A stretch of 29,669 bases of DNA, taken from positions 1 through 29,669 of IMG/VR virus record IMGVR_UViG_3300012926_000015; one strand, written 5' to 3'. Positions 1 through 29,669 of the stretch are shown piece by piece; position 1 is the first letter of the stretch; every line of letters starts with the position of its first letter. This DNA is from a virus. The notes beneath the pieces were generated by a model. The model searched no databases, was not told the DNA's origin, and was given only the letters and a program-made list of their open reading frames with translations. Position numbers and translations under genes: made by a program.

Positions 1-45
1 ATGTACCCAGACGCGAGAGTGTTTGGGTTGGAGGCGAGGATTTGA
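1..45 (+). CDS. 3' end of an upstream gene (partial)
   Basis: Frame 1 is open from the window edge to a TGA at 43-45, giving the last 14 residues of a protein that ends VFGLEARI. The ATG at position 1 is probably internal. The stop overlaps the ATG of the next gene by one base (TGATG), which supports real coding and translational coupling. Function cannot be read from so short a piece. Confidence 0.5.
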   Translation: MYPDARVFGLEARI

Positions 46-839
46 TGGCATACAGCTATGACTACGACAAGACTAGGACTTTGGCGGTGCAGTTGACGAC
101 GTATAACAGCCTGGAGCTGCTGAAGGCTGCGATCGAGAGTGTGTATGCGCAGGACTGCCAGGCGATCGATCACGTTTATTTAGAGGTTACTAATAACGGC
201 AGCACGGACGCCACGATGAACTGGCTGAATAGCTATGACGTGGCGGATGGTGACGATGCACTGGTGGTGTCGAACCAGCTAGTGAATCAGTCGCCGGTGA
301 AGCTGGCGAATAACGCGCTCTGGAGGCTGTTCAGTCAGGAAGGTTTCAGCGAAGTTCTGATGATGCCGAATGATGTTGTGCTGCCAAGTGATTTCGTGGA
401 CCATTTGAGATCGTGGCCGAGAGGTGTGGTCACAGCGAGTATGTCAGGCGAGATGCCGACAGGCGAGCCTACGTATGGTGTGCGTGCGGTGAGCGAGAAC
501 ACGCCGATGGCTGTAGTGCTGTGGCGCAAGTGGTGCTATGACGCTGTGGTGGCGGAGTATGGTTACTTTCTGGACGAGGGGTTCTGGTTCTATGGATCAG
601 ATTGTGACCTGGCGTTGAGGATGGCCGCGCTTGGGATCAGAGGCGTGCAGCTCGACATTCCCTACTATCACTTTGGAAGTGCGTCCTGGAAGACAGCGCC
701 TGAACCCGAGAAGCAGATGATGCTGATCCAGGCGGATATCGACAGAGAGTACTTCGAGAAGAAGTGGAACTTTAGAGTTGACGATCCCGAATACTCTCGA
801 CTAGCTGCCGATCTAAACTTCAAAGGAAGATCGCGATGA
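45..839 (+). CDS. GT2-like glycosyltransferase (GT-A fold)
   Basis: 264 aa, probably a sugar transferase using a nucleotide-sugar donor. Residues 13-21 (LAVQLTTYN) form the first strand of a GT-A Rossmann-like fold. NNGSTDAT at 50-57 is the typical donor-binding segment. MMPNDVVLP at 107-113 sits where the DxD-type metal site is expected, with N109/D110, and GSDCDLALRM at 184-193 matches the ED-x-DL-R motif of family GT2. I chose ATG 45 over TTG 42 because GGAGG at 30-34 is 10 bases away and the upstream stop overlaps it. In phages such enzymes modify host surface sugars, virion proteins or DNA bases; which applies here is not visible. The gene overlaps the next by ATGA. Its last 20 residues recur at the end of the following HNH protein. 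Confidence 0.8.
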   Translation: MAYSYDYDKTRTLAVQLTTYNSLELLKAAIESVYAQDCQAIDHVYLEVTNNGSTDATMNWLNSYDVADGDDALVVSNQLVNQSPVKLANNALWRLFSQEGFSEVLMMPNDVVLPSDFVDHLRSWPRGVVTASMSGEMPTGEPTYGVRAVSENTPMAVVLWRKWCYDAVVAEYGYFLDEGFWFYGSDCDLALRMAALGIRGVQLDIPYYHFGSASWKTAPEPEKQMMLIQADIDREYFEKKWNFRVDDPEYSRLAADLNFKGRSR

Positions 840-1387
840 GAGAGATTCAACTAACTCCCCGAGGAGTCGCCTTAGTTGATGACGAGGATTACGTATGGCT
901 GTCTCGACATAAGTGGAAGGCCAAACGGTACAACAACAAGACTGGTAAATTTATGGCCTGTCGAAATGTCACGGTGAATAAACGATCTGAGTTCCTAGCC
1001 ATGCATCGAGCTATCGTAGGAGTAACTGACCCCAAGATAAAAGTCGACCATCATGACCGAGATGGATTGAACAACCAACGATACAACTTGAGGAAGGCGA
1101 ACTCTCGGCAGAACAACACGAACCGAGATAAGCAACAGGGAACTTCTAGTAAGTATAAAGGGGTGTCTCGGCGTTCTTCCGAAACGTATCCATGGTCTTC
1201 TTATATAACGTTTGAAAGGAAGCGTAGGCACATTGGAGTTTTCGACTGCGAGATAAAGGCCGCGTTGGCCTACAATATCGAAGCTCTAAAGCTGCACGGT
1301 GAGTTCGCAGCTCTAAATGTAGTCGACGACCCGCAGTATGCAGGTCTTGCGCAGGATCTGAACTTCAAGGGACGGCGGATCGGATGA
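836..1387 (+). CDS. HNH homing endonuclease with AP2-type DNA-binding domain
   Basis: 183 aa. The HNH nuclease core is at 70-86 (VDHHDRDGLNNQRYNLR), containing the metal-binding His pair and the Asn of the beta-beta-alpha-metal fold. It is followed by an AP2/ERF-like DNA-binding domain at about 106-158 (YKGVSRR, a Trp, HIGVFDCEIKAALAYN). This HNH_3 plus AP2 architecture is standard for free-standing phage homing endonucleases, which nick or cut an allele lacking the element. The start overlaps the glycosyltransferase stop by ATGA and the stop overlaps the next gene by ATGA, so it sits in frame-coupled fashion inside an operon. Residues 163-180 (VDDPQYAGLAQDLNFKGR) copy the tail of the upstream glycosyltransferase, which suggests how it was inserted. 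Confidence 0.92.
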   Translation: MREIQLTPRGVALVDDEDYVWLSRHKWKAKRYNNKTGKFMACRNVTVNKRSEFLAMHRAIVGVTDPKIKVDHHDRDGLNNQRYNLRKANSRQNNTNRDKQQGTSSKYKGVSRRSSETYPWSSYITFERKRRHIGVFDCEIKAALAYNIEALKLHGEFAALNVVDDPQYAGLAQDLNFKGRRIG

Positions 1388-1803
1388 GCTATAAAGACCT
1401 ACCTGAGTTTCGTATACGCCTAGAGAACATCAAGCAGCGCATTCGTGCTGGCGAAATGGTCAACGCGAATCGCCAATCCGGCAAAACTACAGCGATCATG
1501 GAAGTGATTCATGAAGACTATAGTGCGCAGAGTTTGCAGGCTACCGTTCTCGTGCCGTGGTCAGATCTGGGTACTATGTTCGTAAAAGAGTACATGACTC
1601 GCTGGCCGGATGACGTAAAGCCAAGGATGTTGTATGGGATAGCCGTGCATGATTGGGAGCGCAAGCTTCGCGGCTACGACTGGAAGGGTAAGTTGTTCGC
1701 GGATGCTTTGTCAGCACTGGCTTACAAGCCGCAGTACAGCTGGGAAGAATACGAAAAGGTTGAGAGATTTGTCTTTGAGTACAACGTGCGAGGCTGCTGG
1801 TAA
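1384..1803 (+). CDS. Short P-loop protein, half of an ATPase domain
   Basis: 139 aa. Residues 28-36 (ANRQSGKTT) resemble a Walker A loop of the terminase/helicase type, with Ala replacing the first Gly. The segment after it (ATVLVPWSDLGTMFVKEY, about 53-70) resembles the strand and helix that follow the P-loop in terminases and SF1/SF2 helicases (motif Ia region). No Walker B motif or second half is present, and the protein ends at RGCW. It could be a truncated ATPase, an accessory nucleotide-binding protein, or a remnant split by rearrangement near the HNH gene. It is coupled by overlap to both neighbours (ATGA upstream, TAATG downstream). The P-loop call is moderate; the biological role is unknown. 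Confidence 0.75.
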   Translation: MSYKDLPEFRIRLENIKQRIRAGEMVNANRQSGKTTAIMEVIHEDYSAQSLQATVLVPWSDLGTMFVKEYMTRWPDDVKPRMLYGIAVHDWERKLRGYDWKGKLFADALSALAYKPQYSWEEYEKVERFVFEYNVRGCW

Positions 1804-2225
1804 TGGCTGGAGTCGTAGGTGCCAGGAAGCCTAAGGTTATATTGCATGACGCTGTCGATCAGGCTGAGCATTTGCAGGAGATGCAGCGGCTGGAGCGCAG
1901 GCTGGAGTTGGTGCTGCGAGATCTCAGGGTGCTGCGGACAAGTCTGCAGAGGGACGTGGCGACACAGGGCGTGCTGGGCAGTCGTGGCTTGACGCAGTTT
2001 ATAGTGGAGACGTTGCGGGACAGTGTAGTTCGGCATGGCGCGAATCACGGAGCGAACGTGCCGTGGTTGTTGTTGCAGGCTGAGCAGGCAGGGTACGCGA
2101 TACCGCTGCCGAGGACGATGTCGAAAAGGCTGACTGAGAGGAGTTATAGGGTGAGGGACATAGCCTGGAACAAGGAAGCAGAATGTTGGTACTGGTGCAA
2201 GACGGAAGACGCAGACGCAGAGTAA
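1803..2225 (+). CDS. Hypothetical protein with N-terminal coiled coil
   Basis: 140 aa, not recognised. Residues 20-55 are a likely coiled coil rich in Leu, Arg and Glu. The C-terminal third (RTMSKRLTERSYRVRDIAWN, then WYWC) looks like a compact basic and aromatic domain of the kind that closes some phage DNA-binding proteins, where a final helix-strand unit reads the DNA; this is only an impression. Its ATG overlaps the stop of the P-loop gene (TAATG), so the two are probably translated together. Confidence 0.7.
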   Translation: MAGVVGARKPKVILHDAVDQAEHLQEMQRLERRLELVLRDLRVLRTSLQRDVATQGVLGSRGLTQFIVETLRDSVVRHGANHGANVPWLLLQAEQAGYAIPLPRTMSKRLTERSYRVRDIAWNKEAECWYWCKTEDADAE

Positions 2226-2263
2226 GGTAAGTAGTAAGCCGAGAGATTGAGGAACGAAGACTG

Positions 2264-2485
2264 ATGACGCAAGCAGAGCTGGCCGCTGATACACGGAACT
2301 ATCGCACGATCAACCTAGACGAAGCAGCAGACCGGAAGCGATGGCTGAGCACGCATAGGCACCAGCGGCATGCGGTGCGGGACGAGACGACAGGCAAGAT
2401 GTGCTACTACGTCGAGCTGACCGAGGTTACTATAACTGGGCTGCAGGCGTGGTTGACTAAAAGCTACCGAGGGGTGACGGGATGA
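2264..2485 (+). CDS. Small hypothetical protein
   Basis: 73 aa, no recognised domain. The protein is charged (ten or so Arg, Lys and Asp/Glu in the first 40 residues) and ends in a likely beta-alpha unit (CYYVELTEVTITGLQAWLTK). The purine-rich stretch GAGGAACGAAGA at 2249-2260 supplies the ribosome site for ATG 2264. The stop overlaps the next start by ATGA. Confidence 0.65.
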   Translation: MTQAELAADTRNYRTINLDEAADRKRWLSTHRHQRHAVRDETTGKMCYYVELTEVTITGLQAWLTKSYRGVTG

Positions 2486-3225
2486 ATGCAGCAGGTGCAG
2501 GTGCAGGGAGCAATTTTACAGCGATAGGCTTGGCGATGGCTGGGCTGTTGTTTGGCGTGCTGCTGACGTTGCTGGCAGCAGGCGTCATTGGCGTGCTGTG
2601 GGCAACCTGGCAGCAGCGCAAGGAAGGGATTGCGGCGCGGACGTTGATCAACCAAGTGATTGCGCGGAACACGTCGGCGATTGCGTTGCTCAAGACCGAG
2701 GTAGCTATGGCGTTGAACCGGATGGATGCGGACCGGATACACGATGCCGGCATGGCTATACAAGCTGGAGTCAAGTCGCTGCATGGCTCCGTGCAGACGT
2801 TGAGCAAGTTGCTATATGCAACGCCGGGCGCAGGCGCGGGCACGGTCGATCAGTACGGCATCAGTAACTCGGGCCTGACCGGCATGGCAGGCATGGTAGG
2901 GAACAACACACCGATGGACGAGGAAGCTGAACAGGACGCGGCGCAGGATGAGCAGTGGTCAGCACGGCCGAGGCAGGTGCAGGATATGTATAGTACTAAG
3001 CCAGCGTGGGCACAAGGGATCGCAGCGCAGACTGAGAATCCGTTCGAGGCTTATCGCGCGGTGCAGCAGGCTAAGGAGGATGCGGCACAGGGCCGGCCGA
3101 GTCCAGTGCCTATTAGTGTGCTGCCGGATGTTGACGAGGGGCACGACTTGGACGCGCAGCAAGGTTCGGAGCTGAGCTACTTGGCGACGAGTCAGGTGCC
3201 TGGGTTTACTGAACGGCCGGAGTAG
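2482..3225 (+). CDS. Membrane-anchored hypothetical protein
   Basis: 247 aa. After a Gly/Ala-rich start, residues 14-42 form one long hydrophobic helix (GLLFGVLLTLLAAGVIGVLW inside it), so the protein is probably anchored in the inner membrane. A likely coiled coil at 50-110 and an acidic, Gln/Pro-rich disordered tail follow. The reading frame is the only long one with consistent codon use here, and the ATGA overlap with the preceding gene supports the start. It lies two genes upstream of the terminase but nothing in it shows a packaging role. Confidence 0.75.
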   Translation: MNAAGAGAGSNFTAIGLAMAGLLFGVLLTLLAAGVIGVLWATWQQRKEGIAARTLINQVIARNTSAIALLKTEVAMALNRMDADRIHDAGMAIQAGVKSLHGSVQTLSKLLYATPGAGAGTVDQYGISNSGLTGMAGMVGNNTPMDEEAEQDAAQDEQWSARPRQVQDMYSTKPAWAQGIAAQTENPFEAYRAVQQAKEDAAQGRPSPVPISVLPDVDEGHDLDAQQGSELSYLATSQVPGFTERPE

Positions 3226-3241
3226 GATAGGGGCTAGGGTT

Positions 3242-4042
3242 ATGGCACACACATCTGCAGGAGCGGGTAGCAGAGGACGGCAGCGGCGGTCGGGGGGCCA
3301 CGCTGCCGTCGAGTCGTCTGGTGCTGCACCAACAGCTAAGGATCAGACTCGGTACTTTGATTGGCGTGCTGGTGTCAGCATGGAAGAGCTGGCGACCAGG
3401 GAGAATGTCAGGCTGGCGACTGTACGCAGCAGCATTGAGAAGATGCGCGCACAGGCGGCTAAGTACTCGGCTGAGCAAGCTGAGATAGCGACCCGGCAGA
3501 TGTATATCGAGGGTCTGCCGCATGGCGGCCAGGCTTTGATTGCTGCACTGCAGGCGACGCGGACCGAGTACAAGTCTGAGATGGAGTTGGTGTACGACAA
3601 GGAAACGCAGGAGCCAAGCTGGAAGGAAGTCAAGACAGCTACTGAGCTGCCAGACCATGCGGTCAGGTTGAACGCTGTCGATCGGCTGACGAAGGTGCTG
3701 AGTACGATCATTCCGAAGACGCCGTTGGTGAGCAACAATACCAATGTGGATGCGCGGACACAGATTGCAGGGAATGTTGGGGGCGGTGGAGCTTCGCTCG
3801 CTGCACCGCATCAAGGTGCGCTGTCAGCTGAATCGATCATTCGTCAGATCCGTCAGCAGCGAGGCTTGGATACTGTAGAGGTTGTCAAGCAGTTGACACC
3901 TGGAGCGGAGCTGACCGATAAGGACTTTGAGTTGGAGAGGGAACTGGCTGAGGAAGCTGAGGCTGGCGAGGACGGAGCTGAAGGTGAGTACGTTGAGGGT
4001 GATGCTGACGACGGCGCTGAACCTGAAGGAGCACCTGACTAG
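3242..4042 (+). CDS. Candidate terminase small subunit
   Basis: 266 aa, directly upstream of the terminase large subunit, the usual place for TerS. Residues 46-68 (SMEELATRENVRLATVRSSI) form a helix-turn-helix-like segment, as in the DNA-binding domain of many small terminases. A basic N-terminus (RGRQRRSGG) precedes it. The middle is helical, and the C-terminus (residues 225-266) is strongly acidic and probably disordered. No motif proves the assignment; position, size and the HTH are the reasons. It could also be another packaging or scaffolding-associated DNA-binding protein. AGGGG at 3229-3233 is a plausible ribosome site for ATG 3242. Confidence 0.6.
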   Translation: MAHTSAGAGSRGRQRRSGGHAAVESSGAAPTAKDQTRYFDWRAGVSMEELATRENVRLATVRSSIEKMRAQAAKYSAEQAEIATRQMYIEGLPHGGQALIAALQATRTEYKSEMELVYDKETQEPSWKEVKTATELPDHAVRLNAVDRLTKVLSTIIPKTPLVSNNTNVDARTQIAGNVGGGGASLAAPHQGALSAESIIRQIRQQRGLDTVEVVKQLTPGAELTDKDFELERELAEEAEAGEDGAEGEYVEGDADDGAEPEGAPD

Positions 4043-4076
4043 GGTCCGCGCTCTACCCTCCCTACGTGACTCCGTG

Positions 4077-4088
4077 TAAACTGCTGGC
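4077..4088 (+). promoter_or_regulatory. Possible -10 element giving a leaderless terL transcript
   Basis: TAAACT at 4077-4082 lies exactly six bases before the terL ATG, and there is no Shine-Dalgarno in the 46-base gap. TANNNT at this distance is the known signature of leaderless genes in some phyla. No convincing -35 is seen, so this is weak alone and relies on the other SD-less genes that show the same arrangement. Confidence 0.4.
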
Positions 4089-6296
4089 ATGTATGTAAAT
4101 CGCAAGTCCAAGCTTCTAAACGAGGCACTGGAAGCCTTGGACCAGAAATACTTCGAGGCGAAGCGCCAGCTGCCGAAAGGCGGCATTGAGGACCATACTG
4201 CTCTGGCTTGGACGTTGTTGACGCCACTAGAGCTGCAGTTCGCTATAGAAGAGCTCGATAACTGCATCAAGGATAGAACGTACTACCTGCAGAACTTCCA
4301 TACGATTGTTACTGAGCAAGGTCTGGCTACGTGTTTGTATCCCATGTTCGATCTGCAGTGGATCGTTGAGAATGCTATCGCCAAGGAGAGGGAAGAAACC
4401 GGCCAGTCGAAGGTGATTGTGCTGAAACCTCGGCAGGCGGGCATTACGGAATACGCTACTGGCACTATGTGCTGGTGCTCGTTCTTTGCGCCGAATGCTT
4501 ATACGGTGTCAGTGGCGCAGGCACCAGATGTTTCGGCCCATGTGCAGCGCAAAGTCAACATTGCCTACAACGGCCTGCCATGGTTCATGCGGCCTGAGCG
4601 TCAGTATCACTCGAAAGGCGAGTACATCGAGTTCAACAGGAAGGATCTGAGTGAGCGGGTAACGAATCCTGGCCTGGGCTCTGTGTTCATTACGACGCAT
4701 GCTCAGCGTGGGTCGGGCATTGCTATTGGTAGGACGGTGCGTAACTTGCACATGACTGAGGTCAGTCGCTGGGCGAGCACGGAGGTCTACACGGCTGATT
4801 TGGAACCGAGCATGAACGCCAGCGACACGATGGGCATTAGCGAGAGTACAGCCTTGGGTAGCGATGGCTTGTTCTACAACATGTGGCAGGAGGCCGAGGA
4901 AGGTGACTCAGATTGGGTGCCGGTGTTTCTACCTGTATACAAGGCGAAGAAATTCTCGCTGCCGTTGAAGCCCAGTCAGGTGCCTTTTCTGTTGACGCCG
5001 TTGGAGGCAGCTGCTCGGGAACGCGTCATGGCCGAGGAGGCTGGGTTCAAGATTACCGATGAGTTTTTTAACTGGCGGCGGCGGAGGCTGAAGTCGGCGA
5101 TCAAGCGGACCGGATATCCGTATGCGCATTATGAGTCTTATCCGATGACGCCGCAGGAGGCTTTCCAGTCGAGCGGCCTCTGTGCGTTCCCACGGCATAA
5201 GCTGGACGAGCAGAGTCAGTCGCATATGCGCCGGCCGGTCAAAATAGGCGAGATGATGTTTGGCGGGCTGCATGCAGTGCCGAAGCCGTTGATGACTGTG
5301 GTCAAGCCGGGCCAGGCGCTAGAGAAGAGGGAGACTGAGAACAGGTTCTATATGTGGGAGGACCCAAGTCCGATGGCGAGTTACTATCTCAGTGCGGACA
5401 CAGGTGCAGGCTTGGTTGGCGGCGATCCACTAGTGGCTGTAGTATGGCGTGCTGGCGTTGGTGCGAACCCTGACGTGCAGGTGGCCGACTGGGTCGGGTT
5501 TGCGCCGCCGACGGAGTACGCCAAGATTCTGTATGCGATCGGCATGTACTACAACAAGTGCGAGGTAGCGGTCGAGTACGCCAAGGAAGGTATGATCACG
5601 GCAGTGTACCTGCAGAATCAGTTGGAGTATCCGAATCTGTATAGGCCGAGGGCGGAAGATCGCGTGGGCAAGCAGATGGCCAACTACCTGCACTGGCAGA
5701 CGACGAGCAAGACCAAAGCGTTGATGGTTGGGCGCATGGGCGAGGCCTTGTTGGAGGATAGTGTTGTTATTCGCTCGGAGTACATCCTGAAGGAGATGTA
5801 CAAGTTCAGCAAGGATGGAGCTGGGTACTCGGGGCTGGGTAGCCACGACGATGGCGTTATAGCGATCATGATCGGGTTGTATGCGTTGCGCCAGACGATG
5901 CCGGAGTTGCGAAGTCCAGCGGCTAAGGAAGATGCAGGCAGGCAGACGCCGAGCCGGGGCGCAAGGCCGAGTGGCGGTGCTGTGTTGTATGGGCTGTATG
6001 ACGAACTGTGCAGGATGCGTGGCCAGACGCCGGTGTTGGCGAAGGCTGAGGAGTATGCGGCGGCTCGGCCGGGCTGGGTGGTCAAGCCGATTATGGTGTC
6101 CAAGGCCAACACGGCTTACTCGGTGATCCATCATGGCGGCGGCATCGAGAACGAGCTGTTGAGGCGTGAGGGTATGGATCAGTGGGATATCACGCCTGGG
6201 GTGGTGGCTGCGTGGCGGGGTGCCAAGTCGAACGACCAGGGCCAGGAGGCGGAGGAGTTTGCGAGTCTGCTGGCGGGCGAGAGCTGGGCGGAGTAG
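4089..6296 (+). CDS. terL: Terminase large subunit (ATPase and nuclease)
   Basis: 735 aa, the motor that pumps phage DNA into the prohead and cuts concatemers. ATPase: variant Walker A KPRQAGIT at 113-120, where the usual Lys before Ser/Thr is missing and K113 precedes the loop, as in other terminases with a KxRQxG signature; Walker B with catalytic Glu in NLHMTEVSRW at 219-228. YPMTPQEAFQSSG at 351-363 is the conserved linker seen in many large terminases. Nuclease (RNase H-like): D437 in YYLSADTGAG, E496 in VAVEYAKEG, D587/D588 in GLGSHDDGVIA. The C-terminal 130 residues form an extension of unknown role. An in-frame stop at 4077 fixes the start at ATG 4089, which has no Shine-Dalgarno. A candidate small subunit is upstream; the genes after it are small paralogues, not a portal. 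Confidence 0.95.
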   Translation: MYVNRKSKLLNEALEALDQKYFEAKRQLPKGGIEDHTALAWTLLTPLELQFAIEELDNCIKDRTYYLQNFHTIVTEQGLATCLYPMFDLQWIVENAIAKEREETGQSKVIVLKPRQAGITEYATGTMCWCSFFAPNAYTVSVAQAPDVSAHVQRKVNIAYNGLPWFMRPERQYHSKGEYIEFNRKDLSERVTNPGLGSVFITTHAQRGSGIAIGRTVRNLHMTEVSRWASTEVYTADLEPSMNASDTMGISESTALGSDGLFYNMWQEAEEGDSDWVPVFLPVYKAKKFSLPLKPSQVPFLLTPLEAAARERVMAEEAGFKITDEFFNWRRRRLKSAIKRTGYPYAHYESYPMTPQEAFQSSGLCAFPRHKLDEQSQSHMRRPVKIGEMMFGGLHAVPKPLMTVVKPGQALEKRETENRFYMWEDPSPMASYYLSADTGAGLVGGDPLVAVVWRAGVGANPDVQVADWVGFAPPTEYAKILYAIGMYYNKCEVAVEYAKEGMITAVYLQNQLEYPNLYRPRAEDRVGKQMANYLHWQTTSKTKALMVGRMGEALLEDSVVIRSEYILKEMYKFSKDGAGYSGLGSHDDGVIAIMIGLYALRQTMPELRSPAAKEDAGRQTPSRGARPSGGAVLYGLYDELCRMRGQTPVLAKAEEYAAARPGWVVKPIMVSKANTAYSVIHHGGGIENELLRREGMDQWDITPGVVAAWRGAKSNDQGQEAEEFASLLAGESWAE

Positions 6297-6301
6297 CTGC
6301 G

Positions 6302-6397
6302 ATGCCGCGGGGCAGTAGAAAACCTGCCGATTTGAGCGTCCTGGACGGACTAAGCTTGGCAGGTGTATTGAGGGTAGTGTATCAGCATTTCAGTTGA
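6302..6397 (+). CDS. Possible 31-aa microprotein after terL
   Basis: An ATG six bases after the terL stop opens 31 codons (MPRGSRKPADLSVLDGLSLA at the start). GGCGGAG before it, across the terL stop, could act as a ribosome site. The MPRG opening also begins the 99-aa protein at 6855, so it may be a remnant of the same family. A strong inverted repeat lies inside the frame, so the stretch may instead serve as RNA structure. Confidence 0.3.
   Translation: MPRGSRKPADLSVLDGLSLAGVLRVVYQHFS
6322..6364 (+). other. Compound hairpin downstream of terL
   Basis: ACCTGCC (6322-6328) pairs perfectly with GGCAGGT (6358-6364). Inside, GAGC/GCTT (6334-6337 with 6354-6357, one G-U) and GTCC/GGAC (6338-6341 with 6347-6350, loop TGGAC) extend the same stem. 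No T-run follows, so a simple intrinsic terminator is unlikely; processing site or structured RNA are alternatives. Confidence 0.5.
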
Positions 6398-6422
6398 CTC
6401 CCAACATGGATTCATGTAACTT
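6394..6422 (+). promoter_or_regulatory. Candidate sigma70-type promoter for the 6532-7773 genes
   Basis: TTGACT at 6394-6399, a 17-base spacer, and TAACTT at 6417-6422. Transcription would begin near 6429, exactly where a folded leader starts. Confidence 0.45.
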
Positions 6423-6429
6423 AGTAGTT

Positions 6430-6510
6430 GCCCGGCCTTGGAGGCTGCAGCCTCGCGGCAACGAATCCCCATCGCAGGTTAGTAGTTGGCGGTTGCGAGC
6501 TTGGCCGGGC
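6430..6510 (+). ncRNA. Structured leader RNA before the paralogue operon
   Basis: GCCCGGCC (6430-6437) is perfectly complementary to GGCCGGGC (6503-6510), closing an 81-nt element. Inside are the 14-base palindrome GAGGCTGCAGCCTC (6441-6454) and a second pairing of CTCG and CAAC (6452-6455, 6459-6462) with GTTGCGAG (6492-6499). TTAGTAGTTG is repeated at 6421-6430 and 6479-6488. The element lies between a candidate promoter and the Shine-Dalgarno AAGGGAG at 6519-6525, the place of a cis-acting leader or riboswitch. I do not recognise a known class. Confidence 0.5.
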
Positions 6511-6531
6511 ACGAATTCCAAGGGAGTTGTG

Positions 6532-6852
6532 ATGGCCAAGCCGAAGTCAGTCCGCACCGGTGTCTACCAGGAACGTGATGGATCGCGGGCCGAGGGAGCT
6601 CTTATATTGCTGGTGCCAATGCGAGTGACCGTGCTGGAGACGCATGCCAGGTTTATTAAAGATGCCAAGTCAGCGGCGGGGCCACCAGGGGATGTGTTTA
6701 GCCCTGTGGTCGTGTTTCGCAGGTTCGGCTATACCGATAGTTGTCTTATAGGTAGCGAGTTGTATGTCATGCAGCAGGCCGAGTTCCTGCGCAAGTTCAA
6801 GTGGGCGGGCAGGCTGAAGACGATCGTGCGGACAACTGAGGAGGTTTGGTAG
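6532..6852 (+). CDS. Small hypothetical protein, paralogue A1
   Basis: 106 aa. AAGGGAG seven bases upstream selects ATG 6532; the open frame extends further 5' but through the structured leader. It resembles the next gene product: both start with a basic segment and GVYxER, and both end with a shared module (VMQQAEFLRKFKWAGRLKTI here, VMPKAEFLERYERLGRLVKV there). The body is beta-rich (LILLVPMRVTVLE, SPVVVFRRFGY). No known family. Tandem duplication is the simplest origin for the pair. Confidence 0.75.
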   Translation: MAKPKSVRTGVYQERDGSRAEGALILLVPMRVTVLETHARFIKDAKSAAGPPGDVFSPVVVFRRFGYTDSCLIGSELYVMQQAEFLRKFKWAGRLKTIVRTTEEVW

Positions 6853-6854
6853 TT

Positions 6855-7154
6855 ATGCCTAGAGGTCAACGAGTGGCACCGGGCGTATACGGCGAGCGAG
6901 CGGACTGGCTGACGGAGCACAATTTCAAGGCGATCGATTGCCACCACGACTGTGGCCTAAAGGTTGTCGTCGAGAGCAATGAAGTGCATCTGTGCGTTGG
7001 AGACGTGCTGGACAAGGGCGTATGGTTTAGGCCTTTTAGATGGCCCGGGGGCAGGGCTGTCATGGTGTATGTGATGCCCAAGGCAGAGTTTCTGGAACGG
7101 TACGAACGGTTGGGAAGGTTGGTAAAGGTACGTGGCCAGGAAGAGGTTGGGTGA
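6855..7154 (+). CDS. Small hypothetical protein, paralogue A2
   Basis: 99 aa, not recognised; homologous to the product of the gene before it (GVYxER near the N-terminus, then FR-F/W-x-G and an AEFLxxY-x3-GRL-x2-VR ending). GAGGAGGT at 6838-6845, inside the end of the upstream gene, precedes ATG 6855 and favours it over TTG 6846. Cys/His residues (CHHDCG at about 33-38) are present only in this copy and could bind a metal. Confidence 0.75.
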   Translation: MPRGQRVAPGVYGERADWLTEHNFKAIDCHHDCGLKVVVESNEVHLCVGDVLDKGVWFRPFRWPGGRAVMVYVMPKAEFLERYERLGRLVKVRGQEEVG

Positions 7155-7414
7155 TGCGCAAGTACAAGGGAGACGGTGGGGCACACGAGCTAGTAGAGTG
7201 CGTAGCTGAACCTGAGGACAAGGTTGTGGCGTTGTACGTCAACGACTATCAGTGTCTGGCTAGGTTCCTGCAGCAAATGGCAGGCTGGTTTGCGCGGCGG
7301 CCGCAGGACGAGATTGAGGTTGAGGTTGAAGCTGTGTTGCGAGTCCGTGGGCGGGACGGCGTTGTGGCGGAGTACCGGTGGGGCGCTGGCGCTGGCGCTG
7401 GCGAGGGGCTGTGA
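7154..7414 (+). CDS. Small hypothetical protein, paralogue B1
   Basis: 86 aa, unknown function. ATG 7154 overlaps the previous stop (TGATG); the same frame is open further upstream, but that part is antisense-like shadow inside the preceding gene. The C-terminal half (EVEAVLRVRGRDGVVAEYRW) matches that of the next gene (LEVVVLVRGHNDSIVEYKW), identifying a second duplicated pair. The C-terminus is a hexanucleotide repeat (three GGCGCT units at about 7382-7399) encoding alternating Ala and Gly. Confidence 0.72.
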   Translation: MRKYKGDGGAHELVECVAEPEDKVVALYVNDYQCLARFLQQMAGWFARRPQDEIEVEVEAVLRVRGRDGVVAEYRWGAGAGAGEGL

Positions 7415-7773
7415 TGCGAGGGCACAAGGACAACAAAGGTGAGTCAGTAGTCGAGCACTTCAGGAACTTCCTGAGGGATATGCCAATCGAGGAGTTCATG
7501 GACGCGGTTGGGCGGGTGCTGGTGGCAGACGAGGTGGCTGCGTTGGAAGTTGTGGTGCTGGTGCGTGGGCACAACGACTCGATCGTGGAGTACAAGTGGG
7601 GCCAGGCGGCAGCGGCTGCTGGCTCGGACCTGGTGCGGGAGGCTGCAGCTACTCGGCCTTTTCAGATAGGTTCGTCGGAGCCGTCGGTGCTGTACTGGTC
7701 GAAGCCAGTTGGTGACTTGGAGGCACAGTTGACTTGGCCAGAAGAGCCTGTTGACGAAGGCGAGGACGAGTAG
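7414..7773 (+). CDS. Small hypothetical protein, paralogue B2
   Basis: 119 aa, unknown. ATG 7414 overlaps the previous stop (TGATG). The first 65 residues match paralogue B1 in its EVVVLVRG and VEYKWG segments, while an acidic tail (EEPVDEGEDE) is private to this copy. Its last 125 bases overlap, tail to tail, the 3' end of the minus-strand RepL-like gene, so both proteins share that stretch in opposite strands. Confidence 0.72.
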   Translation: MRGHKDNKGESVVEHFRNFLRDMPIEEFMDAVGRVLVADEVAALEVVVLVRGHNDSIVEYKWGQAAAAAGSDLVREAAATRPFQIGSSEPSVLYWSKPVGDLEAQLTWPEEPVDEGEDE

Positions 7774-8251
7774 CTTGGAGTTGGTCCCACACCAAACAGG
7801 CTTGGTTCTGCTGGGGCGGATTCCCTTTGAAGAAGTGCCTTGGGTTCAGCAGGATCTTGCCAGGGCCATCACGGCGCAATACGTCTAACCCTTCAAGCTT
7901 AGACAGAGACTGGCTGATGTTACAGCGCGCGACGCCGGTCTCGGACGAAACTTTGTTCTGCTTGATACCGGACACGATATTGCCCATGTCTACGTTAGCG
8001 CACAACCAATCCAACACGGTCCGAGTCTCGCCGCGGATCTTATGCTGGATGCATAGGTCGAACAACTCTGTGAAGCAGACCACGTAGGTTCCTTTCTCCG
8101 TGTCGAAACGTTTGGATGGTTTGAACTTGATGTCGTAGGTATCGCCGTGACGATCGGTCATCGATCTGACATCGAAAGGCTTAGGAGGCCTGCCTCGACG
8201 GGGGCGTGACTCCGTCATGACTTCTATATCTGCGAGCTTAGGCTCATCCAT
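7649..8251 (-). CDS. RepL-like winged-helix protein with AT-hook
   Basis: 200 aa. Residues 18-26 (RRGRPPKPF) are an AT-hook-type minor-groove contact. About 75-145 form a winged helix-turn-helix; NKVSSETGVARCNISQSLSK (99-118) and KILLNPRHFFKGN (132-144) fit the pattern of RepL plasmid initiators (turn, recognition helix, wing ending in LNPxxFF). The last 40 residues are low complexity and lie antisense to the end of the opposite gene. It could be a replication initiator or a transcriptional regulator. I chose ATG 8251 over 8269 because TGCTATAAC ends six bases before it and neither start has a Shine-Dalgarno. It faces left, downstream of an HNH gene, and an inverted repeat upstream suggests self-control. 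Confidence 0.82.
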   Translation of the reverse strand: MDEPKLADIEVMTESRPRRGRPPKPFDVRSMTDRHGDTYDIKFKPSKRFDTEKGTYVVCFTELFDLCIQHKIRGETRTVLDWLCANVDMGNIVSGIKQNKVSSETGVARCNISQSLSKLEGLDVLRRDGPGKILLNPRHFFKGNPPQQNQACLVWDQLQATRPRLRQQALLAKSTVPPSHQLASTSTAPTAPTNLSEKAE

Positions 8252-8257
8252 GTTGTT

Positions 8258-8292
8258 GTTATAGCACATGTTTAGAGTTGTCGGTATACAAC
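8258..8292 (-). promoter_or_regulatory. Extended -10 and operator-like inverted repeat of the RepL-like gene
   Basis: On the minus strand TGCTATAAC (8258-8266) is an extended -10 placed six bases before ATG 8251. GTTGT (8277-8281) and ACAAC (8288-8292) form an inverted repeat over the region where a -35 would lie. Repressor or activator binding there is inferred. Confidence 0.45.
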
Positions 8293-8341
8293 AATTGCTA
8301 GAGCTATGTGGCTTGTTTTGTTTAGTTTGGAATTTGTCCCT

Positions 8342-8357
8342 TTATATAAGTATATAA
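8342..8357. repeat. AT-only palindrome between the two minus-strand genes
   Basis: TTATATA (8342-8348) and TATATAA (8351-8357) form a 7-bp inverted repeat with a two-base centre, just past the stop of the HNH gene. The hairpin would be weak in RNA; it could be a protein site. Confidence 0.35.
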
Positions 8358-8360
8358 GGA

Positions 8361-8993
8361 CTATCGTAGAATCCACTCGGCAAAGATTCGCAGGTCCTCG
8401 ATCGAGTGGTTGGACTTGATTGAGTTGGCCTTGTGCGAGATCACTTGGATGTTGCCGGGAACGTAGCCAAGGGCTGGAACTATTCGGTCGACTGTGGGCG
8501 AGTCGAACTGCCAACGACCACCATCTCCCTTACGTCCAAGGTGGCGAACCAGAGGAAATCCAAAGATCGGACAGTAGGTTGGAATCGAGATGTCGGCTGT
8601 GGTGATCGTGCATGACAGGTTGAAGTCCCGAGCTCGCCGCTTGGCATATGTGAGTAGCATGGTTTCGGCATTGACCTTTCGGTAGGCTAGATGTCGTTCT
8701 AAGATAGCCTCTCGATTTTTGGTGTACAGCTTCGAATCCTTGATCTGAATCTTGCCGAGGCGTTCCTGCCGGCGTACGCGCTCACACAACTTGCAGTATG
8801 TAGATCGGCCATTGGATCGATGACGATTGTTGACGAAGCTATCGAGAGTGAGAAAGTCCAAGCATAGGAGACATTGCGTTCCGCCTAAGTCCTCGGCCAG
8901 GAGTGTGTGAATGACAGGAGGTGTGGTGCGAGTCCGGCGTGGCTGACCGTTGAGATTGAGTGTTGGAGGTTTTGGAACAATCGTGGATAACAT
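8361..8993 (-). CDS. Zinc-finger HNH (His-Me finger) endonuclease
   Basis: 210 aa. An N-terminal four-Cys zinc site (C41, C44, C67, C70) with a basic segment is typical of DNA-recognising phage endonucleases. A helical linker follows, then the nuclease domain: IPTYCPIFG (137-145), SPTVDRI (165-171), GYVPGN (176-181) and VISHKAN (184-190), the spacing seen in free-standing phage HNH enzymes that carry DRIDxxxGYxxGNxxVIS. It probably cuts or nicks DNA as a mobile element or in recombination. It has no Shine-Dalgarno; a good promoter ends six bases before the ATG, so a leaderless message is likely. The C-terminus ends 110 bases before the RepL-like gene, which may be co-transcribed. Confidence 0.88.
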   Translation of the reverse strand: MLSTIVPKPPTLNLNGQPRRTRTTPPVIHTLLAEDLGGTQCLLCLDFLTLDSFVNNRHRSNGRSTYCKLCERVRRQERLGKIQIKDSKLYTKNREAILERHLAYRKVNAETMLLTYAKRRARDFNLSCTITTADISIPTYCPIFGFPLVRHLGRKGDGGRWQFDSPTVDRIVPALGYVPGNIQVISHKANSIKSNHSIEDLRIFAEWILR

Positions 8994-8999
8994 AAAACC

Positions 9000-9028
9000 A
9001 TATTACATGAATTTGTGAATTTTGTAAA
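9000..9028 (-). promoter_or_regulatory. Leftward sigma70-type promoter, leaderless
   Basis: On the minus strand TTTACA (9023-9028), a 17-base spacer and TAATAT (9000-9005). The ATG of the HNH gene is six bases after the -10, so the first transcribed base should fall at or next to the start codon. Confidence 0.6.
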
Positions 9029-9373
9029 TTTTAAAAAATTTTGGATAATCTTACCAGCTTTTACTCCAACGTTCTCGCAGCCGCCTCCCTACCCACCCCC
9101 ACCCCCTTGACTAGGCGCACGCGCGCGGGTGCACGATGCGCTTGGATGACGACGCGTGCGCGCGAACTGAAAGCTAGGGTAGGGGCAGGCGGGCGGCAGG
9201 GTCGAGCGCGGCGGGGAGTAGTAGCACTGGCATGAGTAGCAGCAGCAGCGCTGCGGCCTAGGCGCACGCCACGTGCAGGGCACGGGCGGCGGCACGACTG
9301 GCACTAGCAGCACTCGCACTCGCACGCAACTAGAAGGTAACGTTACTAGCACTACGATTACGTACGATTGTGG
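9029..9373. other. Non-coding control region with nested inverted repeats and G-quadruplex motifs
   Basis: No convincing gene. An AT-rich stretch up to about 9055 gives way to a very GC-rich segment. CCCTACCC (9087-9094) pairs with GGGTAGGG (9177-9184), and nested inside GCGCACGCG (9115-9123) pairs with CGCGTGCGC (9153-9161). The minus strand of 9087-9106 and the plus strand of 9177-9201 each fit a four-tract G-quadruplex. CTAGGCGCACGC occurs twice (9111-9122, 9258-9269). GTAACGTTAC at 9337-9346 is a perfect palindrome. GCAC motifs recur at 9292-9325. It lies between leftward and rightward transcription units. Confidence 0.6.
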
Positions 9374-9402
9374 TTGACAATGGTTGCGTGCAGTGGTGAA
9401 CT
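9374..9402 (+). promoter_or_regulatory. Rightward TTGACA promoter (family member A)
   Basis: TTGACA at 9374-9379 with TGAACT at 9397-9402 after 17 bases. The segment TTGACAATGGTTG and the TGGTG before the -10 recur in the promoters near 24388 and 29547. It would drive the 53-aa gene and genes to its right. Confidence 0.6.
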
Positions 9403-9466
9403 GTACCTGCAACATCGGACAGCGCAGCGTCCATACCAGCACCAGCACCAGCATGAGGTAGTCCAC

Positions 9467-9628
9467 ATGACACTCAATCAACAGCGCACCAACATAGCCA
9501 ACGCAATACGCGAAGCAGTCGGAGCAGGTAGGCCGATGACAGTCGTACATCCATTGCTTACTACGGCAGTGAACTGGGTTCCGTTGCCGGATAGCCAGCT
9601 ACAGACGTCGGTCGCGCCGAGAAGCTAG
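9467..9628 (+). CDS. Small hypothetical protein (53 aa)
   Basis: First gene after promoter A. TGAGGT at 9454-9459 is seven bases before ATG 9467; earlier in-frame starts would overlap the promoter. The product begins MTLNQQRTNIANAIREAVGA, a likely amphipathic helix, and has a hydrophobic middle (HPLLTTAVNWVPLP). No family recognised. A hexanucleotide ACCAGC repeat sits in its leader at about 9435-9452. Confidence 0.6.
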   Translation: MTLNQQRTNIANAIREAVGAGRPMTVVHPLLTTAVNWVPLPDSQLQTSVAPRS

Positions 9629-9662
9629 CACGCAATCGCACGATCTTGCACGAAACTGCACG
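9628..9662. repeat. Four GCACG motifs at exact 10-bp period
   Basis: GCACG starts at 9628, 9638, 9648 and 9658, one B-DNA turn apart, so all four face the same side of the helix. The array lies between a gene stop and the leader of the next gene. This suits cooperative protein binding (operator or iteron-like), but no binding protein is identified. Confidence 0.55.
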
Positions 9663-9709
9663 TTGAGCTGTACCACGAAGTCACTCACGCCACGAAAGAG
9701 GAAGACGAA

Positions 9710-10087
9710 ATGATATCCACCCAGCAAGCCGTCAACAGCCTACTGAACATTCCAAGCTTGTCAAGCACCACCAGCACAGTTGCTCCACTGTCTGAGCTAT
9801 CGGTTCTGCCGATAGTTGCACGCACTGCTGACACACTCGCCAGCACGCTAATTGACCTAGCGTGCGCAGCTACTGCAGCAGCGTACGACACGCAGCGTTT
9901 CGTTGCAGGTTACTCCGTCCTGTACACAGTCACCCAACGTGACCGTGCACACTCCAACATGCCGGAGCTTGAATCGGACTCGTTCTACTTCGTGTACAGC
10001 GGTACGACTGTGAGCGACGCCATGCCGTTGTCGGTATGCGTGCAGATGCTGCATCAGTTGACGCAGTCGGAGTTTGGCGGGTACTAA
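9710..10087 (+). CDS. Hypothetical protein
   Basis: 125 aa, unrecognised. Ser/Thr-rich first third, then a helical segment with many Ala (about 40-66), then a mixed domain ending in a conserved-looking VCVQMLHQLTQSEFGGY. AGAGGAAGACGA (9698-9708) is the ribosome site, part of a leader shared with several later genes. The stop codon is the first part of a strong inverted repeat. Confidence 0.72.
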   Translation: MISTQQAVNSLLNIPSLSSTTSTVAPLSELSVLPIVARTADTLASTLIDLACAATAAAYDTQRFVAGYSVLYTVTQRDRAHSNMPELESDSFYFVYSGTTVSDAMPLSVCVQMLHQLTQSEFGGY

Positions 10088-10160
10088 CACGCAAGCGTGT
10101 AGAATCACCTCACTAGCTTGCGTGTTGAGCGTGTGGCGATCTAGCCACCAACTAGCAAGC
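10087..10160 (+). other. Overlapping alternative hairpins
   Basis: ACACGCAAGC (10087-10096) is perfectly complementary to GCTTGCGTGT (10116-10125). ACACGC and GCGTGT (10087-10100) can instead fold on themselves, and GCTTGC (10116-10121) can pair with GCAAGC (10155-10160), with a hairpin GTGGC/GCCAC (10133-10148) between. Mutually exclusive stems are typical of attenuators; no T-run follows, so termination is unproven. Confidence 0.5.
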
Positions 10161-10232
10161 CCAAACCCAAACAAGTGGCAATGCACGCAGTCTCTGACTT
10201 GCTGGCTAATCCACAGATAAGAGGGTACTAAC

Positions 10233-11300
10233 ATGAGCGCACAAATTGAGAACAACCAACTCGCATACGTAGCAGTCAACGGCGCACCGTGGCATGGTTT
10301 AGGTAAGCCTGTAGAGTTGGGCGCAACTGGCGAAGAGATGCTAGTAGCAGCTAGCCTGAACTGGCGCGTGCAGAGTCGTAGGCTTGCCATGCGTGGCGTG
10401 ACTGAACGTGTACTCGACTCCGGCGTGCGCATCCTAGCTGTAGACGAATCGCGCGGGATGCTCACCGATGAGCTGAATAACTTCCGTGCAATCGTCCGCT
10501 CGGACAACGATCACGTGTTCCAGATTGCCGGCGATGGCTACCAACTGGTGCAGAATCTTGAAGTTGTCAACTTCTTCAAGGAATTCTGTGAAGCTGGCCA
10601 TGCCACGATGGAGACAGTCGGTGCGTTGCGTGACGGCGCTGTTGTATGGGCGCTAGCCAAGCTCAACACGGGTGCAGCGTTCGACATCAGTGACTCGAAT
10701 GGTTTCGCTACAGGCGATGAGCTAAACGGCTATATGCTACTGGCTACGTCGCATGACGGTTCGCTGAAGACTATAGGCCAACCAACTCAGGAACGTGTCG
10801 TCTGCCACAATACCTTGACGGCAGCGCTCCGCTCCGGCGAAGCAGCTAACACGTTCAAACTCAAGCATTCAAGCAAGTTTGACGACGCGGCCAAGCAGCG
10901 CGCGCGCAAGGTAATGGGCATGGCGCGGGAACAACTGGCAGCTACGAACGACCTAGCGAATCAGTTGGCACACGTCACAATCGACCACGACGGATGGTTG
11001 GAGTTTATGGCGAAACTCATGGGTGGCATGGATGCTGTGATCGACCCTAAAACGGCAGACTTGACGAAGACGGCACGGGATATACAGGATGCGACCATGA
11101 CGTCACCGGGGAGTGGTCTGGCGTCGGCACGCGGCACACTGTGGGGCGCAGTCAACGGTGTCACGTACTACGTTGACCATCAGGCGCGTAGCCGTAGCGA
11201 CCAAAACCGCCTGTTCTCGGCATGGTTCGGCAACGGTTCCGAGCGGAAGACGGCAGCGGTCAAAGCTGCGGTGGAACTGGCAGGGATTGGAAGCTATTAG
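10233..11300 (+). CDS. DUF932 phage/plasmid-like protein
   Basis: 355 aa, the usual size for this family (DUF932, TIGR03299). WHGLG at 20-24 is the family's N-terminal signature, YMLLATSHDGS at 167-177 and RVVCHNTLTAAL at 188-199 are the central motifs, and WGAVNGVTYYVDH near 300-312 with a following R-x4-R and FGNGSERK closes the domain. The family is common on phages and conjugative plasmids but has no proven biochemical role. GAGGGT before the ATG is the ribosome site. It stands as a single gene with structured DNA on both sides, which suggests separate regulation. Confidence 0.9.
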   Translation: MSAQIENNQLAYVAVNGAPWHGLGKPVELGATGEEMLVAASLNWRVQSRRLAMRGVTERVLDSGVRILAVDESRGMLTDELNNFRAIVRSDNDHVFQIAGDGYQLVQNLEVVNFFKEFCEAGHATMETVGALRDGAVVWALAKLNTGAAFDISDSNGFATGDELNGYMLLATSHDGSLKTIGQPTQERVVCHNTLTAALRSGEAANTFKLKHSSKFDDAAKQRARKVMGMAREQLAATNDLANQLAHVTIDHDGWLEFMAKLMGGMDAVIDPKTADLTKTARDIQDATMTSPGSGLASARGTLWGAVNGVTYYVDHQARSRSDQNRLFSAWFGNGSERKTAAVKAAVELAGIGSY

Positions 11301-11309
11301 CAGGGCGCG

Positions 11310-11514
11310 GCTAGGCGCATATTACCTCATCGGTGGTGCGCGCCTAGCTTCGTAGCCTAACGCTAGTATTGCTCGGCAAGTTTAAACTAACGCTCAGGCT
11401 TGCCGAGTGAATATTGGATCTACAATCCAACGCCCGCAACAGCCGTCCAGTACTTTAGTTTTATTAGTTCGCACCACGCAGCTCAACGCTATATACAAAC
11501 CGTGTCGCGTGGTG
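11310..11514 (+). other. Three successive strong hairpins in a 275-base gap
   Basis: GCTAGGCGC/GCGCCTAGC (11310-11318 with 11340-11348), CTCGGCAAG/CTTGCCGAG (11372-11380 with 11399-11407) and CACCACGC/GCGTGGTG (11472-11479 with 11507-11514), all perfect stems of 8-9 bp with loops of 18-27 bases. No open frame of note is present. Terminator and antiterminator sites, a small RNA, or protein sites are possible. Confidence 0.5.
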
Positions 11515-11575
11515 TAGCGTAGTTGAAGTAGCACACAGCACGTCCAAGTCACTCACCGAGAGGAAGACAACAGCT

Positions 11576-12553
11576 ATGAGAACCGTATTCAAAACCGCCG
11601 AACTACCCCATCAATGGGCACATCAGTTAGTCCCTAAAGGCCGTAGCAGCTCTAATCAGAGCTTTGAAGGTGTGGACTATTACAGCTACAACACCGTGAT
11701 CGCCAGCATCGTCTTCAACGATAAGGGTGAGCAAGCTTACCTTGTGAGCACGGGGAAGTATTCCGTGAGCACCAGCTCGCATCAGTCTTACGTATGCTCC
11801 GCTATACCAATCGGTGCACGCAAATTCTTCGTGCCCGGCGTTGAGCGTGGCGGGTGGCATTTCAGCACACCTATACGCATCCTTCGCGCGTGGGCTGAAC
11901 AGTTCGACGGCTTGCTAGTTGAGTCCAGCAAGTCACGCAATCCCAAACGTGACAGACTGCGGCTAGAAGCGTGCGCGTTAGTAGACACCATGACGGAGTA
12001 CGCTGCGTGGATTGGCGAAGACCGCGAAGACTTTGTCGTACCCGCCAAGCCGATGACGGATGCGGAAGTTACGGCCATACTCGCAGCTCAATCGGAGAAG
12101 CGCGCTGCTTTGTGGATAGAGCGCGAACGGAAAGAAGAAGAACAACTAGCGGAGCATCGCGTGCAGTTTGCGGATGCGCGTACAGCATGGCTCACTGGCG
12201 TCGATAACGCTCTGTGGATGTGGTCACATTATTTCGATACGGAGCTGCGAGTTGCTGGCGGATTCGTCGAGACATCGCGCGGCGTCTCGTTCCCCGTGTC
12301 ACATGCGCGTCGCGGTCTGACGCTAGTCCGCAACGTCATCGCCAGCGGCAAGGAATGGCGCACCAATGGCCACACGCTCAAGCTAGGCGCGTACGGTGTC
12401 GATAAGGTTACGACTGACGGCACGGTGTACGCAGGATGCCACGTAGTCAAGCTAGCCGCGATTGAGCGGATTGCTGCGGAGCTGGACGCGGCCGCGACGA
12501 GTGCTGGCGTGGACGAGTTCATGCAGGTTGGCACGTACGTAGCCGCTGAGTAG
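11576..12553 (+). CDS. Conserved phage-type hypothetical protein
   Basis: 325 aa. The N-terminal domain contains DYYSYNTVIASIV and YSVSTSSHQSYVCSAIP, a pattern I know from uncharacterised phage proteins with YSxTTSxH-x3-V-x2-A. The middle (about 165-210) is a charged coiled coil. The C-terminal domain includes NGHTLKLGAYGVDKV followed by TVYAGCHVVKLAAIERIA, a GCHxI-type ending also met in phage and plasmid proteins. No catalytic motif is evident. GAGAGGAAGACAA before ATG 11576 belongs to the repeated leader module. Confidence 0.82.
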   Translation: MRTVFKTAELPHQWAHQLVPKGRSSSNQSFEGVDYYSYNTVIASIVFNDKGEQAYLVSTGKYSVSTSSHQSYVCSAIPIGARKFFVPGVERGGWHFSTPIRILRAWAEQFDGLLVESSKSRNPKRDRLRLEACALVDTMTEYAAWIGEDREDFVVPAKPMTDAEVTAILAAQSEKRAALWIERERKEEEQLAEHRVQFADARTAWLTGVDNALWMWSHYFDTELRVAGGFVETSRGVSFPVSHARRGLTLVRNVIASGKEWRTNGHTLKLGAYGVDKVTTDGTVYAGCHVVKLAAIERIAAELDAAATSAGVDEFMQVGTYVAAE

Positions 12554-12619
12554 TTCAGCCTAGTCATCAACATCATCAACATCAACGCACCACTAATCGA
12601 GGAAGGGAGCACCATCACA

Positions 12620-12934
12620 ATGACCACTCACATCTTTATACCAGACCATAACCTGTACTGCCAAGCTTGCGGCGAGGGTGAACTGGACGGGAACCACGGC
12701 ATGATTCCAGGGCCCGGCGGCACACCTATTGCGGACGCCAATGCAGCAGTCGAAACCACATTCACCAACGTCACAATCACAATCGCGTTGCCACCGCGTG
12801 AAGCCTACGACAAACTTTGCGCGTTACTCGCAGTTGGCGACCTAGCAGACTGGCAAACAGACAAATTCAAGACAACCGCTTACTACATGGACGAGGAACG
12901 GAAAACGTCGGAGTTGTTTCCAGTTCAGGACTAG
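12620..12934 (+). CDS. Small hypothetical protein with CxxC
   Basis: 104 aa. C14-x2-C17 near the N-terminus (YCQACGEGELDGNH, with H26) may form half of a zinc site. The rest is an alpha/beta segment of unknown type, with ITIALPPREAYDKLCALLAV as its core. The ribosome site GAGGAAGGGAG at 12599-12609 is part of the shared leader; ATG follows ten bases later. Confidence 0.75.
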   Translation: MTTHIFIPDHNLYCQACGEGELDGNHGMIPGPGGTPIADANAAVETTFTNVTITIALPPREAYDKLCALLAVGDLADWQTDKFKTTAYYMDEERKTSELFPVQD

Positions 12935-12994
12935 TAAGCCGTCAGTCAACCACCACAGCAACTAAACCACTCAACGAGGAAGGGACGAACCAAC

Positions 12995-13612
12995 ATGAGC
13001 AATCCAACAGCACAACTACCGGACCCGGACGGCAACAACGAATCCCGTGCGATTGCGGGTGGCGACACTTTACAGTACTTCGCATTCGAGCATGGCGAAC
13101 GCACGGGTGAAGTCGGCGCATGGGGACTGACATACACCGACCCACAATCAGGCGCAACCACAGACTTACGGCTACAGAACCTAGCAGACTTGCTCTGCAA
13201 TCTCGCACACTACTGCGACGATGACGGTCTGGACTTTGGTCACGCTATGGCGCGCGCATCCATGAACTACCTTGCCGAAACAGACGGAGCTGGCACACAG
13301 CTTGAGAAGGAGTGTGGTTACCGTGAAACACCAGCGCCTGAAGTCAAGCTAGACGAGCACAGCGACCCTACACCAGCGCCGCTCACATGCCCATCCTGCA
13401 AGCTTGGCACTTTACTTTACATCGAAGACGCCACGATCTCGCAGAATGTAACAGGCGTCCGCATGACTCAGAACGAATGGGAGTTTGTGCTGGACGAGAA
13501 CACATCCACGATCAATTCAGAGTACGGCACGGAGCGCGTACGCTGCAACGAATGTGATATGCAATGGTTCGCGTGGGATGTTGCCGAGTCCCTACAGAAA
13601 GCAGGCGAGTGA
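12995..13612 (+). CDS. Hypothetical protein with C-terminal zinc ribbon
   Basis: 205 aa. The N-terminal half holds LQNLADLLCNLAHYCDDDGL and a following helix with ARASMNYLAE, resembling a small phage domain that often appears as LCNLxHWCD. The C-terminal half has two CxxC knuckles, C132/C135 (TCPSC) and C184/C187 (CNEC), with beta strands between, a classic zinc ribbon. Nucleic-acid or protein binding is likely for such a fold; nothing more specific is visible. GAGGAAGGGAC precedes the ATG. It is coupled to the next gene by TGATG. Confidence 0.8.
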   Translation: MSNPTAQLPDPDGNNESRAIAGGDTLQYFAFEHGERTGEVGAWGLTYTDPQSGATTDLRLQNLADLLCNLAHYCDDDGLDFGHAMARASMNYLAETDGAGTQLEKECGYRETPAPEVKLDEHSDPTPAPLTCPSCKLGTLLYIEDATISQNVTGVRMTQNEWEFVLDENTSTINSEYGTERVRCNECDMQWFAWDVAESLQKAGE

Positions 13613-13857
13613 TGCAAGTACCAATGAGATTCCGTCGTGAAGTCAAACGCGCAGCCGCCATCATGATCTTCGCTGCGATCTATACACTGCTGTGCTGCAT
13701 AGGGCATGGTCAACCGCCAACCAAGATCCATATCAAGCCTGTAGCTGTGCCTGTAGTTCCGACTAGACTACTCGCACAGCCAGTGCACATCCGCCAGCCT
13801 AGAGTCATGGCCGTGCCGCAGCTCTCAGTCAAGCCGATACGGATACCACGTTATTAG
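13612..13857 (+). CDS. Small membrane or exported Pro-rich protein
   Basis: 81 aa. Basic start (MQVPMRFRREVKR), then one hydrophobic helix at about 14-31 (AAAIMIFAAIYTLLCCIG), then a Pro/Val-rich tail with repeated KP-V-V and QP motifs. This is either a signal-anchored small protein or a lipoprotein, since LLCC resembles a lipobox. The tail could project into the periplasm or outside. A lysis accessory role is possible but nothing specific supports it. ATG 13612 overlaps the upstream stop by TGATG. Confidence 0.65.
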   Translation: MQVPMRFRREVKRAAAIMIFAAIYTLLCCIGHGQPPTKIHIKPVAVPVVPTRLLAQPVHIRQPRVMAVPQLSVKPIRIPRY

Positions 13858-13923
13858 CCAGCCCGCCAAGCAGCTCAACGCCAACGAACCACTCACTCAG
13901 AGGAAGGGAAGAGGAAAACACAA

Positions 13924-14448
13924 ATGCCATTACAGACAGTAACAGCCGATGCCGAACTAGTTCTAGTACATCAGGGAATCGAAATCTACCACTGCTATCG
14001 AGACAACAACATTGACGAAGGCAAGCGGAGCTATCTGTTCGATATCGTTGTCAATTCAGACGAATGCGGTGGCACATATTTTGACATACGTGACTTGCTG
14101 TCGAATGCCAAGCTCAAGGCATCTCTAGGAAGCCGGACGCAGCTTGGCACAGACGAGGATGTCTTTGAAGCCATTCGCCAAGCTATCGAGTACAGGCTGA
14201 TTGACCTGCATGGTGAGCAGGAATACGCAGACCTGAACAAGGTAGAAGTGGAAGAATCCGCCGGAGTCGTCCACATAACCACACGCCAGACTGCAACCAT
14301 CCTTGCAGCACTGCGCAATTATCAAGAGGATATGCAGAGTGGCGTACTGTCAGTGCCGATTGAGCTTTTGGCTACTGATGGTGGAGATTTACAAGCGCTC
14401 ACTCTTGAAGATATTGACGAGCTGTGTGAGTTCCTGAACTGCAGTTAG
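13924..14448 (+). CDS. Hypothetical acidic protein
   Basis: 174 aa, no known family. The first 75 residues look alpha/beta (ELVLVHQGIEIYHCYRD, SYLFDIVVNSDECGG), followed by helices rich in Asp and Glu. CEFLNCS ends the protein. GAGGAAGGGAAGAGG at 13900-13914 supplies the ribosome site, within the shared leader module. Confidence 0.75.
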   Translation: MPLQTVTADAELVLVHQGIEIYHCYRDNNIDEGKRSYLFDIVVNSDECGGTYFDIRDLLSNAKLKASLGSRTQLGTDEDVFEAIRQAIEYRLIDLHGEQEYADLNKVEVEESAGVVHITTRQTATILAALRNYQEDMQSGVLSVPIELLATDGGDLQALTLEDIDELCEFLNCS

Positions 14449-14507
14449 ACCGACGACAACGACGAATCCACTCAACGCAATCCCACAACGAGGAAGGACA
14501 ACAACCA

Positions 14508-14843
14508 ATGCCATTCGCCACTCAAGCCCAGAAGGACTACTCCGCAGCCGCAGCCGCGGCCATCCACAGCTACGCAGCCGCTGACGTAGATCTAACCCAC
14601 AACCTAGAGCTAGCTATGCGTGCTTACACGGTGTTCTATTCGCTGGCAGCTACGTCGTCTGCGGTCGAAGCAGGCAGCCGTAGCCAGATGCCAACGCTTG
14701 ACCGTGCTGAAGCGCAGCTCGTCATCAATATCGTCAGTGACGTGCTCACAGGCCAGCGCACGACTATCTTCGACTGCTTACTCGCCCAGCAACTTTCCTC
14801 CGCAGTGTTCGACTTTGTAGTGGACGGGACGTTCCCGCGATGA
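14508..14843 (+). CDS. Hypothetical all-helical protein
   Basis: 111 aa, Ala-rich and predicted nearly all helical (AAAAAIHSYAAADVDLTHNL, RAYTVFYSLAATSSAVEAG). It has the same size, a similar composition and a comparable VFY-SLAATSS / VLYTVTQRD segment to the 125-aa protein at 9710, so the two may be distant relatives. It is preceded by the leader module with CGAGGAAGGACAAC. The stop overlaps the next start by ATGA, beginning the long coupled run. Confidence 0.7.
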   Translation: MPFATQAQKDYSAAAAAAIHSYAAADVDLTHNLELAMRAYTVFYSLAATSSAVEAGSRSQMPTLDRAEAQLVINIVSDVLTGQRTTIFDCLLAQQLSSAVFDFVVDGTFPR

Positions 14844-15175
14844 ATGAGCCGAGATACAAGCTCTACGTATGGCGCGGTGAAGGCGTTCTCGAAAACTACA
14901 CCACAGGCATGGTCGTTATCATAGCCACCAGCTACTTCAACGCCTGGATGAAGCTATCCAAAGCTGACCCTGAAGCCTACTACAACCTACGCTCAGGCGG
15001 CAAATGCCGGAGTCTATGGGTTTCAACCGAAGACAGTGCTGCTGAATGGCAGGAAGCCTACGAGGATTGGAAGCGGGAACAGCGCGAGGACGGCGAAACC
15101 ATCCTGTCACCAATCACACCAACAGAATACGAACTAGACCAAGCACCTGTATCGGTGCAGAGAGGCGGAGGATAA
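14840..15175 (+). CDS. Hypothetical protein
   Basis: 111 aa, no recognised domain. The N-terminal 60 residues appear alpha/beta (RYKLYVWRGEGVL, TGMVVIIATSYFNAWMKL), reminiscent of small phage proteins of the form 'YKLYVWxxVLxDYxxGxxxxxA' whose role is unknown. A charged helix (EWQEAYEDWKREQRED) follows. Coupled by ATGA to the gene before it; the next gene starts directly after its stop. Confidence 0.72.
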   Translation: MNEPRYKLYVWRGEGVLENYTTGMVVIIATSYFNAWMKLSKADPEAYYNLRSGGKCRSLWVSTEDSAAEWQEAYEDWKREQREDGETILSPITPTEYELDQAPVSVQRGGG

Positions 15176-15439
15176 ATGGCAGGCATGGATTTCGAACAGT
15201 TATGGAACAGCTTTCACGATGAACCCCAGCCGAAAACAGTCCGTGTACGACTCCTGATCTACAAAGGCGACAAGCAGGAGATCGAGCGCAGGCGCAACTC
15301 AGACGGTGTCAAGGGAACAATGTGCATCGGCGACAAGTACAGCATAACTGCGATCGAGCTGGATCCAACACGGCTGACCATACGTGAGCTACTGCGGGTA
15401 CTCTTCAGCCGAGAAAGTTCAAGTACTGACAGTGAGTAA
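15176..15439 (+). CDS. Small hypothetical protein
   Basis: 87 aa, unknown. A beta-rich stretch (KTVRVRLLIYKGDKQEIE) and a helix (RLTIRELLRVLFSRE) are visible. ATG follows the previous stop with no gap (TAA-ATG); AGAGGCGGAGG at 15160-15172 is the ribosome site. Confidence 0.68.
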   Translation: MAGMDFEQLWNSFHDEPQPKTVRVRLLIYKGDKQEIERRRNSDGVKGTMCIGDKYSITAIELDPTRLTIRELLRVLFSRESSSTDSE

Positions 15440-15710
15440 CGGCAATAACGACAGCTACCGCAGCAACCACGGCATCTTCCACCAGCTACTCGGCACGCAG
15501 CATAACCGGCATTACAACTACCACTTGATGTCGGAGGCTAAGTTGAAATGGCATAAGCACTACCTGGAGCATGAGCAGGAACTACACCGGCAACAGCAGC
15601 ACGCAACTAGATGGTTCCGTCGAGTCCGCAACACAGTTGTAGCAATAGTCTTCTTCGCAGGCTGTTTCCTGCTGCTACTCACTCTACTCATAGAAGGAGG
15701 TCACCGATGA
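15432..15710 (+). CDS. Small single-pass membrane protein
   Basis: 92 aa from GTG 15432, which overlaps the previous gene by eight bases. The frame is open upstream to ATG 15384 and an internal ATG exists at 15528, so the start is uncertain. A polar, His/Gln/Asn-rich segment precedes a basic stretch (RWFRRVRNT) and a transmembrane helix (VVAIVFFAGCFLLLLTLLI) close to the C-terminus, suggesting a tail-anchored topology with the N-terminus in the cytoplasm. Confidence 0.6.
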   Translation: MSNGNNDSYRSNHGIFHQLLGTQHNRHYNYHLMSEAKLKWHKHYLEHEQELHRQQQHATRWFRRVRNTVVAIVFFAGCFLLLLTLLIEGGHR

Positions 15711-16006
15711 GCTACGCCGAAGATCACGACGACCTGGAACAAGTCTCCCGCGCAGACGAGGACGCTGACCACTACGAACGCAGCCGCGAAGCCATGATGG
15801 CGCGGTACGACCGGAACCTGAAGCTATTGGCTGACCCGAAGCTTTGGCCGCAGTTCAACGTATTACTCACCTGCCCTACATGCGAGAAGCAATTCGCTAA
15901 ACGTCAGGCCGCACAGAAATTCTGCTCGAAATCCTGCAAGAACCACTACTGGAACGTGGTTAGGTTTGAGCCGGAGCATCACCACCGAGGAAGGAAGGAA
16001 GTCTAG
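15707..16006 (+). CDS. Zinc-finger protein (CxxC-x13-CxxxC)
   Basis: 99 aa. The perfect AAGGAGGT six bases before it fixes ATG 15707 rather than the longer open frame. An acidic helical half precedes a zinc finger with C56, C59, C73, C77 (LTCPTCEKQF, KFCSKSCKNHYWN). The spacing is identical to that in the protein at 26523 (C43, C46, C60, C64), so the two are paralogous fingers. Such 'KFCSxxCxxxxW' fingers are common in small phage proteins and usually bind nucleic acid; the target is unknown. Confidence 0.8.
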   Translation: MSYAEDHDDLEQVSRADEDADHYERSREAMMARYDRNLKLLADPKLWPQFNVLLTCPTCEKQFAKRQAAQKFCSKSCKNHYWNVVRFEPEHHHRGRKEV

Positions 16007-16008
16007 CT

Positions 16009-16245
16009 ATGTTCAATCCAGTTCTAATCGTCAGAACTAATCCGACGCGGCTACACAACGCAGTTCCGCTTTCAGCAGTAGTTCGCATAGCTGAGACTAT
16101 GAACGGGTCAAATATCTATCTTACGGATGGAACTCGCATACATGTGGAGGAAAGTTTGGACAAGATCCTGACTCAGATCCCTAACATATACGAAACCACC
16201 AGAGAAATTCTGTCTGTGTTGATAAATCACGGAGTGATCGCATGA
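16009..16245 (+). CDS. FlbD-like small beta protein, copy 1
   Basis: 78 aa. The middle (VVRIAETMNGSNIYLTDGTR then IHVEESLDKILTQI) follows the pattern of the FlbD family and related small proteins, in which strands of the form 'I-x-L-x-DG-x-x-I-x-V-x-E' precede a helix. FlbD belongs to bacterial flagellar operons; here the similarity is structural and no flagellar role is suggested. GGAAGGAAG at 15990-15998 is the ribosome site. The next gene is a likely paralogue, coupled by ATGA. Confidence 0.68.
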   Translation: MFNPVLIVRTNPTRLHNAVPLSAVVRIAETMNGSNIYLTDGTRIHVEESLDKILTQIPNIYETTREILSVLINHGVIA

Positions 16246-16496
16246 GTCCACGCAAATACATTCGCCTGTTCGGTTTCGAAATAGACAGCCGAGACATGCC
16301 TATAAAATCTGGGCCAGCTCAACACTTTCTGCTATTTGCCGACAAGCTCGTCAACATCACACCGAGCGAGATTATAGGTGGTGTCACAACTATTACAGAC
16401 ACTAATAACAGGACGTACGCGGTAAAGCATACCGTTGACGAGATCCTAGCCAAGATTTTCATGAAGCCTGATAAGGAGCAGGCTAACAATGGATGA
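16242..16496 (+). CDS. FlbD-like small beta protein, copy 2
   Basis: 84 aa. LVNITPSEIIGGVTTITDTN followed by RTYAVKHTVDEILAKI lines up with the same segment of the preceding protein (strand, turn, strand, then DEIL/DKIL helix), so this is a second member of the pair. The first 30 residues differ. It overlaps the gene before by ATGA and the one after by eight bases. Function unknown. Confidence 0.68.
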   Translation: MSPRKYIRLFGFEIDSRDMPIKSGPAQHFLLFADKLVNITPSEIIGGVTTITDTNNRTYAVKHTVDEILAKIFMKPDKEQANNG

Positions 16497-16911
16497 CAAG
16501 GACAAGTTCGACTTAGACATCAACGACGAGCGGCTGAGTGAGCAGCATGACGCGGCAGGGTCGCAGCCGGAACCTGAGCCAATCGCACGTGCCTGCCCGC
16601 TCGAAGTCATAACCGGAGCGCACATCGACATCGAAGTACGGCCATTCGCCTACGCATTCCTCGGCCTGGGCCACGGGCCAAAAGCGCGTGAAGTCCGTAA
16701 CGCTATCTGGAAGTCCGATGCCGAGGAACTGAAAGCTTACGTACAGTCTTTCCGGGGCATCACCGCTAAGATCGTCTACGACCGAAGCTATGAATGCTCG
16801 GAATGCAAAGGCGTGTATGAGGTAGACCCGGCAACCGGACTGACTGCGTGCTGCGGCCTTCCCATAGCCGAACCACAGAAGGAGCCAACCAATGCCCCGC
16901 AGCCACGCTAG
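16489..16911 (+). CDS. Hypothetical protein with C-terminal zinc site
   Basis: 140 aa. An acidic disordered start, a central domain (EVRPFAYAFLGLGHG, NAIWKSDAEELKAYVQSF), then a cysteine cluster C103, C106, C121, C122 (YECSECKGVYEV, ACCGLP) likely to bind zinc. The family is not known to me. It overlaps its successor by 20 bases. Confidence 0.72.
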   Translation: MDDKDKFDLDINDERLSEQHDAAGSQPEPEPIARACPLEVITGAHIDIEVRPFAYAFLGLGHGPKAREVRNAIWKSDAEELKAYVQSFRGITAKIVYDRSYECSECKGVYEVDPATGLTACCGLPIAEPQKEPTNAPQPR

Positions 16912-17254
16912 ACCAGACATCACCGAACTAGACCTCACCAAAGACTTCGATCCGTTTTCGCCCGGCGGCGATCTCGGCCACGTTGGAGGCAATGTCAAGA
17001 TGACGCTAGCCTTTCAGGATTCACTATGTATCATTCGCGCACTGGCACAAGACATCGAGCGGATTCAACAGCGACGCGACGGCGTGTATGTCACTAGCGG
17101 GTTCGACTGGAGCGTGCGTCGTGACAACGCTACAGGTCTGATACGTAAGCTGCAGCGGATTCAGTTCCGCCTGGGCGGTCGGATGACGAGCGACCGATAC
17201 GACGATGCCAAGCGTAAGAAGATGAACAGGTATCGGAATAAGCCGTGGCATTAG
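16892..17254 (+). CDS. Hypothetical basic protein
   Basis: 120 aa. AAGGAG at 16879-16884, inside the upstream gene, precedes ATG 16892. A helical centre (FQDSLCIIRALAQDIERIQQ) and a strongly basic C-terminus (DDAKRKKMNRYRNK) suggest nucleic-acid contact, but no motif is recognised. It is the last gene before a hairpin and a new promoter. Confidence 0.7.
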   Translation: MPRSHARPDITELDLTKDFDPFSPGGDLGHVGGNVKMTLAFQDSLCIIRALAQDIERIQQRRDGVYVTSGFDWSVRRDNATGLIRKLQRIQFRLGGRMTSDRYDDAKRKKMNRYRNKPWH

Positions 17255-17255
17255 A

Positions 17256-17270
17256 GGCTATGGCATAGCC
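17256..17270 (+). other. Short hairpin between two transcription units
   Basis: GGCTAT-GGC-ATAGCC is a perfect 6-bp stem directly after the stop codon of the gene ending at 17254. No T-run follows (AGCACTTATT), so it would be at best a weak terminator. Confidence 0.35.
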
Positions 17271-17283
17271 AGCACTTATTAGG

Positions 17284-17312
17284 TTGACAACTACGCGCAA
17301 CCATGAGACACT
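17284..17312 (+). promoter_or_regulatory. Rightward TTGACA promoter (family member B)
   Basis: TTGACA at 17284-17289, 17-base spacer, GACACT at 17307-17312. It shares TTGACAA and the ACACT -10 ending with the other three family members but not their GTTG and TGGTG spacer motifs. The leader of about 30 bases contains AAGGGAGAAGAGGGAAG before ATG 17351. Confidence 0.6.
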
Positions 17313-17350
17313 AACTTCAACATAACGATAAGGGAGAAGAGGGAAGCGAT

Positions 17351-18133
17351 ATGGCAGAGTACGAGTTGGAAAACGGCGATACATACAACCCAGCGAACGA
17401 TGACGCGCGGGACGAGAACGATCTGCTGGATAACGGAACTGATGTGGCTGAGGTCACACCGTCAGAAACTGTCAAGGCAGTTCTAGACGAATGCCGCGCT
17501 TATGAAGCCGAGCACGAAGCGGAGAGCCTTGCCGCAGCCGAGGAAGCTGAGTTCAACCAGACTGTTGACGATGCTCGCGCTTTAGAGCTAGGCATCCTCG
17601 CAGACGACCCGGACGCCGTGCTCCAAGCTTACCTGGGCATCGCATTCACATCCGAACCCGAGCCTGAACCAGTCCCTGTCGAAGATCCCGAAGCCAAAGC
17701 TCGCCGCGAGTTCATCGCTGGCCTGCGCGACCTAGCCGACTTCTTCGAGCAGAACCCCGAGATCGACAAACCGTACAGCGGATGCACACTGACCCTGTAC
17801 GTATCCGACAAAAAGAAGCTGGCGAAGTATGCCCGTGCGTTCGGCCATGCCGAAAAGGTAGTCGATGACTACTCATTCCGTCTGAGCAAAGAATTCGGCA
17901 CAACTGGTGTCAAGGTTGAGACTTACTCGTCTCGGCAGTCAGTCTGCGAGCGCGTGAAAATCGGTGAGGAGTTCGTGCCGACTCATAAGATCGCCGCCAC
18001 GGAAGAACGCTTCGTAGAAGGCCATATGAAGGATATCTACGAGTGGAAGTGCCCGAGCTTGCTGGCAATTGGCGAAGCAGACGCCGAGCCAGTGGCCGAA
18101 CCCGAACCCGCATCCGCACCCGAGGTAGCCTAA
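17351..18133 (+). CDS. Conserved phage hypothetical protein with acidic N-terminus
   Basis: 260 aa, first gene after promoter B. The first 115 residues are acidic and largely helical or disordered, ending in a Glu-Pro linker. From about 118 a folded domain begins (RREFIAGLRDLADFFEQNPE), with SFRLSKEFG, VKVETYSSRQSVCERVKIG and a final EWKCPSLL. I recognise the arrangement from actinophage and actinobacterial proteins of unknown role that read 'FxAGLRELADxLExHPE ... R-x-VCxRV'. A second Glu-Pro-Ala tail closes the protein. Confidence 0.8.
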   Translation: MAEYELENGDTYNPANDDARDENDLLDNGTDVAEVTPSETVKAVLDECRAYEAEHEAESLAAAEEAEFNQTVDDARALELGILADDPDAVLQAYLGIAFTSEPEPEPVPVEDPEAKARREFIAGLRDLADFFEQNPEIDKPYSGCTLTLYVSDKKKLAKYARAFGHAEKVVDDYSFRLSKEFGTTGVKVETYSSRQSVCERVKIGEEFVPTHKIAATEERFVEGHMKDIYEWKCPSLLAIGEADAEPVAEPEPASAPEVA

Positions 18134-18138
18134 CCGCC

Positions 18139-18390
18139 ATGAAACTCGTTGACCCCAGAATCGCGCACCTGATCCCCGGCATTGAGCGCTACGTGCACAA
18201 CCGCATCCGGCCCGGCGGATTCATGTACGCGGTTCTGACCAACGACCTGCGGCAAGCCGTTAGCATGGCCGATGCCGACAATATCAACTTGCTGCCGGAG
18301 ATCGTCAAGTACCTCTACAACGAGATCCCGTTCTGCATCTGGGGCTCAGTCGAGGCCGTGCACCATCATCTGATGAAAGGGCTAACCTAA
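18139..18390 (+). CDS. Conserved small phage protein
   Basis: 83 aa. IERYVHNRIRPGGFMYAVLT followed by NDLRQAVSMADADN and YLYNEIPFCIWGSVEAVHHH matches a widespread phage protein type of the form 'YIxxRxxPGGFLxAVLxNDLxxAxxxAD ... YxYNxxPxxxWGS'. All of those landmarks are present, so the protein looks complete. Function unknown. ATG 18139 lies five bases after the previous stop; the longer frame upstream is in the shadow of the preceding gene. Overlaps the next by TAATG. Confidence 0.82.
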   Translation: MKLVDPRIAHLIPGIERYVHNRIRPGGFMYAVLTNDLRQAVSMADADNINLLPEIVKYLYNEIPFCIWGSVEAVHHHLMKGLT

Positions 18391-18575
18391 TGTTCCAATT
18401 CTGGCACGACTTCCTGCACGATACGTTTACCTTCCTCGCCGCGATGGCAATGTTCACCGTAGTGGTTGTATTCGCTCTGGCTTTTCTAGGCGCGGCGGTC
18501 TCTGAGATGAATGCACGTGCGCGTGCGATCAAGGCCGTGGAAGCAATGGAGAGAAATAAAAGACTGGATAAATAA
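18390..18575 (+). CDS. Small single-pass membrane protein
   Basis: 61 aa. Aromatic N-terminus (FQFWHDFLHD), one transmembrane helix at about 14-36 (AAMAMFTVVVVFALAFLG), then a basic helical tail of 25 residues. Coupled on both sides by TAATG overlaps. Confidence 0.72.
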   Translation: MFQFWHDFLHDTFTFLAAMAMFTVVVVFALAFLGAAVSEMNARARAIKAVEAMERNKRLDK

Positions 18576-18730
18576 TGCTCGACACTAGCCTAGATCGTGA
18601 TCGCATCATCGCCTGGATGGCTCAAAGCATGTGGTTACGTCTGAGCTGCTGGACGTACGACGAGTACCTATATTGCCTAGACCGTTGCACCCGCCTGATG
18701 GACAGGCAGAAAGTTGTGATCTTCCCATGA
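18575..18730 (+). CDS. Small hypothetical protein (51 aa)
   Basis: 51 codons between a TAATG overlap with the gene before and an ATGA overlap with the gene after; this spacing makes coding likely despite the short length. The product (MLDTSLDRDRIIAWMAQSMW, then CWTYDEYLYCLDRCTRLMDR) is helical and aromatic with three cysteines. No family is recognised. Confidence 0.65.
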   Translation: MLDTSLDRDRIIAWMAQSMWLRLSCWTYDEYLYCLDRCTRLMDRQKVVIFP

Positions 18731-18888
18731 AGAACCCGCTGTTCAGTCCTACTCGCGCTCTGGTCGAAAGCCTGCAGCTACTAACTGACATAGAGCTGTT
18801 GATCCGAATCAACGCACCTATGACCGATGGCTCGCCGATACACAAAGCTGTGATCGAATTTATCAAGAAATGGAAGGTAGCTGAATGA
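18727..18888 (+). CDS. Small hypothetical protein (53 aa)
   Basis: ATG 18727 is chosen because it gives an ATGA overlap; the longer open frame runs inside the preceding gene. Two short helices are likely (TRALVESLQLLTDIELLIRI and HKAVIEFIKKWKV). It overlaps the next gene by ATGA. Function unknown. Confidence 0.65.
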   Translation: MKNPLFSPTRALVESLQLLTDIELLIRINAPMTDGSPIHKAVIEFIKKWKVAE

Positions 18889-19229
18889 AGCCATTCAACC
18901 TAGCCGAAGCCCTCGCCGGAGCGCCTGTCTGCATGCGTGACGGTCGGCCTGTCACACAGCTAACCAAGTTCAACTGCAATGATCACCAGTGCTTATACGG
19001 TGTTGTGGATGGACAGCTCAGCAGCTTTTACTTGGACGGCTTATACACACGCACGCAAGCGGAAAGCCACCGCGACTTAGTCATGGCACCTGTCAAGCAC
19101 ACCATCTATCTCAATATCTACCGTGAACCAGACCATCGCGCTTATGGTTACCGGTCCCAGGAAGAAGCTGAACGATTTGCAGGCGGGAATGCTCTCGCTA
19201 TAGCCATCCCCGTAGAAGTGGAGTACTGA
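18885..19229 (+). CDS. Conserved phage hypothetical protein
   Basis: 114 aa. FNLAEALAGAPVCMRDGRPV followed by TQLTKFNCNDHQCLYGVVDG, then DLVMAPVKHTIYLNIYRE and RAYGYRSQEEAE, matches a phage protein type written as 'FDLxxALAGxPVxTRDGRxVTxL ... GVVxG ... DLxMxP-x-KxTxYVNVY'. The domain appears complete. No activity is known for it. Coupled by ATGA to the upstream gene. Confidence 0.82.
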   Translation: MKPFNLAEALAGAPVCMRDGRPVTQLTKFNCNDHQCLYGVVDGQLSSFYLDGLYTRTQAESHRDLVMAPVKHTIYLNIYREPDHRAYGYRSQEEAERFAGGNALAIAIPVEVEY

Positions 19230-19234
19230 CCACC

Positions 19235-19567
19235 ATGACCCTGCCCGCCTACACCATCGCGTTCACCGTCGCTCTCATCGCAGGCCCGCACCATACAGCG
19301 CACGGCCACCACTTCCTACAAGACTTTAGCAATGCAGGTCTGCGCGTCACCGACTGCACGGCCACCTTGCCGCACGCCGAAGACTTTCCGCTCTACACCC
19401 GCTTGTACTGGATCATTGACCCTAATCGCAGAACGCCAGCGACCATAGATGTTTTTATAACGCCGCCGGAAGAAGTCATGAACCTCAAGCCGACGCCCGC
19501 GCTGCATATGCCTAAGAAGGTTTACATGGTTTGTAACTACAACTTCGACACTCGGCCAGGAAGGTAG
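19235..19567 (+). CDS. Hypothetical protein
   Basis: 110 aa, unrecognised. The N-terminus is hydrophobic (AYTIAFTVALIAGPHH) and then His-rich, so it may be a signal sequence, a membrane anchor, or just a buried strand and helix. Beta-strand-like segments follow (LYTRLYWIID, ATIDVFITPPEE, KKVYMVCNYNF). GTGGAG at 19219-19224 could be the ribosome site. Confidence 0.65.
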   Translation: MTLPAYTIAFTVALIAGPHHTAHGHHFLQDFSNAGLRVTDCTATLPHAEDFPLYTRLYWIIDPNRRTPATIDVFITPPEEVMNLKPTPALHMPKKVYMVCNYNFDTRPGR

Positions 19568-19576
19568 CCCATAGCT

Positions 19577-19708
19577 ATGATCATCTTCCTCATCCTTGCG
19601 GTCGCCTACCTGTTCATCGACAGCCTGTTCGCTACGCACTGGATACAGAAACTGGAACGCCGCATTATCGATCTGGAACAGTGGCAAAATTACAAGCCGG
19701 AGGACTAA
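19577..19708 (+). CDS. Small membrane protein (43 aa)
   Basis: Starts nine bases after the previous stop. The product is a single N-terminal hydrophobic helix (MIIFLILAVAYLFIDSLFAT) followed by a charged helix (LERRIIDLEQWQNYK), a design common among phage membrane microproteins. The ribosome site is not obvious; AGGAAGG at 19559-19565 is distant. Confidence 0.55.
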   Translation: MIIFLILAVAYLFIDSLFATHWIQKLERRIIDLEQWQNYKPED

Positions 19709-19714
19709 TCAGTC

Positions 19715-19915
19715 ATGCGCGCCTGGAGCCTCACCACAGCACTCTACTTCACCTTTATGCTGGTCTACATGATCGCAGTCATCCTTGGCGAACGTCGCCG
19801 AACACCTTACTCCGATCCACGGCTAGAGCGCGCGCACCAGATCTGCAAGAACCTAGCTACCTGGGCTTGGATCATTATCGGAACTCTGATCATCTTGAAA
19901 GGACTGATGCTGTGA
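19715..19915 (+). CDS. Small two-helix membrane protein
   Basis: 66 aa with two likely transmembrane helices (ALYFTFMLVYMIAVILG at 9-25 and WAWIIIGTLIILKGL at 49-63) joined by a basic loop with GERRRTP. GGAGGAC at 19699-19705 is the nearest Shine-Dalgarno. A GTGA overlap with the next gene supports coupling. Topology and role are unknown; holin-like size alone is not evidence of a lysis function. Confidence 0.68.
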   Translation: MRAWSLTTALYFTFMLVYMIAVILGERRRTPYSDPRLERAHQICKNLATWAWIIIGTLIILKGLML

Positions 19916-20340
19916 CTGCAATGACAATCGACGAAGCATTCGCAATCGCCCGCACACTCACTGACAGCTACATAAGCCTCTCCGAGAAGCTACACTACTA
20001 CCCTGTCGGCAAAGTCTCAGAGCGCTGGTGCGAAATTCACTGGCAGGGAATGAATGCCGAAGGGAGTAGCTGGGAGAACGCATTGCAAGCAGCTATGGGG
20101 CCGAATGGTTGGAACCGGTCTCTTGCCGACTACCCAATCGTCCCCGACTACCTCCACTCGCCAATCATCTTCATCGACCCACAGACCAAGCCTGATCGCA
20201 TCCTGCTGTGTGCATTCTGGAACAGAGAACGATGGCTGTTCCGCATCGTCAATGGAGCCTGGGTGAGCACGCGACGAGCTGAGGTAGAAGACTACGACAG
20301 CATTCTGAACGCTAAAAGACTAGAGGTACGACGAGCATGA
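19912..20340 (+). CDS. Hypothetical protein
   Basis: 142 aa from GTG 19912, which has AAAGGA eight bases upstream and forms a GTGA overlap; ATG 19921 is the alternative. The protein is rich in Trp (WCEIHWQGMN, WENALQAAMG, WNRSLADYP, WNRERWLFRI) and looks like a compact alpha/beta domain. No family is recognised. Confidence 0.72.
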   Translation: MTAMTIDEAFAIARTLTDSYISLSEKLHYYPVGKVSERWCEIHWQGMNAEGSSWENALQAAMGPNGWNRSLADYPIVPDYLHSPIIFIDPQTKPDRILLCAFWNRERWLFRIVNGAWVSTRRAEVEDYDSILNAKRLEVRRA

Positions 20341-20399
20341 GCACTTTCATCGTATTCATAATCGACACACTTAAAGGAAAGGTGGGGACAGCGGACTAA
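20337..20399 (+). CDS. Possible 20-aa microprotein
   Basis: ATG 20337 overlaps the upstream stop by ATGA and its own stop overlaps the next start by TAATG, so translation could pass through it. The product begins MSTFIVFIIDTLKGK. Alternatively it is only spacer carrying the Shine-Dalgarno AAAGGAAAGG at 20374-20383. Confidence 0.35.
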   Translation: MSTFIVFIIDTLKGKVGTAD

Positions 20400-20677
20400 T
20401 GAAACGCATCTGGAAGTATCAAATCGACCTTAACTCAGGCTCTGCATACGCAGTCATTCTAGTCCCACCTCAACGTGTCTTCCGTGCCGCAGCTATGCAA
20501 GGCAGTGGCATCATCGCCTTATGGTTCGAGGTAGATAACGATGCCGTTTACCAAGCGGAGGAGCTGAACCTGCACGTCTATGGCACCGGCCACGTAATTC
20601 TTCCCACGCACTTCTACCTCGCCACAGTCTTCGACGGCCCGTTCGTCTGGCATATCTATGAAGGGAAGGCAGCCTGA
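20399..20677 (+). CDS. Hypothetical beta-rich protein
   Basis: 92 aa, unrecognised. Mostly strands (YAVILVPPQRVFRAA, SGIIALWFEVDND, HVILPTHFYLATVFDG). It is translated from ATG 20399 and coupled to the following gene by TGATG. The neighbouring 91-aa protein has a similar size and a strand-rich start, but I cannot align them convincingly. Confidence 0.7.
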   Translation: MKRIWKYQIDLNSGSAYAVILVPPQRVFRAAAMQGSGIIALWFEVDNDAVYQAEELNLHVYGTGHVILPTHFYLATVFDGPFVWHIYEGKAA

Positions 20678-20952
20678 TGAAACTCTACTTCGTAATCCCC
20701 AGAGACGCTGAACTACTGCCAGAGAACTTTACTATCTCCCTCACCGTAGTCGGTCAAGACAAGCTCGGCAACAAAACTGAAAAACCTCACGCAGCTATGG
20801 CATTTCTCAAGCGCAACTATGCTGAGAAGCATATCGAGTTCCTGCGAGGCTGGTCGCAGAAGAACAACGACTGGTACCGTGGCCCGAACAAATGGCGAAT
20901 CGTAACCACGCTCTGCATCCCAGTAGGCCGCCCAAGAAAGGCAGGCAAGTAA
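20677..20952 (+). CDS. Hypothetical protein
   Basis: 91 aa, unknown. N-terminal strand (KLYFVIPRD), a basic helix (HAAMAFLKRNYAEKHIEFLR), a W-rich stretch (WSQKNNDWYRGPNKWRIV) and a basic end (GRPRKAGK). The basic charge would suit nucleic-acid binding. Overlaps TGATG upstream and TAATG downstream. Confidence 0.7.
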   Translation: MKLYFVIPRDAELLPENFTISLTVVGQDKLGNKTEKPHAAMAFLKRNYAEKHIEFLRGWSQKNNDWYRGPNKWRIVTTLCIPVGRPRKAGK

Positions 20953-21326
20953 TGCCGATGCCGATACCGACGACTAAACTCTCCCCGCGCCAGCTCAACA
21001 TCCTCCGCGAACTAGGCATGGTCTGCTACGACAAGCATCCTACCCTGCTCATAACTCCAGGTTGGCTTGGCGGTCGTGACGGATCGCACCACTCGCACAC
21101 CCTGGCCCAGCTCTGCCGCAAAGGCCTAGCGCACCGAACTAAATGGGGCACGACCGGAGCCTGTAACTGCCGCTGCGGCTCAACAGCGCAGTTCGGCCAC
21201 CGCTGCAAGGGAAGCTTCAGCTATGACATCACGCGCGACGGCGTAATGGCGCTGGCTGATGACGATGTGTTCAAACGGTTCGTGGCCAGACGTGTAGCGA
21301 AGGAGGAATCCAATGCCAGCGCCTAA
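20952..21326 (+). CDS. Winged-helix-like protein with Cys cluster
   Basis: 124 aa from ATG 20952 (TAATG overlap; the longer frame is a shadow). LSPRQLNILRELGMV, SHTLAQLCRKGLAHR and YDITRDGVMALA mark the helices and wing of a MarR/phage-type winged helix as seen in small phage DNA-binding proteins, where 'YxITxxG' ends the wing. A cluster C71, C73, C75, C85 (CNCRCGSTAQFGHRC) is inserted between recognition helix and wing and may hold zinc. Likely a DNA-binding regulator, though no target is visible. Confidence 0.72.
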   Translation: MPMPIPTTKLSPRQLNILRELGMVCYDKHPTLLITPGWLGGRDGSHHSHTLAQLCRKGLAHRTKWGTTGACNCRCGSTAQFGHRCKGSFSYDITRDGVMALADDDVFKRFVARRVAKEESNASA

Positions 21327-21660
21327 GAACTACCACAACCAAGATCCGTTCATGACGAATCCTGCATACACGCGCGAGGCTCTGCGCATCGAGCACGCAG
21401 CTTTCGAAAAAGCCGAGCGTGCTACGGGCAAAGCTTGGCATGATATTCCTACGCTGACTGATTGGGTGCTGCTACGCCTGCAAACCGCCGAAGACTCTCT
21501 CGCCAAGCTAAAGGAGAACGCGTGCTCTGTGCCAATTCCGGCAGCTACACGCCTTACAGGTGCATGCAAATTCTGTGGCTACCTACTTGACGATCACCTG
21601 CTCGATCAGGACGGCACCTGGTTCTGTCCACCGCCAACAGCAGCGAAGGCCAAGCCATGA
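21313..21660 (+). CDS. Hypothetical protein with zinc-type C-terminus
   Basis: 115 aa. A helical N-terminal two thirds, with ALRIEHAAFEKAERATGKAW, precedes a small metal site C85, C88, H95, C105 (CKFCGYLLDDH, WFCPP). GAAGGAGG at 21299-21306 is the ribosome site. Start overlaps the preceding gene by 14 bases, stop overlaps the next start by ATGA. Function unknown. Confidence 0.72.
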   Translation: MPAPKNYHNQDPFMTNPAYTREALRIEHAAFEKAERATGKAWHDIPTLTDWVLLRLQTAEDSLAKLKENACSVPIPAATRLTGACKFCGYLLDDHLLDQDGTWFCPPPTAAKAKP

Positions 21661-21884
21661 CCCTTGCTGACTACCTATTTATCGCTTGGCTCATCAACTT
21701 CGTTGTAGTCCTCATCATGATCCGTCTGGCCTACGCGCGCACGAACTTCTACGATCGGTTCTCAGTCCAGACCGACAACTGGATCAATACATTCCTGATC
21801 ACGTTCATCCTGCAGACTGCATTCATGGTCACCTACAACTTCGCCCGTCTAATCCATCTCTATCATCTCCACGGAAGGTCCTAG
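21657..21884 (+). CDS. Small two-helix membrane protein
   Basis: 75 aa. Two transmembrane helices, about 6-24 (LFIAWLINFVVVLIMIRLA) and 44-62 (FLITFILQTAFMVTYNFA), separated by a polar loop containing RFSVQTDNW. Coupled by ATGA. The topology resembles that of the 66-aa protein at 19715, but the sequences are not clearly related. Confidence 0.7.
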   Translation: MTLADYLFIAWLINFVVVLIMIRLAYARTNFYDRFSVQTDNWINTFLITFILQTAFMVTYNFARLIHLYHLHGRS

Positions 21885-21891
21885 CCTAGCC

Positions 21892-22599
21892 ATGCCCAAC
21901 AATCCCGCCAACCTCCATCACTGTCATCTCGTCACACCGATGACTAACACACTCAACAAAACTCTCTGTGGCTTGAATATCATCCACAGCATGAGTCCAA
22001 CTCAGGGACCGCCCAGTACCTGGCGCACTTACCGGACTAGCGATGTCACCTGCAGCGACTGCATCCAGATCCTCAAGGATAAGGATATGTGGAAGGAGTC
22101 GGAGCTGAAGCTAGAGCCGAAGTCGGAGGATAACCCATATCTCCCAGAAGACTACGTAGCTAAAGCCAAAGCCGAAGCCGATCACAGCCGACGCTTCAAC
22201 GTGGATTACATGATGGCTGATGCTGTGCCGCCTGCTCTCTCCGCGTTCGAGCAAAAACTACTCGCCTCCGCCCAGCAGCAGATCCTGAAAATGTTCTCAG
22301 ACGGCAGTCTCGTCATGCCAGACTACGCCAACCGTATCAAGATCCCAGCTGACCTCGTCCAGAAAATCTACTCTCTGATCGATTACGACGCCGTGCTCGA
22401 ACTCCTGCGACCTAAAATCAACGAGCTCGTCGCCAAAAAGATCCTACACGTACTCACCGAGGAACTCAGTGCCGACGTCAAAAAGACTATGTCCACCGGC
22501 CCGATCCGCGACAAGCTCAAAGCTACTCTCACAGTTGAGCTGGCTAAGGTCGTGCACGTGGCCGACGAACTCGCCAAGCTGAAAGCCCGTCAGTCATGA
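21892..22599 (+). CDS. Zinc-finger protein with helical C-terminal domain
   Basis: 235 aa. The N-terminal 60 residues form a probable zinc site with H10/C11 or H12, C26, C54 and C57 (HHCHLVTP, TLCGL, VTCSDC), a layout common in phage and actinobacterial proteins reading 'CGxxxxxxT ... VTCxxC'. Residues 110-235 are almost entirely helical (FEQKLLASAQQQILKMFSDG, YDAVLELLRPKINELVAKKI) and may form a coiled-coil or multimerising domain. Function unknown. It starts seven bases after the previous stop with no clear ribosome site. Confidence 0.75.
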   Translation: MPNNPANLHHCHLVTPMTNTLNKTLCGLNIIHSMSPTQGPPSTWRTYRTSDVTCSDCIQILKDKDMWKESELKLEPKSEDNPYLPEDYVAKAKAEADHSRRFNVDYMMADAVPPALSAFEQKLLASAQQQILKMFSDGSLVMPDYANRIKIPADLVQKIYSLIDYDAVLELLRPKINELVAKKILHVLTEELSADVKKTMSTGPIRDKLKATLTVELAKVVHVADELAKLKARQS

Positions 22600-22796
22600 C
22601 CGAACTCCTCTCCTACACACGCTTCTGGTTCGCCAAGTTCCTCGTCGAACTCTGCCTGACTATTGGTATGCTGGCTACAATCTTATTTGTGGTCTGTGTG
22701 CACAACTTCATCGAACGTCATAGAAAGGATCGTGCTGACCTGACAGAGCCTGACTCGGATCTCGGCTGGGACGACGACAAATGGTGGCATAACTGA
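22596..22796 (+). CDS. Small single-pass membrane protein
   Basis: 66 aa. One helix at about 12-34 (FLVELCLTIGMLATILFVVC), then a charged cytoplasmic-looking tail ending in DLGWDDDKWWHN. ATGA overlap upstream, TGATG downstream. Confidence 0.7.
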   Translation: MTELLSYTRFWFAKFLVELCLTIGMLATILFVVCVHNFIERHRKDRADLTEPDSDLGWDDDKWWHN

Positions 22797-23023
22797 TGAC
22801 TATCTATGTTCGACGAATGTCTGTGCAGGACATGTACAACACCGTCAACCGGCAGCTTACTCTCGTCCCGGCTTGCGACGAGACAGACTTCGCTAAAACC
22901 ATCCTAGGCGTGCTGTGCGAGATGGCGTCACGGTACATCCAAGAGTCTAACGACGAAGGCGAGCAGCAGCTCATGCACAAGCTACAGGCCCTGCCGCCTG
23001 TTGACCCGAAGGATATGAACTGA
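22796..23023 (+). CDS. Small hypothetical protein
   Basis: 75 aa, probably helical (DFAKTILGVLCEMASRYIQE, EGEQQLMHKLQALPPVD). No recognised family. Overlaps both neighbours by TGATG. Confidence 0.65.
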   Translation: MTIYVRRMSVQDMYNTVNRQLTLVPACDETDFAKTILGVLCEMASRYIQESNDEGEQQLMHKLQALPPVDPKDMN

Positions 23024-23190
23024 TGCCCGAGCCTAAGATTAGAGACTATCCCGTGATCCCGTCCGAGGCTGTTCCGCCCGGCGAGATCTGGTTCGCCACA
23101 CCTGAAGGCATCACGCACAAAATCATTGGTGTCGACTCAACCACGCCCACTGTAGATGACTTACTAGAGACCTCCGATGACTCCGACTGA
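23023..23190 (+). CDS. Small acidic hypothetical protein (55 aa)
   Basis: Starts in a TGATG overlap and ends 14 bases inside the next gene. The product contains PPGEIWFATPEGITHKIIGV, which may be a small beta unit, and an acidic end (TVDDLLETSDDSD). Tight placement between two genes is the main support. Confidence 0.6.
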   Translation: MPEPKIRDYPVIPSEAVPPGEIWFATPEGITHKIIGVDSTTPTVDDLLETSDDSD

Positions 23191-23563
23191 AGCTCGTAGC
23201 ATAGTCCGCCGCGAGCTCCCCAACGCTCAACATAACTCGAACGACTTCAACTATCACTGGATCGAGCCTGGCCCGCCAATCTCGGAAGCCTTCCTTGAAG
23301 ACGAAGCCGAAACCGAAATCTGGATGAACCTAGCCCGTGACGGTCACGACCGCACAGACGAGGAACACTTGGCATCCTTCAACATGCTAATGAAGATCCA
23401 ACAGGACGCCGAAGACCGCGCCTGGATCAACGCAGCCGAGCGTATCCTCACCCAAGCCAAGCTCAAGCGCACTAAATTCTGGAATCGATTCTTCGATGTA
23501 GTAATCGGTCTAGGATTCATATTGTTCATCACCGACTTCCTCATCCGACACGGAGTTATCTAG
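23177..23563 (+). CDS. Tail-anchored membrane protein candidate
   Basis: 128 aa. An acidic, mostly helical body (EAETEIWMNLARDGHDRTDE, MLMKIQQDAEDRAWINAAER) is followed by a basic stretch and one C-terminal transmembrane helix (FFDVVIGLGFILFITDFLI at about 105-123). The bulk would face the cytoplasm. No known family. Confidence 0.7.
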   Translation: MTPTEARSIVRRELPNAQHNSNDFNYHWIEPGPPISEAFLEDEAETEIWMNLARDGHDRTDEEHLASFNMLMKIQQDAEDRAWINAAERILTQAKLKRTKFWNRFFDVVIGLGFILFITDFLIRHGVI

Positions 23564-23565
23564 CC

Positions 23566-24006
23566 ATGCGAACAACTCACACCACAACAATCCTGACCTG
23601 CGACCGCTGCCGTTGCGTCACATCAGACCTGCGCCGGATCTATCGGCTCGACACCGAAAACGGTAGCATGTCCTATTCCACTTACTGTCAGCATGAACTA
23701 CTATCCGAGCTATGCTTGACCTGCACGGCCCAGCTCAACCACTTCCTCAATCCTAGCGAGACTGCGCCTGTAGACCCGCGCCTGACAGAAGCTTCTCCCG
23801 CTCAACCTGCTCCAGCATCTCCTGCTCCACATCCTCAACCCGCGCTTGGGGAAGCAATGCAGCCGGAAGCAACCTCACCGCCAGCCCAGTCCCCTGTGCT
23901 GACCACTCAACTAGACCAATCCCCGACAGAGTGGCTAAGGTCTTGGCTAAGGTCCCCCGAGACCAACCGAACCGTCGCTCCACCAGATCAGGACGAAGAA
24001 GTTTAG
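23566..24006 (+). CDS. Zinc-binding protein with Pro-rich tail overlapping an antisense gene
   Basis: 146 aa. The first 55 residues carry a four-Cys site, C12, C15, C50 and C53 (LTCDRCRC, CLTC), likely zinc. From residue 63 on the sequence is Pro/Ala/Gln-rich and low in complexity (PAQPAPASPAPHPQP), and this part lies antisense to a minus-strand winged-helix gene. The tail may have arisen by reading through into that gene. The N-terminal half is likely real; the 3' boundary of the functional protein is less certain. Confidence 0.68.
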   Translation: MRTTHTTTILTCDRCRCVTSDLRRIYRLDTENGSMSYSTYCQHELLSELCLTCTAQLNHFLNPSETAPVDPRLTEASPAQPAPASPAPHPQPALGEAMQPEATSPPAQSPVLTTQLDQSPTEWLRSWLRSPETNRTVAPPDQDEEV

Positions 24007-24109
24007 TCCGGTAAAGGTTATAGCTGCTAATTAGCTGTAGCGCCTGCTGACACTGCTGTGGCTTCAACCCGGCGATCTGCTGCAACGCATAGCTACTGTA
24101 CATCGTCAT
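23753..24109 (-). CDS. Winged-helix regulator, antisense to a zinc-protein gene
   Basis: 118 aa from ATG 24109; GTG 24145 and ATG 24103 are alternatives. LLRPDLVERRFGWSRGTLAK followed by TLATLSGIGLVEW and a wing-like strand (GLAVRLLP) is a good winged helix-turn-helix. A short coiled coil (ARVEDVEQEMLEQVEREKLL) follows. It resembles a phage transcriptional regulator. No Shine-Dalgarno exists, but TATCAT stands six bases before the ATG. It is the only minus-strand gene in a run of about 18 kb and overlaps 254 bases of the opposing gene, including its own DNA-binding core. Its leftward transcript would be antisense to the early operon. Confidence 0.62.
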   Translation of the reverse strand: MTMYSSYALQQIAGLKPQQCQQALQLISSYNLYRTKLLRPDLVERRFGWSRGTLAKTLATLSGIGLVEWSAQGTGLAVRLLPAALLPQARVEDVEQEMLEQVEREKLLSGAGLQAQSR

Positions 24110-24121
24110 GAAAGGATGATA
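24110..24121 (-). promoter_or_regulatory. Possible -10 for the antisense winged-helix gene
   Basis: TATCAT (minus strand of 24116-24121) lies six bases before ATG 24109. No good -35 is seen. The same bases on the plus strand carry AAAGGA, the ribosome site of the gene at 24127, so the two starts share control sequence. Confidence 0.35.
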
Positions 24122-24126
24122 CTCGA

Positions 24127-24369
24127 ATGGCCCGTATCTGCGCACTTATACTCACTTGTCCGACCTGCGACGCGCAGCCTTACCAACGCTGCTGGCAGAC
24201 TGACCCGAAGTCATTCTTTGGCCAGAAGATACTGGCTACGGGTAACTATCATCCAGCACGCCTGGCTGCAGCGCGTAGGCAGGAACGCGATCAGAAACTA
24301 CAGTCGCAGTCACAACCCCTCCCCGATCCTGACTACATCGACATCACCGACCAGTGGGGAGACTACTGA
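24127..24369 (+). CDS. Small zinc-binding protein
   Basis: 80 aa. LTCPTCDAQPYQRCW with a later YHPARLAAARRQE gives C11, C14, C22 and H42, the 'CPxCGAxPGxxC ... HxxR' arrangement of a small zinc domain frequent in actinobacterial and phage proteins. The rest is Gln/Pro-rich and acidic. It probably binds nucleic acid or another protein. AAAGGA at 24112-24116 is the ribosome site. It is the last gene before promoter C. Confidence 0.75.
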   Translation: MARICALILTCPTCDAQPYQRCWQTDPKSFFGQKILATGNYHPARLAAARRQERDQKLQSQSQPLPDPDYIDITDQWGDY

Positions 24370-24387
24370 TTATTTTCCTTCAGAGGG

Positions 24388-24415
24388 TTGACAACGGTTG
24401 AGCATGGTGTACACT
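24388..24415 (+). promoter_or_regulatory. Rightward TTGACA promoter (family member C), leaderless
   Basis: TTGACA at 24388-24393, 16-base spacer, TACACT at 24410-24415, and the ATG of the next gene only seven bases later with no Shine-Dalgarno. It shares TTGACAA, GTTG and TGGTGTA with the promoter at 29547. Confidence 0.65.
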
Positions 24416-24422
24416 ATCCTAC

Positions 24423-24911
24423 ATGGACAACGATAACTTCGACCGACCCGCCGCCGCCAACGCCGCTCTCAAAACTCTAACCGAAGCTGAAGCGGACGCG
24501 CACGCTCGCCTGACCGACCTTACCGCTCGCCGCAAAACCGTCGAAGACGCTGTGACCATGCTGCAGCTCTGGTACGCGGACCCGACCAACATCGACATCC
24601 TGGCTGAGTTCCAGCCCGGCGACCAGATCTTCTCCGAGATCGCATCGAACTCCTGGAAGCCAGAACCCGCAGGCAAGGTCACCAGCATCTACCTCGAACC
24701 GGCATACCCACGTTTCTACGTGCGCTCAGTCGAGCCTACGATCTGCTACGCCTTCGACCGCGCACCCGGCTACCGGTATGGCGATAACACGCATTCCTCG
24801 AACGGTTGCTCCAGGTACTTCAGCGTGGACGAATACAACAGCAAAATCCGGTCCGAGATCGATTCGCTGCAACGCAAGCTCAACGTCAACAACGTCAACC
24901 TGAAAGGATAG
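24423..24911 (+). CDS. Hypothetical protein, first gene of the end-repair operon
   Basis: 162 aa, probably translated from a leaderless message. A coiled coil at 10-50 (LTEAEADAHARLTDLTARRK) is followed by a beta-rich domain (GDQIFSEIASNSWKPEPAGK, FYVRSVEPTICYAFDRAPG), then a second helix with QRKLNVNNVN. Nothing identifies the function. Being the promoter-proximal gene of the unit with the kinase/phosphatase, it may be expressed strongly and early. Confidence 0.75.
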   Translation: MDNDNFDRPAAANAALKTLTEAEADAHARLTDLTARRKTVEDAVTMLQLWYADPTNIDILAEFQPGDQIFSEIASNSWKPEPAGKVTSIYLEPAYPRFYVRSVEPTICYAFDRAPGYRYGDNTHSSNGCSRYFSVDEYNSKIRSEIDSLQRKLNVNNVNLKG

Positions 24912-24927
24912 GTTAGCCACAACCGCT

Positions 24928-25260
24928 ATGCCCGCATATGACACCATCATCTCAGCTATCCAATTCCTCCGCCTGACTAAGCTTTCTCCGGATGCCGTGA
25001 ATCTTCTATGCTGGCGCTGCGGTTCTGGCGTCGACAACGACCGTGACGGCAACTGCTCAACCTGCGACGGATTCACTTTGCCTGAAGCCACTGAGATGAA
25101 GCTGAACACGCTATCAATGGCGGTCGGCATGCAGCAACTAGCCTTACGTCAAGCTATCGCAATCCGCTGCGTAGGCTACCATCGTGCCATGGGAGATCCT
25201 GAATACTGCGACTATGGCATTCTCAACAAGCTCAATCAAGGACAAGGAGATCCAATCTAG
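24928..25260 (+). CDS. Hypothetical protein with zinc ribbon
   Basis: 110 aa. C28, C31, C43, C46 (LLCWRCGSG, NCSTCDG) make a compact zinc ribbon in the first half. The second half is helical (MAVGMQQLALRQAIAIRCVG). Many phage proteins place such ribbons next to DNA or RNA repair enzymes, and the next gene is a kinase/phosphatase, but no direct link is shown. Confidence 0.72.
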   Translation: MPAYDTIISAIQFLRLTKLSPDAVNLLCWRCGSGVDNDRDGNCSTCDGFTLPEATEMKLNTLSMAVGMQQLALRQAIAIRCVGYHRAMGDPEYCDYGILNKLNQGQGDPI

Positions 25261-25262
25261 TC

Positions 25263-26150
25263 ATGCCCAAGCTCATAATGATGCGCGGTCTGCCCGCCTC
25301 CGGCAAGACCACTAAAGCACGCGAACTCGTCAAGGCCAGCGGCTCGGCCGCGCGCATCAACCGTGACGACCTGCGCGCCATGCTGTTCAATTCCTCCTGG
25401 TCCGGCAAGCGCGAAGAAATCATCATCGCAGCTGAGAAAGCTCTCGTTGGAGTCCTAGCTCGTCACAACCACAACGCCATCATCGACGATACCAACCTCT
25501 CGACGAAGCACGTAGACATGTGGCGGAACGTCGCCAAAGAAACCTACGGCGAGAACAGCTTCGTCATAGAATCCTTACTCGATGTTCCTCGCTACGAATG
25601 TGTTCGTCGTGACCACGCTCGCCAGTTCGATCACGATAGCAAGTTCGTGGGCCGTGCCGTGATCGACCGCATGGCCTTGAGCAATGGCTTGATCGACTGG
25701 AACAATCGGCCTATCATCCTGGTCGACATAGATGGCACCCTTGCGGATGGAACCCACCGCCAGCATTACGTCACTCGACCAGACGGAGAAAAGAAAGACT
25801 GGGACTCTTACTACGAAGCTCTCAGCTACGATGAGCCAATCTCATTCGTAATGAGATGGGTACGAAAGCTCGCTGAAGACCACACGATCTGCCTAGTCTC
25901 AGGCCGTCCTGACACTTACCAGCGCGAAACCATGAACTGGCTGATCAAATGGGCTGTGCCTTACGACTACCTGTTCATGCGGAGTGGGGGAGATCATCGC
26001 CCGGACACAGAAATTAAGCAAAACATCCTGAAGCATATCCCTCGGGACCTGCTGCAGTTTGTAATCGATGACCGTCCACAAGTGATAAAAATGTGGAGGG
26101 AAAACGGAGTGAAAGTCTACCCAGTTCGAGGAGCGTGTGATGAGTTCTAA
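25263..26150 (+). CDS. pseT: Polynucleotide 5'-kinase / 3'-phosphatase (T4 Pnkp-like)
   Basis: 295 aa against 301 in phage T4. Kinase half: P-loop GLPASGKTT at 9-17, with K15 and T16 at the positions of T4 K15 and S16; NRDDLR at 33-38, with D35 and R38 matching the T4 catalytic pair; lid-region arginine near R131. Phosphatase half: HAD motif DIDGT at 155-159 (D155 nucleophile, D157 acid/base), SGRP at 213-216, K253, and DDR at 269-271. It repairs nicked nucleic-acid ends by phosphorylating 5'-OH and removing 3' phosphate or cyclic phosphate, which in T4 counters tRNA cleavage by host anticodon nucleases. AAGGAG at 25240-25245 is the nearest ribosome site. Overlaps the next gene by about ten bases. 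Confidence 0.95.
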   Translation: MPKLIMMRGLPASGKTTKARELVKASGSAARINRDDLRAMLFNSSWSGKREEIIIAAEKALVGVLARHNHNAIIDDTNLSTKHVDMWRNVAKETYGENSFVIESLLDVPRYECVRRDHARQFDHDSKFVGRAVIDRMALSNGLIDWNNRPIILVDIDGTLADGTHRQHYVTRPDGEKKDWDSYYEALSYDEPISFVMRWVRKLAEDHTICLVSGRPDTYQRETMNWLIKWAVPYDYLFMRSGGDHRPDTEIKQNILKHIPRDLLQFVIDDRPQVIKMWRENGVKVYPVRGACDEF

Positions 26151-26505
26151 GTCTATAAAATTTCTTGCCCTAACTTTGCTAGTCGTTTCAATCGCAGCTA
26201 CAGCACAAACCGCCAAGCCTGCTGCTGCAGCGCCAGCTCCCGCCGTGGCCGAAGTCAAGATCCCCGCCGACTCATTCAAAGAACTGAACTACTACATCCT
26301 CCAAGCTGAGAACCTTGACCTCAAGGCCAAGCAAACCCACGCTGACATCGACAAACAAGTCGCACAACAAATGCAGCAGATCCAAGCGCAGGCAAACCCG
26401 ATAATTGAAAAGCTGCGCAAGGATCTAAAAGTGCCTGCCAACTTCGTGCTTGATCAAACCAAGCAGGCGTTCGTGCCGCCTCCGCCAGCACCCACGCACA
26501 ACTAA
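26140..26505 (+). CDS. Exported coiled-coil protein
   Basis: 121 aa from ATG 26140, six bases after GAGGAG; GTG 26137 is an alternative. A textbook signal peptide: basic start, hydrophobic core (FLALTLLVVSIAA), likely cleavage after IAATAQ at about residue 23. A Pro/Ala linker, a coiled coil at 48-98 rich in Gln and Lys, and a Pro-rich end (PPPPAPTHN) follow. It would be periplasmic or secreted, an unusual place for a product from an early-type operon. Superinfection exclusion or lysis control are only guesses. The style resembles small secreted proteins of Gram-negative hosts. Confidence 0.78.
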   Translation: MSSKSIKFLALTLLVVSIAATAQTAKPAAAAPAPAVAEVKIPADSFKELNYYILQAENLDLKAKQTHADIDKQVAQQMQQIQAQANPIIEKLRKDLKVPANFVLDQTKQAFVPPPPAPTHN

Positions 26506-26522
26506 GGGAGCTTACCTCAGCC

Positions 26523-26870
26523 ATGACTATTGCCCAACAGAATCTCGATCTAGTTCTATCGCTCCTAACGGATATGTCTATGGCGGACTTAGAAACCCTG
26601 CTCCGTCACACTAAAACCGAACTGAGCTACAAGAAATCCCTACGCGTCTGCAAGCTCTGCTCGGCGCACTTTCAGCGCATCCATCAGGCTCAGAAATACT
26701 GTAGCCTAGCCTGCGTTGAAAAAGTCATGCAGCAGGGTAAAAACGACTGGTGGCGTAAGCACGGAACTGAGTGGCGGGATCAAGTCCGTACGCCAGAACA
26801 GAAAGAACGACTGCAAGTCAAACGCTCTGCCCGAGCCACGCTCAAACAAATAGAAGGGATGATCGACTAG
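26523..26870 (+). CDS. Zinc-finger protein (CxxC-x13-CxxxC), paralogue
   Basis: 115 aa. C43, C46, C60, C64 (VCKLCSAHF, KYCSLAC) give the same zinc-finger spacing as the protein at 15707, with 'F..RxxAQKFC/QKYCS' conserved around it. The N-terminal 35 residues are helical (LDLVLSLLTDMSMADLETLL) and the C-terminus is basic and helical. Likely nucleic-acid binding. It lies between the exported protein and the nucleotidyltransferase. Confidence 0.78.
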   Translation: MTIAQQNLDLVLSLLTDMSMADLETLLRHTKTELSYKKSLRVCKLCSAHFQRIHQAQKYCSLACVEKVMQQGKNDWWRKHGTEWRDQVRTPEQKERLQVKRSARATLKQIEGMID

Positions 26871-26872
26871 CC

Positions 26873-27949
26873 ATGAACCACAACGACTTCAGCCACCTCA
26901 ACCAGATCGTCTATATGGACTTCGGCAGCCATCTCTACGGCACGCACACGCCAACGTCCGACTTCGACTTCAAAGGGATACATATCCCCAGCGCTCAAGA
27001 AATCCTGCTGCAGCGTGTGCAGGAATCTGTCAGCAATCGGCAGTCGAAGCAGCCTGGCGAGAAGAACCTGCCTGGCCAGTCCGAATGCGAGTCCTACGCC
27101 CTATCTAAATTCCTCAAGATGGCCGCTGAGGGCCAGACGGTAGCGCTGGACATGCTGTTCGCTCCCAAAGCACACTGGGGCGTCTCTAGCCGCCTCTGGG
27201 AGGTCATCGTCAACAACCGTGAGAAGCTGCTGACGTCGCGCACAGCAGCATTCCTGGGCTACTGTCGTCGTCAAGTCAACAAGTATGGCATCAAGGGCAG
27301 CCGAGTCGAGGCCGCTGAACGCGCTATGTTACTCTTCTACGCACTATCCAAAGCCGATCACTACAACGACCCTATCAGTGAAATCGACCATTGGCTGCGC
27401 AGCAAAGGTACCTCAGAGCACTCCAGCGTCATCGAGCATCCGATCGGCCCAACTGGAGAGCTTGGATTGTTCTACGAGGTTTGTGGCCGCAAGATCGCTT
27501 ACAACACGCGCGTTAGTGACGCTTATAAAATCTGCGAGCGTATCTATAACGAGTACGGCCATCGTGCCCACCTCGCCAAGGACAACTCCGGCGTCGACTG
27601 GAAGGCTGTCTCGCACGCTGTCCGCGTCGGCTACCAAGCGATCGAGCTGCTAACAGATCACCACATAACGTTCCCGATCCCTCAAGCCCCTCAGGTAATT
27701 CGCATCAAGCTTGGCGAGATCCCGTTCGACACCTGCGCTCAGCTGATCGAGGAGCTCATGATCGCGGTCGAGCACGCTGCAGTCGGCAGCACTCTGCCCG
27801 AGGAGCCCGACCACCAGTTCATTCAGGACCTGATCCTCAGCTCGAACATGCTGGCCGTGCTGAACGCTGGCGAACCTGACCTGGCCCACGCGATCTACGG
27901 CGACGACTGGCCGACAGTCGCACAAGCCGAGTACGACGAGAGCTATTAG
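26873..27949 (+). CDS. Predicted nucleotidyltransferase (COG3541 / YcgL type)
   Basis: 358 aa. FGSHLYGTHTPTSDFDFKGI at about 17-36 is the diagnostic pol-beta-fold motif GS-x10-DxD (G18, S19, D30, D32), which holds metal and NTP. SKFLKMAAEGQTVALDMLF is the second conserved region of this family, and KYGIKGSRVEAAERAMLLF a third. Family members are frequent in large phages and are thought to transfer nucleotides, but substrates are not established. Adjacent to a Pnkp homologue, it may act on broken RNA or DNA ends. ATG 26873 follows the previous stop by two bases; the longer frame is a shadow. A strong terminator lies 29 bases after the stop. Confidence 0.9.
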   Translation: MNHNDFSHLNQIVYMDFGSHLYGTHTPTSDFDFKGIHIPSAQEILLQRVQESVSNRQSKQPGEKNLPGQSECESYALSKFLKMAAEGQTVALDMLFAPKAHWGVSSRLWEVIVNNREKLLTSRTAAFLGYCRRQVNKYGIKGSRVEAAERAMLLFYALSKADHYNDPISEIDHWLRSKGTSEHSSVIEHPIGPTGELGLFYEVCGRKIAYNTRVSDAYKICERIYNEYGHRAHLAKDNSGVDWKAVSHAVRVGYQAIELLTDHHITFPIPQAPQVIRIKLGEIPFDTCAQLIEELMIAVEHAAVGSTLPEEPDHQFIQDLILSSNMLAVLNAGEPDLAHAIYGDDWPTVAQAEYDESY

Positions 27950-27978
27950 TCAGCTCGTCAGCTCGCTAACACGCACAA

Positions 27979-28013
27979 CAAAGCCCAGCAGCTCCCAATC
28001 CTGCTGGGCTTTG
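27979..28013. terminator. Bidirectional intrinsic terminator
   Basis: A perfect 13-bp stem, 27979-27991 (CAAAGCCCAGCAG) with 28001-28013 (CTGCTGGGCTTTG), 9-base loop. A/T ends on both sides give short U-runs in either direction. It lies between convergent genes ending at 27949 and 28042. Confidence 0.88.
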
Positions 28014-28041
28014 TCTGGTACAAGGTGCTACTGCTACTAGC

Positions 28042-28617
28042 TTAGCTCGTCTGGGTTATGACGAACGAAGCCACAACACCACCAGCAGCCAGGAACGGCA
28101 CCGGCGTGCTGCCCGTCGGCGTAGTTCCGTCCGCCAGCACAGCGCTCACCGTCAGCGTAAACGTAGTTCCCGTTGGCGCAGTTGGCAGCGTGGTAATACT
28201 CGCCGATAGACCATCTGCAGCAACTACAACCGGAGCATTTACCGGATCACTCGATACAGCCGTGGGGATAATTCCCGCAGGCAGAGCAATCGCAGTACCG
28301 TCGGCCTCAACTGGAGTGAACAGAAAAGTTCCAGTTGCGCCGGCTACAATACCAATAACAGGGGCTTGAATAGGCATGGTCGTATCTCCTTCAGGGTTAG
28401 GGATCTGGGTGATCACGAAATGATGGACCTCGTTGGTCGGCGGCGTAGCAACTAATTCCTGATAGATCTTAGTCAGCACGGCCAGCGATTTGGCTTGGAG
28501 CTCCAACGACCTCTCCAACAGCTTCTCAATCTCACGTAGCTGACGATCGGCAACGAAGATCCACATACTGAATAAGACGAGGATAGCAACCGGTACGATG
28601 CACGCTAAAGTGAACAT
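28042..28617 (-). CDS. Membrane-anchored Ig-like protein with internal start
   Basis: 191 aa. One transmembrane helix at 4-23 (LACIVPVAILVLFSMWIFVA), a coiled coil at 25-55 (REIEKLLERSLELQAKSLAV), a linker, then from about residue 81 a beta-sandwich-like domain of roughly 110 residues (GATGTFLFTPVEADGTAIAL, GLSASITTLPTAPTGTTFTL) that resembles bacterial Ig-like domains on phage structural proteins. An AAGGAG (plus 28386-28391) stands eight bases before an internal ATG at 28377, so the Ig-like domain could also be made alone (111 aa). The segment before that start, VHHFVITQIPNPEG, resembles the protein's end, VVASFVITQTS. Last gene before the terminator. Confidence 0.75.
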   Translation of the reverse strand: MFTLACIVPVAILVLFSMWIFVADRQLREIEKLLERSLELQAKSLAVLTKIYQELVATPPTNEVHHFVITQIPNPEGDTTMPIQAPVIGIVAGATGTFLFTPVEADGTAIALPAGIIPTAVSSDPVNAPVVVAADGLSASITTLPTAPTGTTFTLTVSAVLADGTTPTGSTPVPFLAAGGVVASFVITQTS

Positions 28618-28650
28618 TTAGAGAATAATCCTCATGGAAGGCTCTCCAAC

Positions 28651-29013
28651 TCACATGATGATGGCATATGCTATAGGGTCTAGAATCTCATCGTAAGGTT
28701 CAACTACACGCTGTACGTACGTGCAAATAGGACAGCATATCAACGCACAGGATAGCTGCGTGATGTAATCGAATTCCTTATAGATCTTCCAGAATTTGAC
28801 TGAGTGCAGACAACCCGGCGGCCACCACGGCTGATACTCGTTAATGACTTCGCCGATCACAGGGTACTCGACCCAGGGCTGAGCGTTCTGCTGGCTAGGG
28901 AACACTTGAGTCCCGACTCCACCGGGCTGGGTGAAGAACGGTAGACCGCTGACTAGCCCGCCCTGGTACATCGCACCCAACGTCCAGCGATTTGTACCAA
29001 CGATAGGCGGCAT
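28651..29013 (-). CDS. Conserved phage-type hypothetical protein, Cys- and Trp-rich
   Basis: 120 aa from ATG 29013; GAGGAG (plus 29020-29025) is six bases upstream, favouring it over the TTG before. The N-terminal half is Gly/Pro-rich. YQPWWPPGCLHSVKFWKIYK and SCALICCPICTYVQRVVEPY, with an ending DEILDPIAYAIIM, match my memory of uncharacterised phage proteins with a 'LHSVKFWKIYKE' core and a CxxCxxCx cluster. The cysteines may bind metal. No role is known. 30 bases separate it from the gene below. Confidence 0.75.
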   Translation of the reverse strand: MPPIVGTNRWTLGAMYQGGLVSGLPFFTQPGGVGTQVFPSQQNAQPWVEYPVIGEVINEYQPWWPPGCLHSVKFWKIYKEFDYITQLSCALICCPICTYVQRVVEPYDEILDPIAYAIIM

Positions 29014-29048
29014 CAACAGCTCCTCAGTCCTCAGTCCTTAGCCTAAGC

Positions 29049-29285
29049 CTAGCATTGATCGCCATACTTACGAAGTAATTTCCAGGCCAAGGCAGGCCCG
29101 CGATATAACTTCCCTGACGGACTCTGCCAGACAGTTCTTCCATGCTCCCCAGGCTGCTTCCAACCAGCAGCTCTCAACTCAGCCCGCGCCGCCACCGAAT
29201 CGAACTCAGGCCAGGGCTCATGCACGGACCTCGCCGCCACATCCTTGATCGCCACCGGCCCCCGTTTCATCTTAGTTATCGGCAT
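29049..29285 (-). CDS. Small hypothetical protein
   Basis: 78 aa from ATG 29285, seven bases after the stop of the RHH gene; the longer frame to 29324 would overlap that gene and lacks support. Motifs such as ELRAAGWKQPGEHGRTVWQS followed by PSGKLYRGPALAWKLL suggest a small alpha/beta unit of the form 'GWxxxxxxxxxWxxPxGxxxxxxxAxxxL', seen in DNA-reading domains. Function unknown. Confidence 0.62.
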   Translation of the reverse strand: MPITKMKRGPVAIKDVAARSVHEPWPEFDSVAARAELRAAGWKQPGEHGRTVWQSPSGKLYRGPALAWKLLRKYGDQC

Positions 29286-29292
29286 GGCTGAC

Positions 29293-29496
29293 CTAGATCC
29301 CGATATAACTACGCAGAGCATCATTCGCTACCTGCTGCAGCCACTCCTCCACGCCGATCCCCTGTGCCTGCGCCTGGTCCTCGACGGCCATTCTGATATC
29401 TAGGTCCAGGACAAAGCTCACGCGTCCCGTATGGTCGATCCTGGCGCGATCCTGCTTAGCTATAGTTGCTGTGCTGGAATGAACTGAAACTGGCAT
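29293..29496 (-). CDS. Ribbon-helix-helix-like DNA-binding protein
   Basis: 67 aa. GRVSFVLDLDIRMAVEDQAQ followed by AQGIGVEEWLQQVANDALRS has the strand, helix, turn (xxGI), helix pattern of CopG/Arc proteins: a dimer places its paired strands in the DNA major groove. The first 20 residues are a flexible arm. GGGAGGG on the minus strand (about 29506-29512) precedes the ATG. It is the first gene of the leftward operon and diverges from a gene at 29645, the usual place of an autoregulator, so it probably controls this divergent region. Confidence 0.72.
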   Translation of the reverse strand: MPVSVHSSTATIAKQDRARIDHTGRVSFVLDLDIRMAVEDQAQAQGIGVEEWLQQVANDALRSYIGI

Positions 29497-29546
29497 AAGA
29501 AAAAACCCTCCCTCAACTAGCTACACCTTACCATGTAAAATAAATG

Positions 29547-29575
29547 TTGACAAGCGTTGCCTATGGTGTAACACT
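29547..29575 (+). promoter_or_regulatory. Rightward TTGACA promoter (family member D)
   Basis: TTGACA at 29547-29552 and TAACAC at 29569-29574 (16-base spacer) or AACACT with 17. The -35 read on the other strand is TTGTCA, and 17 bases on stands TAAGGT, so a leftward promoter for the RHH gene may share the same box. Transcription right would have a leader of about 65 bases. Confidence 0.6.
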
Positions 29576-29644
29576 GTTGCCACTTCAACAATACCGCAAC
29601 TTGTATAGTCCAGTTCAACAGATCGTCAAAAGGAGCCTTACCTT

Positions 29645-29669
29645 ATGCTTGTAGCCCACCACACCACTG
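29645..29669 (+). CDS. 5' end of a gene leaving the window (partial)
   Basis: ATG 29645 preceded by AAAGGAG at 29628-29634 (spacing ten) and by promoter D. Only MLVAHHTT is visible, so no function can be given. Confidence 0.6.

Follow-up and report, generated by a model that had tools for sequence, protein, structure and literature searches.

Opposed quadruplex motifs in a conserved non-coding region near the terminase gene and the GC-skew maximum of a phage genome

Introduction

What role could a C/G-rich inverted repeat with quadruplex motifs on both strands have between two divergent genes of a phage? The question is raised by positions 9077-9203 of the IMG/VR virus record IMGVR_UViG_3300012926_000015, which was analyzed over its full length of 29,669 nucleotides (the window). 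The original prediction saw a switch of replication or transcription here, formed by DNA that chooses between one cruciform and two quadruplexes next to an AT-rich stretch and a RepL-like gene. To our knowledge, functional quadruplex motifs in phages are hardly known, and a literature search for quadruplexes with a part in the packaging or the origins of phages found nothing relevant; with a motif that is unchanged in a relative, close to a terminase gene and to a presumed point of fork convergence, one can ask cleanly whether phages employ G-tract DNA to terminate forks, to package DNA or to control promoters.

The region was compared with a single relative, IMGVR_UViG_3300015241_000001 (G001; 100,815 bp), the contig ends of which overlap exactly over 77 nt, so that it is taken as a closed assembly. 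Searches for further relatives with the region, using the neighboring proteins and the motif against viral contigs, genomes, phage and plasmid records, returned this relative only. Among records with a related terminase, L022 has a 100% match and stops short of the region; L024 has a 57% match and a different gene order past the terminase.

Quadruplex Motifs and Inverted Repeat

Quadruplex motifs were defined by four G-tracts of at least three with loops of 1-7. On the two strands of the whole 29.7-kb window this rule returned exactly two motifs, and direct reading of the sequence agreed with the original prediction in their positions, tracts and loops, and in the nested inverted repeat that they share:

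9087-9106, minus strand: quadruplex motif GGGGGTGGGGGTGGGTAGGG, tracts of 5, 5, 3 and 3, loops of 1, 1 and 2, G4Hunter score 2.90
9177-9201, plus strand: quadruplex motif GGGTAGGGGCAGGCGGGCGGCAGGG, tracts of 3, 4, 3 and 3, loops of 2, 5 and 5, G4Hunter score 1.88
9087-9094 (left arm) and 9177-9184 (right arm): outer stem of the inverted repeat, 8 bp, not kept in the relative
9115-9123 (left arm) and 9153-9161 (right arm): inner stem of the inverted repeat, 9 bp, not kept in the relative, which has a 2-nt deletion

By chance, fewer than one such motif would be expected (mean 0.05-0.24 per window in Markov simulations of order 1-3), and a pair of motifs on opposite strands within 130 nt occurred in 0 of 600 Markov simulations. 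The 25-nt G4Hunter scores at the pair, -2.52 and +1.88, are the top two of the window; in a published survey of bacterial viruses, scores of at least 2.0 occurred at 0.00005 per 1000 nt (PMC8036883). The motifs resemble the putative quadruplex sequences of such phage surveys in their G-tracts, their intergenic position and the score by which they are recognized, but they differ in scoring 2.5-2.9, far above the usual phage range, and in forming an opposite-strand pair within an inverted repeat and in being conserved in a relative (PMC8036883). These results support a very strong potential for quadruplexes on either strand of the 9077-9203 region; the single-stranded DNA would probably fold into quadruplexes in vitro, and a quadruplex is a possible candidate for the working form of the block.

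Of local dinucleotide shuffles, 0.7-0.9% contained nested stems of 8 and 9 bp, and the rest of the window contained none, so that pairing of the cruciform type exceeds chance in this genome. The predicted single-strand fold showed no extra stability over shuffled sequences (z = +0.82), because C- and G-tracts of such composition pair in any order. An Rfam search of the region matched no structured-RNA family, and a tRNA search of the region found none. A minus-strand open reading frame at 9089-9550 was considered as a coding explanation and was rejected, since 2-nt indels break it in the relative.

Conservation in the Relative

The non-coding DNA at 9004-9706 aligns to the relative at 81%, and its C/G-rich part contains a perfectly conserved element:

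9085-9131: 47-nt block identical in the relative, comprising C-tracts and TTGACTAGGCGCACGCGCGCGGGTG and containing the minus-strand motif

The minus-strand motif is found unchanged at G001 61088-61107. The right arm has been rearranged from GGGTAGGGGCAGGCGGGCGGCAGGG in the window to GGGGGAAGGGGGAGAGTAGGCGTGGGG in the relative (G5-AA-G5 ... G4 ... G5); it is still strongly G-rich, with a 25-nt G4Hunter score of +2.16, and the scores at the same place and on opposite strands rank first and third in the relative. The relative has thus kept the minus-strand tracts exactly and the G-richness of the plus strand, and has lost the plus-strand motif in its original form as well as the exact pairing. 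Overall, the motif was confirmed; it is unusually strong, and the sole relative found has conserved it.

The idea of a conserved choice between cruciform and quadruplexes was not supported by this comparison. The inner right arm of the relative lacks two bases, and both stems are out of register; what remains is a nest of 7/7-bp stems in a slid register, of a kind found in 5-12% of shuffles. Compensating changes that would preserve pairing were looked for in the relative and were not found.

Such observations invite the explanation that the block has no function as a structure: it would be GC-rich, low-complexity intergenic DNA, and its identity in the two phages would stem from patchy recent exchange between mosaic genomes. 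Identical runs of at least 45 nt, up to 1081 nt, are frequent elsewhere between the window and the relative, and the identity of the block may therefore partly reflect exchange; the unexceptional fold stability and the frequency of 7/7 stems in shuffles are also in keeping with this explanation. Yet the 47-nt run sits in non-coding DNA that is only 73% identical and rich in indels, where 0 of 5000 column shuffles produced one, and the quadruplex scores stand far above the rest of the genome; absence of function is accordingly regarded as improbable. The block also continues for 25 nt past the minus-strand motif, and its conservation is therefore not specific to the G-tracts. Further conserved blocks occur at 9254, 9329, 9391 and 9440.

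As a separate observation on mosaicism, window positions 20945-22010 (1066 nt) and 22722-23802 (1081 nt) are perfectly identical to the relative, whereas the remainder of the two genomes shows 82-94% identity, a sign of probable recent exchange of these two stretches.

Gene Neighborhood and Regulatory Elements

The region lies between divergent genes, as the original prediction had it, leftward from 8993 and rightward from 9468:

4089-6296, plus strand: large terminase subunit
7649-8269, minus strand: winged-helix protein with a partial Pfam RepL match
8361-8993, minus strand: endonuclease VII/HNH-like gene (PHROGs 2e-23, 3e-19), absent here in the relative
9468-9628, plus strand: 53-aa ORF, the first of the conserved small rightward frames, with 89% identity to the relative

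The motifs follow the end of the large-terminase gene at a distance of 2.8 kb; the product of this gene resembles those of headful-type phages at just 23-26% identity. The RepL-like gene had been placed next to the motifs. Its product does match Pfam RepL (PF05732) with 25.3 bits against a cut-off of 20.3, over residues 62-163 only, the winged-helix part of the protein; the gene itself is about 0.8 kb away, with one gene between, and the actual neighbor is the endonuclease VII/HNH-like gene. At the corresponding position, the relative encodes a different winged-helix protein, with a weak HTH match only and 33% over 61 aa, and a RepL of the same family was not found at this place. The single-sequence predicted structure of the RepL-like protein reached a pLDDT of 36, too low to be of use, and sequence searches of structure databases gave chance-level matches only.

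Homologues of the 8361-8993 endonuclease are scattered among other viral contigs, as expected of a mobile endonuclease, and the gene appears to be an insertion. An HNH/AP2-like endonuclease gene at window 836-1387 is also absent at the same place in the relative; both genes look like mobile homing endonucleases.

Besides the quadruplex block, the non-coding region contains the following elements:

8990-9055: AT-rich stretch; by 100-nt segments, AT content in the window peaks at 8961 (73%)
9111-9122, plus strand: first copy of the 12-mer CTAGGCGCACGC, a possible protein site
9258-9269, plus strand: second copy of the 12-mer CTAGGCGCACGC
9374-9402, plus strand: promoter-like site TTGACA-N17-TGAACT (TTGACAATGGTTGCG...TGAACT), conserved, with a weak -10 hexamer and a putative promoter role

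The 12-mer CTAGGCGCACGC occurs twice in the window and twice in the relative, and no other copies were found within one mismatch. The conserved 53-aa ORF at 9468 lies downstream of the promoter-like site at 9374. Related sites with TTGACA are found upstream of other genes in both genomes (window 24388 and 29547; G001 61343, 77178, 83126, 85587, 87637 and 44151), with a spacer that is partly in common (several read TTGACA-NNGGTTG) and a TG ahead of the second hexamer; this family is a candidate set of phage promoters.

These elements could belong to a plain divergent regulatory region, in which the C/G-rich block and the 12-mers are putative operators without any role in DNA ends or replication, and in which the leftward gene(s) as well as the 9374 promoter would be controlled by a regulator of the phage or the host, such as the neighboring winged-helix protein. 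The divergent genes on either side, the conserved promoter-like site with its counterparts upstream of other genes, the additional conserved blocks, and the preservation of both 12-mer copies are all consistent with such an arrangement; but the block matches no known operator, and it has stayed identical although the neighboring winged-helix protein of the relative is a different one. We consider this explanation possible, if rather doubtful.

GC Skew and a Candidate Replication Origin

The relative provides the genomic context that extends beyond the window. Structural genes are transcribed leftward at 0-43 kb, and a second group that includes the terminase is transcribed rightward at 44-60 kb; a leftward winged-helix gene at 60.3-60.8 kb is followed by the non-coding region to about 61.4 kb, by small rightward genes at 62-81 kb, and by replication genes (PIF1-like helicase, Sak4-like protein, family A polymerase) at 84-98 kb.

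At fourfold-degenerate sites, the plus-strand skew of the relative is +0.15 in the leftward genes of 0-43 kb, +0.38 in the rightward genes of 44-60 kb, and -0.20 in the rightward genes of 61-84 kb; since it flips within rightward genes and is positive in both directions, gene direction alone does not account for it. Change points were located at 1.25, 41.75, 60.5, 65.75 and 84.0 kb; the one at 41.75 kb tracks gene direction, to which change points evidently respond as well. The skew maximum is found at 61-66 kb, near the quadruplex block. Skew is close to zero from 60.5 to 65.75 kb, and the sign change is spread across that span, so that the block lies near, not exactly at, the turning point. 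The same drop in skew is seen in the window, where the first change point is at 9.4 kb.

An origin-like cluster was found 23 kb away from the block, just past the end of the part of the relative that is homologous to the window. Seven TTACCGCCA iterons in both orientations occupy 83.74-84.05 kb (L021:3740-4050), and this repeat has no copies elsewhere in the 100.8-kb relative; they adjoin a TATATATATATATA run within the most AT-rich 100 nt of that genome, coincide with the 84.0-kb change point, which has the sign of an origin, and lie beside a weak primase/helicase-like AAA gene and the replication genes. CTACCC, considered as a motif in common with the origin region, showed weak clustering only and was set aside. 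In the standard interpretation of phage skew, the maximum marks the terminus and the origin is an inflection with a small repeat array (PMC7111523); by this usual reading, replication would start from the iteron cluster at 83.8-84.0 kb, and forks would end at the 61-66 kb maximum. As a caveat, between 84 and 101 kb the skew is weak and unequal for the two gene strands, and the minimum of the mean-corrected cumulative skew is at 1.3 kb, not 84 kb; the iterons and the change point are therefore the main grounds for calling an origin.

The claim of a replication switch at the motifs is not supported, and that of an origin at the motifs themselves is contradicted by the skew maximum and the distant iterons. 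Such an origin would combine the AT-rich stretch, the inverted repeat and the RepL-like protein; the AT-rich stretch is the most AT-rich of the window and the second most AT-rich of the relative, and the Pfam RepL match exceeds its cut-off. The likeness to iteron origins of phages and plasmids, namely that non-coding DNA with repeats and an AT-rich run lies close to a Rep-like gene, ends there: no iteron array was found in the region, the iterons of the relative form a much better candidate at 83.8-84.0 kb, the block lies near a skew maximum instead of the minimum expected of an origin, and the RepL identity is not kept in the relative. An origin at this locus is considered very unlikely, and the case is a warning that an AT-rich stretch and inverted repeats beside a Rep-like gene are insufficient for calling one.

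Interpretation of the C/G-Rich Block

The reading that we favor, tentatively and at rather less than even confidence, is that of a control region: conserved non-coding DNA of a tailed phage that lies toward the replication terminus or genome end of the map, near the terminase gene and just upstream of the putative promoter for the block of small rightward genes. For a circle replicated both ways from 84 kb, the skew maximum would be expected near 33 kb, versus the observed 61-66 kb; the off-centre maximum would fit a linear genome with fixed ends near 61-66 kb. The near-zero skew at 60.5-65.75 kb might then correspond to a terminal repeat at both ends, which remains a suggestion because a search for direct repeats marking a terminal-repeat boundary found none at 9.0-13 kb.

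Phage genome ends include pac sites and direct terminal repeats. The region resembles them in being non-coding, in its proximity to a terminase gene, in its location before the first block of small genes, and in its position near the skew maximum; it differs from terminal repeats in that no repeat boundary was found at the block. In herpesviruses, the packaging elements pac1 and pac2 combine an AT-rich element with adjacent C/G-tracts, a likeness in layout only, for which no homology is claimed. As expected of a genome end, the block lies near the terminase gene and close to a skew discontinuity. Counted against the favored reading are the single relative, the spread of the sign change, the missing direct-repeat boundary, and the low TerL likeness of 23-26%.

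Under the favored reading of a control region at the terminus or genome end, forks that set out from the iterons at 83.8-84.0 kb of the relative would come to an end in or close to this region. The packaged linear DNA would have both its ends there as well, or not far off. It is probably as duplex DNA that the C/G-rich block is read; together with the flanking 12-mers, it may constitute a duplex element recognized by a protein. Its simplest roles would be a packaging or cut site (of the pac or terminal-repeat kind) or an operator, and it is possibly a packaging or end site. After injection of this end, the putative promoter at 9374 would fire rightward.

Alternatively, the quadruplexes or the hairpin could be the working element, stalling forks or polymerases, and the pair would act as a two-sided fork stop or a polymerase-pausing site. 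For each G-rich arm, the first fork to arrive would have the strand with the motif as its leading-strand template (the minus-strand motif for a rightward fork, the plus-strand motif for a leftward one), a geometry that is deduced from the strands. The leading scores at the same place and on opposite strands in both genomes, the identity of the minus-strand motif, the G-richness that the other arm has kept despite sequence turnover, and the position near the skew maximum are consistent with this alternative, as is the PIF1-like helicase encoded by the relative; helicases of the PIF1 family unwind quadruplexes. The continuation of the identical block beyond the motif and the abundance of exact runs elsewhere in both mosaic genomes weigh against it, and such an element is judged unlikely. 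More specifically, the oppositely oriented pair as a two-sided structural stop that ends forks, or halts the packaging motor, on the phage genome would be a long shot.

Some further gene content was noted in both genomes. In the relative, a single frame of 1031 aa (L021:14025-17120) combines a family A DNA polymerase with a uracil-DNA-glycosylase-like domain at its N terminus (Pfam UDG 3e-18). Among genes for RNA repair, a polynucleotide kinase/phosphatase is common to the window (25263-26200) and the relative (L020:17703-19720); in the relative it is followed by a T4-Rnl1-like RNA ligase that is missing from the window, and the window has an RlaP-like gene at 26771-27949.
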